A DNA stretch of 64,000 nucleotides from Streptomyces sp. TLI_105 (GTDB taxonomy: Bacteria; Actinomycetota; Actinomycetes; Streptomycetales; Streptomycetaceae). The translations under genes were made by a program, and so were the position numbers. Under the pieces are notes generated by a model. The model saw only the letters and a list, made by a program, of their open reading frames with translations. It made no database searches and was not told the DNA's origin. The stretch covers positions 3,798,501-3,862,500 of the forward strand of contig NZ_FNSM01000001.1 of the NCBI RefSeq assembly GCF_900105415.1, read 5' to 3'. This document shows, piece after piece, positions 1 to 64,000 of the stretch. Each line of letters opens with the position of its first letter. Position 1 is the stretch's first letter.

Positions 1-256
1 GCGCGGGGCGCACGTCCACCATGAAGACGATGGCGGCGATCAACCCCGCGATCTGCAGGAACAGCATCGGCAGCAGCAGGTTCAGGACGAGGTTGATGCC
101 CAGGATGATCAGCCAGAACTTCTTCGTCTGCTTGTCGGCGGCGCGGTAGGCGTCCTCGCGCGCCATGGCGGCGAAGACGAGCGCGGCGACGGCGAAGCCG
201 GTGAAGACCAGGAAGATCACCAGGGAGAGAAGGGAGTCGAATCCCGCGCGCAACAT
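1..256 (-). CDS. DUF2516 family membrane protein, 3' end outside window
   Basis: The gene runs leftward and leaves the window at base 1, so only the first 85 codons are present. The protein begins MLRAGFDSLLSLVIFLVF, a membrane segment of about 20 residues. A hydrophilic loop follows with REDAYRAADKQTKKFW, typical of the actinobacterial DUF2516 family, then a second long hydrophobic stretch (LIILGINLVLNLLLPMLFLQ). Function is unknown. The ATG at 256 has GGCGG eight bases upstream; an in-frame GTG at 265 is the alternative start. It follows the XRE regulator and the Ala/Lys-rich protein on the same strand but is separated from them by a hairpin. Confidence 0.75.
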   Translation of the reverse strand, partial: MLRAGFDSLLSLVIFLVFTGFAVAALVFAAMAREDAYRAADKQTKKFWLIILGINLVLNLLLPMLFLQIAGLIAAIVFMVDVRPA

Positions 257-303
257 GCTGAGCACCGCCTAGTGGGGATGGAGAGAGAGCGCCTCGCGGT
301 CAA

Positions 304-330
304 GGTACCCGGTACAACGCACCGGGTACC
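304..330 (-). terminator. Perfect 10-bp hairpin downstream of the Ala/Lys-rich protein gene
   Basis: GGTACCCGGT at 304-313 is exactly complementary to ACCGGGTACC at 321-330, with a 7-base loop. It lies 17 bases beyond the stop of the gene ending at 347 and before the start of the DUF2516 gene. It probably ends or attenuates transcription between them. There is no clear U-tract, as is usual for Streptomyces terminators. Confidence 0.6.
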
Positions 331-346
331 CCCATCGGTGCCCGCC

Positions 347-943
347 CTACTCCTTCTCGGCGGCGACGGCCGTCCTCTTGGCGGAGGTCTTGCGGGCGGT
401 GGTCTTCCGCGCGGGCGCCTTCTCGCCCTCGGCCCCGGCGGCGTCGGCGCTCTCGTCCGCCTTCACCTCGGACTCCGCCTTCGCCTCGGGCTCCGGCTTC
501 TTCGCGGGCTCCGGCTCGACGACGACGGCGATCTCGGTGATCTCCTCGGCGACCTCGCCGCGCCAGGCCCGGACGGCCTCCTCGCCGTGCGCGGCGACCT
601 CCTCGTACTTCTCGCGCGCCTTGACCGCGTACTCGGCGGCGACGCCGACCCCGCGCAGGGCCAGGTCCTGGGCGGTCTCGCCGAGCTTCTTGAGGTCGGT
701 GTCGAGGCCGCCGACGACCTCGGCGAGCTTCGACTGCACGGTGGCCTGGGCCTCCTTGGCCTGCGCGGTCACCTTCTCCTGCACGGCCTTCGGGTCGGTC
801 TTCCGTACGGCGTCGATGCGCGCGGGCGCCTCGGCGGCGAGCTGCTCGATCAGGCCGGGAACCTTCTTGGCCTGCTGGACGGCGAGGTCGGCGGTGCCGG
901 CGGCGAAGTAGAGAGGGGTACGCAGTTCGTCGATGATGGCCAT
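347..943 (-). CDS. Ala/Lys/Glu-rich coiled-coil protein with histone-like tail
   Basis: A 198-residue protein starting MAIIDELRTPLYFAAGTADL, with GGAGG eight bases before the ATG. Residues 1-130 are a helical, coiled-coil-prone segment (AEEVV/KAREKYEEVAA patterns) resembling heparin-binding haemagglutinin-like and polar-growth scaffold proteins of actinobacteria. Residues 140-198 form an acidic Pro/Glu/Lys stretch that ends in a basic tail with ARKTTARKTSAKRTA, like the Lys/Ala tails of bacterial histone H1-like proteins. It probably binds nucleic acid or envelope polymers; the exact role is unknown. A longer in-frame reading to 1381 overlaps the XRE gene and is rejected. The XRE regulator gene lies 37 bases upstream on the same strand and is probably co-transcribed. 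Confidence 0.75.
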   Translation of the reverse strand: MAIIDELRTPLYFAAGTADLAVQQAKKVPGLIEQLAAEAPARIDAVRKTDPKAVQEKVTAQAKEAQATVQSKLAEVVGGLDTDLKKLGETAQDLALRGVGVAAEYAVKAREKYEEVAAHGEEAVRAWRGEVAEEITEIAVVVEPEPAKKPEPEAKAESEVKADESADAAGAEGEKAPARKTTARKTSAKRTAVAAEKE

Positions 944-980
944 GCTGGTGGTCCTCCCGGATGTGACGTACTGGGACGTA

Positions 981-1370
981 CTAGCTCGAAGGCGGCACGG
1001 CGTTCGTGTCGGCCGCGGCGGCGTCGGCGGCGTTCTCCTTGCGGAAGGAGTCGTAGATCTGGAGCAGCACCTGCTTCTGCCGCTCGTTGATCGAGGGATC
1101 GGCCAGGATGACGGCACGCGTCTCCAGCTCCTCCCGCTCCTTCTCGTCGAGGATCCCGGCCCGTACGTAGAGCGTCTCGGCGGAGATCCGCAGCGCCTTC
1201 GCGACCTGCTGCAGGACCTCGGCGCTGGGCTTGCGCAGCCCGCGCTCGATCTGGCTGAGGTACGGGTTCGACACCCCGGCGGCATCGGCGAGCTGACGCA
1301 GGGAGAGCTGCGCGGTCCGCCGCTGCTCGCGGAGGTACTCGCCGAGATTGCCGACGTTGAGCGATGCCAT
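981..1370 (-). CDS. XRE-family helix-turn-helix regulator
   Basis: A 129-residue protein starting MASLNVGNLGEYLREQRR. A Cro/C1-type helix-turn-helix occupies residues 10-65 (LSLRQLADAAGVSNPYLSQIERG, then KPSAEVLQQVAKALRIS). The rest, about 60 residues with EREELETRAVILADPSINE, is helical and probably mediates dimerisation. No metabolite-binding or protease domain is present. It lies directly upstream of the Ala/Lys-rich protein gene on the same strand, a pairing I recall as common in Streptomyces, so that gene is the likely partner or target. The start lacks a strong Shine-Dalgarno; the next upstream in-frame residues look non-coding. Confidence 0.85.
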   Translation of the reverse strand: MASLNVGNLGEYLREQRRTAQLSLRQLADAAGVSNPYLSQIERGLRKPSAEVLQQVAKALRISAETLYVRAGILDEKEREELETRAVILADPSINERQKQVLLQIYDSFRKENAADAAAADTNAVPPSS

Positions 1371-1461
1371 GCCCCGACCATGCCAGCCTTTGCTAACTAT
1401 TGCAAGCAGCCGCTTGCAAAAGTCGCGGCCGGGGCGGGACGGCCCGTGCCATGCTGGGGGC

Positions 1462-1947
1462 GTGGATCTGGACGACCTGAAACGACTGCGCCGCGCGCGG
1501 GACACGATGGACCGCGACTACGCGTCGCCGCTGGACGTCCCGGCCCTGGCCAGGGTCGCCCTGATGTCCACGGGGCACTTCGCCCGCAGCTTCCGCACCG
1601 CGTTCGGCGAGACGCCGTACAGCTACCTCATGACCCGCCGCGTCGAGCGGGCGAAGGCGCTGCTGCGACGGGGGGACCTGAGCGTGACCGAGGTCTGCTT
1701 CGAGGTCGGCTGCACCTCGCTCGGGTCGTTCAGCTCGCGCTTCACCGAACTGGTCGGCGAGACGCCGAGCGCGTACCGGGCGCGGAGCCACGACACGCGG
1801 AGCCACGAGGAGGACGCCGCGATCCCCGCGTGCGTCGCCAAGGTGCTCACCCGGCCGGTGAAGAACGGCGGACCCGCGCGCGGCACCCCACCACGCGGCG
1901 CCGAACCGATCAGGAACGGAGAAGCAGGTCCGAGCGCCTCGCCGTAG
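1462..1947 (+). CDS. Short AraC-family transcriptional regulator
   Basis: A 161-residue protein from a GTG start preceded by GGGGG. Residues 10-110 form the double helix-turn-helix of the AraC/XylS family: LARVALMSTGHFARSFRTAF, then YLMTRRVERAKALL, then VTEVCFEVGCTSLGSFSSRF with the closing GETPSAYR motif. There is no effector domain, so it is a DNA-binding-only AraC protein. The C-terminal 45 residues are low complexity. The VOC-domain gene starts 10 bases downstream, so the two are almost certainly one unit and the VOC protein may be the target or effector sensor. It diverges from the XRE regulator at 1370. Confidence 0.85.
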   Translation: MDLDDLKRLRRARDTMDRDYASPLDVPALARVALMSTGHFARSFRTAFGETPYSYLMTRRVERAKALLRRGDLSVTEVCFEVGCTSLGSFSSRFTELVGETPSAYRARSHDTRSHEEDAAIPACVAKVLTRPVKNGGPARGTPPRGAEPIRNGEAGPSASP

Positions 1948-1957
1948 CGTCGACGGC

Positions 1958-2374
1958 ATGAACGACATCAAGCTCTCACAGTGCTTCATCACCGTCGACG
2001 ACGCCGACAAGGCGCTCGGTTTCTACCGGGACGCCCTCGGCCTGGAGGTCCGCAACGACGTCGGCTACGAGGGGATGCGCTGGGTGACCCTCGGCTCGCC
2101 CACGCAGCCGGACGTGGCGGTCGTCCTGGAGACCCCGCTCCCCGACCCCAACGCCTCGGAAGCCGACCGCCGGGTGGTCACGGACCTCCTCGCCAAGGGC
2201 CTGCTGCGCGGGGTGATCTTCTCCACCGAGGACGTCGACGCCACCTTCGAACGCGTCCGGGCGGCCGGCGGCGAGGTGCTCCAGGAGCCGGTCGACCAGC
2301 ACTACGGCGTCCGCGACTGCGCCTTCCGCGACCCGGCCGGCAACATGATCCGCTTCGCCCGACCCAAGGCCTGA
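1958..2374 (+). CDS. VOC superfamily (glyoxalase/dioxygenase-fold) protein
   Basis: A 138-residue single-domain vicinal-oxygen-chelate protein. It contains the two beta-alpha-beta-beta-beta modules: residues 5-60 (QCFITVDDADKALGFYRDAL, GLEV) and 80-136 (GVIFSTEDVDATFERV, ending FRDPAGNMIRFARP). The final Asp-Pro-x-Gly-Asn motif is typical of glyoxalase-like proteins. Metal ligands cannot be assigned with certainty from sequence, so it may be a metal-dependent enzyme or a drug-binding protein. It is directly downstream of the AraC gene and probably co-transcribed with it. Confidence 0.85.
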   Translation: MNDIKLSQCFITVDDADKALGFYRDALGLEVRNDVGYEGMRWVTLGSPTQPDVAVVLETPLPDPNASEADRRVVTDLLAKGLLRGVIFSTEDVDATFERVRAAGGEVLQEPVDQHYGVRDCAFRDPAGNMIRFARPKA

Positions 2375-2433
2375 ACCTCCACCCCGGGCCCCCGCCGTGT
2401 CAGCATGGAGGGGGCCCAACGAGGAGGAACGGC

Positions 2434-3018
2434 ATGACAGTTGACGAGCGGGACGACATCACGAGCCCTCGGCGGCGCGCGGACGTCCTCGACGAGACGG
2501 CGACCCCGGGGCCGGGACGCTTCACCGGTCCCGCGACCGGGGACGAACTGCCCGTCCTCACCGGGTTCCTGGCGGACCAGCGGGCGACGCTCGCGCTGAA
2601 GTGCGAAGGCCTGAAGGAGGAGCTGGCCCTCAGGGCTGCGGAACCGTCGACCCTGTCCCTGCTCGGCCTGGTCCGGCACATGGCCGACATGGAACGCCAC
2701 TGGTTCCGCGAGGTCCTCGCCGGTCAGGAGGGCGTGCGCCCCCTCTTCTCCTCCCCGGAGGACCCGGACGGGGACTTCGACGGCGCCACGCCCGACCCGG
2801 CGGCGGTCGAGGAGGCCTGGGAGGCCTGGCGGGCGGCGGTGGACTTCTCCGACCGCTTCACGCGCGAGGCCCCGGACCTCGACGTCTCGGCGCACGACGC
2901 GTGGCGCGGAACGGTCTCCCTGCGCTGGGTCCTCGTCCACATGATCGAGGAGTACGCCCGCCACAACGGCCACGCGGACCTCCTCCGGGAGCGCATCGAC
3001 GGCACGCGGGGGCTGTAG
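2434..3018 (+). CDS. DinB/DUF664 family protein, probable thiol-dependent transferase
   Basis: A 194-residue protein preceded by GAGGAGG seven bases before the ATG. From residue 25 it shows the four-helix DinB fold of the DUF664 subfamily: LGLVRHMADMERHWFREVL, then RWVLVHMIEEYARHNGHAD. The two HxxxxxxH-type histidines and the HNGHAD segment supply the usual metal-binding triad. DUF664 proteins in actinobacteria are believed to be mycothiol-dependent S-transferases or related detoxification enzymes. That assignment is from family knowledge; no substrate can be inferred. It is monocistronic, followed by a 540-base non-coding repeat region. Confidence 0.8.
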   Translation: MTVDERDDITSPRRRADVLDETATPGPGRFTGPATGDELPVLTGFLADQRATLALKCEGLKEELALRAAEPSTLSLLGLVRHMADMERHWFREVLAGQEGVRPLFSSPEDPDGDFDGATPDPAAVEEAWEAWRAAVDFSDRFTREAPDLDVSAHDAWRGTVSLRWVLVHMIEEYARHNGHADLLRERIDGTRGL

Positions 3019-3069
3019 CCCGGGGCGGCGCCCACCCCGTTATGGACACGCCGGCCGGGCCGGCGCGCC

Positions 3070-3400
3070 CACCCCCGTTGTGGGCAATCGTTCCGCCGGT
3101 GCGGTGCCCACCCCCGCGCCCCCGTTGTGGGCATGCGTTCCGCCGGGGCGGAACGGGTGGGCACAACGGAACGGCGCCCTTGCCGGCGCCCGAGACTCCC
3201 GCGCCCTGACCCGCACCGACCGGTACGGCGCACAACGTGCTGCGGGTCCAGGCGCGGAACGCGGAGGCGCCGCTGAAGGGCGCCGTCCCGTGTGCCCACC
3301 CTCCCCCAAGCTCTCGGCTTCGCTCGAGCAGGGGGGACCCCCTCGCCCCAGCGGGACGATTGCCCACACGGCGGGTGGGCGGGGGCATCGCCCCGGCGGC
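3070..3400 (+). repeat. Composite palindromic repeat, copy A, in a 540-base non-coding gap
   Basis: The gap 3019-3558 has no plausible gene. It holds nested hairpins. CGTTCCGCC (3136-3144) pairs with GGCGGAACG (3147-3155), inside a wider pair CCGTTGTG (3122-3129) and CACAACGG (3162-3169). A partly duplicated hairpin head lies at 3081-3110. The second arm (about 3285-3375) is an inverted version carrying the CCCGT/ACGGG variant and a nested hairpin whose C-run begins at 3303 and G-run ends at 3336. Bases 3291-3354 are identical to 40656-40719. See copies at 40440, 45243 and 58444. The element could act as a terminator or a REP-like mobile repeat. Confidence 0.75.
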
Positions 3401-3558
3401 CGCACCCCGCACGGGCGGGGTGGGGGCACCGCCCCGCAAGGTGCGGCGCGCGCGGGTCGGGCGCGTGGGCGCGGGCCGTGCAAGGCGCGGCCACCGCCCC
3501 CGCACTCGTCCGCTTCGCGACAATCCGCGACGGACCGATCCTCGTTACGCTGGCACGC

Positions 3559-4044
3559 ATGACTTCCATGGCCCCCACCCGCACCGAGCCCGACCTCTCC
3601 TACCTCCTCGACCACACCAGTCACGTCCTGCGGACGCGGATGGCGGCCGCGCTCGGGGAGATCGGGCTCACCGCGCGGATGCACTGCGTGCTGGTGCACG
3701 CACTGGAGGAGGAGCGGACGCAGGCGCAGCTCGCCGAGATCGGGGACATGGACAAGACCACGATGGTGGTGACCGTGGACGCCCTGGAGAAGGCCGGGCT
3801 CGCCGAGCGCAGGCCGTCGACCACCGACCGCCGGGCGCGGATCATCGCCGTCACCGAGGCGGGGGCCGAGGTCGCGCGGCAGAGCCAGGAGATCGTCGAC
3901 GGCGTCCACGAGAGCGCCCTCTCCTCCCTCCCCGGCGACGAGCGCGAGGCGCTGGTGCGCGCCCTCGGCCGGCTGGCCGCCGGGCATCTGGAGACGCCCG
4001 TCGAGAGTCCCAGGCCCGCCCGCCGGGCCCGCCAGCGAGCATGA
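3559..4044 (+). CDS. MarR-family transcriptional regulator
   Basis: A 161-residue winged-helix regulator. Residues 10-60 are the dimer helix and first DNA-binding helices (YLLDHTSHVLRTRMAAALGE). Residues 65-100 are the recognition helix and wing (LAEIGDMDKTTMVVTVDAL, then RPSTTDRRARIIAVTEAG, the hallmark DxRxR wing). The basic C-terminal tail PARRARQRA is unusual. An in-frame ATG at 3568 is an alternative start. The gene lies 90 bases upstream of an MFS exporter with a palindromic operator-like site between, so it is very probably the local repressor of the exporter. Confidence 0.9.
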   Translation: MTSMAPTRTEPDLSYLLDHTSHVLRTRMAAALGEIGLTARMHCVLVHALEEERTQAQLAEIGDMDKTTMVVTVDALEKAGLAERRPSTTDRRARIIAVTEAGAEVARQSQEIVDGVHESALSSLPGDEREALVRALGRLAAGHLETPVESPRPARRARQRA

Positions 4045-4067
4045 GGCCCAAACTCCTCCCGTAAAAA

Positions 4068-4087
4068 ATAGTCTGCAACAAAACTAT
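4068..4087 (+). promoter_or_regulatory. Probable MarR operator before the MFS exporter
   Basis: ATAGT at 4068-4072 and ACTAT at 4083-4087 form an inverted repeat within an A/T-rich island, very unusual in this sequence. The inner bases CTG and CAA/CAAA extend the dyad. A -10-like CTAGCGT follows at about 4090. The position between the MarR stop and the exporter start, and the roughly 20-bp dyad, fit a MarR-family operator. Confidence 0.6.
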
Positions 4088-4133
4088 CTGCTAGCGTCTC
4101 TCCTGTCGCCCCCGTCGAACAGGAGAGATCCCC

Positions 4134-5579
4134 ATGCCCACCGCGCCTTCCAGCCCCCGCCTCGCCCTCGGCGTCCTCGCCACCGGCATGCTGATGACGG
4201 TCCTCGACGGCAGCATCGTCACCGTCGCCATGCCCGCCATCCAGGGTGACCTCGGCTTCACCCCCGTCGGCCTCAGCTGGGTCGTCAACGCCTACCTGAT
4301 CGCCTTCGGCTCGCTCCTCCTCCTCGCCGGCCGGCTCGGCGACCTCGTCGGCCGCAAGCGGATGTTCCTCGCGGGCACCGGCGTCTTCACCGCCGCCTCG
4401 GTCCTCGCCGGCGTCGCCGCCTCCCCCGCCGTCCTCATCGCCGCCCGCTTCCTCCAGGGCGTCGGCAGCGCGACGGCCTCCGCCGTGGGGCTCGGCATCC
4501 TCGTCACCCTCTTCACCGAACCCCGCGAACGCGCCCGCGCCATCGCCGTGTTCAGCTTCACCGGCGCCGCCGGCGCCTCCCTCGGCCAGGTCCTCGGCGG
4601 CGTCCTCACCGACGCCCTCGCCTGGAACTGGATCTTCTTCATCAACCTGCCCATCGGCGCCGCCACCGTCCTCGTCGCCCTCCGCGCCCTCCCCGCCGAC
4701 CGCAGCCTCGGACTGAAGGCGGGCGCCGACGTCACCGGGGCACTGCTGGTGACCGCCGGACTCATGGCCGGGATCTACGCCGTCGTCAAGATCGAGGACT
4801 ACGGGGCCGGTTCGGCACACACCCTCGGCTTCGGGGCCCTCGCCCTCGCCCTCCTGGCCGGCTTCCTGCTCCGTCAGGCGAAGGCCGCGAATCCCCTCAT
4901 GCCGCTGCGGATCCTCCGCTCCCGCAGCGTCGCCGGCGCGAACGCCGTCCAGATGCTGATGGTCGCCGCGCTCTTCTCCTTCCAGGTCCTCGTCGCCCTC
5001 TACCTGCAGAAGGTCCTCGGGTACGGGGCCGCCGAGACCGGCCTCGCGATGCTGCCCGCCGCGCTCGTCATCGGCGCCGTCTCGCTCGGCGTCTCGGCGC
5101 CCCTCATCGCCCGCTTCGGCGAGCGGAACGTCCTGCTCACCGGCCTCGTCCTGCTCGTCGGCGTCCTCGGTCTGCTGGCCCGCGTCCCCGTCCACGCCTC
5201 GTATGCCACCGACCTGCTCCCCGTGATGCTGCTCGCCGCCGGCTTCGGCCTCGCGCTCCCCTCCCTCACCGCGCTCGCCATGTCCGGCGCGCGGGAGGAG
5301 GACGCCGGCCTGGCCTCCGGCGTCTTCAACACCACCCAGCAGATCGGCATGGCCCTCGGCGTCGCGGTCCTCTCCACCCTCGCCGCCGCCCGCACCGAGT
5401 CCCTCACGGCCGCCGGCAGTCCCGAGCCCGAGGCGCTGACGGGCGGCTACCACCTCGCCTTCGGCGTCGGCGCCGGTCTCCTCCTCCTCGCCCTGGCCGT
5501 CGCCCTCACCGTCCTGCGCCCGACCGCCGCCGCCGGGAAGCCCCGGCAGAAGACCGAGCGGATGACGATGGCGGCATGA
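4134..5579 (+). CDS. MFS drug:H+ antiporter, DHA2 (14-TM) family
   Basis: A 481-residue integral membrane transporter. TM1 carries the DHA2 motif LDGSIVTVAMPAI and the adjacent SWVVNAYLIAFGSLLLLAGRLGD segment includes the loop 2-3 motif GRLGDLVGRKRMF. Motif C-like GxxxGxxxGG residues (GAAGASLGQVLGG) occur near residue 140. About 14 hydrophobic segments can be counted, with C-terminal KPRQKTERMTMAA in the cytoplasm. It probably exports hydrophobic drugs or secondary metabolites by proton antiport. The adjacent MarR gene and operator suggest inducible repression. Its stop codon overlaps the ATG of a WYL-regulator remnant. Confidence 0.92.
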   Translation: MPTAPSSPRLALGVLATGMLMTVLDGSIVTVAMPAIQGDLGFTPVGLSWVVNAYLIAFGSLLLLAGRLGDLVGRKRMFLAGTGVFTAASVLAGVAASPAVLIAARFLQGVGSATASAVGLGILVTLFTEPRERARAIAVFSFTGAAGASLGQVLGGVLTDALAWNWIFFINLPIGAATVLVALRALPADRSLGLKAGADVTGALLVTAGLMAGIYAVVKIEDYGAGSAHTLGFGALALALLAGFLLRQAKAANPLMPLRILRSRSVAGANAVQMLMVAALFSFQVLVALYLQKVLGYGAAETGLAMLPAALVIGAVSLGVSAPLIARFGERNVLLTGLVLLVGVLGLLARVPVHASYATDLLPVMLLAAGFGLALPSLTALAMSGAREEDAGLASGVFNTTQQIGMALGVAVLSTLAAARTESLTAAGSPEPEALTGGYHLAFGVGAGLLLLALAVALTVLRPTAAAGKPRQKTERMTMAA

Positions 5580-5660
5580 GAGCCGACCGACTCGTCGCCG
5601 CACTGTTCTTCCTCCAGACGCGGCAGCGGGTCACCGCCGCCGAACTCACCGAGCTGTACG
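5576..5660 (+). pseudogene. Truncated WYL-domain regulator (N-terminal fragment only)
   Basis: An ATG overlapping the exporter stop (ATGA) opens a frame reading MRADRLVAALFFLQTRQ then RVTAAELTEL. This is the near-invariant N-terminus of Streptomyces helix-turn-helix/WYL regulators. Those proteins normally run for more than 300 residues, beginning with a DeoR-like helix-turn-helix. Here the similarity ends after about 27 codons and the frame runs into the antisense 3' end of the convergent helicase gene, stopping at 5731. The helicase stop codon (5646-5648) lies inside the remnant, which points to a deletion that fused the two genes tail to tail. Spontaneous reading as a functional protein is very unlikely. 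Confidence 0.7.
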
Positions 5661-7631
5661 GGGAGTCGGCGCCAGGAACTCCGGCAGCTCCGCCTCGTGC
5701 ACCAGCGCGAGGCGCGACACCGCCCGGGTGAGCACCACGTACAGCCGGTTCAGGCCGCGCGCCTCGGCGGCCACGATCGCGGCCGGTTCGACGACCACCA
5801 CGTGGTCGAACTCCAGGCCCTTGACGAGGGTCGCGGGCAGCACGGTCACCCGTTCCCCGCACCCCCTCACCTCTTCGGCCACCGCGTCGACGAGGTGGTC
5901 GGCCGTGACGACCCCCACCGAGCCCTCCTCCGCGAGCGCGGCCCGCACGGCCTCGCGGGCCCCGGCGGCCAGGTCCGCCGTCCGGTGGACCGTCACCTCG
6001 CCGTCCCCGCGCACCGAACGCCCGGCGGGCACGTCGGCGCCGAGCCTCGGCAGGAGCCGGTTGGCGAGGTCGACGATCGCCGCCGGCACCCGGTAGCCGA
6101 GGGTCAGCGGCACGACCGGCGTCCCCGGCTTGCCCAGGTGCGCCAGCTGCTCGTCCCAGTCGCGGGCCGCCCACGGGGTGGTGCCCTGCGCGAGGTCCCC
6201 GAGGACGGTGAGCGAGCCGAACTCGGTGCGGCGGGCGATGGCCCGGCACTGCATGGGCGAGAGGTCCTGGGCCTCGTCGACGACGACGTGCCCGTAGCTC
6301 TCGGGGCGTTCGATCAGGCCGGCGAGCTCGTCGAGGAGGACGAGGTCGGCGGCGGTCCAGCGCGCCGAGCGGTACGAGCGGGGCGGGCGCGACCAGCGGA
6401 TCGCGGCGAGCTCGTCCTCGGTGAGAGCGGGATCGGCCGGATCGGTCAGGACCTCCGCGAGGACCTCCTCCGGTGTCGTCCTCGGCCAGCACCGGTCGAG
6501 GAACGCCGTCACCGCCCGCGCCCGCTCGATCCGCCGCGCCCAGGCCGCGCCCATGGGTCCCGAGCGGCGTTCGGCCCGGAGCTGGAGGGCCCGGACGACG
6601 CGGGCCCGGACCCGTTCGCGGCCGGTCGCGTAGGGCGGGGCCTCCGCCCGTACCGCCGAGACGATCGCGGCGAGCTCCGCCGCCCGGAGCCGCCAGTGGT
6701 ACGAGCCGTCGGGGACGGTCAGGTCCTCCGCCGGGGCCGGGTCGACCCTGCCGTACAGCGCGCGGTGCAGCAGCTCCGCCATGCGGGCGTCGTGCTTGAC
6801 CCGGGCCGCCGCCTCGTCGTCCTCGGCCCGGACCGGGTGGCGGGCGATCTCGTCGTCGAGGGTGGCCTGCCGGATCCCGGTCTCGCCGAGCGAGGGCAGC
6901 ACTTCGGCGATGTAGGAGAGGAAGGCCCGGTGGGGGCCGAGGACGAGGAGGCCGGAGCGGCGGATCCGCTGCGGGTGCGTGTAGAGGAGGTACGCGGCCC
7001 GGTGCAGGCCCACGGCGGTCTTGCCGGTGCCGGGGGCGCCCTGCACGCACAGGGAGGCGGCCGGCTCGGAGCGTACGAGGTCGTCCTGTTCGGGCTGGAT
7101 GGTGGCGGCGATGTCCCGCATGGGGCCGACCCGGGGGCGCTCGATCTCCCCGGCGAGAAGGGCGCTGACCGTCCCCGTCCCGCCGTCCGTGAGGCGTTCG
7201 TCCTCCAGGGCGGTCAGGTCCTCGGTCGCGCCCGCGCTGTTCGGGGCCCAGCCGAAGCGGCGGCGGCGCAGGACGCCCTGCGGGTCGTGCGCGCCGGCCT
7301 GGTAGTAGGCGCGGGAGACGGGCGCGCGCCAGTCGACGACGAGCGGCGGGGAGGCGGGGTGCTCGGCGATCCGGCGGCGGCCGATGTGGTGGACCTGGCC
7401 GTCCTCGCGGTCTAGGCGGCCGAAGAACAGCGGTCCGGGCGGCTGTTCGCCCATCTCCTTGGCGCGGCTGCGCAGGTGGTAGCCGAGCGCCTCGGCGTCG
7501 GCACCGGAGGCGGCGACGTCCTCGCCGGTGACGACCTGCTCGGCCACGTCCTCGGTCATGCGGATCAGGGCGGCGCGGCAGGCGTCGTGGTGGGAGCGTT
7601 CACGGGCGAGCTCAAGGTCCAGTGACGTCAT
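5646..7631 (-). CDS. HelD/HelR-like superfamily 1 helicase acting on RNA polymerase
   Basis: A 661-residue UvrD-like ATPase. The N-terminal 70 residues (ELARERSHHDACRAALIRM) are a coiled-coil arm as in HelD. Walker A is VQGAPGTGKTAVGLHRAAYLLY near residue 195, Walker B is VVVDEAQDLSPMQ near 455, and later motifs include GDLAQGT and LVKGLEFDHVVVVEP plus the terminal YVVLTRAV motif VI. HelD-class proteins remodel stalled RNA polymerase, and the HelR branch in actinobacteria displaces rifamycins; that is family knowledge. The last residues (about TPRTAR) are encoded by DNA belonging to a truncated WYL gene, so the C-terminus may have been altered. No rifamycin-associated 19-bp element is seen upstream; instead a TetR-type palindrome lies there. 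Confidence 0.88.
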   Translation of the reverse strand: MTSLDLELARERSHHDACRAALIRMTEDVAEQVVTGEDVAASGADAEALGYHLRSRAKEMGEQPPGPLFFGRLDREDGQVHHIGRRRIAEHPASPPLVVDWRAPVSRAYYQAGAHDPQGVLRRRRFGWAPNSAGATEDLTALEDERLTDGGTGTVSALLAGEIERPRVGPMRDIAATIQPEQDDLVRSEPAASLCVQGAPGTGKTAVGLHRAAYLLYTHPQRIRRSGLLVLGPHRAFLSYIAEVLPSLGETGIRQATLDDEIARHPVRAEDDEAAARVKHDARMAELLHRALYGRVDPAPAEDLTVPDGSYHWRLRAAELAAIVSAVRAEAPPYATGRERVRARVVRALQLRAERRSGPMGAAWARRIERARAVTAFLDRCWPRTTPEEVLAEVLTDPADPALTEDELAAIRWSRPPRSYRSARWTAADLVLLDELAGLIERPESYGHVVVDEAQDLSPMQCRAIARRTEFGSLTVLGDLAQGTTPWAARDWDEQLAHLGKPGTPVVPLTLGYRVPAAIVDLANRLLPRLGADVPAGRSVRGDGEVTVHRTADLAAGAREAVRAALAEEGSVGVVTADHLVDAVAEEVRGCGERVTVLPATLVKGLEFDHVVVVEPAAIVAAEARGLNRLYVVLTRAVSRLALVHEAELPEFLAPTPRTAR

Positions 7632-7648
7632 TCCGTCAAGACTAACGG

Positions 7649-7671
7649 AAAACGTTACCGGGTTACGTTTT
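7649..7671 (-). promoter_or_regulatory. Probable TetR operator upstream of the HelD-like gene
   Basis: AACGTTACC at 7651-7659 and GGTTACGTT at 7661-7669 form a dyad around base 7660 with one mismatched position per arm; AA and TT flanks extend it to 23 bp. The A/T content is exceptional for the region. It sits 18 bases before the helicase start and 48 bases after the TetR stop, so the TetR probably represses the helicase from here. Confidence 0.55.
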
Positions 7672-7718
7672 TTACTCAGGAACGGGATGTGGCCAGTACG
7701 GCCGCCCCTCCGCAGCGC

Positions 7719-8351
7719 TCAGTACGGCAACCCCTCCCGCAGCGACCGGAACGCCACCTCCGCCGCCGCCACCGCGTCCCCCGCCACCGTGTCCATCGCC
7801 TCGCCGGCCGTCAGCCGCGCCACGTTCTCGTTCGCCAGGACCCGCAGCACGGCCACGATCTGCCCGGCCGCGAGCCGCGCCGACAGCGGGTCGCCGCCGA
7901 GCGCCCGCGCGAGGACCTCCTCCGACCGCTGCTGGTAGCCGTGGATCCCGACGAGCAGGGCCGGCGTCCCGTACAGGAGCCGGTGGTACGCCAGGACCGC
8001 CGGTACGTCACAGAGCCCGGTGACCGGATCGCGCCGCTCCAGCCCGTCCAGCAGGTGCTCGTACAACGCGTCGAGCGGCGCCGCGCCACGGGCCCGCCCG
8101 GCCTCCACCACGCGCGCGGACTCGTCCTCGTGGTCGGCGAACCGGTGCAGGACCAGGTCCTCCTTGGCGGGGAAGTACCGGAAGAGGGTCGGCTTCGAGA
8201 CCTCGGCGGCGGCGGCCACCTCCGCGACGGACACCGCGTCGAAACCCTTCTCCAGGAAGAGCGCGATGGCCGCGTCCGACAGGGCCTGCCGGGTCCGCGC
8301 CTTCTTCCGCTCGCGAAGACCGGCCGGGCTGGTCACACCGTCCTCCGCCAC
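7719..8351 (-). CDS. TetR/AcrR-family transcriptional regulator
   Basis: A 210-residue regulator. Residues 12-60 hold the canonical helix-turn-helix (RKKARTRQALSDAAIALFLE, GFDAVSVAEVAAAAEVSKPT, LFRYFPAKEDLV). The remaining 150 residues form the variable ligand-binding dimer domain, with an alanine-rich C-terminus. Ligand cannot be predicted. It lies upstream of the HelD-like helicase on the same strand with an 87-base gap containing a dyad, the most likely operator. An Eis-like acetyltransferase gene lies 55 bases upstream of it. Confidence 0.9.
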   Translation of the reverse strand: MAEDGVTSPAGLRERKKARTRQALSDAAIALFLEKGFDAVSVAEVAAAAEVSKPTLFRYFPAKEDLVLHRFADHEDESARVVEAGRARGAAPLDALYEHLLDGLERRDPVTGLCDVPAVLAYHRLLYGTPALLVGIHGYQQRSEEVLARALGGDPLSARLAAGQIVAVLRVLANENVARLTAGEAMDTVAGDAVAAAEVAFRSLREGLPY

Positions 8352-8406
8352 CAGGCGCCTCCTTCGTAGGCCGCCATCCTAGGGCGCCCGCCCGAGGGCC
8401 CCGGCC

Positions 8407-9651
8407 TCAGAAGACGTCGGGCGAGAAGGGCCGCAGCGGGGTGCGGAACAGGAGGTCGGCGCGGGCGGCCGCGCCGGGCGTCAGCTCCTCCACGCGCCCG
8501 AGCCGGGACAGCCGTACGGCCGACTCGTCACCGAACGCGAGCGTGGCCACCTCGGCGACGTCGAGGGCGAGATCGGCCGCCCCGGTCGTACGGACACAGG
8601 CCGCGCCCGTCGGGGAGGCGTCGAGCCGGAAGCGGCCGCCGGCGAGCCCGTCGGCGTCCCGCACCTCCAGGACCAGGCTTTCCTCCACCGGATACGTCCG
8701 GCCCTCCAGGACCCGGACCACGTCCAGGACCCGGACCCACAGCATGTCCACGTACGTCAGCATCCTGGCCGCGCGCGGGTCGGGCAGCAGCAGCGGCAGC
8801 GGGTCGTCGGGCGCCCGGTAGCCGGAGCGGACCGTGGCGATCCAGTCGATCGAGCAGAGGTAGTGCCACAGGGCGCGCTCGGCTGCCGGGGTGACGGCTA
8901 TGAGGTCCCGCACGGTCGCCGTGTTCAGCGGGCGCTTCGCGTCGTCCCACTTGTCGTCGGCGCTGTACGCGACGTACCCCTCGACCTCACCGGACGCCGA
9001 CCGGTACATCGCGTAGTACGGCTCCCGCCACGGGTGGCTCTGGTGGCCGAGGCCGGTGCCCTGCTCCCAGCCGCGCTTGTCGCGGTTCGTGACCCCGGCG
9101 CGGACACCGGCCAGCCGGCGGTGCACCTCGGGGCCCACCTTGCGGATCTCGTCACCGTCCGTCAGATCGATCCGGCCGCCGTCCTCCGGGCGACCCGAAC
9201 GGCGCGGGTCGAGACCGGCCCGGTTCACGTCGACGCTCCACTCGGCGGTCCAGCTCGCCGGACCGAAACCGAACCGCCCGTAGATCGGGTACTCGGCGGC
9301 GATCAGCGTCGCGATCGCGTCGCCCCGCTCCTTCGCGGCGGCGAGGTCCGCCGCCATCATCCGGCTGAGCAGCCCGCGCCTGCGGTGCGTCGGCGAGACC
9401 GTGACCTGGGTGATCGCGTCGGCGGTGAGACTGCCGCCGCCGACCGTGCTGACCTCCTGCCGGAAGGACCGGAAGGTGGCCACGATCCGGTCCCGGTCGA
9501 AGGCTCCGAGCGTCCGCGCCAGATCCGCGTGGGCCAGCCGGTCCGCGACCTCCTCGTCGGAGACGACCGGGGTCCTGAGGAAGCCGGTGCGCAGCGCCCG
9601 CTGCCAGTCGTGGAACTCGGACTCCGTCACCACGCGCACGTCGACAGTCAT
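8407..9651 (-). CDS. Eis-family GNAT N-acetyltransferase
   Basis: A 414-residue protein of full Eis length. It has the two-GNAT plus sterol-carrier-like C-domain layout. The N-terminal GNAT carries the acetyl-CoA loop [15 protein letters not shown] near residue 92 and the strand-helix [20 protein letters not shown]. The middle GNAT (about 200-300) includes [12 protein letters not shown] and VEGYVAYS. The protein ends FSPDVF, with the C-terminal carboxylate that serves as the general base in Eis. Relatives acetylate amines of aminoglycosides, peptides or lysines; which substrate this one uses is unknown. No obvious operon partner, though TetR and helicase genes follow. Confidence 0.9.
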
Positions 9652-9705
9652 CCCCCGACCCTACGCACGGCGCGGCCGGCCCCGCACCCGACTTTCCCGG
9701 CCCGG

Positions 9706-10320
9706 TCAGGCCAGCAGGTCGTCGACCTGGGCCTCGCCCTCCCGGTAGCGGCGGGCGATCTCCGCGCTGCAGTCGTCGGCGGTCCGCTGGAGGTGCTGTC
9801 GGCGCCGCGAGACCTGCTGCTCGTACCCCGCGAGCCTGCCCATCGCCGCGTGCAGCTCGTCGTCCGTCCGGGCCGTCAGGTCCGACAGCTCGACCTCCGA
9901 CAGCATCTCGGTCGCGAGCCTCCGGTACTCCTCGCCGCGCGGGGTCGACAGCGTCACGTGCCGCGCCGAGCTGCGGTGCCGCGAGGGCACGTCGGCGAGG
10001 ATCTCGGAGAGCCGGTCGAGGACCGGGGCCTCCGGATCGGTCCGCCGTGCCAGCTCGGCCCGCAGGATGTCGATCCGGCCCTGGAGCATCCGGCGCACAT
10101 AGCTCAGGTCGGCCTCGTCGCTCTGCGCGTCCCGGCGCAGCGCCCGCAGCTCGGGCAGCCGCAGGGCACCGAGGTCGGGCGGCGTCCGGTCCGCCGGATC
10201 GGCGTTCCGCTGCACGGGTGGGCGCGTCATGGGTCCTCCGCCCGGTCCTCCGCCCCGGGCTCCGGAGCGGATCAGCGGTACGGGGCCGGACGGCGTCGGC
10301 CCGGTGCCAGGTGCACTCAT
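9706..10320 (-). CDS. rsiG: RsiG, c-di-GMP-dependent anti-sigma factor for WhiG
   Basis: A 204-residue protein with a disordered 60-residue N-terminus and a long antiparallel coiled coil. Both copies of the c-di-GMP-binding signature E-x3-S-x2-R-x3-Q-x3-D are present and complete: EADLSYVRRMLQGRID in helix 1 and EQQVSRRRQHLQRTAD in helix 2. From published work on Streptomyces, RsiG loaded with a c-di-GMP dimer sequesters the sporulation sigma factor WhiG, so this gene couples the second messenger to reproductive hypha development. The ATG at 10320 has GAGGGG upstream. A longer frame to 10356 is possible. It is divergent from dtd; whiG is not in the window. Confidence 0.9.
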   Translation of the reverse strand: MSAPGTGPTPSGPVPLIRSGARGGGPGGGPMTRPPVQRNADPADRTPPDLGALRLPELRALRRDAQSDEADLSYVRRMLQGRIDILRAELARRTDPEAPVLDRLSEILADVPSRHRSSARHVTLSTPRGEEYRRLATEMLSEVELSDLTARTDDELHAAMGRLAGYEQQVSRRRQHLQRTADDCSAEIARRYREGEAQVDDLLA

Positions 10321-10460
10321 GAGAATCGTCCCCTCGACCGGTGCGGTCGGCCGCACCGCCTCCCACGCATGGTGCCACCCTGCACGCCCGCGTGCAGGCG
10401 CTCTGCACCCGTTCGGCCCCTCGTCCTTCGGCCCGCGGAACGCTCGGTAGGTTGGTGCGC

Positions 10461-10886
10461 ATGCGAGCAGTGGTGCAGAGGGTCGACGGCGCGAGCGTCG
10501 TCGTCGCAGGGGAGACCGTCGGAGAGATCACCGGCGAAGGGCTGTGCGTCCTGGTCGGGGTGACCCACGACGACACCCCGGAGAAGGCCGCCCAATTGGC
10601 CAGAAAGCTCTGGTCCGTCCGGGTGCTGAACGACGAGAAGTCGTGCTCCGACGTGAACGCGCCGCTGCTCGTCGTCTCCCAGTTCACCCTCTACGGAGAC
10701 GCCCGGAAGGGCCGCCGCCCCACCTGGAACGCCGCGGCCCCCGGCCCGGTCGCCGAACCCCTCGTCGACGAGGTGGTCGCCCAGCTCCGCAACCTGGGCG
10801 CCCACGTGGAGACGGGCCGCTTCGGAGCGAAGATGCGCGTCTCCCTCACGAACGACGGCCCGTTCACGGTGCTTCTGGAGGTCTAG
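10461..10886 (+). CDS. dtd: D-aminoacyl-tRNA deacylase
   Basis: A 141-residue protein, the usual length. It starts [15 protein letters not shown] and contains the family motifs [15 protein letters not shown] (the -SQFTL- catalytic-site loop) and [12 protein letters not shown] (the NxGPFT cross-subunit loop). It hydrolyses D-amino acids, and glycine, wrongly attached to tRNA, in the cytoplasm as a homodimer. A TAGGTT -10-like hexamer lies 6 bases before the ATG, so the mRNA may be leaderless. It converges on the ygfZ-like gene, 27 bases away. Confidence 0.95.
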
Positions 10887-10913
10887 GGCCGGCCGTACGG
10901 CTCGGCGGAGCGA

Positions 10914-11879
10914 CTACGGCTCGACGACCGTCTCCTGCGCGGCGGCCGTCGTCCCGGCGATCAGCGGAGCGTCCACCGGCACGTTCCGCTTGACCAGGGC
11001 GAGGGCGATCGGCCCGAGCTCGTGGTGGCGGACGGCGGTCGTCACGAAACCGAGCTGTCGGCCCTCCTCGCCGTCGGACGCGAGCCGGAGCGGGGTCCCG
11101 TGGGCGGGCAGCAGGACCTCGCTGCCGTCCAGGTGCAGGAAGACCAGGCGGCGCGGCGGCTTCCCCAGGTTCTGCACCCGGGCGACGGTCTCCTGCCCCC
11201 GGTAGCAGCCCTTCTGGAGGTGGACGGCGCTGCCGATGAGGCCGACCTCGTGCGGGATGGTCCGGTGGTCGGTCTCGAAGCCGAGCCGCGGCCGGTGCGC
11301 CTCGACCCGCAGCGCCTCGTACGCGAGGATCCCGGCGGCCGGCCCGTGCGAGGCCGCGAAGGACTCCAGGTCGGCGCGGGGCAGGAACAGATCGCGGCCG
11401 TGCGGGGTCTCCCGTACGACGACGCCCTCGGGCACCTCGGCGATGGAGCCGGCCGGGAGGTGGACGACGGCGAGGTCCTCCGTGCGGTCGGCGACCTCCA
11501 CCCGGTAGAAGAACTTCATCGACTCCAGGTACGCGACGAGCTCCTCGCGCGTCCCCGGCTCGACGTGCGCCCACACCGTCTCGCCGTCGTCGACGAGGTA
11601 CAGGGCGTGCTCGATGTGCCCGTTCGCGGAGAGGATCAGCGCCTCGGTCGCCTGCCCGGGCGGCAGCTCGGTCATGTGCTGGGTGACGAGCAGGTGCAGC
11701 CAGCTCAGCCGGTCGTCGCCGGAGACGGCGACGACTCCCCGGTGCGAGAGGTCGACGAAGCCGTTGCCTTCGGCGAGGGCGCGCTGCTCGCGGAACAGGT
11801 CGCCGTAGTGCGCGGCGACGCCTTCGTCGCGGCCTTCGGCGGGGACGGCGCCGGGCAGGGACAACAGAGGGCTCTTCAT
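10914..11879 (-). CDS. ygfZ: Folate-binding YgfZ/GcvT-like Fe-S cluster biogenesis protein
   Basis: A 321-residue tetrahydrofolate-binding-fold protein. The diagnostic YgfZ motif K-G-C-Y-x-G-Q-E occurs as LQKGCYRGQETVARVQN near residue 225, with the conserved cysteine intact. N-terminal residues include DLSHRGVVAVSGDDRLSWLH, the GcvT-type folate domain, and the C-terminal beta domain ends with SDGEEGRQLGFVTTA. YgfZ proteins help maintain certain iron-sulfur enzymes using folate. Nur is encoded 10 bases upstream on the same strand, so the two are probably co-transcribed. Confidence 0.92.
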   Translation of the reverse strand: MKSPLLSLPGAVPAEGRDEGVAAHYGDLFREQRALAEGNGFVDLSHRGVVAVSGDDRLSWLHLLVTQHMTELPPGQATEALILSANGHIEHALYLVDDGETVWAHVEPGTREELVAYLESMKFFYRVEVADRTEDLAVVHLPAGSIAEVPEGVVVRETPHGRDLFLPRADLESFAASHGPAAGILAYEALRVEAHRPRLGFETDHRTIPHEVGLIGSAVHLQKGCYRGQETVARVQNLGKPPRRLVFLHLDGSEVLLPAHGTPLRLASDGEEGRQLGFVTTAVRHHELGPIALALVKRNVPVDAPLIAGTTAAAQETVVEP

Positions 11880-11889
11880 ACAGAAGAGC

Positions 11890-12327
11890 CTACGACTCGG
11901 CGGCAGCGTCCTTGTTCGAACAGTCCCGGCACCGGCCGAAGATCGCGAAGTGCTTCATGTCCGTCTCGAACCCGAAGGTCTCGCGGAGCTTCCCGGTGAA
12001 CTCGGCGGCCACCTCGACGTCCGCCTCGATCACCCCGGAGCAGTCCCGGCAGACCAGGTGCAGATGGTGGTGCCGGTCGGCGAGGTGGTACGTCGGGGCG
12101 CCGTGCCCCAGATGCGCGTGACTGACCAGACCCAGCTCCTCCAGGAGCTCCAGGGTCCGGTACACGGTGGAGATGTTCACCCCGGAGGCCGTCCTGCGGA
12201 CCTCGCCGAGGATGTCGTCCGGGGTCGCGTGCTCCAGCCTGTCCACGGCTTCCAGGACAAGCTGGCGCTGCGGCGTCAGCCGGTAGCCGCGCTGCCGCAG
12301 GTCGCTCTTCCAGTCGGTGCTCACCAC
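11890..12327 (-). CDS. nur: Nur, nickel-responsive Fur-family repressor
   Basis: A 145-residue Fur-family regulator that I recognise as Nur, the S. coelicolor regulator of nickel uptake and superoxide dismutases. With the first of two adjacent GTG codons (12327) as start, all known ligands fall in register: His70, His72 and His126 for the nickel-specific site, His33, His86, His88 and His90 for the general metal site. The Fur helix-turn-helix lies at 14-65 (TPQRQLVLEAVDRLEHATPD, ISTVYRTLELLEELGLV). Two CxxC pairs are present (CRDC near 93, CRDC near the end). The start at 12324 would shift numbering by one. It shares its transcript direction with ygfZ downstream. Confidence 0.93.
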   Translation of the reverse strand: MVSTDWKSDLRQRGYRLTPQRQLVLEAVDRLEHATPDDILGEVRRTASGVNISTVYRTLELLEELGLVSHAHLGHGAPTYHLADRHHHLHLVCRDCSGVIEADVEVAAEFTGKLRETFGFETDMKHFAIFGRCRDCSNKDAAAES

Positions 12328-12370
12328 GCCCCCCAGTGTACGGAGGGCGCGGCGCGCCACCCGGTGTCGT

Positions 12371-12943
12371 CTAGCGGAAGAAGGCGATGCCGTCGTCCGG
12401 CATGTCGGGCAGGTTGCGGGCCATCTCCGCGACCTCCTCCGGCGTCACGACCTTCTTCAGGTGCGCCGACATGTAGGGGCGGAGCGGGACCTCGGGGGTC
12501 GCCTTCTCGCCGACCCACATCAGGTCGCTCTTCACGTAGCCGTAGAGCCGCTTGCCGCCGCTGTACGCACCGGAGGCCGCGGTCCGGGCGACGGCGTCCG
12601 TCGCCAGGTCGATCTGCGGCTTCTGGTCGGCGAGCTCGCCGTACCAGATCTCGACGATGCCCTGGTCACGGACCATGACGACCTCGACCTTGCGGTCCTT
12701 GTCGATCCGCCAGTAGCCGCTCTCGCTCTCCAGCGGACGGACCTTGTTGCCGTCGTTGTCCAGGACCCACGAGTGGGAGCGGTACTCGATGAAGTCCCGG
12801 CCGTCGTGGCTGAAGGTCACGGACTGGCCGAAGTTGCACTTCTCGGCACCGGGGAAGTCGGAGACGCCCGCGCCCTCCCACGTACCGAGCAGGAACGCGA
12901 GGGGGACGAGGTCCGGGTTGAGGTCGGACGGGATCTCGATCAT
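12371..12943 (-). CDS. Nitrobindin-like heme-binding beta-barrel protein
   Basis: A 190-residue member of the FABP-like/DUF1794 family (peroxynitrite isomerase, nitrobindin type). The GTWEGAG motif near residue 20 is the GxWxGxG signature, and strands such as RDFIEYRSHSWVLDNDG and ESGYWRIDKDRKVEVVM follow. Nitrobindins bind ferric heme in a ten-stranded barrel and isomerise peroxynitrite. The usual proximal histidine sits near the C-terminus; HLKKVV at about 160 is a candidate. The gene precedes nur on the same strand with a 43-base gap and may be read through into it. Confidence 0.88.
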   Translation of the reverse strand: MIEIPSDLNPDLVPLAFLLGTWEGAGVSDFPGAEKCNFGQSVTFSHDGRDFIEYRSHSWVLDNDGNKVRPLESESGYWRIDKDRKVEVVMVRDQGIVEIWYGELADQKPQIDLATDAVARTAASGAYSGGKRLYGYVKSDLMWVGEKATPEVPLRPYMSAHLKKVVTPEEVAEMARNLPDMPDDGIAFFR

Positions 12944-12971
12944 GAGTAGCTCTGGCGTTCTCTAGAAGTGG

Positions 12972-13070
12972 TTACCGCTGGCCCTGGTACAGCTTCTTCA
13001 CGGTCAGACCGGCGAAGGCGATGACGCCCACGGCGACCAGGACCAGGAGGGTTTCGAAGAAAGCGATCAT
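12972..13070 (-). CDS. Small single-span membrane protein (32 aa)
   Basis: A 32-residue protein: a 20-residue hydrophobic helix (about FFETLLVLVAVGVIAFAGL) followed by a short basic tail KKLYQGQR. A strong Shine-Dalgarno (GAGGAG) lies six bases before the ATG, which distinguishes it from the long shadow frame around it. It lies 28 bases upstream of the nitrobindin gene on the same strand. Function unknown; possibly a small envelope or regulatory peptide. Confidence 0.7.
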   Translation of the reverse strand: MIAFFETLLVLVAVGVIAFAGLTVKKLYQGQR

Positions 13071-13107
13071 GGGGTGCTCCTCGACTGAGCGGTGAAGGCG
13101 GAACGGG

Positions 13108-13138
13108 CCGGACCCCAGCTTAGTGGGCTGGGGTCCGG
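13108..13138 (-). terminator. 12-bp perfect hairpin between membrane paralogues and the small peptide gene
   Basis: CCGGACCCCAGC at 13108-13119 pairs exactly with GCTGGGGTCCGG at 13127-13138 around a 7-base loop. It lies 30 bases beyond the stop of the three-gene operon ending at 13169. It is the likely factor-independent terminator of that operon. Confidence 0.75.
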
Positions 13139-13168
13139 GCCACTCGGTGAGGTGGGTCTCGCGGACGA

Positions 13169-14053
13169 TCAGCCGAGGAGCTGCGCCTGGAGGGTGACCG
13201 TCTGCCGGAACGGCACCGTCAGCGCCCCGCCCTTCCGGGTCTGGGTGACCACCGCGAGGGTGTCCCCGGCCTGGATGTAGGCCCAGCGGGTCTGCTCGGG
13301 GCCGTACGGCGCCTTCTCCTTGTAGGAGTAGACGGAGAGGTCCGGCACGTCGACGTCCTGGGTGGACATGTCGATCTCCGCATCCTCGACCCCGAGCGGC
13401 AGTCGGCTCCCGCGGAAGACCTCGCGCGTGACCTCGTCCTTGAGGCCCTCCGCATACGCCACCGACGAGAACCGCAGCAGGTGGATCCGGGTGGTCGTGC
13501 CGTCGGGCGTGGTCCAGCCGCGGGCGGCCACGTGCCGGAGCGCCGAGTCGGCCAGGTACGCCTTCACCGTGCCCCGGTCCTTCTCCGCGAGCAGCGCGAG
13601 GTACGAGTCGACGCCGGTCCAGTCGCCCTTCAGCTTCGGGTCGACCGTGGCGCCCGCCGGCGCGGGCAGCAGGAGCTTCCGCAGGTCGGCGTGGTGGATC
13701 TCCCCCTCGTTGCCATCGGTGAACGGCCGGAGGGCCCCCTCGGGCAGCGCCGGAAGGGCGAGCTTCGGGTACTCCCAACGGCCGTCGGACTCGGTCGCGA
13801 GCCCCGGCACGTCGGTGCGGTCCATGGCGGTGATCCCCATGGCCGTACCGGCTCCGACACCACCGCAGACGAGCACGGCGGCGGTCCAGCGGGCGATGGC
13901 CCGGAGCAGGGGCTTGCGGGACTTCCCGGGCTTCGCCGGCGCGGCCTCGGCCTCGGCCTGCGGCTCGGGGACGGGCTCGGCCCGCGGCTCGGAGGCGGGC
14001 TCGGCCACCGCCTGCGCGGGGACGGACGTCTCGGTCTGCGTCTGCTCGGTCAT
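13169..14053 (-). CDS. Single-span membrane protein, paralogue 3 of tandem trio
   Basis: A 294-residue protein of unknown function. Residues 1-45 are Glu/Pro/Ala-rich and cytoplasmic. A single membrane helix (about 52-72, WTAAVLVCGGVGAGTAMGI) is followed by a large extracytoplasmic domain. That domain contains DLRKLLLPAPAGATV, a motif also seen in the two genes upstream (PLSKLLLPLPEGYEF and DLRKLLVAKPAGAKA), so the three are divergent paralogues. Its ATG overlaps the previous stop by 4 bases, indicating translational coupling. No enzymatic motif is visible. Confidence 0.8.
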   Translation of the reverse strand: MTEQTQTETSVPAQAVAEPASEPRAEPVPEPQAEAEAAPAKPGKSRKPLLRAIARWTAAVLVCGGVGAGTAMGITAMDRTDVPGLATESDGRWEYPKLALPALPEGALRPFTDGNEGEIHHADLRKLLLPAPAGATVDPKLKGDWTGVDSYLALLAEKDRGTVKAYLADSALRHVAARGWTTPDGTTTRIHLLRFSSVAYAEGLKDEVTREVFRGSRLPLGVEDAEIDMSTQDVDVPDLSVYSYKEKAPYGPEQTRWAYIQAGDTLAVVTQTRKGGALTVPFRQTVTLQAQLLG

Positions 14054-14868
14054 ACGTACTCCCCCGGGGATGCGATGTGGTCGAGCTGCTGCGTGAGCAG
14101 CTCGGCCACGGCCGCCTTGTCGAACGGCTTGGCGCCCGCCGCCTTGACGGTGACGAGGACGTCGGAGTCGTACGCGAGGCAGATCATCTCGTCCAGCGCC
14201 TCGGCCCGCTCCTCCTTGTCCAGCGAGTCGTCCACGGGCGCCATGTAGCAGACGGCGTTCCGGTGGTCCTTCACCTTGGGTCCCTTCGGGAACTCCAGAA
14301 CGTCCATGACCTCCTTGCGGAGCCGATAGCTGTCCTTGATCCGCTTCTTGTCCTTCATCCGCGCGACCTCGAAGGAGACGACGAGGTCGCTGTTCGGGTC
14401 GGCGAAGGAACGGACCCCGATGCCTTCGATGCCGAGCTTGTCGACGTCCTTCTCGAACGCGCGGCGCTTCTTCCCGGACAACCCCTCGCCCGCCTGCTTC
14501 ATCAGCGCGGTGGCCTCCGCGGCGCCGAGCTCGCCGTCGTTCCCGTACAGCTCCTCGTCGGGGCCGAACTCGTACCCCTCCGGCAGCGGCAGCAGGAGCT
14601 TGCTCAGCGGTGTGTCGGCCTTGCCGCGCGCCAGGGCGGCGGCCGGGTCCTCGTTCTTCCCCGCCTCCTCCTCGGCGCTCCACAGCTGTGTCGGCGCGGT
14701 GCGGTCGGCGGAGGAGACGGTGACGGCGGTGTACATGACGCCGGCGCCGATCAGGCCGAGGACGAGCACGGAGGGCAGGACGACGCCGAGCAGGATCCGC
14801 CGGGCACCCCGCTTCTTGAGCTCCTGATCCACTACGGGCTCGGTCACGTCGTTCCGGTCCTCACTCAC
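14050..14868 (-). CDS. Single-span membrane protein, paralogue 2 of tandem trio
   Basis: A 272-residue protein with a short cytoplasmic N-terminus, one membrane helix at about 22-46 (ILLGVVLPSVLVLGLIGAGV) and an extracytoplasmic domain. The domain carries the shared motif TPLSKLLLPLPEGYEF, an Asp/Glu/Lys-rich helical centre (KRRAFEKDVDKLG), and two cysteines (AVCYMAP, MICLAYDS) that could form a disulfide. Overlaps both neighbours by ATGA junctions. Function unknown; the family seems actinobacterial and could be a sensor or envelope component. Confidence 0.8.
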   Translation of the reverse strand: MSEDRNDVTEPVVDQELKKRGARRILLGVVLPSVLVLGLIGAGVMYTAVTVSSADRTAPTQLWSAEEEAGKNEDPAAALARGKADTPLSKLLLPLPEGYEFGPDEELYGNDGELGAAEATALMKQAGEGLSGKKRRAFEKDVDKLGIEGIGVRSFADPNSDLVVSFEVARMKDKKRIKDSYRLRKEVMDVLEFPKGPKVKDHRNAVCYMAPVDDSLDKEERAEALDEMICLAYDSDVLVTVKAAGAKPFDKAAVAELLTQQLDHIASPGEYV

Positions 14869-15680
14869 AGGCGCCCCAGCTGTCGCTCGGCCAGGGAACG
14901 GATGTCCTTCTCGGAGATCTTCTCCGTGTCGTACATGAAGATCTCCACCGCGATGTCACCGCGGTGGAAGTAGGCCCGGGTCTCGTAGAGGTCCAGGTAG
15001 CCGGCCTCCCGCTGCACGGGGAAGACGTAGTAGCGGCCGTCGGCCGAGCCCTTGAGGGCCGTGCCCTCGTTCCGGGCGAACTTCTCCTCCGGCATGTAGG
15101 ACTGCTGGTCCTCGATGTACTCCTGCGCGCCGCGGACGTCCCCGGACCGGTACTGGACGAGCCGGACCTCCGTCCGCTTGTGCTCGCCCGACGCCCAGGA
15201 CGTCACGGCGATCCGCCGGACGCCCAGGCCCAGCTGGTAGTCGAGGGCTCTGCCGGGCTCTTTGAAGTCCGAGGCGAACGTGCTCACCGACATCCAGCCG
15301 TCACGGTCGGCGAACTCGTCCGCCTTCGCGCCGGCCGGCTTGGCCACCAGCAGCTTCCGCAGGTCGCCCTGCGCCTTCGCCTGCCGGTCCTCCTTCGCCG
15401 ACAGCGGCGCCGGTTCCTGGCCCTTGGGCAGCGGCTTCGCCGGGTACGCGAGGCCGGGCTGGTTCAGCGGAGGGAGCGCGGTCGGTTCGCGGTCGGCCTG
15501 GATGCCGTAGCCGACGGCGGTGCCGCCGACGAGGCCGATGACGGCGGCGACTGCGATGAGACCGACGGTACGGAGGACCCGGCGGCGCGGCGCCCGGACC
15601 GGAGGCGCGGTTTCCGTGACCGGATCCGGCTCAGGTGGTGATGTTGTATCCGCATTTTGGATACTTTCTTCGATACTCAA
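14865..15680 (-). CDS. Single-span membrane protein, paralogue 1 of tandem trio
   Basis: A 271-residue protein if the TTG at 15680 is the start, preceded closely by GGGGGGA; an in-frame GTG at 15692 is the alternative. A membrane helix spans about 38-58 (VGLIAVAAVIGLVGGTAVGY). The extracytoplasmic domain has DLRKLLVAKPAGAKADEF, the trio motif, then segments such as LGLGVRRIAVTSWASGEHK and RGAQEYIEDQQSYM. Its stop overlaps the next ATG. It is first in the three-gene operon and divergent from the DsrE gene. Function unknown. Confidence 0.7.
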   Translation of the reverse strand: MSIEESIQNADTTSPPEPDPVTETAPPVRAPRRRVLRTVGLIAVAAVIGLVGGTAVGYGIQADREPTALPPLNQPGLAYPAKPLPKGQEPAPLSAKEDRQAKAQGDLRKLLVAKPAGAKADEFADRDGWMSVSTFASDFKEPGRALDYQLGLGVRRIAVTSWASGEHKRTEVRLVQYRSGDVRGAQEYIEDQQSYMPEEKFARNEGTALKGSADGRYYVFPVQREAGYLDLYETRAYFHRGDIAVEIFMYDTEKISEKDIRSLAERQLGRL

Positions 15681-15783
15681 GAGTCCCCCCACGAGACCTG
15701 AAGCGCGGATTCCGTCACCCGCGCACACAGCTGACACGCGAGGGGCGCATGAGGTTGCAGTGCCGCGCATTACAGTTCGGCAT

Positions 15784-16146
15784 ATGGCGAAGAAGCTCGT
15801 GATCAAGGTGACCGCAGGGGCCGACGCCCCCGAACGCTGCTCCCAGGCCTTCACGGTGGCCGCCGTCGCCGTCGCCAGCGGAGTCGAGGTCTCGCTCTGG
15901 CTGACCGGCGAGTCCTCCTGGTTCGCCCTCCCGGGCCGCGCGGCGGAGTTCGAGCTCCCGCACGCGGCGCCGCTGCCGGACCTGATCGACTCGATCCTGG
16001 CGGCCGGCCGCATCACGCTCTGCACGCAGTGCGCGGCCCGCCGCGAGATCACGGAGAAGGACGTCCTGGACGGCGTCCGCATCGCCGGCGCCCAGGTCTT
16101 CGTCCAGGAAGCACTGGCCGACGAGACCCAGGCCCTCGTCTACTGA
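15784..16146 (+). CDS. DsrE family protein
   Basis: A 120-residue DsrE/DsrF-like alpha/beta protein: MAKKLVIKVTAGADAPERC at the N-terminus, central FTVAAVAVASGVEVSLWLTG and DLIDSILAAGRITLCTQCAA. The CTQC pair near residue 80 could be redox-active or persulfide-carrying; sulfur relay is typical of the family. A TACAGT -10-like hexamer ends 8 bases before the ATG, so the transcript may be leaderless. It is close to the sulfurtransferase genes, which fits a sulfur-handling role. Confidence 0.85.
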   Translation: MAKKLVIKVTAGADAPERCSQAFTVAAVAVASGVEVSLWLTGESSWFALPGRAAEFELPHAAPLPDLIDSILAAGRITLCTQCAARREITEKDVLDGVRIAGAQVFVQEALADETQALVY

Positions 16147-16243
16147 TTTCGACGCGCCTCTCGCACCGCTCGGCCCCGGGGGCCTCACGGGCTTCGAGAC
16201 GCTGCGCCGGACTCCGCCCGGCGACGTCGGCGTGCCCGGCTGC

Positions 16244-16507
16244 TCACGGCTCCCGGCGCTTCTTGCCGTCGAGTTCGTCCCACCACTCGTCCGACTTCGG
16301 GTCGCCCGAGGGATCGTCCCACCAGCGGTCGTCCGGGCCCCGGCGGTTCGCGACCATCGCGGCGACCGGGGGGATGACCATGGCGACGACACACATGCCG
16401 ATCGCGACCGGCATGGAGAACAGGCGCACGACGGCCCAGGCACCCACGAAAAGCACCAGGCAGACGCCCATCATCCAGAAGTAGACGCGTCGACGTCGTG
16501 CGATCAC
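16244..16507 (-). CDS. DUF3099 family membrane protein
   Basis: An 87-residue protein from a GTG start. Basic N-terminus (ARRRRVYFW), then two membrane helices at about 11-30 and 33-52 (VYFWMMGVCLVLFVGAWAVV, MPVAIGMCVVAMVIPPVAAM), then an Asp/Trp-rich cytoplasmic tail DDRWWDDPSGDPKSDEWWD. This matches the small actinobacterial DUF3099 family. Function unknown. Confidence 0.8.
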   Translation of the reverse strand: MIARRRRVYFWMMGVCLVLFVGAWAVVRLFSMPVAIGMCVVAMVIPPVAAMVANRRGPDDRWWDDPSGDPKSDEWWDELDGKKRREP

Positions 16508-16541
16508 ACCTTCAGCGTACGACCGGAACAGAACAGACCGA

Positions 16542-16596
16542 AGGGCCGTGCCTCAGGTCCTGGAATGGCGTCCAACCCCCCAGGAGGCACGGCCCT
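16542..16596 (-). terminator. 13-bp perfect inverted repeat with 29-base loop
   Basis: AGGGCCGTGCCTC at 16542-16554 is exactly complementary to GAGGCACGGCCCT at 16584-16596. It lies 39 bases after the stop of the DUF1416 gene (16635) and upstream of the DUF3099 start. It is the likely terminator of the sulfurtransferase-DUF1416 unit, though the long loop is unusual. Confidence 0.65.
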
Positions 16597-16634
16597 CCGG
16601 CCGTTCGGGTGCGGTGTGTCACCGCGCTCGCGGA

Positions 16635-16925
16635 TCAGACCGCGATGGCCACGTCCGTCAGGCTGCCGGCCTCGGTGACGACGACCTTGCGGTCGGCCTG
16701 GGCACCGGGGACCAGGGCGCGGAGGGTCCACTCGCCGGTCGCCGCGTAGAAGCGGAACTGACCGGTGGCCGAGGTCGGGACCTCGGCGGTGAACTCGCCG
16801 GAGCCGTCGAGGAGGCGCACGTAACCGGTGACGGGCTCGCCGTCCTTGGTCACCTGGCCCTGGATGGCCGTCTCACCGGGCTTGAGCGTGCTGACGTCGG
16901 GGCCGCCGACCTGAGCTCCACACAT
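16635..16925 (-). CDS. DUF1416 family protein, partner of the sulfurtransferase
   Basis: A 96-residue beta-sandwich-like protein starting MCGAQVGGPDVSTLKPGE, with repeating short strands (AIQGQVTKDGEPVTGYVRLL, GQFRFYAATGEWTLRALV) like a carboxypeptidase-regulatory or transthyretin fold. A Cys at position 2 is conserved in the family in my recollection. The gene follows the rhodanese by 43 bases and is presumably co-transcribed. The pairing with a cysA-type sulfurtransferase is conserved in actinobacteria; biochemical role unknown. Confidence 0.85.
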   Translation of the reverse strand: MCGAQVGGPDVSTLKPGETAIQGQVTKDGEPVTGYVRLLDGSGEFTAEVPTSATGQFRFYAATGEWTLRALVPGAQADRKVVVTEAGSLTDVAIAV

Positions 16926-16968
16926 GTTCTCTGTCCTGTCCTAGAGGTTTCGGGGTCGCGCGACCGGG

Positions 16969-17808
16969 TTACTTGTTGGCGCCGAGCTCGATCGGCACGC
17001 CGACGAGGGAGCCGTACTCGGTCCAGGAGCCGTCGTAGTTCTTGACGTTCGGGACCTCGAGCAGCTCGTGCAGGACGAACCAGGTGAGCGCGGAGCGCTC
17101 GCCGATGCGGCAGTAGGCGATGGTGTCCTTCGCCAGGTCGACCTGCTCGGCCTCGTAGAGGGCCTTGAGCTCGTCGTCCGACTTGAAGGTGCCGTCGTCG
17201 TTGGCGTTCTTCGACCACGGGATGTTGCGGGCGCTGGGCACGTGGCCGGGGCGCTGCGACTGCTCCTGCGGGAGGTGCGCCGGGGCGAGCAGCTTGCCGG
17301 AGAACTCGTCGGGCGAGCGGACGTCGACCAGGTTCTGGGCGCCGATCGCGGCCACGACGTCGTCGCGGAAGGCGCGGATCGAGGCGTCCTGGGCCTTGGC
17401 CTTGTACTCGGTGGCCGGGCGGGCCGGGACCTCAGCGACGAGGTCGCGGGAGTCGAGCTCCCACTTCTTGCGGCCGCCGTCGAGGAGCTTGACGTCCTGG
17501 TGGCCGTAGAGCTTGAAGTACCAGTAGGCGTAGGAGGCGAACCAGTTGTTGTTGCCGCCGTAGAGGACGACCGTGGTGTCGTTCGCGATGCCCTTGGCCG
17601 AGAGGAGCTTCTCGAAGCCCTCCTGGTCGATGAAGTCGCGGCGGACCGGGTCCTGCAGGTCCTTCGTCCAGTCGATGCGGATGGCGTTGCGGATGTGGTT
17701 CTTCTCGTAGGCCGAGGTGTCCTCGTCGACCTCGACAACGGCTACCTGCGGGTTGTCGAGGTTGGCCTCGACCCAGTCCGCGTCGACCAGGACGTCGCTG
17801 CGAGCCAT
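16969..17808 (-). CDS. Thiosulfate sulfurtransferase (tandem rhodanese)
   Basis: A 279-residue two-domain rhodanese. The N-terminal inactive domain covers about 5-130 (VDADWVEANLDNPQVAVVEV, GNNNWFASYAYWYFKLYG). The C-terminal domain has CH2A-type NLVDVRSPDEFSG near 165 and the active-site loop YCRIGERSALTWF near 235, with catalytic Cys followed by the RIGERS cation-rich loop expected of thiosulfate sulfurtransferases. It transfers sulfane sulfur from thiosulfate to cyanide or thiol acceptors. It corresponds to mycobacterial CysA2/SseA-type proteins. GAGGAGAACAGC precedes the ATG. A Cys-containing leader peptide gene lies 167 bases upstream. Confidence 0.93.
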   Translation of the reverse strand: MARSDVLVDADWVEANLDNPQVAVVEVDEDTSAYEKNHIRNAIRIDWTKDLQDPVRRDFIDQEGFEKLLSAKGIANDTTVVLYGGNNNWFASYAYWYFKLYGHQDVKLLDGGRKKWELDSRDLVAEVPARPATEYKAKAQDASIRAFRDDVVAAIGAQNLVDVRSPDEFSGKLLAPAHLPQEQSQRPGHVPSARNIPWSKNANDDGTFKSDDELKALYEAEQVDLAKDTIAYCRIGERSALTWFVLHELLEVPNVKNYDGSWTEYGSLVGVPIELGANK

Positions 17809-17975
17809 GCTGTTCTCCTCCGGGGCAGTGTGCGGGGGTGTGCTGCGGTGGTGCGGGTGTGTGGTGCGGTACGCGTCGTCGCGTGCGTACGGACAGCGGA
17901 CGTGCGTACGGCTCTGCACAGGGCGGCCCCGACGTCAGTCAACGGGCCTGAGGGATACGGGAGTTGGCGTCCCGC

Positions 17976-18056
17976 TCAGACTGAGCGACAGAGCATGGCG
18001 GCGACGCGGCACAGGTCTACTGCCCGCCGCTTCGTGAGATCCGCCTGTCGCTTCAT
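17976..18056 (-). CDS. Cys-containing leader peptide upstream of the sulfurtransferase
   Basis: A 26-codon ORF reading MKRQADLTKRR then AVDLCRVAAMLCRSV and stop. It matches the short putative leader peptides, rich in basic residues and with LCRVAAMLCRSV endings, that I recall being annotated upstream of sulfur genes in Streptomyces. In mycobacteria, leaderless cysteine-coding short ORFs act as cysteine-responsive attenuators; by analogy, slow reading of the TGC and TGT codons here when Cys is scarce would raise expression of the downstream sulfurtransferase. The predicted promoter places the transcript start at the ATG. The 167 bases between the leader stop and the rhodanese gene contain the repeated GTGCGTACGG (17883 and 17902). 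Confidence 0.75.
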   Translation of the reverse strand: MKRQADLTKRRAVDLCRVAAMLCRSV

Positions 18057-18063
18057 GCCCTCG

Positions 18064-18093
18064 ATCGTAGGGACGGACAGGCGGCCGTGTCAC
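18064..18093 (-). promoter_or_regulatory. Vegetative-type promoter for the leaderless Cys leader peptide
   Basis: Reading the minus strand, GTGACA (18088-18093; five of six matches to TTGACA) is followed after 18 bases by TACGAT (18064-18069), a good -10. The ATG of the leader peptide lies 7 bases further, so transcription should begin at or next to it. Confidence 0.6.
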
Positions 18094-18251
18094 CGGTGTG
18101 TCGTATTTTGAGACGCGATCGTCCGAGATGCGAGACGTGATCACCGTGGGAGTCGGCTCCGGACGCCTCCGCGCCGAGGTGTCCGCTTCGCCTTCTGCGG
18201 ATCGGACGGACCCGTCTCAGCATGTGACCAAGGGGGCCGTCCGGGCTCCCG

Positions 18252-18938
18252 TCAGCCCGCCAGGGCGACGTCCTTGCCGGACACGGTGACCGCCAGGCCG
18301 TCCGGGCGCGGCTCGACCTTCTCCACCTTCATGCCGGCGATCAGGCCGATCGGGCGCTCGAAGTCGGTGCGCGCGCGGACCAGGTCCTCGAGGCCCGGGA
18401 TGCCGGCGCCCGGCACCTCGTCGGCGCGGACCCGGATGGTGTCGCCGTTCACGACGGTCACCGTGGACAGGACCGAACGGGTCAGGGTGCGGCCCAGGAC
18501 CTTCACGCTGCCGGTGACCTTCACCTTGCCGTTCTCGCCGTAGGCGACGGTGGCCTCGCGGTCGGAGGCGGCGGTGAGGTCCGCGTACGAGATGAGGGCC
18601 GTGCCGCTCGCCGAGCCCGCCTTCGCGCCCGCCCAGTCGCCGGTCACGGTCACGTCCCGCAGGGACACGGTGAGCTCGCCGACCCGGATGTCCTTGTCGC
18701 CCGCCTTCGCCCGCACGCCGGTCGCCCGCACGTCGACCTCGTCGAACCGCTTGTCCGCGACCTGGGTGAGGAACGGGAAGCCCTTGATGTCGACCTCGAT
18801 CGAGTCGCTGGTCGAGGCCGAGAGCTTCACCCGGCTCGACGCCTCCGACTCGGCGTACGCCACGGCCAGCCGGTCGATCCCGACGAGGATCCCGCCCAGC
18901 ACGACGGCCACGATCAACAGAATCCGCAGTGCTCGCAT
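18252..18938 (-). CDS. LmeA-like DUF2993 phospholipid-binding protein
   Basis: A 228-residue protein with an N-terminal signal or anchor helix (MRALRILLIVAVVLGGILVG) followed by a DUF2993 domain: SIEVDIKGFPFLTQVADKR, KDIRVGELTVSLRDVTVTG, and repeated beta strands to LAVTVSGKDVALAG. The mycobacterial relative LmeA is a periplasmic phospholipid-binding protein needed for lipoglycan mannan maturation. Here it presumably acts at the outer face of the membrane on lipids; no catalytic residues seen. Monocistronic; the 195 bases before the leader promoter hold nothing else recognisable. Confidence 0.85.
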   Translation of the reverse strand: MRALRILLIVAVVLGGILVGIDRLAVAYAESEASSRVKLSASTSDSIEVDIKGFPFLTQVADKRFDEVDVRATGVRAKAGDKDIRVGELTVSLRDVTVTGDWAGAKAGSASGTALISYADLTAASDREATVAYGENGKVKVTGSVKVLGRTLTRSVLSTVTVVNGDTIRVRADEVPGAGIPGLEDLVRARTDFERPIGLIAGMKVEKVEPRPDGLAVTVSGKDVALAG

Positions 18939-18984
18939 GGGTTGCGCGTCCCCCCGTAGTGGTTCCCGTAAAAGTTCCGGCCCC

Positions 18985-19008
18985 CCGACACGAAGATCGA
19001 CGTGTCGG
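18985..19008 (-). terminator. 8-bp hairpin terminator-like structure
   Basis: CCGACACG at 18985-18992 pairs with CGTGTCGG at 19001-19008 around an 8-base loop, flanked by CCCC and AGGG that could extend the stem. It lies 38 bases beyond the stop of the membrane protein gene ending at 19047. Confidence 0.5.
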
Positions 19009-19046
19009 AGGGCCGGTTGGTTCCCGTGCCCAGGACGGGCCGCAGG

Positions 19047-20288
19047 TCAGACCAGGGCGCGGCCCAGCAGGTAGACGGCGGGCGCGGCGGCGGTGAGCGG
19101 CAGCGCGACGCCCGCGGTCATGTGGACGAACCGCGACGGGTAGTCGTAGCTGGCCGCCCGCAGGCCGACCAGCGCGCAGACCCCGGCGCCGAGGCCGAGC
19201 AGCGCCCCGGAGGTGCCCAGGTCGGTGAGGCCGCCGGCCGCGATCCCGGCGCCCGCCGAGGCGAGCAGGGCGGCGACCAGGGAGACCGGTCCGGGCAGCG
19301 GCAGCGCCCGGGCGAGGACGGCGGCGGCGACGGCGGTCCCGCCGACGACCACGGCGTCCGGGGCGGCGCCGAGGTGCCCGGTGGCGACGACGGTCAGGGC
19401 GGCGGAGGCGATGGTGGCCATCAGGCCGTACATGCGCTCGTCGGGATCGGCGTGGCTGCGCAGCTGGAGGACGAGGCAGAGCAGCACCCAGACGCCGAGG
19501 GTGCCCAGGATCGCGGCGGCCGCGTGCTCCCGGCCGGTGGCGAGCAGGGCGGCGTCGGCGACGAGGCCGCCGAGGAAGGCGAGGGCGATGCCCTGCCGGG
19601 CGGGCCACATGCCGTTGAGCCGGAACCAGCCGGCGGCGGTGAGGCCCTGGAGCAGGACGAGCGGGACGAGGAGCCCGTACGAGCCGAGGGAGGCGCCGCC
19701 CGCGAGCAGCAGGCCGAGGACGGCGGTGAGGGCGGCGGGCTGCATGCCGGGCTCGATCACGGGCGAGCGGCCCTCGGCGCGGGCGCGCTGGGCGTCGGTG
19801 ATGCGGGTGTTCCCGGAGGTGGTGGGCGAGGAGTAGGCGGGCCCCGCGTCGGCCACGGGGGCGGCCGGGGGTGCGGGCTCAGGCCCGGACTCGGGGTAGG
19901 CCGCGGGCGCGGGTTCGGCGAAGGCCGTCGGCGCGGGCGCGGGCTCCGCGTAGTACGCGGCGGGGTCCCCCTGCGACGGGTACTGCTCGTACGGCTGCTG
20001 CTGGTACGGCTGCTGTCCGTACGGCTCCGGCGTCCCGTGGCCCGCGGGGGCCTGGTGCTGCGGCGGCGGCGCGGCCTGCGGCTGGAGCCGGGTCTCGGCG
20101 GCCTGGGCCTGTGCCTGGCCCTGGGCCCGGGCGGCCTGGATCTGGTCGTACGAGACGGCCGGCTGGTACGTGGTGTCCCAGGTCTGGCCCTCCCACGTCT
20201 GCGTGACGTCGGCGGGGGTCTGCCCGTTCGCGTCGGCGTTCGCGTACGGGTCGTACTGCTGACCGCCGTAGTACTGGTCGTTGCTCAT
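19047..20288 (-). CDS. Multi-span membrane protein with Gln/Pro/Tyr-rich N-terminal domain
   Basis: A 413-residue protein. Residues 1-185 are low complexity, rich in Gln, Pro, Ala and Tyr (YGGQQYDPYANADANG, GQQPYQQQPYEQYPSQ), and presumably cytoplasmic and disordered. Residues 190-413 hold about eight membrane helices (LTAVLGLLLAGGASLGSYGL, LLVPLVLLQGLTAAGWF and others). No transporter signature is visible. The upstream GTG at 20303 overlaps the stop of the MoaD-like gene, so coupling is possible; ATG at 20288 is the alternative I chose. Function unknown. Confidence 0.75.
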   Translation of the reverse strand: MSNDQYYGGQQYDPYANADANGQTPADVTQTWEGQTWDTTYQPAVSYDQIQAARAQGQAQAQAAETRLQPQAAPPPQHQAPAGHGTPEPYGQQPYQQQPYEQYPSQGDPAAYYAEPAPAPTAFAEPAPAAYPESGPEPAPPAAPVADAGPAYSSPTTSGNTRITDAQRARAEGRSPVIEPGMQPAALTAVLGLLLAGGASLGSYGLLVPLVLLQGLTAAGWFRLNGMWPARQGIALAFLGGLVADAALLATGREHAAAAILGTLGVWVLLCLVLQLRSHADPDERMYGLMATIASAALTVVATGHLGAAPDAVVVGGTAVAAAVLARALPLPGPVSLVAALLASAGAGIAAGGLTDLGTSGALLGLGAGVCALVGLRAASYDYPSRFVHMTAGVALPLTAAAPAVYLLGRALV

Positions 20289-20299
20289 TGCTCTGGGGT

Positions 20300-20554
20300 T
20301 CACCCTCCTGCGAACGGGGGGAGCACCTCGACCGTGCCGCCCTCGGCAAGCCGTACCGTCTCATGGCTCCGGGTCCCGACGGGGTCGCCGTCGACCAGGA
20401 ACGAGCACCGCTTGAGGACCTGGACGAGCTCGCCCGGGTGCTGTGCGCGGACCGCGTCGAGTGCCTCGGCCAGGGTCTCGGCGGTGTACGGCTCCTCGGC
20501 GACACCGGCGGCGGCCTTGGCCGCGGCCCAGTAGCGGATGGTTCCCGCTGCCAT
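20300..20554 (-). CDS. MoaD/ThiS-type ubiquitin-like sulfur carrier
   Basis: An 84-residue protein with GGGAG-type Shine-Dalgarno eight bases before the ATG. It begins TIRYWAAAKAAAGVAEE and ends LAEGGTVEVLPPFAGG. The beta-grasp fold and the C-terminal Gly-Gly are the hallmarks of MoaD/ThiS carriers, which receive sulfur as a thiocarboxylate after adenylation by an E1-like enzyme. No MoeB or ThiF partner is in the window, so the pathway (molybdopterin, thiamine or other sulfur insertion) is open. Confidence 0.88.
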   Translation of the reverse strand: MAAGTIRYWAAAKAAAGVAEEPYTAETLAEALDAVRAQHPGELVQVLKRCSFLVDGDPVGTRSHETVRLAEGGTVEVLPPFAGG

Positions 20555-20654
20555 AGCGGCGCTCCCTTCGTTCGTGTGCGCGCCGCCCCCCATCATGAGC
20601 CATGCGCGCGCGGGCCGGTCCTCCCTGCGGCCACGCGCGTGGGCCGGCCCGTGG

Positions 20655-21443
20655 CTACGCGCGCGTGAGCCAGTCCCCCAGCCGGGCGAGCAGCTTTTCG
20701 TCGGCCGCGTTCTCGGCGTGGCCCATGCCCCGCTCCAGCCAGAGCTCCGCGTCGCCCGCGGCGGCCAGCATGCGCGGGTGGTCGAGCGGGAAGTACGCGT
20801 CGCGGTCGCCGTGCACGATCAGCAGCGGGGTCGGCGCGATCAGCGGGACCGCCTCCACGGGAGACAGGGGCACGGGGTCCCAGGCCCTGCTGTCGATCCG
20901 GGTGCCGAAGCCGTACCGGCCGACGAGGCGGCCCGCCGGCCGGGTGACCACCCAGTGGAGGCGGCGCATCGGGGCCGTGCCCCGGTAGTACCACCGGGCG
21001 GGCGCGGACACGGCGGCCACCGCGTCGGCGCGGGCCTCCGTCCCCCGCTCCAGGGCCGCCTGGCGCAGGACCACGGAGCCGCCCATGGAGAAGCCGAGCG
21101 TCGCCACGCGCGCGTGGCCGAGGTCACGGGCCCAGCGGACGGCGGCGGACAGGTCGAGGACCTCCCGGTCGCCGACGGTGGAGCGGCCGCCGGAGCGGCC
21201 GTGCCCGCGGAAGGAGAAGGTGACGACGGCCGCGCCGCGCTCCGCGAGGACGCCGGCGGCCCGCCGGACGGCGGGCCGGTCGGCCGCCCCGGTGAAGCCG
21301 TGGGCGAGGACCACCGCCGTATCGGTGACACTTGCCCGTGAGGGTTCGTAAACCGCCTCGATCCGGACACCGTCATCGGTACGCAGCATGGCGCGCCGGG
21401 GCAGCCGGTGATGGACGGAAGTGAGCGAGGAAACATCCACCAT
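20655..21443 (-). CDS. Alpha/beta hydrolase
   Basis: A 262-residue alpha/beta-hydrolase fold enzyme. The oxyanion and nucleophile motifs are LAHGFTGAADRPAV near residue 48 and LGFSMGGSVVL near 118 (nucleophilic Ser). Candidate acid and base are in HGDRDAYFPLDHPRM and GMGHAENAADEKLL, giving a complete triad. It resembles cytoplasmic serine esterases or lipases; substrate unknown. An in-frame ATG at 21473 would add ten residues. The region 20597-20654 downstream of MoaD contains CATGCGCGCGCG/CGCGCGCGTG dyads. Confidence 0.88.
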   Translation of the reverse strand: MVDVSSLTSVHHRLPRRAMLRTDDGVRIEAVYEPSRASVTDTAVVLAHGFTGAADRPAVRRAAGVLAERGAAVVTFSFRGHGRSGGRSTVGDREVLDLSAAVRWARDLGHARVATLGFSMGGSVVLRQAALERGTEARADAVAAVSAPARWYYRGTAPMRRLHWVVTRPAGRLVGRYGFGTRIDSRAWDPVPLSPVEAVPLIAPTPLLIVHGDRDAYFPLDHPRMLAAAGDAELWLERGMGHAENAADEKLLARLGDWLTRA

Positions 21444-21635
21444 GTGAAATCGGCCCTCTCCCTCGGAACTCATGTCGGCTATTCTGCTGCCAGAGGATCC
21501 GGGCAACGCAGCCCCCGGGTCCTTTTGTGTTTTCCGACCGTTGTTACGGATGGATGAACAAAAGCTCTCGGGGCGCGAGAGCCGCACGTGAGCACACGTA
21601 GACGTCCTCGCAGGGACCGAGGAGGAACCGACGTC

Positions 21636-21695
21636 ATGGACGAGCGAACGACGCACCACGGACCGAAGACGACCTGGGCAGGTGGCGCGCGATGA
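21636..21695 (+). CDS. Translationally coupled 19-codon ORF in the glnR leader
   Basis: ATG at 21636 preceded by GAGGAGGAACCGACGTC, the strongest Shine-Dalgarno in the region. The frame encodes [19 protein letters not shown] and its stop overlaps the glnR start as ATGA. The glnR start has no obvious Shine-Dalgarno of its own, so glnR translation probably depends on ribosomes finishing this ORF. Peptide function, if any, is unknown. Confidence 0.6.
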
Positions 21696-22501
21696 GTTCA
21701 CTGCTGCTCCTGACCAACGCCCTCCAGCCGTCGACCGAGGTGCTCCCCGCCCTCGGCCTGCTGCTGCACAACGTCCGGGTCGCCCCGGCCGAGGGCCCCG
21801 CCCTCGTGGACACCCCCGGCGCGGACGTGATCCTCGTCGACGGCAGGCGCGACCTCCCGCAGGTGCGCTCGCTCTGCCAGCTGCTGCGCTCCACCGGGCC
21901 CGGCTGTCCGCTGATCCTGGTCGTCACGGAGGGCGGCCTCGCGGCCGTCACCGCCGACTGGGGCATCGACGACGTCCTCCTCGACACGGCGGGCCCCGCC
22001 GAGGTCGAGGCGCGGCTCCGGCTCGCGATGGGCCGCCAGCAGATCGTCTCCGACGACTCCCCGATGGAGATCCGCAACGGCGACCTGTCGGTCGACGAGG
22101 CGACGTACAGCGCGAAGCTCAAGGGCCGGGTCCTGGACCTGACCTTCAAGGAGTTCGAGCTGCTGAAGTACCTGGCCCAGCATCCGGGCCGGGTCTTCAC
22201 GCGCGCCCAGCTCCTCCAGGAGGTGTGGGGGTACGACTACTTCGGCGGCACCCGTACGGTCGACGTCCACGTGCGGCGGCTGCGGGCCAAGCTCGGCCCC
22301 GAGCACGAGTCGCTCATCGGCACCGTCCGGAACGTCGGCTACCGCTTCGTCACGCCCGAGAAGGTGGAGAGGGCGGCGGAGGAGGCCCGCGCCAAGGAGG
22401 GGGCCCGCGCGGGCGGTCGCGTCAAGGACGCCACGGAGGACGTCACCCTTGCGGAGGACAGGAACGTGGCGGATGCCACAGTGCGGCCTGCCGGTAGGTA
22501 G
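21692..22501 (+). CDS. glnR: GlnR, global nitrogen regulator (atypical OmpR-type)
   Basis: A 269-residue regulator that I recognise as GlnR. The N-terminal receiver-like domain (1-115) begins [20 protein letters not shown] and keeps Asp50 in ILVDGRRD but lacks the usual acidic pocket and Lys, as in the phosphorylation-independent GlnR dimers. The C-terminal winged helix (about 130-225) includes [20 protein letters not shown] and [15 protein letters not shown] with VGYRFV. It activates or represses nitrogen assimilation genes such as glnA, amtB and nirB. The 45-residue C-terminal tail ([17 protein letters not shown]) is variable in the family. A coupled mini-ORF lies immediately upstream; a LacI gene follows 24 bases downstream. 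Confidence 0.95.
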
Positions 22502-22525
22502 GTCCCCCCGCGTAGACTTCCGCGC

Positions 22526-23551
22526 GTGGCCAAGGTGACGCGGGATGACGTAGCTCGACTGGCAGGTACTTCTACCGCGGTCGTGAGCTACGTCATCAAC
22601 AACGGACCAAGGCCGGTCGCCCCGGCCACGCGCGAGCGTGTCCTCGCCGCGATCAAGGAGCTGGGCTACCGGCCCGACCGGGTGGCCCAGGCGATGGCCT
22701 CGCGCCGCACCGACCTCATAGGCATGATCGTCCCCGACGCGCGGCAGCCGTTCTTCGGCGAGATGGCGCACGCGGTCGAGCAGGCCGCCGCCGAGCGCGG
22801 GAAGATGGTCCTCGTCGGCAACTCCGACTACCGGACCGAGCGCGAGGTCCACTATCTGCGTGCTTTCCTCGGGATGCGGGTCTCCGGACTGATCCTGGTC
22901 AGCCAGGGCATGAGCGAGCAGGCCGCGAGCGAGATCGAGGCCTGGGACGCGCGCGTGGTGCTGCTGCACGAGCGGCCCGAGGCGATCGACGACGTGGCCG
23001 TCGTGACCGACGACATCGGCGGCGCCCAGCTCGCCACCCGGCACCTCCTGGAGCACGGCCACCCGTACGTGGCGTGCCTCGGCGGCGTCCCGAACACCCC
23101 GGCCGTCGGCGACCCGGTCGCCGACCACGTCGAGGGCTGGCGGCGCGCCATGCTGGAGGCGGGCCGCTCGACCGAGGGCCGGCTCTTCGAGGCCCCGTAC
23201 AACCGGTACGACGCCTATCAGGTCGCCCTGAAGCTGCTCGCCGGGCCCGACAGGCCGCCGGCCATCTTCTGCTCCACCGACGACCAGGCCTTCGGCGTCC
23301 TGCGGGCCGCCCGTGAGCTGCGCATCGAGGTGCCGACGGAGCTGGCGGTCGCGGGCTTCGACGACGTGAAGGAGGCGGCGCTCACCGATCCGCCGCTGAC
23401 CACGATCTCCTCGGACCGCCCGGCGATGGCCCGGGCGGCCGTGGACCTGGTCCTCGACGACTCGGTCCGCGTGTCGGGCTCGCGCCGGGAGCGCGTGAAG
23501 CTCTTCCCGTCGGCCCTGATCGTCCGCCGCTCCTGCGGCTGCCACGGGTAG
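22526..23551 (+). CDS. LacI-family transcriptional regulator
   Basis: A 341-residue regulator from a GTG start. The DNA-binding domain is residues 1-50 ([20 protein letters not shown] and the hinge [16 protein letters not shown]). The ligand-binding domain (60-335) has the periplasmic-binding fold: [63 protein letters not shown]. The extreme C-terminus RRSCGCHG holds a Cys pair and His that could bind metal, a feature found in some LacI proteins. It follows glnR at 24 bases and may share its transcript. Effector unknown; probably a sugar. Confidence 0.92.
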
Positions 23552-23674
23552 AAGCCCCGCAGGGCCCCTCAGAAGACCTGCCGGGCCCGTCTTTATACGG
23601 GACATACGGGGTTCTGTCGGGCTTCTCAGCCGCTCCTCAGACGGTTCTCATGTACGGCTCCGAGAGTCATAGCC

Positions 23675-24808
23675 ATGACGGACTTCCAGGAGCAGCAGCC
23701 GTACCACCCGCCGCAGCCGCCGAGGCCGCCGTACGAGCCGACGCGGCCGATGCAGGCGCCGTACGAGTCCTCGGGGCCGGCGCAGGGGCCGTACGAGCCG
23801 ACGCGGCCGATCACCACCGAGCCGGGCACGACCATCTGGCCCTCGGGCGGTCACGTGCCGCCGCCGGTGGACCCGCCCCTCGTCGCCGCCGTCCCCGCTC
23901 CGGTCCCCTCGCCCCGCCGCCGCGCCAAGCGGGGGGTCGGGCTCATGGCGGCCGTGGCCATCGCGGCCGCGGCGGTCGGCGGCGGCACGGCGACGCTGGT
24001 GCAGCAGCTCACCTCCGACACCTCGGTGAGCGCGTCGGCCCCCGTCGTGAGCGGCACCAACGTCTCCACCGGCACCAAGGGCACGGTCGCCGGGGTCGCC
24101 GAGGCCGTCTCCCCCTCCATCGTGGAGATCTCCGCGACCTCCGACTCCGGCAAGTCCACCGGCTCGGGCGTGATCATCACCTCCGACGGCGAGATCGTCA
24201 CCAACAACCACGTGGTCTCCGGCGCCTCCTCGGTCACCGTGCAGCTCAGCGACGGCAAGACCTACGCGGCCGAGGTCGTCGGCACGGACCCCGACAAGGA
24301 CCTCGCCCTGATCAAGCTCAAGGGCGCCTCGGGGCTCAAGGCCGCCACGCTCGGCGACTCCTCGAAGATCAGGGTCGGCGACGAGGTCGTCGCGATCGGC
24401 TCCCCCGAGGGCCTGACCGGCACCGTCACCAGCGGCATCGTCTCCGCGCTCGACCGGGACGTGACCGTCGCCAAGGACGACGGCGGCCAGGACCAGCAGC
24501 AGGGGCAGCAGCAGTGGGACCCGCGGCAGGGCTGGCCGTTCGAGTTCGGCGGGCAGCAGTTCAACGGCGACACCGGCTCGTCGAAGACCACGTACAAGGC
24601 GATCCAGACCGACGCCTCGCTCAATCCGGGGAATTCCGGCGGCGCGTTGATCAATATGAACGGCGAGATCGTCGGGATCAATTCGGCCATGTATTCGCCC
24701 AGTTCTTCGAGCGGCTCCACCGCCGGAAGCGTCGGCCTCGGATTCGCGATCCCGATCGACACGGTGAAGGCCGACCTGGACGGCCTCCGCTCGGGCAGCG
24801 ACAACTGA
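23675..24808 (+). CDS. HtrA-like trypsin-type serine protease without PDZ domain
   Basis: A 377-residue S1C protease anchored by one membrane helix at about 90-110 ([20 protein letters not shown]). The cytoplasmic N-terminus is proline-rich with a repeated PYEPTRP/PYESSGP motif. The protease domain (140-375) has the triad TNNHVV (His), DLALIKLK (Asp) and [10 protein letters not shown] (Ser). A QQQGQQQW linker interrupts it near 275. Unlike most actinobacterial HtrA proteins it ends soon after the protease domain, so no PDZ domain is visible. It presumably degrades or matures misfolded exported proteins. Two ATACGGG direct repeats lie upstream at 23595-23612. Confidence 0.92.
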
Positions 24809-24840
24809 GCGGCATACGGACGGCATGCGACGCTGACCCC

Positions 24841-25584
24841 ATGACGGGACACCCCTTGCCGGGACAGCAGAACGAAGCCGAGCGCATCCTCATCGTCGAC
24901 GACGAGCCCGCCGTGCGGGAGGCCCTGCGCCGCAGCCTCGCCTTCGAGGGGTACGCGACGCGGGACGCCGTCGACGGACTCGACGCGCTCGCCGCGATGG
25001 AGTCGTACGCCCCCGATCTCGTCGTCCTCGACGTCCAGATGCCCCGCATGGACGGGCTGACGGCGGCCCGCCGGATCCGGGCCGCCGGCTCGACCGTGCC
25101 GATCCTGATGCTCACCGCCCGCGACACGGTCGGCGACCGGGTCACCGGCCTCGACGCCGGAGCCGACGACTACCTGGTGAAGCCCTTCGAGCTGGACGAG
25201 CTGTTCGCCCGCATCCGGGCCCTGCTCCGCCGCAGCTCCTACGCCTCGGCGTCCGCCGCCGCCCCCGCCGAGGACGACGTCCTGGCCTTCGAGGACCTGC
25301 GGATGAACCTGGCCACGCGCGAGGTGACCCGGGGCGGCCGGACCGTGGAGCTGACGCGGACCGAGTTCACGCTCCTGGAGATGTTCCTCGCGCACCCGCG
25401 CCAGGTCCTGACCCGGGAGCAGATCCTGAAGACCGTGTGGGGCTTCGACTTCGAGCCCAGTTCCAACTCGCTGGACGTGTACGTGATGTATCTGCGGCGC
25501 AAGACCGAGGCCGGCGGCGAGCCGCGCCTCGTCCACACCGTACGGGGCGTGGGCTACGCGCTGCGCGGAGGAGGCGGGGAGTGA
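24841..25584 (+). CDS. OmpR-family response regulator
   Basis: A 247-residue response regulator. The receiver domain (about 16-130) has acidic residues in [14 protein letters not shown], phosphoacceptor Asp in [13 protein letters not shown] and the conserved [11 protein letters not shown] and [10 protein letters not shown]. The winged helix (150-245) has [20 protein letters not shown] and [14 protein letters not shown] ending [11 protein letters not shown]. The stop overlaps the histidine kinase GTG (GTGA). Signal and regulon are unknown; the adjacent HtrA-like protease, 32 bases upstream, is a plausible target, suggesting an envelope-stress circuit. Confidence 0.93.
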
Positions 25585-27005
25585 CGGGCCCCCTGAGGAC
25601 GACCGGTCCCCGTGGAATCCCGCTGAGGAACTGGTTCCGCTCGCGGCCGCTGCGCTCGCGCCTCGCGCTGCTCACCGCGGCCGCCGTGGCGTTCGCGGTG
25701 GCGGCCGTCTCGCTGGCCTGCTGGTTCGTGACGCGGGCGCAGCTGGAGAACGAGCTGGACTCCTCGCTGCGCAGCACCCGCCTGGACGCGAACGGCGTGC
25801 AGAGCCTGCTGGCGATGTGCCGCCAGGGCACGACGCCGCCGCCGGTGGCGGGCTCGTACACGGTGCAGGTCATCCTCGCCGACGGCGGCGTGTGCACCTC
25901 CGGCGAGGCCGCGATCCCCGCCGGGGCCGGCGACCTCGCGGTGGCGCGCGGGCAGCTGGACGACGTCCTGCACACGGTGAAGGACGACGCCGGCCGGGAG
26001 ATGCGGGTCTACACCTACCCGCAGGACGGCCCCGTCGGCCTCGCGGTCTCCGTCGCCCGGCCGCTCTCCGAGATCGACAACTCGATGTCCACGCTCCGCT
26101 GGGTGCTGCTCCTGGTCTCCGGGATCGGCGTCGTCGGCGCGGGCGCGGCCGGCCTGTGGGTCGCGCGGACCGGCCTCGAACCGGTGAACCGGCTGACCGA
26201 CGCGGTCGAGCACGTCGCCGCGACCGAGGACCTGACCGTCCGCATCCCGGTGGAGGGCGAGGACGAGATCGCCCGTCTGTCGCGGTCCTTCAACGCGATG
26301 ACGGCGGCGCTCGCGAGCTCCCGGGACCGGCAGGCGCAGCTCATCGCGGACGCGGGCCACGAACTGCGGACGCCCCTGACCTCCCTCCGCACGAACGTCG
26401 AGCTCCTCGCGCGCAGCGAGGAGACCGGCCGGGCGATCCCGCCGGACGACCGGCGGGCCCTGATGGCCTCGGTGAAGGCGCAGATGACGGAGCTGGCCGC
26501 GCTGATCGGCGACCTCCAGGAGCTGGCCCGCCCGGACGCGGTACAGCCGGGGCCCCTCGAGGTGGTGCCGCTCCACACGATCCTGCGGACGGCCCTGGAC
26601 CGGGCTCGGCTGCGCGGCCCGGAGCTGACCTTCGTCACGGACCTCGCGCCCTGGTACGTACGGGCCGAGGCGCCGGCCCTCGAACGGGCCCTCGTGAACG
26701 TCCTGGACAACGCGGTGAAGTTCTCGCCGCCCCGGGGCACGGTCGAGGTGAGCCTGATGCGGGGCGAGCTGACCGTCCGCGACCACGGGCCCGGCATCGC
26801 CCCGGACGAGCTCCCGCACGTCTTCGACCGCTTCTGGCGCTCCCCGTCGGCCCGCAGTCTGCCGGGCTCGGGCCTGGGCCTGTCGATCGTGGCGCGTACG
26901 GTCCGCCAGGCGGGCGGCGCGGTGTCGCTGGAGCCGGCGGAGGGCGGCGGCACGGTGGCGAGGCTGCGGCTGCCGGGGGCGCCGACGCCACCGCCGGCGC
27001 TCTGA
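25581..27005 (+). CDS. Sensor histidine kinase
   Basis: A 474-residue membrane kinase starting at a GTG that overlaps the response-regulator stop. TM1 at about 28-48 ([20 protein letters not shown]) and TM2 at about 172-195 ([19 protein letters not shown]) flank a roughly 120-residue extracytoplasmic sensor with two cysteines (MCRQG, GGVCTSG). A HAMP linker ([18 protein letters not shown]), the H-box [20 protein letters not shown] and the N-box [17 protein letters not shown] with GSGLGLSIV follow. Paired with the OmpR gene upstream. Ligand unknown. Confidence 0.93.
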
Positions 27006-27080
27006 GAACCGGCCCTACGGAGACTCGTGGACGGCCACGGCCTGAACCCCGACGGAACGATCGCGCGCGGGGGCGCCGCG

Positions 27081-27935
27081 CTAGTTGTGCCGGAGCAGCG
27101 CCTCCACCAGCCCCGTCCGGGTGTTGGGGAAGTCCAGGGGCACGATCCCGAGGCCGACGCGGCCGGCCAGTTCGGAGCCGTCCAGGAAGCCGTGGACCCA
27201 CGGGTTGAGCCGGTCGGAGTTCCAGCGGGGCGGCAGGTAGGCGGAGGTGCTGACGAAGTTCACGTAGAGCCGGCCTGGCTGGGCGACGGCGGCGCGGAAC
27301 TGGGCCTGGATCTTGGGGTACTTGGCGTCGGGCAGGGCGTTCCAGTCGTCCTGGACGGCGAAGACGGCCGGGTCGGCCCATCTCAGGCCGGGGAGCCCGC
27401 CGTTGTCGGCGAGGAGCACCACCCGGCCGCGCGCCTCGCCGAGGAGGGGCAGGGTGTCCCCGATCCGGAAGAGGGAGCGCCATCCGCGTCGGTCGAGGTA
27501 GTCGTCGAAGACGGCGCGGAAGGTGGCGTCGGACTCCTCGGAGTACTCCTGCTTGACCCGCATGAGGACGGTCTCGGAGGGGTGCGCGGCGAGGAAGTCC
27601 CGGCAGGCGACGAGGACGTCGCCGAACATCATGTTCTGGTAGGAGGCGCCGTGGTGGATGGCGAAGGACCCTCCGGTCACCCGGCACCGCACGTCCAGGA
27701 ACCGGACGCCGCTGTCCAGCTGCTGGGCGATGGTGGTGTTCTGGCACTCGCTCCAGGGGCCGCCGTACCGGGCTCCGGAGTCGTGCGTGCCGGGGATGGT
27801 GAGCCGTCGCAGATCGGCGCCGTCCCCGTGCGCCCCCATCCACGCGCGCGTGTCCACGGCGAAGGCGCTGGGCGCCCCGACGAACAGTGCGGCTCCGGCC
27901 CCCAGGGCCCCCATGAGTAAGCGTCGTCGCTCCAT
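27081..27935 (-). CDS. Secreted PI-PLC X-domain phosphodiesterase
   Basis: A 284-residue protein with a cleavable signal (MERRRLLMGALGAGAALFVG, then APSAFA before VDTRAW). The catalytic X-box features LTIPGTHDSGARYGGPWSEC (first catalytic His) and SFAIHHGASYQNMMFGDVL (second His), and FLDVRCRVTGG supplies the metal-like acid residues of bacterial PI-PLC. It would cleave phosphatidylinositol or its glycan derivatives outside the cell. It is divergent from an alpha/beta hydrolase at 28096. An internal Met start (MGALGA) is an alternative. Confidence 0.87.
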   Translation of the reverse strand: MERRRLLMGALGAGAALFVGAPSAFAVDTRAWMGAHGDGADLRRLTIPGTHDSGARYGGPWSECQNTTIAQQLDSGVRFLDVRCRVTGGSFAIHHGASYQNMMFGDVLVACRDFLAAHPSETVLMRVKQEYSEESDATFRAVFDDYLDRRGWRSLFRIGDTLPLLGEARGRVVLLADNGGLPGLRWADPAVFAVQDDWNALPDAKYPKIQAQFRAAVAQPGRLYVNFVSTSAYLPPRWNSDRLNPWVHGFLDGSELAGRVGLGIVPLDFPNTRTGLVEALLRHN

Positions 27936-28005
27936 GGCCCGCACTATGCCAGCGCTTGACGTGCCCCTGCCATACCACTGCACGGGCCTTTCGGACGGCC
28001 GCCCT

Positions 28006-28043
28006 ATACAAACGTATTGCACATCCGTATTAAACGATCGTAT
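28006..28043 (+). promoter_or_regulatory. A/T-rich operator-promoter with three CGTAT repeats at 13-bp spacing
   Basis: CGTAT occurs at 28013, 28026 and 28039, exactly 13 bases apart, with ATAC at 28006-28009 giving an inverted arm to the first and ACGATCGT forming a short palindrome at 28034-28041. The whole stretch is A/T-rich in a G/C-rich genome and lies between the divergent PI-PLC-like and alpha/beta hydrolase genes. Probably a regulator-binding promoter for one or both. Confidence 0.5.
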
Positions 28044-28095
28044 AGTCAATGTATCGAAGCCGACACGGCATCAGACACCCACGGGGGAAACCGAC

Positions 28096-28875
28096 ATGCG
28101 CAAGGAACTCACCACCGTCGACGGCCGTACCCTCTCCTACCTGGACTTCACTCCCGACAGCACCGGCCGCCCGCTGCTCGCCCTGCACGGCCACCTCTCC
28201 GAAGGTGCCTCCTTCGCCCACCTCGCCGAGGCCCTCGGTCCCGAGTGGCGAGTCATCGCCCTCGACCAGCGCGGCCACGGGGACTCCGACCGCGCTCCCG
28301 ACTACCGCCGCGAGGGCTATGTCGCCGACGCCCTGGCCCTCCTCGACCACCTCGGCCTGGACCGCGTGGTCCTCGCCGGACACTCGCTCGGCGCGGTCAA
28401 CGCGTACCACCTGGCCGCCACCCGGCCCGACCGCTTCACCGGTCTGATCTCGATCGACACCGCGGCCGAACTCCCCGAGACCGGCACCAGCCCGCTCGCC
28501 TTCGTGCTCGGCCTCCCCTACACCGCCCCCACCCGCGAGGAACTCGTCGCCGCCTGCGGCCCCCTCGGCCCGATGATCGCCCCCGCACTGCGCCCGCACG
28601 CCGACGGCTGGAGACTGCCCTTCCACCCCCAGGACACCGTGGACTCCGAGACCCTGGTCCACGGCGACCACTGGGCCGCCTGGCTCGCGTCCGAGTGCCC
28701 GGCCCTGCTGGTGCACGGCACCGACAGCCAGGTGCTCACCTCCGAGCACGCCGCCGACATGACCGCCCGTCGCCCGCGCACCACCCTGGTCGAACTCGCC
28801 ACCGACCACTTCGTCCAGCTGAAGGACCCGGCCGGACTGGAGAAGGCGGTGCGGGAGTTTCTGGCCGGCCTGTGA
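28096..28875 (+). CDS. Alpha/beta hydrolase
   Basis: A 259-residue alpha/beta-hydrolase. Motifs: LLALHGHLSEGASFAHLA, VIALDQRGHGDSDRAPDYR, nucleophile VLAGHSLGAVNAYHLA (Ser near 98), acid residue in ALLVHGTDSQVLTSEHA, and catalytic His candidate in LATDHFVQLKDPAGL. It resembles haloalkane dehalogenase/epoxide hydrolase/lactonase relatives; substrate not predictable. Its A/T-rich promoter region with repeated CGTAT suggests tight regulation. Confidence 0.88.
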   Translation: MRKELTTVDGRTLSYLDFTPDSTGRPLLALHGHLSEGASFAHLAEALGPEWRVIALDQRGHGDSDRAPDYRREGYVADALALLDHLGLDRVVLAGHSLGAVNAYHLAATRPDRFTGLISIDTAAELPETGTSPLAFVLGLPYTAPTREELVAACGPLGPMIAPALRPHADGWRLPFHPQDTVDSETLVHGDHWAAWLASECPALLVHGTDSQVLTSEHAADMTARRPRTTLVELATDHFVQLKDPAGLEKAVREFLAGL

Positions 28876-28910
28876 GCTGAACGAGAGCCGCCCGGCGAGC
28901 GGACCGAGAA

Positions 28911-28944
28911 AGGGGTGGCGCCCGCCGAAGCGGACACCACCCCT
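28911..28944 (+). terminator. Hairpin between convergent genes
   Basis: AGGGGTGG at 28911-28918 pairs with CCACCCCT at 28937-28944 around an 18-base loop. It lies in the 112-base gap between the hydrolase stop and the convergent small secreted protein, so it may stop transcription from both sides. Confidence 0.55.
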
Positions 28945-28987
28945 CACGCCGAGCGTTCGGGCGAAATTCACACGCACATGACGCAGG

Positions 28988-29467
28988 TCACCGCGTGACG
29001 GTGAACCCGCACCAGGGCGTCCAGTCCGAGGCCCGGTCGCCGCCGATCGTGCGCAGCCGGAACTGGTACGCACCCGGCTTCAGTTCACCCGCGCCGAGCG
29101 CGAGGTTGAAGACCATGCCGTTCGGCCAGATCTTCTCGGTCTTGGTGATGAGCGCGGCCTCGCCGGGCCTGCCGACCTCGAACGTGGCCTTCAGGGAGTG
29201 GTAGCTCCTGTTCTTGCCCGCGTCCTTGCCGAACTTCACGGGCGAGGCGGCGAGCGCCCCGCCGTTCGCGCCCGAGATCACCGGGGCCGGGCCGTTCTCG
29301 CAGAACTGCGCCTGCTCGTAGGGTCCGGCGAAGACCCGGAGCGTTCCCGGCACGGTGGGCTCGACCTGCGATCCCGTCGCGTTCGTCGCGCTGACGACCG
29401 CGACGGAGACGAGCGCGGCGACCGCACCGGCGGCCGCGCCGATGCGTCGGATGTGCTTTCTGTTCAC
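28988..29467 (-). CDS. Secreted protein of unknown function, 159 aa
   Basis: A GTG start at 29467 gives a 159-residue protein with a signal peptide (about RRIGAAAGAVAALVSVAVVS). The mature part is beta-rich (TLRVFAGPYEQAQFCENGPA, AALITKTEKIWPNGM, AYQFRLRTIGGDRASDW) and contains two cysteines that could pair. I do not recognise the family. It is the second gene after the haloperoxidase (22-base gap) on the same strand and may be co-secreted or act with it. Confidence 0.65.
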   Translation of the reverse strand: MNRKHIRRIGAAAGAVAALVSVAVVSATNATGSQVEPTVPGTLRVFAGPYEQAQFCENGPAPVISGANGGALAASPVKFGKDAGKNRSYHSLKATFEVGRPGEAALITKTEKIWPNGMVFNLALGAGELKPGAYQFRLRTIGGDRASDWTPWCGFTVTR

Positions 29468-29489
29468 GGGAGGACCATCCTTTCCGGGA

Positions 29490-31115
29490 CTAGCGCGGGG
29501 TGTAGTAGAGGTGCGTGGAGCCGTCGTAGCCGTTCGCGCATCCGTAGGAGTTCCAGATGAGCTGGTTGTAGACGTTCTCCGCCCCGTAGTCGTCGCAGTA
29601 GTACCAGGAGGCGTGGGCTCCGTCGTAGAAGTTCCCGACGGACGTGGCACCCATGGGCTTGATCAGCCACTGCTTGCCCACCGTGGCGACGCTGGCGCCG
29701 CCGTACACGGGCGTCTTGTCGCTGGGGCTCGTCGGGCCGTACGAGTTGTTGAGGATCTGCCCGGCGGCCTTCCGGCCCGTGGCGACGCCGAGGTCGCCGT
29801 CCCACTGGTAGTGCACCCCGAGGTAGACCCGGCTCCGGGCGTTCTCGGTGGCCGCCGCACTGAAGTTGGCGAAGGTGCGGGTGACCCCGACCGCGTGCGG
29901 GTCCTCGGTGGTGCCGGTGAAGGAGATGTTGTCCGTACCGAAGAACTGCTTCATCGACTCGGCCCACGCCCCGGCGAAGGTCGCGTGCCCGGAGACGTAC
30001 GCGGGGAACGGAGGGCTGAAGTGGTTCCCGGCCGCGTCGGCCGAGAGCGGCTGCCAGGAGCTGTTCTGCACGGTGTCCGGGTTGCCGTCCGAATCGGCCA
30101 GCTTGACGGCGCTCTCGGGCCGCCACAGGTCGATGGCGGTCTGGTACTTCTGGTCCCAGGCGGAGATCCCCGCGTCCGCCATCGCGCCCGCGATCAGCGC
30201 GAAGAGCTGGACGTTGGCGATCTGGTCGAGTCCGCGCTGCGTGGAGACGATCCGGGTGTGGGTGAAGAGCTGACCCGGCGGCTTGTAGGTGCCGTTCAGG
30301 TCGTTGGCCCAGAACCAGGCGATCTGCGTCTGCTCCGGGGTCCGCGTCGTGCTGTTGGCCGCGCCGAGCTCGGCGACCTCCTTGAACTGGGCCGTGTAGG
30401 CCGGGCTCTTCAGCAGCTCGGGCATCGTCGCGATCCCGGCGGGCGGCTGCGGACGCAGGTCGGCCGCCGTGGTCTTGGTGTGCGTCCACGGGTAGTCGCC
30501 GTAGTCGACGAACTTCTTGACCTTGCCCCAGTTCGGATCCGCCGCAGGACCGGAGCCCGTCGGCCGCCACTGGCCGGGGGCGGTGCTCGGGGTGTACGGC
30601 GTGGTGTCCTGCGATCCGTCGCCGGTACGGCGGGCGATCATCGCCGCGGCGGCCTTCTCGCCGACGCTCTTGCCCTCGGTGGTGGTGGCGTCGACCGGCT
30701 CGCCCGTACGGGCCGCCGTGAGGTACGGGGTGAAGTCCAGCGCGGGGAAGGTGGACTTGAGGACGTTGTAGGCGGCGTGGTCCAGGGCCGCGTCGACGTT
30801 GGGGGCGACGCCGGCCTTCACGCTGATGCCGGGGGTGTAGAGCGCCCCGATGCAGTTCTCCGGCTTGAAGCCGCCGCTGCTGTGACAGCGGCTGGCGTTC
30901 GCGGCGTCGTACATGGCCAGGTGCATCATGGCCCCGGACCGTGCCAGGGGTCCGGGGGAGCCACCCGTGGCGACGTAGGCGTCGAGCAGCGCGTCGTTCC
31001 AGTAGAGGACCCGGTCGCCCACGGTCGAACTGGCGTGTGCGGGCGCCGATGTGCCCGCGCCTGCCAGTAACAGCGCCAGTACGACGGTGATGGAGCGTCT
31101 GACGGGATGTTTCAC
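29490..31115 (-). CDS. Secreted vanadium-dependent haloperoxidase/PAP2-fold protein
   Basis: A 541-residue protein with an N-terminal signal (MKHPVRRSITVVLALLLAG, cleavage after APAHA). The C-terminal half has the vanadate-binding triplet of the VHPO/PAP2 fold: KYQTAIDLWRPESAVK, PFPAYVSGHATFAGA and ENARSRVYLGVHYQWDG, covering the Lys/Arg, SGH and Arg/His ligands. The first motif has two extra residues between Lys and Arg-Pro compared with the K-x6-RP pattern I recall for canonical enzymes. It would oxidise halides with peroxide or act as a phosphatase outside the cell. No partner halogenation pathway is visible. Confidence 0.88.
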   Translation of the reverse strand: MKHPVRRSITVVLALLLAGAGTSAPAHASSTVGDRVLYWNDALLDAYVATGGSPGPLARSGAMMHLAMYDAANASRCHSSGGFKPENCIGALYTPGISVKAGVAPNVDAALDHAAYNVLKSTFPALDFTPYLTAARTGEPVDATTTEGKSVGEKAAAAMIARRTGDGSQDTTPYTPSTAPGQWRPTGSGPAADPNWGKVKKFVDYGDYPWTHTKTTAADLRPQPPAGIATMPELLKSPAYTAQFKEVAELGAANSTTRTPEQTQIAWFWANDLNGTYKPPGQLFTHTRIVSTQRGLDQIANVQLFALIAGAMADAGISAWDQKYQTAIDLWRPESAVKLADSDGNPDTVQNSSWQPLSADAAGNHFSPPFPAYVSGHATFAGAWAESMKQFFGTDNISFTGTTEDPHAVGVTRTFANFSAAATENARSRVYLGVHYQWDGDLGVATGRKAAGQILNNSYGPTSPSDKTPVYGGASVATVGKQWLIKPMGATSVGNFYDGAHASWYYCDDYGAENVYNQLIWNSYGCANGYDGSTHLYYTPR

Positions 31116-31267
31116 GGTCTTGCCCCTCCAGAGATCACAGAAGTTGATCGTGCACCGACAAGATCACGAGCAGCATATGGCCGTCGTCCGTCCGAGTCCC
31201 GGGTTCGGGATGAATGCCCGTGCACCATGCGGCCAGTGCCGGGAGCCGACTTTCGGACAGGACGCAC

Positions 31268-31304
31268 GGGACCCCGCCGGGCCATGACGGCCCGACGGGG
31301 TCCC
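31268..31304 (-). terminator. Strong hairpin after the 5'-nucleotidase gene
   Basis: GGGACCCCG (31268-31276) pairs with CGGGGTCCC (31296-31304), with an inner CCGGGCC/GGCCCG extension and a bulge. It lies 22 bases past the stop at 31327 and is the likely terminator of the nucleotidase transcript. Confidence 0.7.
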
Positions 31305-31326
31305 GGTCCTACGCCCCGGAGGCCGG

Positions 31327-33171
31327 TTACGGCTTCGGGGGGTACACCACGGTGATGCGGTCCGCCGCAGGCACCTGCAGCGGGCTGGCCGCCGAGGAGC
31401 GGGCCGCCAGGTAGGCGTTGAAGACGTCCAGGTCCGAGGCGCCGACCAGCTTGTTCCTGCCGGTGGCCAGGGCCGCGAAGCCGTCGCCGCCGCCCGCGAG
31501 GAACTCGTTCATCGCGACGCGGTAGGTCTTCGCCGGGTCGATCGCCTCACCGTTCAGCTTGATCGTGCCGTCGACGACGCGGTCCGCGCCCGTCTTCGTC
31601 AGGTCGAGCGTGTACGTCAGACCCTTCGACACCTGAAGGATCTTGATCGAGTTCAGGTTCGATCCGCTGACCTGCTGCTTCAGTGCGGTGATCAGGTTCG
31701 CGCCGGTCAGGTCGACCACGTTCATCATGTTGGTAAAGGGCTGCACGTTGAAGGCCTCGCCGTACGTCACCACACCGTCGCCCTCGGCGCCGGACGCCTT
31801 GTAGACGAGGTCGGAGCGGATGCCACCCGGGTTCATCAGGGCCAGCTGCGCGCCGCCCTTGTCCGCCGGGGCCAGGCCCTCCAGCTGCGCGTCGGCGATC
31901 ACGTCGCCGAGCGGCTTCTCGTACGCCGTGGAACCGCGGCCGTCGATGTTGGCGGCGATGAAGCCCTGCGGCCGGTTGGAGACCGGGGCGGCGAGCGGGC
32001 GCCAGTCCTCGATCAGCTTCGTCATGTCCGCGGCCTTCGGCACGTCACGGGTGACGACGTGGTTGGCGGAGGCGACGGCCGTGCGCACGATGTCCTTGGT
32101 GGCGCGGTCGTACGTCAGCGTCGTGTCCGTGTACAGCTTGCCGAACGAGGACGCCGAGGTGACCAGGCGCGGCTTGCCCGTCGGGTCCGGGATGGAGCAC
32201 ACGTACGCCTGGTGCGTGTGGCCGGTGACCAGCGCGTCGACCTGCGGCGAGACGTTCTTGGCGATGTCGACGATCGCGCCGGAGACGCCCTCGCCCTCGC
32301 CGTCACCGTCGCCGTCGCAGTTGTAGTCGACCGACGACGAGGCCGGCATGCCGCCCTCGTGGACCAGGGCGACGATGGACTTGACGCCCTTGCGCTCCAG
32401 GATCTTCGTGTACTTGTTGATCGTCTCGACCTCGTCGCCGAACTTCAGGCCCTTGACGCCCTCGGCGGTGACCACGTTCGGGGTGCCCTCCAGGGTCACG
32501 CCGATGAAGCCGATCTTGACGCCGTCCTTCTCCCAGACGAAGTACGGGTCGAGCAGCGGCTTGCCGGTCTTCTCGTCCGTCACGTTCGCCGCGAGGTACG
32601 GGAAGTCGGCGCCCTCGAAGTTCTTGCCCTCGACGAAACAGCCGGCGGTCGGGTGACAGCCGCCGTTCTGCATCCGGGCCAGCTCGCGCGCGCCCTCGTC
32701 GAACTCGTGGTTGCCGACCGAGGTGACGTCCAGGTCCAGCTGGTTCATCGCCTCGATGGTCGGCTCGTCGTGGAAGAGCGCGGACAGCAGCGGCGAGGCG
32801 CCGATCAGGTCACCGGCCGCGGCCGTGATGGAGTAACGGTTCCCCTCACGCGCCTGGCGCAGGTGCGTGGCCAGGTACTCGACACCACCGGCGTCGATCT
32901 TCTCCGTCGTGCCGTCCGGCTTGGTCCGGATGACCTGCCCGGACGTACCGGCCGGCGGCTCCAGGTTGCCGTGCAGGTCGTTGAAGGAGAGCAGCTGGAC
33001 GTCGACCATCCGGCCCCATCCCTTGCCGTTCGTCCCCTGCCCGGCGGCGAACTCATCCCCGGCCGCCCCTGCCGACGGCATCGTGGCGACGAGCGCCCCG
33101 ACGGTCGCGATCCCCGCGCCGACGGCGAGAATTCGCCGTGCCGTCTTGTTCTTCCTCGGTGTCGCTGCCAT
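31327..33171 (-). CDS. Secreted bifunctional metallophosphatase/5'-nucleotidase
   Basis: A 614-residue UshA-like enzyme with a twin-helix signal region (ILAVGAGIATVGALVATMPS). The N-terminal metallophosphatase domain has QLLSFNDLHGNLEPP (Asp and His ligands), VGNHEFDEG and VTGHTHQAYVC. The C-terminal domain (390-600) has the substrate-binding sequence NIDGRGSTAYEKPLGDV and MNPGGIRSDLVY. It hydrolyses extracellular nucleotides, supplying nucleosides and phosphate, and fits the phosphate-scavenging theme of the wider region. It is divergent from mshD (152-base shared promoter region). Confidence 0.92.
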   Translation of the reverse strand: MAATPRKNKTARRILAVGAGIATVGALVATMPSAGAAGDEFAAGQGTNGKGWGRMVDVQLLSFNDLHGNLEPPAGTSGQVIRTKPDGTTEKIDAGGVEYLATHLRQAREGNRYSITAAAGDLIGASPLLSALFHDEPTIEAMNQLDLDVTSVGNHEFDEGARELARMQNGGCHPTAGCFVEGKNFEGADFPYLAANVTDEKTGKPLLDPYFVWEKDGVKIGFIGVTLEGTPNVVTAEGVKGLKFGDEVETINKYTKILERKGVKSIVALVHEGGMPASSSVDYNCDGDGDGEGEGVSGAIVDIAKNVSPQVDALVTGHTHQAYVCSIPDPTGKPRLVTSASSFGKLYTDTTLTYDRATKDIVRTAVASANHVVTRDVPKAADMTKLIEDWRPLAAPVSNRPQGFIAANIDGRGSTAYEKPLGDVIADAQLEGLAPADKGGAQLALMNPGGIRSDLVYKASGAEGDGVVTYGEAFNVQPFTNMMNVVDLTGANLITALKQQVSGSNLNSIKILQVSKGLTYTLDLTKTGADRVVDGTIKLNGEAIDPAKTYRVAMNEFLAGGGDGFAALATGRNKLVGASDLDVFNAYLAARSSAASPLQVPAADRITVVYPPKP

Positions 33172-33323
33172 CTCTCCCCTAGTCCCCTTGCCCCGTTTGG
33201 TGGGCCTTGATCTGCTCCCCGTTGCGCGTGCAGCCTAGAGTCAACGCGCGTAGCGCAACAGGGGGGAGCTGGTTACAAGACAGTTGCCTCTTGCTGACGA
33301 GCTGTCGCCGTAGGCTCATAGCC

Positions 33324-34250
33324 ATGACTTCCGACACGGTGCCGGCCCTCGAACCGGGACGGCAGATCCACACGTATGACGAGCTCACCCCCGAGCAGGT
33401 CCAGGACGTACTGGAGCTGCTCGCGGCCGCCGACCAGGCAGACGGCATGCACGCCGTGTCCGAGCAGGGGCGGCTCTACCTGCGCCACGGCAGGCGCGAG
33501 GGCGTGCGGCACTTCCTCCTCACCGTCGGCCCCCGCCTGTACGGCTACGCCCAGCTGGAGGACACCGACCCGATCGAGGCCCCGGCCGCGGAACTGGTCG
33601 TCCACCCCTCCCACCGGGGCCGCGGCCACGGCCGGGCGCTCGGCACCGCCCTGCTCAACGCCTCCGGCAAGCGGCTGCGCGTCTGGGCGCACGGCGGCAA
33701 GTCGGCGGCCCGGCACCTCGCCCAGGTCCTGGGCCTGACGCTCTTCCGCGAGCTGCGCCAGCTGCGCCGCCCCCTGGTGCCGCTCGACCTCCCGGAGCCG
33801 GTGCTGCCCGAGGGCGTCACCGTCCGCACCTTCGTCCCCGGCCAGGACGACACGGCCTGGCTCGCCGTCAACGCCGCCGCCTTCGCGCACCACCCGGAGC
33901 AGGGCTCGCTCACGCAGCGGGACCTGGACGACCGGATGGCCGAGCCGTGGTTCGACCCGAAGGGCTTCTTCCTCGCGGAGAAGGACGGCCGGCTGATCGG
34001 CTTCCACTGGACGAAGACGCACGCCGAGGAGCAGCTCGGCGAGGTGTACGTGGTGGGCATCCTGCCGGACGCCCAGGGCGGCGGCCTCGGCAAGGCGCTG
34101 ACCGCGATCGGCCTGCGGCACCTGGCGGCGCAGGGGCTGCCGACGGCGATGCTGTACGTGGACGCGGACAACAAGGCGGCGGTGCGGGTCTACGAGGGGA
34201 TCGGGTTCACGACGCACGAGGTGGACCTGATGTACCGCACGGAGTCGTGA
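33324..34250 (+). CDS. mshD: Mycothiol synthase (MshD)
   Basis: A 308-residue tandem GNAT protein. The N-terminal inactive-type domain (20-150) includes VHPSHRGRGHGRALGTALL; the C-terminal active domain (165-305) includes VGILPDAQGGGLGKALTAIG (acetyl-CoA loop), LYVDADNKAAVRVYEGIGF and the closing HEVDLMYRTES. MshD adds the acetyl group to Cys-GlcN-Ins in the last step of mycothiol synthesis. A TAGGCT -10-like hexamer lies about 12 bases before the ATG. The 3' end has been tandemly duplicated, including its stop. Confidence 0.93.
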   Translation: MTSDTVPALEPGRQIHTYDELTPEQVQDVLELLAAADQADGMHAVSEQGRLYLRHGRREGVRHFLLTVGPRLYGYAQLEDTDPIEAPAAELVVHPSHRGRGHGRALGTALLNASGKRLRVWAHGGKSAARHLAQVLGLTLFRELRQLRRPLVPLDLPEPVLPEGVTVRTFVPGQDDTAWLAVNAAAFAHHPEQGSLTQRDLDDRMAEPWFDPKGFFLAEKDGRLIGFHWTKTHAEEQLGEVYVVGILPDAQGGGLGKALTAIGLRHLAAQGLPTAMLYVDADNKAAVRVYEGIGFTTHEVDLMYRTES

Positions 34251-34303
34251 CCCGCCCGTACCGGACGGAGCCGTGACCGGCCCGTACCGCACGGAGTCGT
34301 AAC
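34232..34303 (+). repeat. 26-bp tandem duplication of the mshD 3' end
   Basis: Three copies of a unit beginning GTACCGCACGGAGTCGTGAC occur at 34232-34257, 34258-34283 (GTACCGGACGGAGCCGTGAC) and 34284-34303 (partial, stop TAA). The first is the last codons and stop of mshD; the others are non-coding relics of slippage. Confidence 0.8.
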
Positions 34304-34343
34304 GCCTGGTGCACAGGGGGCGGTTGACACCGCCCCCTCCTTT

Positions 34344-34383
34344 CCACCACCCTTTCACTACTTGATTAGTGAAAGGGTGGTGG
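34344..34383 (+). promoter_or_regulatory. 17-bp perfect palindrome before the GntR gene
   Basis: CCACCACCCTTTCACTA at 34344-34360 is exactly complementary to the arm at 34367-34383, with a 6-base spacer (CTTGAT). TTGACA lies at 34324-34329 upstream. It fits a GntR (YtrA-type) autoregulatory operator overlapping the promoter, or an RNA hairpin ahead of the start codon. The TTG codon at 34362 lies in its spacer, which argues against it being the true start. Confidence 0.8.
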
Positions 34384-34391
34384 AAGGGATC

Positions 34392-34775
34392 GTGGTCGAG
34401 TACCGCATCGACCGGCGCAGCGGCGTCGCCACCTACCTCCAGATCGTCCAGCAGACGAAGCAGGCCCTCCGGATGGGCCTCCTGGAGCCCGGCGACCGAC
34501 TGCCCACCGCACGCGAGGTCGTCGAAGCGACGGCCATCAACCCCAACACGGTCCTCAAGGCCTACCGCGAGCTCGAACGCGAAGGCCTCGTCGAGGCCCG
34601 CCGCGGCCTCGGCACCTTCGTCCGCGCCACCCTCGGCACCGGCCCCGCCGACTCGCCCCTCCGCGGCGAACTCACCGACTGGGCCCGCCGGGCACGCGCC
34701 GCCGGACTGGAGCGGGAGGACGTGGCCGCGCTCTTCGCATCCGTACTGAAGGAACACTTCGAGGGGGACGAATGA
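34392..34775 (+). CDS. GntR-family (YtrA-type) regulator
   Basis: A 127-residue winged-helix regulator from a GTG at 34392, behind GAAGGG and just after the palindrome; frames from TTG 34362 or GTG 34377/34380 are possible. The helix-turn-helix is residues 10-75 (GVATYLQIVQQTKQALRMGL, GDRLPTAREVVEATAINPNT, VLKAYRELEREGLVEARRGL). The short C-terminal helix (RGELTDWARRARAAGLERED) is the YtrA-type dimer segment. Its stop overlaps the ABC ATPase start (ATGA). It probably represses its own operon through the palindrome; YtrA-type operons respond to cell-wall antibiotics in Bacillus. Confidence 0.9.
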   Translation: MVEYRIDRRSGVATYLQIVQQTKQALRMGLLEPGDRLPTAREVVEATAINPNTVLKAYRELEREGLVEARRGLGTFVRATLGTGPADSPLRGELTDWARRARAAGLEREDVAALFASVLKEHFEGDE

Positions 34776-35611
34776 CCGGTCCGGTCATCGAGGCCGACGG
34801 CCTCGGCATGCACTACCGACGGCGTGGCGGAGCCTGGGCCCTGAAGGACTGCACGTTCGCCCTGCCCGCCGGCCGGGTCGCCGCCGTCGTCGGACCCAAC
34901 GGGGCGGGGAAGTCGACCCTTCTCGGCCTGGCCGCGGGCCTGCTGCGCCCCACGGAGGGCCGGATCACGGCCCCCGCGAGGGACCGCCTCGCGTACGTCG
35001 CCCAGGACAAACCCCTGTACGGGCAGCTCACCGTCGCCGAGACGCTGCGCCTGGGCCGCGAACTCAACCCGGACCGCTGGGACCCGGCCGTCGCCGAGAG
35101 CATCGTCGCGGCCGGCCCCCTGCCCGCGAACGCCCGGGTCCGCTCCCTCTCCGGCGGGCAGCGCACCCGGCTCGCGCTCGCCCTTGCCCTCGGCAAGCGG
35201 CCCGAACTGCTGCTCCTGGACGAGCCGATGGCGGACCTCGACCCCCTCGCCCGGCGCGAACTCATGGGTGCCCTCCTGGCCGACGCCGCAGAACGCGGCA
35301 CGACCGTCGTCATGTCCTCGCACATCCTTACCGAGCTGGAAGGCGCCTGCGACCACCTGCTCCTCGTGCAGGACGGCCGCATCCGCCTCGACGGCGCGAT
35401 CGACGACCTGCTCGCCGCGCACACCCTGGTGACCGGCCCGGTCGCCGACCTCTCCCCGCACACGGTCGTCGAGTCCCGGACGACGGGCCGTCAGCTCACG
35501 GCCCTCGTCCGCCGCGAGGGCCCTGTCGAAGGCCCGTGGGTGGCCACCGAACCCTCTCTGGAGGAACTCCTCCTCGCCCACCTCCGCACCACCGAAGGAG
35601 CCTCCGCATGA
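34772..35611 (+). CDS. ABC transporter ATP-binding protein
   Basis: A 279-residue ATPase. Walker A is VVGPNGAGKSTLLGLAAGLL near 45, Q-loop is LAYVAQDKPLYGQL, the signature is VRSLSGGQRTRLALALALG, Walker B is LLLDEPMADLDPLARREL and the H-loop is TTVVMSSHILTELEGA. The C-terminal 60 residues are a degenerate extension. Its start overlaps the GntR stop and its stop overlaps the permease start, so the three genes form one coupled operon. Confidence 0.93.
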   Translation: MTGPVIEADGLGMHYRRRGGAWALKDCTFALPAGRVAAVVGPNGAGKSTLLGLAAGLLRPTEGRITAPARDRLAYVAQDKPLYGQLTVAETLRLGRELNPDRWDPAVAESIVAAGPLPANARVRSLSGGQRTRLALALALGKRPELLLLDEPMADLDPLARRELMGALLADAAERGTTVVMSSHILTELEGACDHLLLVQDGRIRLDGAIDDLLAAHTLVTGPVADLSPHTVVESRTTGRQLTALVRREGPVEGPWVATEPSLEELLLAHLRTTEGASA

Positions 35612-36561
35612 GCGCCCTCGCCCTCAGGGGCCCGCACTGGGTGACGGCCCGCCAGCACCGGCGGGCGCTGTGGCTGACGGTCGCGGCGGTGGCCGTGTCC
35701 CTGGCGGTGATCGGGGGGCTGCGGGTCTGGGACATGAGCAAGGACGCCGAGCTCCCGGACAGGTGGGGCCGGGGCTACGATCTGCTGCGCGCCGCCATGG
35801 CGCAGTTCTCCCAGGGGATGCTCGCGCTGCCCCTGCTCGTCGGGGCTTTCGTCGCGGGCCCCCTGATCGCCCGCGAATTCGAGTCGGGGACGTACAAGCT
35901 GTCGCTCACCCAGTCGATCACCCCGGTCACCTGGCTCCGGACCAAGCTCCTCACCGCGACCGCCGCCTCCCTCGCGACCACTCTCGCCCTCACGGCGGTC
36001 TATCTGATCGGCTGGCAGCGGGTCTCGGGCACCTACGGCCTCCACTGGGCCGAGCGCGGCCCGTACGAGGCCACCGGCACGGTCCTCGCCTCGTACGTCC
36101 TGCTCGCCATCGCCGTCGGCGCCCTCGTCGGCCAGCTGGTCCGCCGCACTCTGGTGGCCATGGCCGCCACCGGCGGGGTGGTGGGCCTGGTCATGCTCGC
36201 CCTCGGCGCCGTCCGCTGGGACTTCCTTCCGGTACGGACGATCACCGGCCGGGCCCACGAGGGCGTCTACGCCCTCCAGGCGCCCGGGAGCGGCCTGCTC
36301 GTGGAACAGGGGCTGATCAGCACCGACGGACAGCGGCTCCCTGGGTACTTCTGCTACGACACGGATGTCCCCGACGGCAGCTGCCGTCCCGACGAGGCCA
36401 TCGGCGTCCAGTACCTCGACTACCACCCCTTCGCCCATTTCTGGCCCACCCAGCTCATCGAGTCCGGCATCCTCCTCGCCCTCGCCGCCCTCGCGACCTA
36501 CGCCGCCTTCCGCGTGCTGCGCGCCCGCCTCCCCCAGCGCCGCCCCGGAAGACGCGCGTAG
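35608..36561 (+). CDS. ABC-2 type transporter permease
   Basis: A 317-residue membrane protein with about six helices: WLTVAAVAVSLAVIGGL, MLALPLLVGAFVAGPLIAR, TAASLATTLALTAVYLIG, VLLAIAVGALVGQLVRRT, VAMAATGGVVGLVMLALG and IESGILLALAALATYAAF. REFESGTYKLSLTQSITP is the conserved cytoplasmic loop of ABC-2 permeases. A large extracytoplasmic loop (about 215-270) contains CYDTDVPDGSC, a cysteine pair. It partners the ATPase; substrate is unknown. A strong terminator follows the gene. Confidence 0.88.
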   Translation: MSALALRGPHWVTARQHRRALWLTVAAVAVSLAVIGGLRVWDMSKDAELPDRWGRGYDLLRAAMAQFSQGMLALPLLVGAFVAGPLIAREFESGTYKLSLTQSITPVTWLRTKLLTATAASLATTLALTAVYLIGWQRVSGTYGLHWAERGPYEATGTVLASYVLLAIAVGALVGQLVRRTLVAMAATGGVVGLVMLALGAVRWDFLPVRTITGRAHEGVYALQAPGSGLLVEQGLISTDGQRLPGYFCYDTDVPDGSCRPDEAIGVQYLDYHPFAHFWPTQLIESGILLALAALATYAAFRVLRARLPQRRPGRRA

Positions 36562-36581
36562 AGGACACGCGTAGACATACC

Positions 36582-36613
36582 GGGGGCGGGGCCCCGACAA
36601 GGGCCCCGCCCCC
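36582..36613 (+). terminator. 13-bp perfect GC hairpin ending the GntR-ABC operon
   Basis: GGGGGCGGGGCCC at 36582-36594 pairs exactly with GGGCCCCGCCCCC at 36601-36613 with a 6-base loop, 20 bases after the permease stop. Confidence 0.85.
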
Positions 36614-36772
36614 GATTCCCGTACGACATGTCGTCGTTACCGGCCATTCAGACGCGCTTGCGACGCTCACGCAATGAAGCGCTCCGTGTCCGCTCTCCCC
36701 AAGGGGAGACTTCCCTCCCCCACGGCCCGCTCCGACGCGCCCGACCACCCCTTCGCGCGGAAGAATGGGGCC

Positions 36773-39040
36773 ATGAGCCAGCAGCCCGCCGAGGTCCCGG
36801 TCCAGCCCTCCGCCACACCGTCCGTCCTGTCGTCCGAAGCGTCGGCCACCGCGCCGTCCCTCGGTTCCCTGACCGCGCACCGCGCGCACGTGGTGAACGG
36901 GACCGTCGTGACCGACATCGACCCCGACCTGGACTCCGATCCCGACACCTACGAGGACGACGGCGCGCTCGGCGACGAGCTGCCGCAGGGTCGTTTCCTC
37001 GACCGGGAGCGCAGCTGGCTCGCGTTCAACGAGCGCGTCCTCGAACTCGCCGAGGACCCGACGACCCCCCTCCTCGAACGGGCGAACTTCCTCGCGATCT
37101 TCGCCTCGAACCTCGACGAGTTCTTCATGGTCCGCGTCGCGGGACTGAAGCGCCGCATCGCCACCGGCGTCGCCACCCGCTCCGCCTCCGGCCTCCAGCC
37201 CCGCGAGGTCCTCGACCTGATCTGGACCCGCTCGCGCGAGCTCATGGCCCGGCACGCCGCCTGCTACCAGCAGGACGTCGCCCCGGCCCTCGCCGACGAG
37301 GGCATCCACCTGATCCGCTGGCCCGAGCTCACGGAGAAGGAGCAGGCGCGGCTCTTCACCCTCTTCCGGCAGCAGATCTTCCCGGTCCTCACCCCGCTGG
37401 CCGTGGACCCGGCCCACCCCTTCCCGTACATCTCCGGCCTCAGCCTCAACCTCGCCGTGGTCGTACGCAATCCGGTCAGCGGCCACCGCCACTTCGCGCG
37501 CGTGAAGGTGCCGCCGCTGCTCTCCCGCTTCCTGGAGGCCTCCCCGCAGCGGTACGTGCCCCTGGAGGACGTCATCGCCGCGCACCTGGAGGAGCTGTTC
37601 CCCGGCATGGAGGTGCTGGCGCACCACATGTTCCGGGTCACCAGGAACGAGGACCTGGAGGTCGAGGAGGACGACACGGAGAACCTGCTCCAGGCCCTGG
37701 AGAAGGAGCTCATGCGGCGCCGCTTCGGGCCCCCGGTGCGCCTGGAGGTCGAGGAGTCCATCGACCCGTACGTCCTCGACCTGCTGGTGCGCGAGCTGAA
37801 GGTCTCCGACGCCGAGGTCTATCCGCTGCCCGGCCCGCTCGACCTCACCGGCCTCTTCGGGATCGCCGGGCAGGACCGGCCCGAGCTGAAGTACCCGAAG
37901 TTCGTCGCCGGCACCCACCGGGACCTCTCCGAGGTCGAGTCGGCGTCCGCGCCCGACATATTCGCCGCGCTGCGCGAGCGGGACGTGCTCCTGCACCACC
38001 CGTACGACTCCTTCTCGACGTCCGTGCAGGCCTTCCTGGAGCAGGCCGCCGCCGACCCGGACGTCCTCGCGATCAAGCAGACGCTGTACCGGACCTCCGG
38101 CGACTCCCCGATAGTGGACGCCCTCATCGACGCCGCCGAGTCCGGCAAGCAGGTCCTCGTCCTCGTCGAGATCAAGGCCCGCTTCGACGAGCAGGCCAAC
38201 ATCAAGTGGGCGCGCAAGCTGGAGGAGGCCGGCTGCCACGTCGTCTACGGCCTCGTCGGCCTGAAGACCCACTGCAAGCTGTCGCTGGTCGTACGGCAGG
38301 AGGGCGAGCTCCTGCGCCGCTACTCGCACGTCGGCACCGGCAACTACCACCCGAAGACGGCCCGGCTCTACGAGGACCTGGGCCTGCTCACCGCCGACCC
38401 GCAGGTCGGCGCCGACCTCTCCGACCTGTTCAACCGGCTCTCCGGCTACTCCCGCCGCGAGACGTACCGCCGCCTGCTCACCGCCCCCAAGTCGCTGCGG
38501 GACGGGCTGGTCTCCCGGATCACCAAGGAGATCGCGCACCACCGCGCCGGGCGGCCCGCGTACGTACGGATCAAGGTCAACTCGATGGTCGACGAGGCCG
38601 TCATCGACGCCTGCTACCAGGCCTCCCGGGCCGGCGTCCCCGTCGACATCTGGGTCCGCGGCATCTGCGCCGTCCGCCCCGGCGTCACCGGCCTCTCGGA
38701 GAACATCCGGGTCCGCTCGATCCTCGGCCGCTTCCTGGAGCACTCCCGGGTCTTCGCCTTCGGCAACGGCGGCGAACCCGAGGTCTGGCTCGGCAGCGCC
38801 GACATGATGCACCGCAACCTGGACCGCCGGATCGAGGCCCTCGTACGGGTCTCCGACCCGGCGCACCGGGCAGCGCTCACCCGGCTCCTGGAGACCGGGA
38901 TGTCCGACACCACCTCCTCCTGGCACCTCGGCCCCGACGGGAACTGGACGCGCCACGCGACCGACCCCGAGGGCAGGCCCCTGAGGCACGTCCAGGAGAT
39001 GCTCATCGACGCGCGGAGGCGCCGGCGTGCACAACCCTGA
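36773..39040 (+). CDS. ppk: Polyphosphate kinase 1
   Basis: A 755-residue PPK1. An acidic, disordered N-terminal 75 residues ([18 protein letters not shown]) precede the N domain ([37 protein letters not shown]). The catalytic phospholipase-D-like region has the phosphohistidine motif [20 protein letters not shown] near 515 and [20 protein letters not shown] with [20 protein letters not shown]. It transfers ATP gamma-phosphate to polyphosphate reversibly in the cytoplasm. The ATG at 36773 is preferred; an in-frame upstream ATG at 36674 lies in a shorter upstream frame. It overlaps the CHAD gene by 14 bases. Confidence 0.95.
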
Positions 39041-40010
39041 CCACTCGCAGGACGTCACGGCGGGCGAGGTCCTGGCCCCCTACCTGCACGCGCGGGCCGC
39101 GGACTTCCTCCGCGGCCTGCGCCTGCACACCGAGAGCGGCTCCGACACGGCCGGAGCGGAGGAGGCCTCCCGTACGCTGCGGGGCGCGGCCCGCCGGATC
39201 GGCGGCACCCTCCACACCTTCCGGCCGCTGCTCGACACGGCCTGGGCCGACCAGCTGCGCACCGAGCTCGCCTGGCTCTCCGGCACGCTGGCCCTGGAGC
39301 AGGCCTGCACCTCCCGGCTGGTCCGGCTGGTGGACGCGCTGTCCCGCCTGTCGAGCGGCGGGGGTCCGGTGCCGGCGGCCCGGGGTTCGGAGAGCACGGG
39401 GCTCACGGTCGGCGCGGCCCGGGCCGGCGCCCTCCTCGAACGCCAGCTGACCCTGGCCCGCACGCGCGCCCACTCCGCCTCCCTCCAGGCGCTCGGCTCC
39501 GCCCGCTTCCACGCGATCGCCGACGCCGTCGCGCTCCTCGCCTCCGAGGTGCCGCTCGGGCCGGCGGGCGCGGCCCCGGCCATCGAGGTCATCGACGCCC
39601 CCGCCGAGCTCGCGGAGCGGCGCCTCCTCGACGCGGTGGCGGCGCTCCCCCTCGCCCGGGCGGCGCACCCGTACAACGCGGACGCCCTCGCCCTGGCCGC
39701 CGGCGAGAGCCAGGACGCGCCCTGGCACCAGACCCGGCTCCTGCTGCGCCTGCACCGGTACGCCACCGAGGCCCTGCACACCGGCGGCGAACCCGACTCC
39801 GTCCTGTACGAGGCCGCCCGGGCCCTCGACCGGCACCGCGACGCCGCCGAGGCCGCGACGGCCGCCGCCACCGCCGCCCGCACCCCGCGCATCGCCCCCG
39901 CCACCGCCTACGCCCTGGGTGTCCTCCACGCCGACCAGCGCCACGAGGTCGAGGCCGCGCGCTTCGCCTTCCAGCGCGCCTGGCACAGAACGACGGCCCC
40001 GGTCCCATGA
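39027..40010 (+). CDS. CHAD domain-containing protein
   Basis: A 327-residue mainly helical protein from a GTG start inside the ppk 3' end. It begins [20 protein letters not shown], with conserved Arg/His-rich CHAD features such as [20 protein letters not shown] and [21 protein letters not shown] domains bind polyphosphate; the 14-base overlap with ppk supports a role with the polymer, for instance binding granules or regulating PPK. The first histidine-rich segment is clear; the second CHAD half is more divergent. Its stop overlaps the Nudix start (ATGA). Confidence 0.85.
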
Positions 40011-40417
40011 GCGGCACCCCCATCCTGGCGGCGGGCTGCGTCCTGTGGCGCCCGGCGGTTTCCGGCCACGGCATCGAGATCGCCCTGGTCCACCGGCCCA
40101 AGTGGGACGACTGGTCGCACCCGAAGGGCAAGCGGAAACGCGGCGAGACGGCGGAGGCGTGCGCGATGCGCGAGGTACTGGAGGAGACGGGCAGGCGCTG
40201 CGAGCTCGGCACGCGCCTGCCGACGGCCCACTACACGGTGGACGGCCGGCCCAAGGAGGTCGCGTACTGGTCGGCCCGGGCGCTGGACGGCGGCTTCGTC
40301 CCGACGAGGGAGATCGACGCCCTCGTCTGGCTTCCCCCGTCGGCGGCCCGCCACCGCCTCACCCAACCCAGAGACCGAGAACTCCTGGACACAGCCCTGT
40401 CCACCACCCACCCCTGA
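40007..40417 (+). CDS. Nudix hydrolase
   Basis: A 136-residue Nudix protein. The box G-x5-E-x7-R-E-U-x-E-E-x-G-U is GKRKRGETAEACAMREVLEE followed by TGRR, complete. It begins PILAAGCVLWRPAVSGHGIE and resembles the N-terminal part of mycobacterial MutT1 but lacks its phosphatase domain. It is the third gene of the ppk-CHAD operon. Candidates for substrate are diadenosine polyphosphates, 8-oxo-nucleotides or polyphosphate derivatives. Confidence 0.9.
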   Translation: MSGTPILAAGCVLWRPAVSGHGIEIALVHRPKWDDWSHPKGKRKRGETAEACAMREVLEETGRRCELGTRLPTAHYTVDGRPKEVAYWSARALDGGFVPTREIDALVWLPPSAARHRLTQPRDRELLDTALSTTHP

Positions 40418-40439
40418 CGCCCCGGCGCCTCCCGTGTGG

Positions 40440-40790
40440 GCCCTCGTCCCGCCCCCGCCCAGTGCCTGCGGGCCGACGCCCCGCCCCCGCCCCGTGTGGG
40501 CAATCGTCCCGCTGGGGCGGGACGGGTGGGCACACGGGACGGCGCCTTCAGCGGCGCCTCCGCGTTCCGCGCCTGGACCCGCACCGACAGCGCGGTGCGC
40601 AACGGGGTGCGGGTCAGGGCGCGGGAGCCTGGGCCCGGCAAGGGGCGCCGTTCCGTGTGCCCACCCTCCCCCAAGCTCTCGGCTTCGCTCGAGCAGGGGG
40701 GACCCCCTCGCCCCAGCGGAACGCATGCCCACAACGGCAGGGCGGGGCGCCGCCCCAGTGGGCGCAGCCCGCGACGGGGGCGGGCGCGGC
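40440..40790 (+). repeat. Composite palindromic repeat, copy B, in the nudix-pstS gap
   Basis: In the 599-base gap 40418-41016 this copy occupies the first 370 bases; the rest is the pstS promoter. Its left arm (40491-40560) carries CGTCCCGC/GCGGGACG (40505-40512 and 40517-40524), its right arm (40640-40735) the CGTTCC/GGAACG type plus a nested hairpin insert at 40668-40705. Compared with copy A at 3070, left and right arm types are swapped and the central segment is inverted, while the 64-bp block with the insert (40656-40719) is identical and in the same orientation. Confidence 0.75.
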
Positions 40791-40844
40791 CCGCACCGGA
40801 GGGCGCCGCCCGCCCCAGGGCCCCGCACCCGCGCTTCCGGCACG

Positions 40845-40888
40845 GTTCACTTCCCGTTCACCCTCCCCCGTCGACCGCTTCACCTGTT
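40845..40888 (+). promoter_or_regulatory. PHO boxes of the pstSCAB operon
   Basis: Four 11-base direct-repeat units lie in register: GTTCACTTCCC (40845), GTTCACCCTCC (40856), CCCGTCGACCG (40867, weak) and CTTCACCTGTT (40878). They match the Streptomyces PhoP-binding consensus GTTCACC, so the operon should be induced by PhoP under phosphate starvation. CCTAATTTC at 40891-40899 follows as -10 candidate. The pstS GTG is 128 bases downstream. Confidence 0.85.
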
Positions 40889-41016
40889 CTGCCTAATTTC
40901 GGCCTTACACGGTGCAAGGAGCACAGCGACGCACCGATCAACCGACACACGCCGCCGTAGAACGGTCAGGACATGACGGTCCGCGACAAGGCGGCTTCTG
41001 GAAGGAACACCCGAAA

Positions 41017-42165
41017 GTGAAGCTTTCGCGCAAGAACGGGCTTCGCGCCTCCGCGATCGGTGCCCTCGTCGTCTCCGGTGCGCTCGTCCTCTCGGCGTGT
41101 GGCTCGGACAACAACACGGACACCCCGACCAAGGACGGCGGCACCAAGTCCTCCTCTGCCGCCGCCGCGTCGAACATCGCGTGCGACGGTGCCAAGGGCC
41201 AGCTCCTCGCCGCCGGCTCCAGCGCGCAGAAGAACGCCATGGACCTGTGGGTCAAGAACTTCCAGGCCGCGTGCTCCGGCGTCGAGGTCAACTACCAGGC
41301 CATCGGCTCCGGCGGCGGCATCACCAAGTTCAACCAGGGTCAGGTCACCTTCGCCGGCTCCGACTCCGCCCTCAAGGACGAAGAGGTCGCCGAGTCGCAG
41401 AAGATCTGCAAGGGCGGCAAGGGCGTCAACCTGCCGATGGTCGGCGGCCCCATCGCCATCGGCTACAAGCTGGACGGCGTGGACAACCTGGTCCTGGACG
41501 CCCCCACCCTGGCCAAGATCTTCGACACGAAGATCACCAAGTGGAACGACCCGGCGATCGCCAAGCTGAACCCGGGCGCGAAGCTCCCCGACACCACCAT
41601 CCAGGCCTTCCACCGCTCGGACGAGTCGGGCACCACCCAGAACCTGGGCAAGTACCTCTCGGCCACCGCGAAGGCCGACTGGAAGTACGACCCGAAGACG
41701 AAGTCGTGGCCCGCCCCGGGCGGCCAGGCCGCCAACGGCTCCTCCGGCGTCGCCACCGCGGTCAAGGACGCCGAGGGCTCCATCGGCTACTTCGAGCTCT
41801 CCTACGCGACGGCCAACAAGATCTCCACGGTCAGCATCAACACCGGTGCCGCCGCCCCGGTCGCCGCCTCCACGGAGAACGCCTCGAAGGCCATCGCCGC
41901 CGCCAAGGTCAAGGGCACGGGCAGCGACCTGGCCCTCTCCCTCGACTACACCACCAAGGCCGAGGGCGCCTACCCGCTGACCCTCGTCACGTACGAGATC
42001 GCCTGCGACAAGGGCAACAAGGCGGAGACCCTGCCGACCCTGAAGGCGTTCCTCACCTACACCGCCAGCGAGGAGGGCCAGAAGGTCCTCGCCGACGCCG
42101 GCTACGCCCCGCTCCCGGCCGAGATCGCGGCCAAGGTCCGCGCGATCGTCCCGACCCTGTCCTGA
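41017..42165 (+). CDS. pstS: Phosphate ABC transporter substrate-binding lipoprotein PstS
   Basis: A 382-residue lipoprotein from a GTG start. Signal peptide and lipobox: LRASAIGALVVSGALVLSAC, with the Cys as the lipid-modified residue. The mature protein has the PstS phosphate-binding motifs AAGSSAQKNAMDLWVKNFQA, YQAIGSGGGITKFNQGQVTF (phosphate-binding loop), AGSDSALKD and FHRSDESGTTQNLGKYL. It captures inorganic phosphate for PstCAB. Controlled by the PHO boxes at 40845-40888; first of the pstSCAB operon. Confidence 0.97.
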   Translation: MKLSRKNGLRASAIGALVVSGALVLSACGSDNNTDTPTKDGGTKSSSAAAASNIACDGAKGQLLAAGSSAQKNAMDLWVKNFQAACSGVEVNYQAIGSGGGITKFNQGQVTFAGSDSALKDEEVAESQKICKGGKGVNLPMVGGPIAIGYKLDGVDNLVLDAPTLAKIFDTKITKWNDPAIAKLNPGAKLPDTTIQAFHRSDESGTTQNLGKYLSATAKADWKYDPKTKSWPAPGGQAANGSSGVATAVKDAEGSIGYFELSYATANKISTVSINTGAAAPVAASTENASKAIAAAKVKGTGSDLALSLDYTTKAEGAYPLTLVTYEIACDKGNKAETLPTLKAFLTYTASEEGQKVLADAGYAPLPAEIAAKVRAIVPTLS

Positions 42166-42206
42166 CCCCCGGCCGGGGTCGGCCCCTCACCTCCCGTGGA
42201 GGGGCC
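42164..42206 (+). terminator. Two hairpins between pstS and pstC
   Basis: GACCCC/GGGGTC (42164-42169 with 42175-42180) and GGCCCCTC (42181-42188) with GAGGGGCC (42199-42206) form two stems just after pstS. Such structures usually stabilise the abundant pstS message or attenuate read-through into pstCAB. Confidence 0.6.
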
Positions 42207-42279
42207 GGCCCCGGCATCCGGTGCACCGCCGCCAGGGCCCCCGTACTCGCGTACGGGACCCGCAGACCGGAGAAAACCG

Positions 42280-43254
42280 ATGGCTACCACCACACCTGAC
42301 ATACAGAGGAGCCGGGGCGCCAAGAGCGCGACCCGCCCCGGGGACCGCATCTTCAGCGGCCTGTCCCGAGGCTCCGGCATCACCCTCCTCGTGATCATGG
42401 CCGCGATCGCGGTCTTCCTGACCTACCGTGCCGTCCTCGCCATCTCGGACGACAGCACCAACTTCTTCACCACCTTCGAGTGGAACCCGGCGGGCAACCC
42501 GCCGGTCTTCGGCATCGCCGTCCTCGCCTTCGGCACGATCGTCTCCTCGGTCATCGCGATGCTCATCGCCGTGCCCGTCGCGATCGGGATCGCCCTCTTC
42601 ATCTCGCACTACGCGCCGCGCAAGCTGGCCAAGCCGCTCGCGTACGTCGTGGACCTGCTCGCCGCCGTGCCCAGCATCATCTACGGCCTCTGGGGCGCGA
42701 TCTTCCTCGTCCCGTACCTGGACGGCCTCAACAAGTGGCTCGACCAGTACCTGGGCTGGACGTACATCTTCGACAAGTCCAGCGACGGCGTCGCCCGCAA
42801 CCTCTTCACCGTGGGCATCCTGCTGGCGATCATGATCCTTCCGATCATCACCAACGTGACCCGCGAGGTCTTCCTCCAGGTCCCGCGGATGCACGAGGAG
42901 GCCGCCCTCGCCCTCGGCGCCACGCGCTGGGAGGTCATCCGCATGTCGGTGCTGCCCTTCGGCCGCTCCGGCATCATCTCCGCCTCCATGCTGGGCCTCG
43001 GCCGCGCGCTCGGCGAGACCATGGCCGTGGCCGTGGTCCTCTCCCCCAGCTTCGTCCTCTCGGGCCACCTGCTGGACCCGGGCGGCGGCACCTTCGCCCA
43101 GAACATCGCCGCGAAGTTCAACGAGGCCAACGAGTTCGGCCGGGACGCGCTGATCGCCTCCGGTCTCGTCCTCTTCGTCATCACCCTGCTGGTCAACGGC
43201 GCCGCCCGCTGGATCATCGGCCGCCGCAAGGAGTACTCGGGGGCCGCGGCATGA
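42280..43254 (+). CDS. pstC: Phosphate ABC transporter permease PstC
   Basis: A 324-residue membrane protein with six helices (SGITLLVIMAAIAVFLTYRA, FGIAVLAFGTIVSSVIAMLI, LLAAVPSIIYGLWGAIFLV, LLAIMILPIITNVTREVFL and others). The permease EAA-like loop is EEAALALGATRWEVIRMSVL with RSGIISASMLGLGRALGETM, the site contacted by the PstB ATPase. It forms the phosphate channel with PstA. Its stop overlaps the pstA start (ATGA). Confidence 0.95.
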   Translation: MATTTPDIQRSRGAKSATRPGDRIFSGLSRGSGITLLVIMAAIAVFLTYRAVLAISDDSTNFFTTFEWNPAGNPPVFGIAVLAFGTIVSSVIAMLIAVPVAIGIALFISHYAPRKLAKPLAYVVDLLAAVPSIIYGLWGAIFLVPYLDGLNKWLDQYLGWTYIFDKSSDGVARNLFTVGILLAIMILPIITNVTREVFLQVPRMHEEAALALGATRWEVIRMSVLPFGRSGIISASMLGLGRALGETMAVAVVLSPSFVLSGHLLDPGGGTFAQNIAAKFNEANEFGRDALIASGLVLFVITLLVNGAARWIIGRRKEYSGAAA

Positions 43255-44324
43255 GCCACGCCATACAGGAACGTCCGGTCTCGACCGCCCCGCGCCGCGG
43301 GTCCCTCTCCCACGCCCGGCTCCCCCGCTGGACCCCGGCCGCCGTCGCCGCGGGCTCGATCGCCGCGGGCATCGGCATCGGCCTCGCCGCCGGCTGGCAC
43401 AGCAAGGTCCAGTGGGGCCTGATCTCCGCGCTGCTCTTCGTCCTCGTCACCTTCGCCGTGACCACCAAGGTCGAGGGCCGCCGCCAGGCCAAGGACCGCG
43501 TCGCCACCAGCCTCGTCTGGGTGAGCTTCGTCCTCGCCGTCGTCCCGCTGCTCTCCCTCGCCTGGGTCACGATCAGCAAGGGCCTCGACGTCCTCGACGG
43601 CTACTTCCTGACCCACTCGATGAACGGCGTCCTCGACGCCGAGGCCGGCGGCGGCGTCTACCACGCGCTGCTCGGCACCATCGAGCAGGTCGGCATCGCG
43701 ACCCTGATCGCCGCGCCGATCGGCCTCCTCACCGCCGTCTACCTCGTCGAGTACGGCGGCGGAAAGCTGGCCCACGCCGTCACCTTCTTCGTCGACGTCA
43801 TGACGGGCATCCCGTCGATCGTCGCCGGCCTCTTCATCCTCGCCACCTGGAACCTGATCCTGGGCTTCGGCCCCTCCGGTTTCGCCGGCGCGATGGCCCT
43901 CGCCATCCTGATGATGCCGGTCGTGGTCCGCTCCACCGAGGAGATGCTCAAGCTCGTCCCGAACGAGCTCCGCGAGGCCTCCCTCGCCCTCGGCATCCCC
44001 AAGTGGCGCACCATCCTGAAGGTGGTCCTGCCCACCGCGATCGGCGGCATCACCACGGGCGTCATGCTCGCGGTCGCCCGCATCACCGGTGAGACGGCCC
44101 CGGTCCTGCTCCTCGTGTTCGGTACGAAGCTCATCAACCCGAACCCCTTCGAAGGCGCCCAGTCCTCCCTGCCGCTCTACGTGTACGAGCAGTACGCGGT
44201 CGGCACCGACGCCGCCGTGGCCCGCGCCTGGGCCGCCGCGCTCGTCCTGATCGCCTTCGTCATGATCCTCAACCTGGTGGCCCGCGGCATCGCCCGCTGG
44301 AAGGCCCCCAAGACCGGCCGCTGA
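43251..44324 (+). CDS. pstA: Phosphate ABC transporter permease PstA
   Basis: A 357-residue membrane protein. Two N-terminal hydrophobic segments (AAVAAGSIAAGIGIGLAAG, WGLISALLFVLVTFAVTT) and a linker precede the six-helix permease core. The EAA-like loop is REASLALGIPKWRTILKVVL with ITGETAPVLLLVFG. It couples to PstB. It overlaps pstC by 4 bases and is followed by pstB after 25 bases. Confidence 0.95.
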   Translation: MSHAIQERPVSTAPRRGSLSHARLPRWTPAAVAAGSIAAGIGIGLAAGWHSKVQWGLISALLFVLVTFAVTTKVEGRRQAKDRVATSLVWVSFVLAVVPLLSLAWVTISKGLDVLDGYFLTHSMNGVLDAEAGGGVYHALLGTIEQVGIATLIAAPIGLLTAVYLVEYGGGKLAHAVTFFVDVMTGIPSIVAGLFILATWNLILGFGPSGFAGAMALAILMMPVVVRSTEEMLKLVPNELREASLALGIPKWRTILKVVLPTAIGGITTGVMLAVARITGETAPVLLLVFGTKLINPNPFEGAQSSLPLYVYEQYAVGTDAAVARAWAAALVLIAFVMILNLVARGIARWKAPKTGR

Positions 44325-44349
44325 CGCGGCACACTGGAAGTGAATTGAT

Positions 44350-45126
<777 letters not shown>

Positions 45127-45197
45127 CCCATGACCCCATGCGGCTCCGCCGCGTGGCCGTCCTGCGGTGCTGCATGGCGGTGCCACCGCACGACGAA

Positions 45198-45229
45198 GGG
45201 CCCGGCTCCCCCACAGGGGAGCCGGGCCC
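45198..45229 (+). terminator. 14-bp perfect hairpin ending pstSCAB
   Basis: GGGCCCGGCTCCCC at 45198-45211 is exactly complementary to GGGGAGCCGGGCCC at 45216-45229 with a CACA loop, followed by ATTTACG. It lies between the convergent pstB and pit genes and probably ends both. Confidence 0.9.
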
Positions 45230-45242
45230 ATTTACGTAGAAC

Positions 45243-45310
45243 CGTTGCATACGTTCCGCAGGGCGGAACGGGTGGGCACGATGCCCCCGGGCCGGCGCCC
45301 GCTCACGGAC
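45243..45310 (+). repeat. Partial copy of the composite palindromic repeat
   Basis: CGTTCCGC at 45252-45259 and GCGGAACG at 45263-45270, then GGTGGGCACGATGCC, reproduce the hairpin head and shoulder of the repeat seen at 3131-3165, 40501-40534 and 58445-58480. The remainder of the repeat is missing. It lies between the pstB terminator and the pit stop. Confidence 0.7.
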
Positions 45311-45335
45311 CGCTCGCCCCAGGGGCCTCGGGCCG

Positions 45336-46334
45336 CTACCCGAAGATCAGCTGAACGACGTAGTAGCTCGCCGCAGCGACCAGCCCCGCCGCCGGCATCG
45401 TGATGAACCAGCCGAGGACGATGTTCTTGGCGACGCCCCAGCGCACCGCGTTGATCCGCTTCGTGGCGCCCACACCCATGATCGCCGAGGTGATGACGTG
45501 GGTCGTGGAGATCGGCGCCTTGAAGAGGAAGGCGGTGACGAACATGATCGACGCGCCCGTCGTCTCCGCGGCGAAGCCCTGCGGCGGGTCCAGCTCGATG
45601 ATCTTGCGGCCGAGGGTCCGCATGATCCGCCAGCCGCCCGCGTACGTACCGAGCGAGAGCATCACCGCGCAGGCGAACTTCACCCACACCGGAATCGGCG
45701 CGTCCGCGCTCTGCACGTCGCCGATGACCAGGGCCATCACCACGATGCCCATCGTCTTCTGCGCGTCCTGGAGGCCGTGGCCCAGCGCCATGCCGGCCGC
45801 CGAGACGGTCTGCGCGATGCGGAAGCCGCGCTTGGCCTTGTGCGGATTGGCCTTGCGGAACATCCACAGGATCGCGGTCATCACCAGGTAACCGGCGATC
45901 AGACCGACGAGCGGCGAGAGGAACATCGGGATGACGACCTTCTCGAGGACGCCCGACCAGATGACCTCCGTACCACCCGCGAGCGCCGCGCCCACCATGC
46001 CGCCGAAGAGGGCGTGCGAGGAGGACGAGGGAAGACCGAAGTACCAGGTGACCAGGTTCCAGACGATCGCGCCGAGCAACGCGGCGAAGAGGATGCCCAT
46101 CCCCGAATTGCCCGTCGGCGTCTCGATCAGACCCTTGCTGACGGTGTGCGCGACGCCGCTGCCGAGGAAGGCACCGGCCAGGTTCATGACCGCCGCCATC
46201 GCCAGCGCCGCCCGGGGGGTCAGCGCCCGGGTCGACACCGAGGTGGCGATGGCGTTGGCGGAATCGTGGAAGCCGTTCGTATACGTGAAGCCGAGCGCGA
46301 CCCCGATGGTCACGATCAGAGCGAAGGTGTCCAC
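45336..46334 (-). CDS. pit: Low-affinity inorganic phosphate transporter, Pit family
   Basis: A 332-residue membrane protein from a GTG start. The two inverted Pit repeats carry the signatures GFTYTNGFHDSANAIATSVS near the N-terminus and the counterpart GLPSSSSHALFGGMVGAALA and FKAPISTTHVITSAIMGVGA. About ten helices are seen. It takes up metal-phosphate with protons. An AGGAG sits 12 bases upstream. It lies 5 bases after its PhoU-like partner, so they are coupled. I recall the S. coelicolor orthologue as pitH1. Confidence 0.94.
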   Translation of the reverse strand: MDTFALIVTIGVALGFTYTNGFHDSANAIATSVSTRALTPRAALAMAAVMNLAGAFLGSGVAHTVSKGLIETPTGNSGMGILFAALLGAIVWNLVTWYFGLPSSSSHALFGGMVGAALAGGTEVIWSGVLEKVVIPMFLSPLVGLIAGYLVMTAILWMFRKANPHKAKRGFRIAQTVSAAGMALGHGLQDAQKTMGIVVMALVIGDVQSADAPIPVWVKFACAVMLSLGTYAGGWRIMRTLGRKIIELDPPQGFAAETTGASIMFVTAFLFKAPISTTHVITSAIMGVGATKRINAVRWGVAKNIVLGWFITMPAAGLVAAASYYVVQLIFG

Positions 46335-46339
46335 GAAGC

Positions 46340-46960
46340 TCAGGACTCCTTGACCGCGATGGTCTCCACCGTGTTGGCCACGTGCTCGAAGGCGTCGGCC
46401 GCCTCCTCCAGCACATCCACGACCTGCTTGAGCTTCAGCACCTCGATGGCGTCGTACTTGCCGTTGAAGAGGTGGGCGAGCAGCTTGCGGTGGATCTGGT
46501 CCGCCTGGTTCTCGAGGCGGTTGACCTCGATCCAGTACTCGGTCAGGTTGGACATCGTCCGCAGGTTCGGCATGGCCTCGGCGGTCAGCTCCGCCGCCCG
46601 GGCCAGCACCTCGATCTGTTGCTCGACACCCTTGGGGAGCTCTTCGATGTTGTAGAGGACGACCAGGTCGACGGCCTCTTCCATGAAGTCCATGATGTCG
46701 TCGAGGCACGAAGCGAGGGAGTAGATGTCCTCGCGGTCGAACGGTGTGATGAAGGAGGAGTTCAGCTGGTGGAAGATCGCGTGGGTGGCGTCGTCACCGG
46801 CGTGCTCCGCTGCCCGCATCCGCTCCGCGATCTCGGCCCGGGCGGAAGGCTCCGCTCCGAGCAGTTCCATCAGGAGCTTGGAGCCCGTGACGATGTTGTC
46901 CGCGGACGCGGCGAACATGTCGTAGAAGCTCGTCTCCCTGGGGGTCAGACGAAATCGCAC
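46340..46960 (-). CDS. PhoU-like DUF47 protein, Pit accessory
   Basis: A 206-residue all-helical protein of the DUF47 family. Metal-site motifs typical of PhoU-like domains occur as FDREDIYSLASCLDDIMDFM and EVNRLENQADQIHRKLLAHL. Such proteins are encoded with Pit transporters and are thought to regulate them. TAGCAT with a flanking GATGC/GCATC dyad (46996-47010) is a promoter candidate 40 bases upstream. Confidence 0.9.
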   Translation of the reverse strand: MRFRLTPRETSFYDMFAASADNIVTGSKLLMELLGAEPSARAEIAERMRAAEHAGDDATHAIFHQLNSSFITPFDREDIYSLASCLDDIMDFMEEAVDLVVLYNIEELPKGVEQQIEVLARAAELTAEAMPNLRTMSNLTEYWIEVNRLENQADQIHRKLLAHLFNGKYDAIEVLKLKQVVDVLEEAADAFEHVANTVETIAVKES

Positions 46961-47103
46961 GTGAGGTCCTCGGGGTGCTGGGTTTCGGTCAGGCTGATGC
47001 TAGGCGCATCATCCGGCCACGGCTAACCGGCGTCTCTCAGTGTCGCCCATCAGGCACAGTGAACTGCACGGGCCCCCGCCCGGATCGGCGGGGATCGGTA
47101 CCA

Positions 47104-47122
47104 TATACCCACGAGGGGTATA
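47104..47122 (+). promoter_or_regulatory. CsoR operator
   Basis: TATACCC at 47104-47110 and GGGTATA at 47116-47122 form a perfect dyad with a 5-base spacer (ACGAG), the form of site recognised by CsoR proteins (TACCC...GGGTA). It lies 31 bases before the csoR start, so the gene is probably autoregulated by copper. Confidence 0.8.
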
Positions 47123-47153
47123 CACCCCCTTTTCTGGACAGCGGGAGGACGCG

Positions 47154-47519
47154 ATGACGACCACCGAGACGGACCAGGTCACCCCCGAGGCCGTCGGGGC
47201 CGTCGAGCCGGCCGACCACACGCACGGGCACGACCACGGCGTGCACGGCTACCACAAGCAGAAGGACGAGCACCTCAAGCGGCTGCGCCGGATCGAGGGC
47301 CAGATCCGCGGCCTCCAGCGGATGGTCGACGAGGACGTCTACTGCATCGACATACTCACGCAGGTCTCGGCCTCGACCAAGGCCCTCCAGTCCTTCGCCC
47401 TCCAGCTCCTGGAGGAGCACCTGCGGCACTGCGTCGCGGACGCGGCGGCCACAGGCACGGGCATCGACGAGAAGGTCGAGGAGGCCACGAAGGCCATCGC
47501 CCGCATGATGCGCACCTGA
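47154..47519 (+). CDS. csoR: CsoR, copper-sensing transcriptional repressor
   Basis: A 121-residue CsoR. After a disordered 37-residue N-terminus with six histidines between 22 and 34, the helical core carries the Cu(I) ligands Cys64 (VYCIDIL), His89 and Cys93 (EEHLRHCV), the canonical C-H-C set. The RIEGQIRGLQRMVDED segment is the family signature. Copper binding releases it from DNA. AGGAC precedes the ATG. No copper exporter or chaperone lies next to it here, so its targets other than itself are elsewhere. Confidence 0.95.
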   Translation: MTTTETDQVTPEAVGAVEPADHTHGHDHGVHGYHKQKDEHLKRLRRIEGQIRGLQRMVDEDVYCIDILTQVSASTKALQSFALQLLEEHLRHCVADAAATGTGIDEKVEEATKAIARMMRT

Positions 47520-47545
47520 GCCGGGCGGGGCGGGACCGTGGTCCC

Positions 47546-47731
47546 TCAGAGTTCCTCCGCGGCCCGCTCCGCCGCCACCCGCAGCACCTCGTCGATCCGG
47601 TCGGCGCTGAGCCGCTCCCCGTCCGCGGCCGACGCCGCGATGATCAGCTCGCCGCAGAGCTCGATCTCCGCGAGGGCGACGCGGTCCGGGTCTGTGAGCA
47701 CGGTTGCTGTACCGGGCGGGGCCACGCGCAT
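47546..47731 (-). CDS. Small protein of unknown function, 61 aa
   Basis: From an ATG at 47731 with GAGGTGG immediately upstream. It reads MRVAPPGTATVLTDPDRVAL and contains EIELCGELIIAASAADGERL with DRIDEVLRVAAERAAEEL, a helical C-terminus. A longer in-frame start at 47806 adds 25 residues with poorer features. Unknown family; I recall similar short proteins in Streptomyces at this place, next to a lipoprotein gene. Confidence 0.65.
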   Translation of the reverse strand: MRVAPPGTATVLTDPDRVALAEIELCGELIIAASAADGERLSADRIDEVLRVAAERAAEEL

Positions 47732-47849
47732 CCACCTCTTCCTGCCGGCGTCGGTCTCCCAGCGGTCTCCCAGCGTAGGTACGGCGACACGAACGGCGCA
47801 TGACACGTCTGGACCATTTGCCGATGGTCCGTGCCGCCACCGGGCCGGG

Positions 47850-48692
47850 TCAGGCCTCGATCTTCCCGGCGTAGATGTCCCGGCGGTCCGGCAGCGTCAC
47901 CTCGACGGGGACCCCGAAGCCGTACAGCAGGGTCGTCGAGGCGACCGCGACCGTCCGGCCCTGGTTGCTGAAGCTGAACTGGTGGCGCACCTTCCGCAGC
48001 CGCCCCTCGCCGTCGAGGTACGCGTCGAAGGGCACCGTGTCCTTGGCGAACCCTTTCGCCGCCGCGGCGAGCGCCCCGCGCAGCTGCGGCGAGGCGGCCC
48101 GGGCGGCGTGCGCGATGTCGGCGACGCCCCGGTAGTGGCCGACTTTCACCCCTGCCAGATCGACCTCGCCGAGGTACGTGACCTCGCGGGCGCCCCGCAG
48201 CAGCTCCGCCGCGGCGGCCGGGTCGGTGGCGCCGTTGGTGACGAGGTTCCCGTCGTCGAGGGTGGTGGTGTCGACGCGGACCCACTTGTCGGCGGGCACT
48301 CCGGCGCCCCGGTTCTTCATGTAGAGCGCGCCGGGGGTGAGGAGCTCGGTGATCGGCCGGTGTTCGCTCGCCCCCGCCGGGTCCTTCGGCAGCAGCACCT
48401 GGAGCCGCCCGGTGCGGCGCCGGAAGTCGTAGCCGCCCTCGCCCCGGATGGTGACCCGGGTGCCGCCGGCGGCCATCTCCATGGAGGTGCTCGCCTTGGA
48501 GGTGCCGGCCCTCACCAGGGTGTCGGCGGCGTTCCGTACGGCGAGGGCGGGGTCGGCGGCCGCCGCCTTCGGGTCCCCGGGGGCGGCGCAGCCCGTGACC
48601 GCCGCGGTCCCGACGAGGGAGCCGACCAGGACGGCGACGGCGAGCGCCCCGCTCCCGAAGCCCTGCGGACGCCCGTACCGCTGCACCACCAT
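47850..48692 (-). CDS. Lipoprotein, LppX/LprG-like lipid-binding family
   Basis: A 280-residue lipoprotein. Signal and lipobox: LVGSLVGTAAVTGCAAPGD, with the modified Cys near 38. The mature protein has the LppX_LprAFG-type beta-alpha fold pattern: GTRVTIRGEGGYDFRRRTGR, YMKNRGAGVPADKWVRVDTT, LRKVRHQFSFSNQ. Relatives bind or carry lipids across the envelope in mycobacteria. Function in Streptomyces unknown. Monocistronic or with the 61-residue gene downstream. Confidence 0.82.
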   Translation of the reverse strand: MVVQRYGRPQGFGSGALAVAVLVGSLVGTAAVTGCAAPGDPKAAAADPALAVRNAADTLVRAGTSKASTSMEMAAGGTRVTIRGEGGYDFRRRTGRLQVLLPKDPAGASEHRPITELLTPGALYMKNRGAGVPADKWVRVDTTTLDDGNLVTNGATDPAAAAELLRGAREVTYLGEVDLAGVKVGHYRGVADIAHAARAASPQLRGALAAAAKGFAKDTVPFDAYLDGEGRLRKVRHQFSFSNQGRTVAVASTTLLYGFGVPVEVTLPDRRDIYAGKIEA

Positions 48693-48821
48693 CGCTGCCA
48701 ACCCCCAACGCCTCACCGCTGTTTGCCCGGCACCGCCCTTCCCCGGGGCCCGCGGGCCCGGGGGCACCCGATCCGCATAACGACGGTCGGGGCGTGCCGT
48801 CACGCGCAGTACGGTGGTGGG

Positions 48822-48977
48822 GTGCACGCGCAGGCTTCCTCCCACCACACCACGACGACGGAGCGCGGCTCGTTCGCGCTGGCACGGTGCAGCTGCGGCT
48901 GGACGGGCCCGGCCCGCAGATCCCGTGACAAGGCCCGTACGGACGCGGCGGAACACCTGCGTACGAGCAACTCCTAG
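48822..48977 (+). CDS. Small CxC protein, 51 aa
   Basis: GTG start; reads VHAQASSHHTTTTERGSFAL, then ARCSCGWTGPARRSRDKART and DAAEHLRTSNS. The CSCGW core with a basic tail resembles small zinc-binding or nucleic-acid-binding peptides of actinobacteria; a single CxC cannot bind zinc alone, so dimerisation would be needed. No clear Shine-Dalgarno. The 129-base gap upstream and GC-codon pattern support coding. Low-confidence assignment of role. Confidence 0.55.
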   Translation: MHAQASSHHTTTTERGSFALARCSCGWTGPARRSRDKARTDAAEHLRTSNS

Positions 48978-48998
48978 GACCCGGCCCCCGGACCGGTC

Positions 48999-49721
48999 CT
49001 ACGCGGCGAGGTCGTTCTGGCCGGTGCCGGCGGCGGGGCCGCCGAGCCGGGGCTCGGGGATGCCGACGGTCTCGGGGCGGCGTGCCGCGTCGCCCCGGCG
49101 GGAGCGGACGAGCCGGGCGCCGCGGCCGGAGCGGGCGACCGCGGAGACGACGGGCGTCAGCAGGGCGAGGGCGACCGGGGCGAGGAGCAGCGCCACGGCC
49201 GTGCCGAGGGCGAAGCCGCCGATGACGTCGGTCGGGTAGTGGACGCCCATGTAGACCCGGACGAAGCCCTCGGCGAGGGCGAGCGCGAGGGCGGCGAGGC
49301 CGAAGCGGCGGTGGGCGACGAAGATTCCGACGCCGAGCGCCATCGTCAGCGTGGCGTGGTCGCTGACGAAGGAGAAGTCGGTCTTCCCGTCGACGAGGAC
49401 CTCCAGGCCCTGGTGGTCCCTGAAGGGTCTGGGGCGCTCGACGAAGCCGCGGATGGGAATGTTGACCAGGAGGGCGATGCCGGCCGCCAGCGGGGCCCAC
49501 ACGAGCCCGGCGACGGCCGAGACGGAGTCGGCGAGGGTGCCGCGCCTGCGGACGCTCCACCAGCACCAGAGCACGACGAGGACCATCGCGAGCACGATCC
49601 CGTACTCGCCGACGAACTCCATGACGCGGTCGAACCACGGCGGAGCGGCCTTGGCCAGTCCGTTGATGTCGTAGAGCAGGCCGACATCGGGGTTCGAGCC
49701 GTCCGATGCGAGTCCAGCCAT
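48999..49721 (-). CDS. PAP2-family membrane phosphatase
   Basis: A 240-residue membrane protein of the phosphatidic-acid phosphatase type 2 superfamily. Catalytic motifs: FVERPRPFRDHQG, SFVSDHATLTMALGVGIFVA and FVRVYMGVHYPTDVIGGFAL, matching KxxxxxxRP, PSGH-like and SRxxxxxHxxxD (with Ser-Asp-His in place of PSGH). Five or six helices. It may recycle undecaprenyl pyrophosphate or dephosphorylate lipids. Start at 49721 behind AAGGGG; an upstream ATG at 49757 is possible. Confidence 0.88.
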   Translation of the reverse strand: MAGLASDGSNPDVGLLYDINGLAKAAPPWFDRVMEFVGEYGIVLAMVLVVLWCWWSVRRRGTLADSVSAVAGLVWAPLAAGIALLVNIPIRGFVERPRPFRDHQGLEVLVDGKTDFSFVSDHATLTMALGVGIFVAHRRFGLAALALALAEGFVRVYMGVHYPTDVIGGFALGTAVALLLAPVALALLTPVVSAVARSGRGARLVRSRRGDAARRPETVGIPEPRLGGPAAGTGQNDLAA

Positions 49722-49939
49722 CTGCTGCGGCCCCTTGCTCTCGTGTCTGGTTTCCAACCCCCGTGGTCAGAGCGGTCGGATCAGGGAACGAACCGCCTGA
49801 GGCGTACGTTCCGCTCTCTCCGGTGGATCATGCCGACGTTATCGAAGAGTGACGGCCCGCCGCAGCCCAGGGCCTGCGCATGACGGAGAGTTCCAGCCAT
49901 GCCCGATACGCCCCGAAGGCGACGGCCCGTCTGCTTCCC

Positions 49940-50971
49940 TCAGGCCTGCGGAAGATGGGTGGGCAGCGCCGCCGCGCCCTCCTGGGTGACCCGGGTGGCG
50001 CCGAAGTAGTCCGGGGTGTCGATCCGGTCGAAGCGGATCACGGCCCCGGTGCGCGGGGCGTCGATCATGTAGCCGCCGCCGACGTAGATGCCGACGTGCC
50101 GGATGGCCCGGGAGTTGGTCAGGTCGTCCGAGAAGAACACGAGGTCGCCCGGGAGCAGCTCGTCCCGGCTCGGGTGCGGCCCGGCGTTGTACTGGTCGTT
50201 GGCGACGCGCGGCAGCTGCACGCCGACGCTGTCGTACGCGGCCTGGGTGAGCCCGGAGCAGTCGAAGCGCCCGTTCTGCGCGGCCGTGCCCGTACCGCCC
50301 CAGAGGTACGGGGTGCCCAGCTTCTGCTGCGCGTAGTGGATGGCGGCCGCGGCCTGCTGCGAGGGCGCGACACGGCCCACCGGCCGGGCGAAGCTCTTCT
50401 CCAGGGACCGGATGATGCGGACGTAGTTCTGCGTCTCGCTGATGGGCGGCACCCCGCCGTGCCTGATGACCCGGTACGCGCCCGCGTTGTACGCGGCCAG
50501 CATGTTGTTCGCCGGATCCCCGGGGACGTCCTTCACGTAGCCGGCGAGCTCGCAGTCGTACGAGGCGGCGGACGGAATGGCGTCCTGCGGGTCCCAGATG
50601 TCCCGGTCCCCGTCCCCGTCGCCGTCGACGCCGTGCCCGGCCCAGGTGCCGGGGATGAACTGGGCGATGCCCCGGGCATCGGCCGGGGAGATCGCCCGCG
50701 GGTTCCAGCCGCTCTCCTGGTACAGCTGGGCGGCCAGCAGCGCCGGATTGATGGCGGGACAGAGATTCCCCCACCGCTGCACGAGCCCCTGGTACAGAGC
50801 GGGGACGGAGCCCTTCGCGAGGGCCACGGCACCGTTCTTGGCGCCCGCGCCGCCGGCGATGCCGGCCGCCGCGGAGTACGTGCCGACGACGAGCAGCGCG
50901 ACGAGACCGAGGCAGACCCCCAGCCCCCCACCGGCCCACAGCCAGGCCTTGCCACCCCTACGCACCGTCAA
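49940..50971 (-). CDS. Lytic transglycosylase plus NlpC/P60 endopeptidase (wall hydrolase)
   Basis: A 343-residue exported or membrane-anchored enzyme. An N-terminal helix (about 8-32, AWLWAGGGLGVCLGLVALLV) leads to an SLT-type transglycosylase domain (65-190) with catalytic Glu in LYQESGWNPRAIS and IAQFIPGTWAGHG. An NlpC/P60 peptidase follows (210-340): YLWGGTGTAAQNGRFDCSGL (catalytic Cys), HVGIYVGGGYMIDAPRTG (His). It would cut both glycan and peptide bonds of peptidoglycan. Being divergent from the type IV secretion-like operon, it is the likely VirB1-type partner that opens the wall. Confidence 0.93.
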   Translation of the reverse strand: MTVRRGGKAWLWAGGGLGVCLGLVALLVVGTYSAAAGIAGGAGAKNGAVALAKGSVPALYQGLVQRWGNLCPAINPALLAAQLYQESGWNPRAISPADARGIAQFIPGTWAGHGVDGDGDGDRDIWDPQDAIPSAASYDCELAGYVKDVPGDPANNMLAAYNAGAYRVIRHGGVPPISETQNYVRIIRSLEKSFARPVGRVAPSQQAAAAIHYAQQKLGTPYLWGGTGTAAQNGRFDCSGLTQAAYDSVGVQLPRVANDQYNAGPHPSRDELLPGDLVFFSDDLTNSRAIRHVGIYVGGGYMIDAPRTGAVIRFDRIDTPDYFGATRVTQEGAAALPTHLPQA

Positions 50972-51199
50972 CCACCCCTCGGCTCATGGCAGTACGCCCG
51001 GAAAACCAGTCTAGGCGGGCGGGTGCCGGTTCAGGGGGTGGACGAAGCGGACGGAACGGAGGTGTCCAGAAACCAGAAGTCGGAACGGACGGAGGGATCC
51101 CCGAGGCTCGCCGCATCCTCCGGCACGTCGTCCGCCTTGCGCTAGCAGCCGCCCCTTGACGCGGCCCCAAGAGTGCAACAACGACAATCATTGCCCGGA

Positions 51200-51288
51200 G
51201 TCACTCTCCGTGATACACAGAGTGACCATACGCTTCTTCGCATGGAAACCGGCCACACCACCGCAGGTCAAGACGGTCAGACCGGTCA
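51200..51288 (+). promoter_or_regulatory. Dyad and GGTCA direct repeats in the promoter region of the secretion-like operon
   Basis: The 437-base gap 50972-51408 separates the wall hydrolase from the secretion-like operon. GTCACTCT (51200-51207) is exactly complementary to AGAGTGAC (51219-51226) with an 11-base spacer. Further down GGTCA occurs at 51266, 51275 and 51284 with 9-base spacing. These are candidate regulator sites for the divergent promoters. A 56-codon frame (ATG 51242) and shorter in-frame versions (ATG 51332 or 51362) end in the TGA overlapping the next start. Confidence 0.45.
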
Positions 51289-51408
51289 AGTGTGCGGGGA
51301 TCGGGTAAAGAGAGCCGCCAAGCCGTCACACATGGGCGGTTTCATCAGCGAAGATAGGGCGATGACCCATGCCGTTCGGCAGGGGCGCACAAGTACCCAA
51401 CAGGGGCG

Positions 51409-51726
51409 GTGAGTTATATGTACCTGGCGGCCGAAAAGGGCGACATCAACACCATCATCGGTGGAATCGCCCCCAACTGGGGGCCTTTCGGGAGCCTGGG
51501 CGCCGAAGCCAAGGTGATGATCGAGGTCGTGATGGCCGTGGCCATCCTGCTCTGCCTCGGCATCGCCATCTGGGGAGCGGCCAAGCAGCGCATCGGCGCG
51601 ACCGCCCTCCGGGACACGTTCAGCGCGGAACAGGGCAAGGGCCTAATCGTCGCCGGTCTGACCGGTGTCTTCATCATCGGGTCGCTGGGGACGCTGTTCA
51701 CCATCGTGTACGGGATGGCCGTCTGA
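51409..51726 (+). CDS. Two-span membrane protein, VirB2/TrbC-pilin-like, first gene of secretion-like cluster
   Basis: A 105-residue protein from GTG 51409 (ATG 51418 also possible). A periplasmic-like N-terminus (NTIIGGIAPNWGPFGSLGAE) precedes two helices at about 35-60 (MIEVVMAVAILLCLGIAIWG) and 80-104 (GLIVAGLTGVFIIGSLGTLF) with a short charged loop (RIGATALRDTFSAEQGKG). The layout matches TrbC/VirB2-type subunits. Similarity is structural, not by motif. I believe it is cmdF-equivalent of the S. coelicolor cmd locus. Confidence 0.78.
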   Translation: MSYMYLAAEKGDINTIIGGIAPNWGPFGSLGAEAKVMIEVVMAVAILLCLGIAIWGAAKQRIGATALRDTFSAEQGKGLIVAGLTGVFIIGSLGTLFTIVYGMAV

Positions 51727-51825
51727 TCTCCCGTCGGACTCGACCTTCCTGAGAATGCGTTCCCTGATGCCCAGTCATGTTGAAGCACGGCCGTACCCGC
51801 GAACGAGTGAGGGGGCGTACCCGGC

Positions 51826-52662
51826 ATGAGTCCCGGCGACGAGCACGACAGCTTCGGCGGCGTGGGCGGCTCGGGCCAGACCCGGACCCGCCTGCCCGAG
51901 GGCAACAGCGGCGACGTCTACGGCGGCGCCCGCCGCCCCGTCCGCAGCTCCCGATCCCTCATCACGGTCGTGGGCGTGGTGGTCCTCCTCATCGCCGCGA
52001 TCGCCTTCGCCAACCGCGGCGGCGGCGAACCGGCGGACGCGGCCGGCGCCCGCTCCGGCACACCGGACAAGACCGCCCCCACCGCCGCGACGGGCGTCCG
52101 CCCGGTCACCGGCAAGAACGGCGCGATCCCCACGGGCTACAGCCACGACGACCAGGGCGCCCAGAGCGCGGCGACGAACTACGCGGTGGCGCTGGGGTCG
52201 ATCGACATGTTCCAGGCCGGTCCCCGCGAGGGCATCGTGCGCGCCATCCACGATCCCAAGATCGCGGACGACCTCGTGCGGCAGCTGAACGCCGCCTATA
52301 CGGCCGACTTCCTGGCAGGCATCGGACTCGACGCGAACGGCGCCGCCCCCTCCGGCCTGACCTTCGTCTCCCGCACGATCCCGGTCGGCACCAAGGTCCG
52401 GGACTACACCGACACCTCCGCGACCGTCGAGGTCTGGTGCACCGGTCTGGTCGGCCTCGCCGGGGCGGGCTCGACCAAGCCCGTCACGTCCACCTGGTTC
52501 ACCCTCACGGAGAAGCTCACGTGGGTCGGGGGCGACTGGCGCGTGGAGTCCTCCACCCAGAGCGAGGGCCCCACACCGGTCAACGGCGACAACCGCGCCT
52601 CCACGGCCGACGAGATCGCCGAGGCCGTCCAGGGATACGGAGGATTCACCTATGCCCGCTAG
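51826..52662 (+). CDS. VirB8/TcpC-like single-span protein of the secretion-like cluster
   Basis: A 278-residue protein. Residues 1-40 are disordered (GGSGQTRTRLPEGNSGDVYG); a membrane helix follows at 44-64 (SLITVVGVVVLLIAAIAFAN). The extracytoplasmic domain (110-270) has helix-then-sheet segments (SAATNYAVALGSIDMFQAGP, AAYTADFLAGIGLDANGA, VEVWCTGLVGLAGAGSTK, TEKLTWVGGDWRVESST) that fit the NTF2-like fold of VirB8-type proteins. It overlaps the next gene by 11 bases. Function inferred from position and topology. Confidence 0.78.
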   Translation: MSPGDEHDSFGGVGGSGQTRTRLPEGNSGDVYGGARRPVRSSRSLITVVGVVVLLIAAIAFANRGGGEPADAAGARSGTPDKTAPTAATGVRPVTGKNGAIPTGYSHDDQGAQSAATNYAVALGSIDMFQAGPREGIVRAIHDPKIADDLVRQLNAAYTADFLAGIGLDANGAAPSGLTFVSRTIPVGTKVRDYTDTSATVEVWCTGLVGLAGAGSTKPVTSTWFTLTEKLTWVGGDWRVESSTQSEGPTPVNGDNRASTADEIAEAVQGYGGFTYAR

Positions 52663-53977
52663 CCGAAGTCTGGCGGGTCGCGCGACGGCCGCACTCGCCG
52701 TCGCCTTCCTCAGCGCACCGCTCCTGCTCGCCTCCGACGCCCAGGCGGCGCCCACGCCGACCCCGTCGGGCCCGACGCCGTCCCCGAGCGCCGCCGACAA
52801 CCCCTGCCGCCTCATCGTGGGGCAGGCACGAGACCTCTGCGAGAAGGGCCAGACGGGCGGCGGAGCCGACAAGACCCCCGTCACCGACCCCACCACCGCC
52901 CTGGACCCCCTCACCTCCCTCTCCCGCGGCTTCGCCGACGCCGCCATCAAGGTCATCGACGAGCTCTCCAAGGCCGTCAAGGCGACCGCCGACGTCGACT
53001 TCACCAACATGCAGTTCCTCGGCCGCTACGCGGTCGTCTTCGCCGCCGCCACCTTCCTCACCCTCCTCCTCTGGCTCCTCGCCGTCGCCAAGCGGGCCGT
53101 CCGCGGCGTCCCCCTCACCACGGCCCTCTCGGAGGCCATCGGCTTCCTCTGGCTGACGGTCCTCGCCTCCGCGTTCACGCCCCTGATCCTCTACACCGTC
53201 GTCAACGCCACCGACGCCATCACCGAGGTCATCGCCTCCGGCACGGGCCAGCAGACCGACATCTTCTTCGGCAGCTTCAAGGAGGCCCTCCAGAAGGGCG
53301 ACAGCATCGGTGGCGGCCCCATCATGCTGATCATCGTGTCCCTGGTGACCGTCCTCGCCGCCGGCGTCCTCTACCTGGAGCTGTTCCTCCGCGCCGTCCT
53401 GCTGTACGTCGGCGCGCTCCTCGGCGTCGTCGTCTACTCCGGCCTCGTCGACAAGAACATGTGGGGCCACGTCCGCCGCTGGGCCGGCATCATGATCGCG
53501 ATCATCCTGGTCAAACCGGTCATCGTGATCGTCCTCGGCCTGGCCGGCGCGCTCTCCTCCGGCACCGGCCCCGACTCGGTCTCCGCCGTCGTGTCCGGCC
53601 TGTCGATCATCCTGCTGGCCATCTTCGCCTCCGCGATGATCTACCGCTTCGTCCCCGGCTTCGGCGACGAGATCGCCGCCTCCCGCAACAACCGCCTCCA
53701 CCGCGCCGGCGAGAACGCGGCCGCGGCCGTCATCTCCTCCCCCGCGTCCCTCGTCTCCCAGGGCATCAAGACCCACAGCACCCGCGACAGCGGCGGCGGC
53801 CAGTCCCAGGGCTCCGCGCCCCGCCCCGCCAACCCCGTCTCCGGCGGCATGGCCGCGCACAGCAGCCGCGGCGGAGGCGGCGGCACCGGCGGCGCGACGC
53901 CCCCGCCCCGTAGCAGCAGTCCCACCGCGGGTACCCCGCACAGCAACCGCAAGAACTCTGGAGGTGCAGGGCGTTGA
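52652..53977 (+). CDS. Polytopic membrane protein, VirB6/TrbL-like, of secretion-like cluster
   Basis: A 441-residue protein with a cleavable or anchoring signal (LAVAFLSAPLLLASDAQAAP), a Pro/Thr spacer and a Cys pair (NPCRLIVGQARDLCEKG), then six to seven membrane helices between 115 and 355 (FLGRYAVVFAAATFLTLLLW, SEAIGFLWLTVLASAFTPLI, MLIIVSLVTVLAAGVLYLEL and others). The 90-residue cytoplasmic tail is Ser/Gly/Asn/Pro-rich. It probably forms the inner-membrane channel. Its TGA overlaps the TTG start of the next gene. Confidence 0.8.
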   Translation: MPASRSLAGRATAALAVAFLSAPLLLASDAQAAPTPTPSGPTPSPSAADNPCRLIVGQARDLCEKGQTGGGADKTPVTDPTTALDPLTSLSRGFADAAIKVIDELSKAVKATADVDFTNMQFLGRYAVVFAAATFLTLLLWLLAVAKRAVRGVPLTTALSEAIGFLWLTVLASAFTPLILYTVVNATDAITEVIASGTGQQTDIFFGSFKEALQKGDSIGGGPIMLIIVSLVTVLAAGVLYLELFLRAVLLYVGALLGVVVYSGLVDKNMWGHVRRWAGIMIAIILVKPVIVIVLGLAGALSSGTGPDSVSAVVSGLSIILLAIFASAMIYRFVPGFGDEIAASRNNRLHRAGENAAAAVISSPASLVSQGIKTHSTRDSGGGQSQGSAPRPANPVSGGMAAHSSRGGGGGTGGATPPPRSSSPTAGTPHSNRKNSGGAGR

Positions 53978-55527
53978 CGACCCAGTCCCAGCCGGTCGCG
54001 CCCCGCCGCACGTATCTCGTCGGCCGTGCCCGGCCGAACGCGATCGTCGGCAAGAACCGCGAGACCGGCGAGATCGCCCTGATCATCGTCGGCGCCTTCC
54101 TCGGCATGATGAGCGGACTCCTCGTCCCCCTCCTCCCCCTGCGGATCGCCCTCCTCGCGGGTCTGCCCATGCTCGCGATCGCCGCCGTGTACCTCCCGTA
54201 CAAGCACCGCACCTTCTACAAGTGGTTCGAGATCAACCGCAGCTACAAGCGGATGCTCAAGCGCGGCACGACCTACCGTTCCGTCGCCCACGAGGCCGGC
54301 ACCCGCCTCGACGGCCGCGAGGTCGAGGTCGGCCCGCCCCCCGGCATCGGCAACGTCGGCTGGCTCGCCGCCCCCTTCGGCCCCGACGAGATCGCCGTCC
54401 TCCTGCACGCCGACCGCCGCACCGTCACCGCCGCCATCGAGATCGAGGGCCCCGGCGTCGGCCTGCGCGACAGCGAGGACCAGGAGGCCCTGGTCGACCG
54501 CTTCGGCACCCTCCTGAAGCACGTGGCCAACGGCGACGGCTTCGTCACCCGCCTCCAGATGCTGGCCCGCACCCTCCCCGCCGACCCCGACGCGCACGCC
54601 AAGGACGTCGGCCAGCGCGGCGACCCGCACGCGCCCGCGTGGCTCCAGGACTCGTACGACCAGCTCCAGTCGATGGTCTCCACCTCCAGCGAGCAGCACC
54701 GCGCCTACCTCGTCGCCTGCATGCACTACACCCGCGAGCTCGCCGCCGAGGCCAACGCCATGGCCCGCGCCGCCCGCCACGCCTCCGGCGCCCGCAAGCT
54801 CGACCGCGACGCCGGCCTCGCCGTCGTCATGGCCCGCGAGCTCACCGACATCTGCGCCCGCCTCGCCGAGGCCGACATCCGCGTCCGCCAGCCCCTCGGC
54901 CAGTCCCGGCTCGCCTCCCTCGTGCACTCCATGTACGACCCGGACCACCCCATCGACCACATCCAGGCCATGACGAAACGAAACGCTTGGCCCGCCGAAC
55001 TGGACGCGATGGAGCCGACGTACCTCCAGGCCAAGACCCGCGAGTCCTCCACCCGCGCCCCCTGGTGCCACGCCACCGCCTGGATCAAGGAGTGGCCGAT
55101 GACCCCGGTCGGCGTCAACTTCCTCGCCCCGCTCCTCGTCCACACCCCCGACGTCATCCGCACGGTCGCCGTCACCATGGACCTGGAGCCCACCGAGGTC
55201 GCCATCGAGCGCATGCTCACCGAGAAGACCAACGACGAGGCCGACGCCAGCCGCGCCGCCAAGATGAACCGCACGGTCGACCCGCGCGACATCGCCGCCC
55301 ACGGCCGGCTCGACCAGCGGGGTGAAGATCTCGCCAGCGGCGCGGCAGGAGTGAACCTCGTCGGGTACATCACGGTGTCGTCGCGTTCGCCCGAGGCCCT
55401 CGCCCGGGACAAGCGCACGATCAGGGCCTCCGCCGGCAAGTCGTATCTGAAGCTGGAGTGGTGCGACCGCGAGCACCACCGGGCCTTTGTGAACACCTTG
55501 CCGTTCGCGACCGGCATCCGCCGCTAG
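53974..55527 (+). CDS. SCO6880/PrgI-type protein: VirB3-like membrane domain fused to VirB4 N-domain-like region
   Basis: A 517-residue protein from TTG at 53974, overlapping the previous stop and preceded by GGAGGTGCAGG. Residues 1-90 hold two adjacent membrane helices (IALIIVGAFLGMMSGLLVPL, RIALLAGLPMLAIAAVYLPY) with the YKHRTFYKWFEINRSYKRML basic segment, typical of PrgI/VirB3-like proteins. The following 400 residues (LHADRRTVTAAIEIEGPGVG, HRAYLVACMHYTRELAAEAN, PVGVNFLAPLLVHTPDVIRT) have no ATPase motif and resemble a VirB4 N-terminal domain. The ATPase part would then be the next gene, so VirB4 is effectively split. Confidence 0.82.
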   Translation: MTTQSQPVAPRRTYLVGRARPNAIVGKNRETGEIALIIVGAFLGMMSGLLVPLLPLRIALLAGLPMLAIAAVYLPYKHRTFYKWFEINRSYKRMLKRGTTYRSVAHEAGTRLDGREVEVGPPPGIGNVGWLAAPFGPDEIAVLLHADRRTVTAAIEIEGPGVGLRDSEDQEALVDRFGTLLKHVANGDGFVTRLQMLARTLPADPDAHAKDVGQRGDPHAPAWLQDSYDQLQSMVSTSSEQHRAYLVACMHYTRELAAEANAMARAARHASGARKLDRDAGLAVVMARELTDICARLAEADIRVRQPLGQSRLASLVHSMYDPDHPIDHIQAMTKRNAWPAELDAMEPTYLQAKTRESSTRAPWCHATAWIKEWPMTPVGVNFLAPLLVHTPDVIRTVAVTMDLEPTEVAIERMLTEKTNDEADASRAAKMNRTVDPRDIAAHGRLDQRGEDLASGAAGVNLVGYITVSSRSPEALARDKRTIRASAGKSYLKLEWCDREHHRAFVNTLPFATGIRR

Positions 55528-55547
55528 GGCCGAAGGGGCACAGACCC

Positions 55548-56942
55548 ATGCGAGATCCGCTGTCCGTCCTCACCGAAGCCTTCACCTCCTTCCTCTTCGG
55601 GAAGGTGGAGACGACCCGCCTGCCCGTCCGCACCTCCACCGGGCAGGCCCAGGCCGTCTACCTGCCGACCGCCGCACCGGGCCTCGGCGACTCCGGCGTC
55701 ATCATCGGCCGCGAGGTCTACAGCGGAAAGGGCTACATCTACGACCCCTTCCAGCTGTACGGTCAGCAGCTCCCCGCCCCGCACTGGCTGGTCCTGGGCG
55801 AGTCCGGCAACGGAAAATCGGCCCTCGAGAAGACGTACGTGCTCCGCCAGCTCCGCTTCCGCGACCGGCAGGTCGTCGTCCTCGACGCCCAGGGCGAGGA
55901 CGGCGTCGGCGAATGGAACCTCATCGCCCAGGAGCTGGGGATAACCCCCATCCGCCTGGACCCGATGGTCGCCAACGACTCCGGGATCCGCCTCAACCCC
56001 CTGGACCCGTCGATCACCACGACGGGCCAGCTGGCCCTCCTCCGCACGATCATCGAGGTGGCGATGGGCCACGGCCTCGACGAGCGCTCCGGCTTCGCGC
56101 TCAAGGTCGCCCACGCGTACGTCACCGAGCACACCACCGACCGGCAGCCGATCCTCACCGACATCGTCGAGCGCCTGCGCCACCCGGAGGCCGAATCGGC
56201 CGAGGCGATGAACGTCGACATAGACGACGTACGGGCCTGGGGCCTGGACGTCGCCCTCGTCCTGGACCGCCTCGTCGACGGCGACCTGCGCGGCATGTTC
56301 GACGGCCCGACCACGGTCGGCATCGACCTGGACGCCCCGCTCATCGTCTTCGACCTGTCCCACATCGACCGCAACTCCATCGCCATGCCGATCCTCATGG
56401 CGATCGTCGGCGTCTGGCTGGAGCACACCTGGATCCGCCCCGACCGGAAGAAGCGCATCTTCCTGGTCGAGGAGGCCTGGCACATCATCAACAGCCCCTT
56501 CGTGGCCCAGCTGTTCCAGCGCCTCCTGAAGTTCGGCCGCCGCCTCGGCCTCTCCTTCGTCGCCGTCGTCCACCACCTCTCGGACGTCGTCGACGGAGCA
56601 GCGGCCAAAGAAGCGGCAGCGATCCTCAAGATGGCCTCCACCCGGACCATCTACGCCCAGAAGGCCGACGAGGCACGCAACACCGGCCGGGTCCTCGGCC
56701 TGCCCCGCTGGGCGGTCGAGATCATCCCGACCCTCACCCCCGGCATCGCGGTCTGGGACGTCAACGGCAACGTCCAGGTGGTCAAACACCTCATCACCGA
56801 GAAGGAACGCCCGCTCGTCTACACCGACCGCGCCATGACGGAGTCCTCCGTCACGGACCCGGAGCTGGAGTGGGAGACGGAGCAGCGGGCGATCCTCATC
56901 GAGCAGCAGATGAACGGCACTTCGCAGTCGACGGTGGCGTAG
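55548..56942 (+). CDS. VirB4-like ATPase
   Basis: A 464-residue ATPase. Walker A is WLVLGESGNGKSALEKTYV near 88, then VLDAQGEDGVGEWNLIAQEL and LNPLDPSITTTGQLALLRTI. Walker B is RIFLVEEAWHIINSPFVAQL near 305 and a sensor-like GLSFVAVVHHLSDVVDGAA. These match the C-terminal motor domain of VirB4/TraE-type secretion ATPases. It powers assembly or translocation with the SCO6880-type protein upstream. The gene is separated by 20 bases and followed immediately by the coupling-protein-like gene. Confidence 0.87.
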   Translation: MRDPLSVLTEAFTSFLFGKVETTRLPVRTSTGQAQAVYLPTAAPGLGDSGVIIGREVYSGKGYIYDPFQLYGQQLPAPHWLVLGESGNGKSALEKTYVLRQLRFRDRQVVVLDAQGEDGVGEWNLIAQELGITPIRLDPMVANDSGIRLNPLDPSITTTGQLALLRTIIEVAMGHGLDERSGFALKVAHAYVTEHTTDRQPILTDIVERLRHPEAESAEAMNVDIDDVRAWGLDVALVLDRLVDGDLRGMFDGPTTVGIDLDAPLIVFDLSHIDRNSIAMPILMAIVGVWLEHTWIRPDRKKRIFLVEEAWHIINSPFVAQLFQRLLKFGRRLGLSFVAVVHHLSDVVDGAAAKEAAAILKMASTRTIYAQKADEARNTGRVLGLPRWAVEIIPTLTPGIAVWDVNGNVQVVKHLITEKERPLVYTDRAMTESSVTDPELEWETEQRAILIEQQMNGTSQSTVA

Positions 56943-58496
56943 ATGGAACAGGCACGGAAGGGAGGCGGGGGGATCTCCGACGGGCTGCTCCTCAGCCTGT
57001 TCGCCCTCCTCCTCGGTCTCACGGTCCTGGTGTGGACGGCGACCGGCCTCGCCGGCCTCTTCGCCCACGGCGCCTGGCCGCAGGGGGTCGCCTTCGCGGG
57101 CACCCCGTCGGCCCTGCGCGCCCTGGCGACGGCCCCGACGGACCTCCCGGCCGCCTGGCCGACGACCCCGCCGGACCAGCTGTCGGGGTACGGCCTCTTC
57201 TGGGGCCTGGTGATCGGCGAGGCGATGATCCTGATGGTCCTCGCCGTCTTCGTCCTCGGCACCCTGGCCCGCTGGCGCGCGGTCCGCGCGAACCGAAAGA
57301 CGGGGACGTACGAAGGGACGCCCGTACGGAAGGACGCGGAGGTACGGAAGGACGCGGAGGTACGGCACTCCCCGGCCGCCCAGGAGGTGCCCCCCGCTCC
57401 TCCGGCCCCGCGCCGCCCGAGGGAAGAGCGCCCACCGGAGCCCACCCCACCACCGACTCCCGCGCCGACCCCGGCGCCGGCCGCGGTGGAGGCCCCGCCC
57501 GCCACCGCGGCCACCGCCTTTGTCCCCATAGCCACCCCCCGCACCGTCTACGGCCCCCCGGAGACCCGCCGCCCGGCCGCCGTGCAGGCGATCCTGGACG
57601 CCGAGGGCCCGGTCCTGGTCGTCACCTCCGACCCCGCCGTCTGGTCCTCCACCAAGGACGCGCGCGGCAAACTCGGCCCGGTCCTGGTGCACGACCCCGG
57701 CCACCTCTGCGACACCCCCGCCCGGCTCCACTGGTCACCGTCCGAGCGCTGCGAGGACCCGGCGGTGGCGCAGGAACGCGCGATCGCCCTGCTCGCCCCC
57801 GTACGCCCGCACTCCCGCCTCGACGCGGCCACCGCCGACACCGCGGAGACGCTCCTGCGCTGCTGGCTGCACGCCGCCGCAGTCGACGGCCGCCCCTTCC
57901 GACAGGTCCACCGCTGGGCGCAGGGCGCGGGCGCCCACGAGCCCGTACGCATCCTCCGCAGCCACCCGAAGGCCGCCTCGGGCCTGGCGGGCCTCCTGGA
58001 ATCGGCGCTCACCGCTCACCCCGAAAGCCGCCGCCTGGCACAGGAACTGACGGCACGTGCGCTCGGGGCCCTCTCCTCGATCCACATCAGGGAGGCATGC
58101 GTACCGAATCGAACTGATTCGCTGGCACTCGCATCTTTCCTCGCCGAAGGGGGCACGCTCTATGTGGTGGGCGAGGCGATCGAGGATCCCCGCACCCACC
58201 CCGGCGCGATGCCGCTCCTCACGGCCCTCGCCGCAAGCGTGGTCGAGCACGGCCGCCGCATGGCCGCACGGTCATCCGACGGTCGGCTCGACCCACCACT
58301 GACCCTCGTCCTCGACGACGTGGCCGCCGTGGCCCCCCTCCCCCAGCTCCCGGACCTCCTGGCGACGGGCCACACCCATGGCCTCCCGACCCTGGCCCTG
58401 ATGCGCTCGGAGGAACAGGCAAGGTCCCGCTGGCCCGTCCTAGGCAATCGTTCCGCTGGGGCGGAACGGGTGGGCACAACGGAACGGCACCCCTAG
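56943..58496 (+). CDS. VirD4/TraG-like membrane protein lacking a Walker A motif
   Basis: A 517-residue protein. Two N-terminal membrane helices (LLLSLFALLLGLTVLVWTAT, GLFWGLVIGEAMILMVLAVF) and a Pro-rich linker with a tandem RKDAEV repeat precede a soluble domain (185-500). That domain has the order of a VirD4/TraG motor: GPVLVVTSDPAVWSSTKDAR where Walker A would be, and LTLVLDDVAAVAPLPQLPDL like Walker B with ALMRSEEQARSRWP. The P-loop Gly-Lys-Thr/Ser is absent, so it may not hydrolyse ATP. The last about 18 residues (LGNRSAGAERVGTTERHP) are encoded by the palindromic repeat, so the natural C-terminus was probably replaced. Confidence 0.8.
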   Translation: MEQARKGGGGISDGLLLSLFALLLGLTVLVWTATGLAGLFAHGAWPQGVAFAGTPSALRALATAPTDLPAAWPTTPPDQLSGYGLFWGLVIGEAMILMVLAVFVLGTLARWRAVRANRKTGTYEGTPVRKDAEVRKDAEVRHSPAAQEVPPAPPAPRRPREERPPEPTPPPTPAPTPAPAAVEAPPATAATAFVPIATPRTVYGPPETRRPAAVQAILDAEGPVLVVTSDPAVWSSTKDARGKLGPVLVHDPGHLCDTPARLHWSPSERCEDPAVAQERAIALLAPVRPHSRLDAATADTAETLLRCWLHAAAVDGRPFRQVHRWAQGAGAHEPVRILRSHPKAASGLAGLLESALTAHPESRRLAQELTARALGALSSIHIREACVPNRTDSLALASFLAEGGTLYVVGEAIEDPRTHPGAMPLLTALAASVVEHGRRMAARSSDGRLDPPLTLVLDDVAAVAPLPQLPDLLATGHTHGLPTLALMRSEEQARSRWPVLGNRSAGAERVGTTERHP

Positions 58497-58535
58497 CCGC
58501 GCCTAGGCTCCCGTACCCTGACCCGCACCCGCCGA
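58444..58535 (+). repeat. Left arm of the composite palindromic repeat spanning two gene ends
   Basis: CGTTCCGC at 58449-58456 and GCGGAACG at 58461-58468, then GGTGGGCACAACGGAACGGC and CCCTGACCCGCACC, reproduce the left arm of copy A (3131-3221). The repeat overlaps the 3' end of the VirD4-like gene (stop at 58496) and, on the other strand, the last codons and stop of the GNAT gene (58503). Confidence 0.8.
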
Positions 58536-59090
58536 AGGCCGCACCACCTCGTACTCCAACTCCATCGCCCCCTCGCCCCCCGGCACCGTCACCGCGTCCC
58601 CCGTCGCCACGAACCCGAACCGCCGATAGAACGCCGCAGCCCGCGCGTTCTCCTCGTGGACATACAGCCGCACCCGCGCGACCGTCGGCTCCGACAGCGC
58701 CCAGGACCACTCCACCCCCGCCTGGAACAGCGCGTCGATCACACCGGTGCCGCGCGCCTCGGGACGCACGTACACGCCGACGATGTGCGTCTGGTCGACC
58801 TTCGCCACCTCGCCGAACCGCACCTCGTCCGACGGCCGTTCCACGAGCAGCGAGATCGTGCCCGCCCAGCTGCCGTCCGGGGCCTCGGCCACGAACTGCC
58901 GCGCCTTCCCTTCGCCGCTCTCGGACGCGCCCTCCGCCCGCTCCTTCCAGAAGTCGTCGGACCGCTCGACGGCCGCCTCGTACGTGTCGAGGAACGCCAG
59001 GTGAGCGATCGGGTCCTGAAGGGCCGCCAGCCGGATCTCGCGGGTCTTCTCCCACTCGTCGGCGCGGATGGTGCGTATCGAATAGTCCAT
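58503..59090 (-). CDS. GNAT family N-acetyltransferase
   Basis: A 195-residue GNAT from ATG 59090 (AGGA eight bases upstream). Motifs: YSIRTIRADEWEKTREIRLA at the start, VDQTHIVGVYVRPEARGTGV (acetyl-CoA loop R-x-x-G-x-G/V), and YVHEENARAAAFYRRFGFVA near 160. The C-terminal residues GAGQGTGA are encoded by the palindromic repeat, so they are not ancestral. Substrate unknown. Divergent from the ABC operon at 59224. Confidence 0.88.
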   Translation of the reverse strand: MDYSIRTIRADEWEKTREIRLAALQDPIAHLAFLDTYEAAVERSDDFWKERAEGASESGEGKARQFVAEAPDGSWAGTISLLVERPSDEVRFGEVAKVDQTHIVGVYVRPEARGTGVIDALFQAGVEWSWALSEPTVARVRLYVHEENARAAAFYRRFGFVATGDAVTVPGGEGAMELEYEVVRPSAGAGQGTGA

Positions 59091-59223
59091 GCCGCCGATC
59101 CTGTCGAGGCCCGCACCCCCTGACAAGGCCTTTTCCCCCGTGGTACCCGGGTACTACGCCCACCCCGGCACACCCGCCCCCGGTCCGACGCCCGGCCCCC
59201 GCCCGCTCCCTAGCGTCGAAGGC

Positions 59224-60126
59224 ATGATCCGAGCAGAGAACCTCACCAAGCGGTACGGGGACACCACCGTCGTCCAGGACCTCAGCTTCACCGTCCGCCC
59301 GGGCTCCGTCACCGGCTTCCTCGGCCCCAACGGCGCCGGGAAGTCCACCACCCTCCGCATGATCCTCGGCCTCGACGCCCCCACCCGCGGCCACGCCACC
59401 GTCGACGGCCGCCCCTACGCAGCCCACAGCGCCCCGCTCACCCACGTCGGCGCCCTCCTGGAAGCGCGCTCCGTGCACCCCGGCCGCTCCGCCCACCACC
59501 ACCTCATGGCGCTCGCCCACACGCACGGCATCCCACGCGCCCGCGTGGAGCGGGTCCTCGCCCTCGCCGGCCTCACCCACGTCGCCCACAAGCGCGTCAA
59601 GGGCTTCTCGCTCGGCATGGGCCAGCGCCTCGGGATCGCCGCCGCGCTCCTCGGCGACCCGGCCACCGTCGTCCTCGACGAGCCGGTCAACGGCCTCGAC
59701 CCGGAGGGCGTCCTCTGGATCCGCACGCTCCTGAAGAACCTGGCGGCCGAGGGCCGTACCGTCCTCGTCTCCTCCCACCTCATGAGCGAGATGGCGCTCA
59801 CCGCCGACCACCTGATCGTCATCGGCAAGGGCCGCCTCCTCGCCGACACCACCGTCGACGAGCTCGTCCGCACCTCGGGCGGCACGAGCGTCAAGGTCGT
59901 CACCCCGGAGGCGGACCGCCTGCGCACGCTCCTCCCCGACGCCCGGATCACCACGGAGGGACCGGACACCCTCCTCGTCACCGGCGTGGAGGCGCCGGAG
60001 ATCGGCCGCGCGGCCGCCGCCCACCGCGTCCCCCTCCATGAACTCACCCCGCAGGCCCCCTCGCTGGAGCAGGCGTTCATGGACCTCACCCGCGACTCCG
60101 TCGAATACCAGGGAGCCCCCGCATGA
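59224..60126 (+). CDS. ABC transporter ATP-binding protein (DrrA/NatA-like)
   Basis: A 300-residue ATPase. Walker A is FLGPNGAGKSTTLRMILGLD near 40, the signature is FSLGMGQRLGIAAALLGDP, Walker B is VVLDEPVNGLDPEGVLWIR and the H-loop is VLVSSHLMSEMALTADHL. The C-terminal extension (220-300, SLEQAFMDLTRDS) is typical of antibiotic-export or Na+-export ABC-2 systems. Its stop overlaps the permease start. First gene of a four-gene operon with the two-component system. Confidence 0.93.
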   Translation: MIRAENLTKRYGDTTVVQDLSFTVRPGSVTGFLGPNGAGKSTTLRMILGLDAPTRGHATVDGRPYAAHSAPLTHVGALLEARSVHPGRSAHHHLMALAHTHGIPRARVERVLALAGLTHVAHKRVKGFSLGMGQRLGIAAALLGDPATVVLDEPVNGLDPEGVLWIRTLLKNLAAEGRTVLVSSHLMSEMALTADHLIVIGKGRLLADTTVDELVRTSGGTSVKVVTPEADRLRTLLPDARITTEGPDTLLVTGVEAPEIGRAAAAHRVPLHELTPQAPSLEQAFMDLTRDSVEYQGAPA

Positions 60127-60893
60127 CCACCCTCGCGATCACCCCGTCCCGCGTCCTCCGCTCCGAGTGGCACAAGCTCTGGACCGTCCGCTCCACCTGG
60201 ATCACCGTCCTCGCCTCCGCCGCGCTCCTCCTCGGCGTCGGCATCCTCATGGGCGCCACCTACACCTCCGACGGCGGCGACTCCGACGTCGACACCGTCG
60301 TCCTCACCCTGTACGGCTCCCAGCTCGGCGGCATCGCCCTCGCCGTCCTCGGCATCCTCGTCACCGCCGGCGAGTACGCGACGGGCATGATCCGCGCCTC
60401 CCTGACGGCCGTCCCCCGCCGCCTCCCCGTCCTGTGGGCGAAGGCCACGGTCTACACGGCCGCCGTCTTCACGCTCTCCCTCCTCACCGCCCTGCTGACC
60501 TTCCTCACGGCCCAGGTCTTCCTCTCCGACACCGACCAGGCCGCTTCCCTCACCGACGACGGCGTCCTCGCCGCGATCGCGGGGAACGCGGCCGGCGTCA
60601 CCCTCCTCGGCCTGATCGCCCTCGGCCTCGGCGCCGCCCTCCGCTCGGTGCCGGGCGCGATCGGCGCCTTCGTCGGCGGGGTCCTGATCGTCCCGGAGAT
60701 CCTCGGGATGCTCCCGTACGCGGTGATGGACACCGTCGTCCGGTACTTCCCCACGCAGGCGGCCGGCGTCCTCGGCTCCGCGACCCCCCTCCCGGGCGCG
60801 GCCTCGCCCGGCGCGGCCTTCCTCGCCCTGCTCCTGTGGGCGGCCGCGGCACTCGCCGTCCCCGCCCTGTTGCTCAAGCGCCGGGACGTATGA
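60123..60893 (+). CDS. ABC-2 type transporter permease
   Basis: A 256-residue membrane protein with six helices, including LYGSQLGGIALAVLGILVTA, VYTAAVFTLSLLTALLTFL, GVTLLGLIALGLGAALRSV and AFLALLLWAAAALAVPALLL. EYATGMIRASLTAVPRRL is the ABC-2 conserved loop (E-x-x-x-G-x-x). It partners the ATPase upstream, overlapping it by 4 bases, and is followed by the sensor kinase 13 bases later. Confidence 0.9.
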   Translation: MTTLAITPSRVLRSEWHKLWTVRSTWITVLASAALLLGVGILMGATYTSDGGDSDVDTVVLTLYGSQLGGIALAVLGILVTAGEYATGMIRASLTAVPRRLPVLWAKATVYTAAVFTLSLLTALLTFLTAQVFLSDTDQAASLTDDGVLAAIAGNAAGVTLLGLIALGLGAALRSVPGAIGAFVGGVLIVPEILGMLPYAVMDTVVRYFPTQAAGVLGSATPLPGAASPGAAFLALLLWAAAALAVPALLLKRRDV

Positions 60894-60906
60894 GGATGAT
60901 GACGGC

Positions 60907-62151
60907 GTGACCACGGAGGAGACACCGCAGCCGCCCGGGACGACGGGCCCGAGCAGACACGCCCAGCGCCTCCTCGCCCGCGTACGGGCCTTCGACAAGG
61001 GCCGCCCCTGGATCTGGGACGCCACGCTCACCGCCTGCTGGACGGTGGCGGCCCTCGTGGACGCGGCCGGCGGCTGGCGGAACACCGCCCGCGACCCGTC
61101 CGTCCCGGCCTGGCTCGTGGTCACCCTGTCCCTGGCCCTCTCCGTACCCCTGTACTGGCGCCGGCGTCATCCCACGGCCGTCCTGGCGGTGATGGCCGGA
61201 GCGACCCTGGTCAGCGACGGCTCGGGGGCCTTCCTCCAGGCCGCGTACCTCCAGATGCTCCCGCTCTTCCACATCGCGCTCAGCCGCCCGCCCCGCGCAC
61301 TCCTGTGGTCCCTGGCCCTGATCCTGCCGCCGCTCGTGACGGGCGCGGTCCGCTTCACCTCGGAGTCCTGGGACCAGCGCGTCGTCCCCACCCTGTGGGC
61401 GTACGCCCTGGTCGCCCTCCTCGGCATCGCGGTCCGCTCCCGCAAGGACTACACCGCCGGCCTCGTCGACCGGGCCCGCCGCCTGGAGATCGAACGCGAC
61501 CAGGAGGTCCGGCTCGCGGCGGCCGCCGAACGCACCCGCATCGCCCGCGAGATGCACGACATCATCGGCCACAACCTGTCCGTCATCACCGGCCTGGCGG
61601 ACGGCGGCCGCTACGCGGCGGCCAGGAACCCGGAGCGCGCCGGCCAGGCACTCGAAGCCATCGGCACGACGAGCCGCCAGGCCCTCGCCGAACTCCGCCG
61701 CCTCCTCGGCGTCCTGCGCGACGACGAGGAGGCCGCGGCCCGCGACCCCCAGCCCACCCTGGCGGACCTCGACACCCTGATCACCGGCGTACGGAAGGCA
61801 GGCCTGCCGGTACGGTTCGAGACCCGCGACGATCCCACCGCGCAACAGCTCCCACCCGGAGCCCAACTGACGGTCTACCGCGTCGTCCAGGAAGCCCTGA
61901 CGAACACCCTGAAACACGCGGGCGCGGGAGCGAAGGCGCGGGTGATCCTGACCTACACCCCCGACGACGTACGGGCGGACATCACGAACACCGGCGAGAC
62001 GGCCCCGATCCCCGCCCCGGGCCAGGGCCAGGGACTCACCGGAATGCGCGAGCGCGCGGCCCTCTACGACGGCACACTCGAATGCGGCCCGCTGCCGACC
62101 GGCGGCTGGGCCGTCCGGCTCCGACTCCCCCGGGAGGACACCCCCTCGTGA
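60907..62151 (+). CDS. NarL-type sensor histidine kinase
   Basis: A 414-residue HisKA_3 kinase from a GTG start. The N-terminus has about five membrane helices between 38 and 180 (DATLTACWTVAALVDAAGG, LVVTLSLALSVPLYWRRR, TAVLAVMAGATLVSDG, ALLWSLALILPPLVTGAV, TLWAYALVALLGIAVRS). The phosphoacceptor is RIAREMHDIIGHNLSVITGL near 220, and the ATP site is VYRVVQEALTNTLKHAGAGA, GQGLTGMRERAALYDGTL. It senses an envelope or lipid-soluble signal. Its stop overlaps the response regulator GTG. Confidence 0.93.
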   Translation: MTTEETPQPPGTTGPSRHAQRLLARVRAFDKGRPWIWDATLTACWTVAALVDAAGGWRNTARDPSVPAWLVVTLSLALSVPLYWRRRHPTAVLAVMAGATLVSDGSGAFLQAAYLQMLPLFHIALSRPPRALLWSLALILPPLVTGAVRFTSESWDQRVVPTLWAYALVALLGIAVRSRKDYTAGLVDRARRLEIERDQEVRLAAAAERTRIAREMHDIIGHNLSVITGLADGGRYAAARNPERAGQALEAIGTTSRQALAELRRLLGVLRDDEEAAARDPQPTLADLDTLITGVRKAGLPVRFETRDDPTAQQLPPGAQLTVYRVVQEALTNTLKHAGAGAKARVILTYTPDDVRADITNTGETAPIPAPGQGQGLTGMRERAALYDGTLECGPLPTGGWAVRLRLPREDTPS

Positions 62152-62816
62152 CGACCGTTCTCATCGCGGACGACCAGCCGATGCAGCGCTTCGGCTTCCG
62201 CCTGCTGCTCGAGAGCCAGGACGACATGACGGTCGTCGGCGAGGCCTCGAACGGCACCGAGGCGATCCGCCTGGTCGACCGGCACCACCCCGACGTCGTC
62301 CTGATGGACATCCGGATGCCCGGCCTGGACGGCATCGAGGCCACGCGCCGCGTCATCGCCACGGGCGCCCGCACCCGGATCCTGATCGTCACGACCTTCG
62401 ACCTCGACGAGTACGCGTACGACGGCCTCCGCGCCGGCGCGAGCGGCTTCCTGGTGAAGGACGCCCAGCCGGAGGAACTCCTCGCGGGCATCCGCGCGGT
62501 GGCCGCCGGCGACGCGGTCGTCGCCCCGAGCCTCACCCGCCGCCTCCTGGACGCCTACATCCACCACCTGCCGCCGTCCCCGACAGCGCCCCCGCCTCCC
62601 GAGGACCCCCGCGTCACCTCCCTCACCGACCGGGAACGCGAGATCCTCACGGTCATCGGCAAGGGCTGGAGCAACACGGAAATCGCGGAACGCCTCCACC
62701 TGGCGGAATCCACGGTCAAGACCCACGTGGGCCGCATCCTCGCCAAGACCGGCGCCCGGGACCGGGTCCAGGCGGTCATCCTGGCCTACGACACCCACCT
62801 GGTCACGCCGGCCTGA
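62148..62816 (+). CDS. NarL/LuxR-family response regulator
   Basis: A 222-residue response regulator. The receiver has VLIADDQPMQRFGFRLLLES, phosphoacceptor in VVLMDIRMPGLDGIEATRRV, IVTTFDLDEYAYDGLRAGAS and GFLVKDAQPEELLAGIRAVA. A proline linker (SPTAPPPPEDP) leads to the LuxR helix-turn-helix LTDREREILTVIGKGWSNTE, IAERLHLAESTVKTHVGRIL. GTG start overlapping the kinase stop. Probably controls the ABC exporter genes of the same operon. Confidence 0.94.
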   Translation: MTTVLIADDQPMQRFGFRLLLESQDDMTVVGEASNGTEAIRLVDRHHPDVVLMDIRMPGLDGIEATRRVIATGARTRILIVTTFDLDEYAYDGLRAGASGFLVKDAQPEELLAGIRAVAAGDAVVAPSLTRRLLDAYIHHLPPSPTAPPPPEDPRVTSLTDREREILTVIGKGWSNTEIAERLHLAESTVKTHVGRILAKTGARDRVQAVILAYDTHLVTPA

Positions 62817-62838
62817 ATGGCCCCGGAACGCAAAAATG

Positions 62839-62871
62839 CCTCAACCCCCGGACGGAGTCCGGGGGTTGAGG
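62839..62871. terminator. 15-bp perfect bidirectional terminator
   Basis: CCTCAACCCCCGGAC at 62839-62853 is exactly complementary to GTCCGGGGGTTGAGG at 62857-62871, loop GGA, with CAAAAAT before and CTAAAAATT after. The A/T tracts on both sides suit termination of the two-component operon (plus) and of the rrn operon (minus). Confidence 0.93.
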
Positions 62872-62880
62872 CTAAAAATT

Positions 62881-62999
62881 GTTCGGCGGTGTCCTACTCT
62901 CCCACAGGGTCCCCCCTGCAGTACCATCGGCGCTGAAAGGCTTAGCTTCCGGGTTCGGAATGTAACCGGGCGTTTCCCTAACGCTATGACCACCGAAAC
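62881..62999 (-). rRNA. rrf: 5S ribosomal RNA
   Basis: The minus strand reads GTTTCGGTGGTCATAGCG at its 5' end, then CCGGTTACATTCCGAACCCG and GCTAAGCCTTTCAGCGCCGA, ending ACACCGCCGAAC. It has the complementary 5'/3' termini and the conserved loop sequences of actinobacterial 5S rRNA. Length about 119 bases. It follows the 23S gene by about 75 bases, as in Streptomyces rrn operons. Confidence 0.95.
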
Positions 63000-63077
63000 T
63001 CTATGAAGTTCACGAACCGCCGCACCCCGCAGGGGGCGTGTTCGTTGCTTCAGAACTAACACAGTGGACGCGAGCAA

Positions 63078-64000
<923 letters not shown>

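Follow-up and report, generated by a model that had tools for sequence, protein, structure and literature searches.

Bordetella Ptl and Brucella VirB, two type IV secretion systems (T4SSs) without VirD4, secrete pathogen effectors. In Streptomyces coelicolor, the operon cmdABCDEF (SCO4126-4131) is already described in the covered portion of Xie et al. 2009 (PMC2782261), which reports its phenotype, the membrane location of CmdB and its likeness to VirB4, and proposes that these membrane proteins for differentiation form a type IV-like channel. According to the same portion, in cmd mutants 6-8% of the spores are anucleate and DAPI staining is uneven, and deletion of cmdA causes no apparent sporulation difference, unlike the other cmd deletions. 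Two Lys-to-Arg CmdB mutants did not complement, possibly through protein instability. A homologous cluster on SLP2 is stated there to be required for plasmid transfer, and deletion of the chromosomal cluster to leave transfer of an SLP2-derived plasmid unchanged (data not shown there). In the passages covered of a transposon screen (PMC6585502), cmdBCDEF are named and cmdA is not among the hits; mutants of SCO4132 (tgdA) and of SCO5677 share the cmd phenotype, which concerns actinorhodin, RED and aerial hyphae. Raised actinorhodin is common in that screen, where it was linked to 50 genes hit by multiple insertions.

The window analysed here, a stretch of 64,000 nucleotides (bases 3798501-3862500 of an 8.587-Mb contig), comes from a genome of 8.88 Mb in two contigs that is estimated to be 100% complete. 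Positions 49940-58496 hold a divergent SLT+NlpC/P60 hydrolase gene and six genes that all run in one direction, either overlapping, abutting or closely spaced (Table 1). The end of an rRNA operon lies at 62881-64000 of the same 64-kb window. All seven genes listed by a first-pass annotation were found where it had placed them. The orthology to cmdABCDEF that it proposed is borne out by gene order, which is the same as in S. coelicolor: it fits SCO4131-4126 (cmdF to cmdA) in the covered part of PMC2782261, with SCO4132 (tgdA) as neighbour in that of PMC6585502. The role in hyphal development that it named likewise agrees with the phenotype published there. The identity of CmdB is pinned by the published cmdB primers, whose sequences code for this protein's Walker A region, and that of CmdC by the likening of SCO6880 to cmdC (both in the covered part of PMC2782261) together with its NCBIfam name. 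Letters of the remaining Cmd proteins were assigned via gene order.

Table 1. Genes of the cmd locus, with positions counted from the first base of the window (TM, transmembrane).
Protein	S. coelicolor gene	Position	Strand	Features
TgdA orthologue	SCO4132	49940..50971	-	SLT + NlpC/P60 wall hydrolase, lytic transglycosylase; one N-terminal TM segment
CmdF	SCO4131	51421..51726	+	101 aa with two TM segments; likeness to VirB2/TrbC limited to size, topology and place
CmdE	SCO4130	51826..52662	+	one TM segment and C-terminal domain; likeness to VirB8 limited to place and topology
CmdD	SCO4129	52652..53977	+	six hydrophobic segments; putatively VirB6/TrbL-like
CmdC	SCO4128 (SCO6880 family)	53974..55527	+	two-TM head, putatively PrgI/VirB3-like, fused to VirB4 N-terminal half
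CmdB	SCO4127	55548..56942	+	C-terminal ATPase part of VirB4; intact Walker A (GESGNGKS, with Lys90) and Walker B
CmdA	SCO4126	56943..58496	+	degenerate coupling protein of VirD4/TraG type with two TM segments; P-loop changed to GPPETRRP; shortened C-terminus

We found a CmdB match (E<=0.001) in 101/101 Streptomycetaceae genomes from 17 genera and in 134/296 genomes class-wide. Identity across the family is 83-96%, setting aside the window's own copy and two broken copies (one in two pieces in G316; one interrupted by stops in G357, a 76% complete genome); CmdB of Streptomyces G230 was also matched in two pieces. The best match outside the family reaches 79%, in a genome of 970 contigs with 6% contamination (G007), the next is at about 36%, and second copies within the family are up to 50% identical. 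We fetched 68 Streptomycetaceae loci, 30 from Streptomyces and 38 hand-picked from other genera, ten of the latter being extra Kitasatospora-type loci. CmdC and CmdB are present in all 68, the VirB8- and VirB6-like proteins in 67, the VirB2-like protein in 64, the hydrolase in 57 and CmdA in 56, some of the absences being contig ends. Gene order is kept across these loci and the gene set is conserved far above chance; one exception is L200, where neither a VirB8-like nor a VirB6-like gene could be detected in the stretch from the VirB2-like gene to CmdC. The cluster set is universal among the Streptomycetaceae sampled, and the patchy distribution expected of a conjugation system is absent (101/101 family genomes). 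A search of the whole 8.88-Mb genome for two relaxase families, TrwC (PF08751) and Relaxase (PF03432), found none encoded. This was a check that the first-pass annotation had named, and its view of the locus as a fixed part of the chromosome holds, given CmdB in 101/101 genomes and the kept gene order.

Relatives of the cluster occur on plasmids, with CmdB 46-49% identical to that of cmd and a gene order alike. Among actinobacterial T4SS plasmids, Rothia amarae p1 (NZ_CP062957) and a 44-kb plasmid of Kitasatospora sp. NBC_01302 (NZ_CP108407) encode a wall hydrolase, small proteins and membrane proteins, an SCO6880-family protein, a separate VirB4 motor and a TraG-type gene in similar order. 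Unlike cmd, both also encode a relaxase of the MobF type and a VirD4 whose Walker A is intact. Bases 1-40000 of the 50410 of SLP2 (NC_004933) were covered. Its cluster is like cmd in having an SLT/C40 hydrolase and VirB4-type genes and no annotated relaxase or VirD4 within these 40 of 50.4 kb; it differs in that an FtsK/TraB-type ATPase adjoins it. SLP2 sets the precedent for exchanging a coupling motor and also supplies the strongest argument that the function concerns DNA. Some T4SSs are described as lacking VirD4 in the covered part of PMC12857230; they resemble cmd in having no active coupling protein in the locus, whereas cmd is a developmental core locus and keeps a VirD4 relic.

A related cluster is fixed in a second lineage, family f16, which is perhaps Frankiaceae (a Frankia match is quoted in the covered part of PMC2782261). 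Its CmdB relative is 88-100% identical to the copy of genome G085 in 31/35 genomes; two genomes have only a distant relative and two have none. Matches to the VirB8- and VirB6-like proteins and to CmdC lie beside it, an SLT+NlpC/P60 hydrolase was found in L043 and in 3/9 further stretches, and no CmdA match adjoins the cluster in 4/4 loci. Genes of NERD, glutamate-cysteine-ligase and sulfatase-modifying type recur as flanks in 5/9 further loci, and L045 and L053 have other flanks, common to both. No MobF was found in 10 f16 loci, a weak negative because the search recovered nothing beyond the two plasmids used as queries. In the CmdB tree, which is unrooted and has some long branches, cmd (100/99) and f16 (100/100) make up two distinct clades, with mobile homologues falling in between; this separation favours two fixations.

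The T4SS ancestry of the cluster, proposed earlier, is upheld. The cluster encodes a VirB4 ATPase in which both Walker motifs, A and B, are present, a VirB4 N-domain and a homologue of VirD4. CmdB scores over the cut-off for both Pfam AAA_10 and P-loop_TraG and matches the VirB4 structure 4ag5 (E 7e-6). Its Walker A is intact in 68/68 and 80/80 orthologues (broken copies were scored by whichever piece matched) and its Walker B in 68/68, and within the locus it is CmdB that acts as the live motor. Of the primers in the covered part of PMC2782261, that labelled K404A changes Lys90 (our numbering), the lysine of Walker A, whereas that labelled K90A changes a later lysine; judged by the lysines actually altered, the two labels look swapped. 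CmdC contains the VirB4 N-terminal domain of a T4SS and matches NCBIfam NF042935 at 177 bits (cut-off 60). PrgI matches were obtained for 7/48 CmdC homologues (best E 0.011), with no match for the CmdC of the window. VirB4 is divided here into CmdC, a two-TM head with the VirB4 N-domain fold, and CmdB, the motor. The split noted in the first-pass annotation is real but not peculiar to the locus, since relaxase-bearing plasmid relatives share it; a frameshift or local oddity was rejected because plasmid and f16 relatives are also split.

Both SLT and NLPC_P60 of Pfam match the TgdA orthologue over the cut-off, and TgdA probably plays a VirB1-like role. Hydrolases of SLT and/or NlpC/P60 type adjoin homologous plasmid clusters, and the plasmids nearest to cmd carry an M23 peptidase instead. 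CmdF matches no family in Pfam or NCBIfam; its length, its place and the two segments found by a TM scan would suit a putative VirB2-like pilin. Neither CmdE nor 55 VirB8-like homologues gave an informative family. Among eight relatives of CmdD, four weakly match TrbL or TrbL_4, all below the cut-off, and the CmdD of the window has no match. Sequence searches of the PDB with CmdC-like, VirB8-like, CmdA-like and SCO5677-like profiles returned nothing useful.

CmdA is a VirD4 relic without an ATP site. Its homology to VirD4 runs along its length, TM head included: against nine VirD4-type proteins with an intact P-loop, hhalign gave Prob 100 and E 2.9e-50 over 459 columns. A TraG-D_C match spans 47/126 positions, under the cut-off; a TraG-type VirD4 elsewhere in the genome was rejected, as CmdA alone matched this family. 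Where comparators read GPPRSGKG, APPREGKT, GPMGSGKT and similar, GK[TSG] is found at the aligned site in 0/30 readable of 31 Streptomyces loci (window included), 0/68 readable of 80 named Streptomyces loci and, among 16 loci from other genera that have a CmdA match, 0/13 readable ones. Being the best of at least 587, the 80 named loci are close relatives of the window. All 16 intact VirD4 comparators have GK[TSG], six of them ending GKG rather than GK[ST], and several other-genus CmdA copies retain half-decayed P-loops. An ATP site hidden elsewhere was rejected: a strict Walker A occurs in 0/29 and 0/67 ORFs following CmdB, and a looser GK[STG] search gave 1/29 and 4/67 ORFs, all away from the P-loop position. 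For these tallies, the longest ORF after CmdB was the wrong one in at least L165, L168 and L177, and other-genus figures were taken from other comparisons; 13/80 named loci had no ORF of 300 aa, ten being short of sequence and three (L093, L113, L140) having sequence. The C-terminus is also short, with 54-76 residues after Walker B in 22 CmdA proteins versus 164-193 in 7/9 comparators (two unparsed). A second measure gave 46-122 residues over 102 CmdA sequences and 158 in the single parsed comparator. With Walker A absent and the C-terminus short, the locus encodes no active coupling protein.

Outside Streptomyces the decay goes further, and four sister genera either lack CmdA or have it in reduced form (genus names here are inferred ones). 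Five queries gave no CmdA match in 11/11 Kitasatospora-type loci (L177, L190-L199) or in L178, where masked bases lie further downstream. A Yinghuangia locus (L165) and an Embleya locus (L168) retain only the TM head of CmdA, in ORFs of 141 and 158 aa. Short matches of this kind were obtained with all five queries in two further Yinghuangia and two further Embleya loci (L200-L203), at 14-25% at most; these are graded only as likely stubs because a match of just 15% was also obtained for L167, whose CmdA is full-length. In Streptomyces itself, 11 comparisons by the Nei-Gojobori method, a crude one at this GC, put omega at 0.29-0.39 for CmdA versus 0.03-0.10 for CmdB. The relic thus remains under constraint in this genus, and a pseudogene is rejected there, though the gene is lost in some other genera. 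Loss of the ATP site, claimed by the first-pass annotation, is confirmed in all readable loci, but "ATP-site-deficient" understates a protein with a shortened C-terminus that is absent or reduced in four genera and whose deletion has no sporulation phenotype in S. coelicolor.

An unlinked TrwB-fold ATPase with an intact ATP site is present in the same genomes as cmd. The probable SCO5677 orthologue lies ~1.46 Mb from the locus and has an intact Walker A and an N-terminal TM region. TrwB is the closest PDB fold to its model, spanning model residues 6-430, and the model also resembles HerA- and FtsK-type motor folds. Comparison with VirD4-like proteins (hhalign Prob 89, E 2.5e-6) lends moderate sequence support to a VirD4 likeness. 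We regard SCO5677 as the best candidate for substrate coupling in the cmd machine; other remote coupling-like ATPases are possible in the genome. Any core gene would be expected to co-occur with cmd inside a single family, as SCO5677 does. An SCO5677-like gene (32-33%) is found in 4/4 genomes tested of an f17 genus without a cmd orthologue and is missing in the fragmented genome G007 with the 79% CmdB. It is also missing in nine of 10 cluster-bearing f16 genomes searched and weakly matched (7e-4) in one. That VirB4 is the only ATPase, as previously suggested, is correct for the locus but doubtful for the machine because of the intact Walker A of the SCO5677 orthologue and the mutant phenotype it shares with cmd and tgdA.

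CmdC also has the fold of EccE. It covers 277/285 residues of 6umm chain A, which we infer to be EccE, in an alignment that starts at the CmdC TM head, and Pfam EccE matches 15/48 CmdC homologues. The resemblance to ESX/type VII secretion ends with this fold, as the cmd cluster has no other ESX domain: no further ESX family was found among the Pfam and NCBIfam matches of the seven proteins. No catalytic role is known for EccE, a T7SS subunit.

We think it probable that an actinobacterial conjugative T4SS gave rise to cmd as a machine fixed in the chromosome and devoid of a relaxase, with the SCO5677 orthologue rather than CmdA coupling the substrate. In such a machine TgdA would open the wall, CmdF, CmdE, CmdD and CmdC would make up the membrane channel, CmdB would power assembly or transport, and the TrwB-fold protein would bring in the substrate. 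The same domesticated machine might instead have CmdB as its only motor, with CmdA a structural remnant and SCO5677 acting in an unrelated pathway that raises actinorhodin. CmdB is needed and is the sole protein of the locus with an ATP site, T4SSs without VirD4 exist, and the f16 cluster does without CmdA and, in nine of 10 genomes, without any SCO5677-like match. However, the phenotype common to SCO5677, tgdA and cmdBCDEF and the TrwB fold of SCO5677 speak against this arrangement, which we consider unlikely. Far more improbable is a conjugative element that still moves or was captured recently: the plasmid homologues with their similar gene order point that way, but we reject it given the universality of the cluster in the family sample (101/101), its single clade, the absence of a TrwC- or Relaxase-type relaxase and a dead VirD4.

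As to what is moved, we tentatively propose that protein cargo is exported through the wall of young aerial hyphae, a reading that falls a little short of an even chance. It was chosen because the defects precede septation, no TrwC/Relaxase-type relaxase is encoded and the coupling fold fits protein-coupling relatives; the actinorhodin and segregation phenotypes would therefore be downstream effects. Movement of double-stranded DNA between compartments, with Cmd clearing or moving chromosomes across sporulation septa as the 2009 authors suggested, would accommodate the anucleate spores and uneven DAPI staining as well as the TrwB-, HerA- and FtsK-type folds of SCO5677 and the SLP2 cluster with its adjoining ATPase. 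We consider DNA the less likely cargo, at perhaps one chance in a few. A wall-remodelling scaffold without a substrate appears slightly less likely still.

The covered portion of PMC2782261 presents neither CmdC as the N-terminal half of VirB4, nor CmdA as a decaying VirD4 relic, nor an unlinked TrwB-fold ATPase. In the openly accessible literature searched, we found no prior report of these three or of the EccE link. A fuller evolutionary account, offered speculatively, is that a conjugation apparatus became a core developmental secretion machine and had its coupling protein swapped. CmdA would have lost its ATP site before the Streptomycetaceae radiation and then been discarded genus by genus, with SCO5677 coupling in trans; f16 would have fixed a relative independently, also without VirD4; and EccE would be a VirB3+VirB4-N protein without a motor, tying type IV to type VII secretion. 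If this is right, a tamed mating machine builds the aerial hyphae of Streptomyces, and the developmental genes tgdA and SCO5677 join the cmd pathway. The family would then display a graded series of coupling-protein dismantling after domestication, with a testable replacement motor named, and EccE of type VII secretion would gain an evolutionary identity. Loss of the ATP site in the coupling motor, alongside an intact protein of the same shape elsewhere in the genome, suggests how a mating machine became a developmental machine.

CmdA, the VirD4-like relic of the cmd cluster, has decayed to different degrees across lineages. In Streptomycetaceae genera other than Streptomyces, we found half-decayed CmdA P-loops at the relatives' loci L171, L173, L175, L176 and L179 (SDKGKR is one example outside Streptomyces). 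Judged from sequence, they look as if one lost site had been eroded separately by different lineages. In three named Streptomyces loci (L093, L113 and L140), no ORF of 300 aa follows CmdB, though downstream sequence is present, and CmdA may be broken there. Another family, f16, carries a second conserved relative of the cmd cluster (L043, L044, L045, L053 and L228-L233), which forms its own clade; no CmdA match was found in the four f16 loci tested. At the Yinghuangia-type locus L200 (genome G312), VirB8- and VirB6-like genes are undetectable between the VirB2-like gene and CmdC (locus positions 5265-5893), and a wall hydrolase was not found within the locus stretch.

For the VirB4-type ATPase CmdB, primers K90A and K404A in the methods of the S. 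coelicolor study (Xie et al. 2009, PMC2782261) appear, as printed there, to have their names swapped relative to the residues altered, and both encode Arg instead of Ala.

CmdC diverges little at synonymous sites (dS 0.09-0.24 versus 0.11-0.72 for neighbour genes in the same genome pairs), which may partly reflect the high GC3 of its gene (0.967). Many draft contigs end a few kb downstream of cmd, possibly because of the rRNA operon end located there.

Window positions of CmdC and the downstream rRNA genes
Feature	Position	Strand
CmdC	53974-55527	
rRNA operon end (5S and 23S)	62881-64000	minus

Structure comparison revealed that CmdC has a fold common to ESX chains, which we take to be EccE, and the N-terminal half of VirB4. 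Pfam EccE is matched by 15 of the 48 CmdC homologues in alignment A4. The likeness between CmdC and EccE possibly links T4SS and T7SS.
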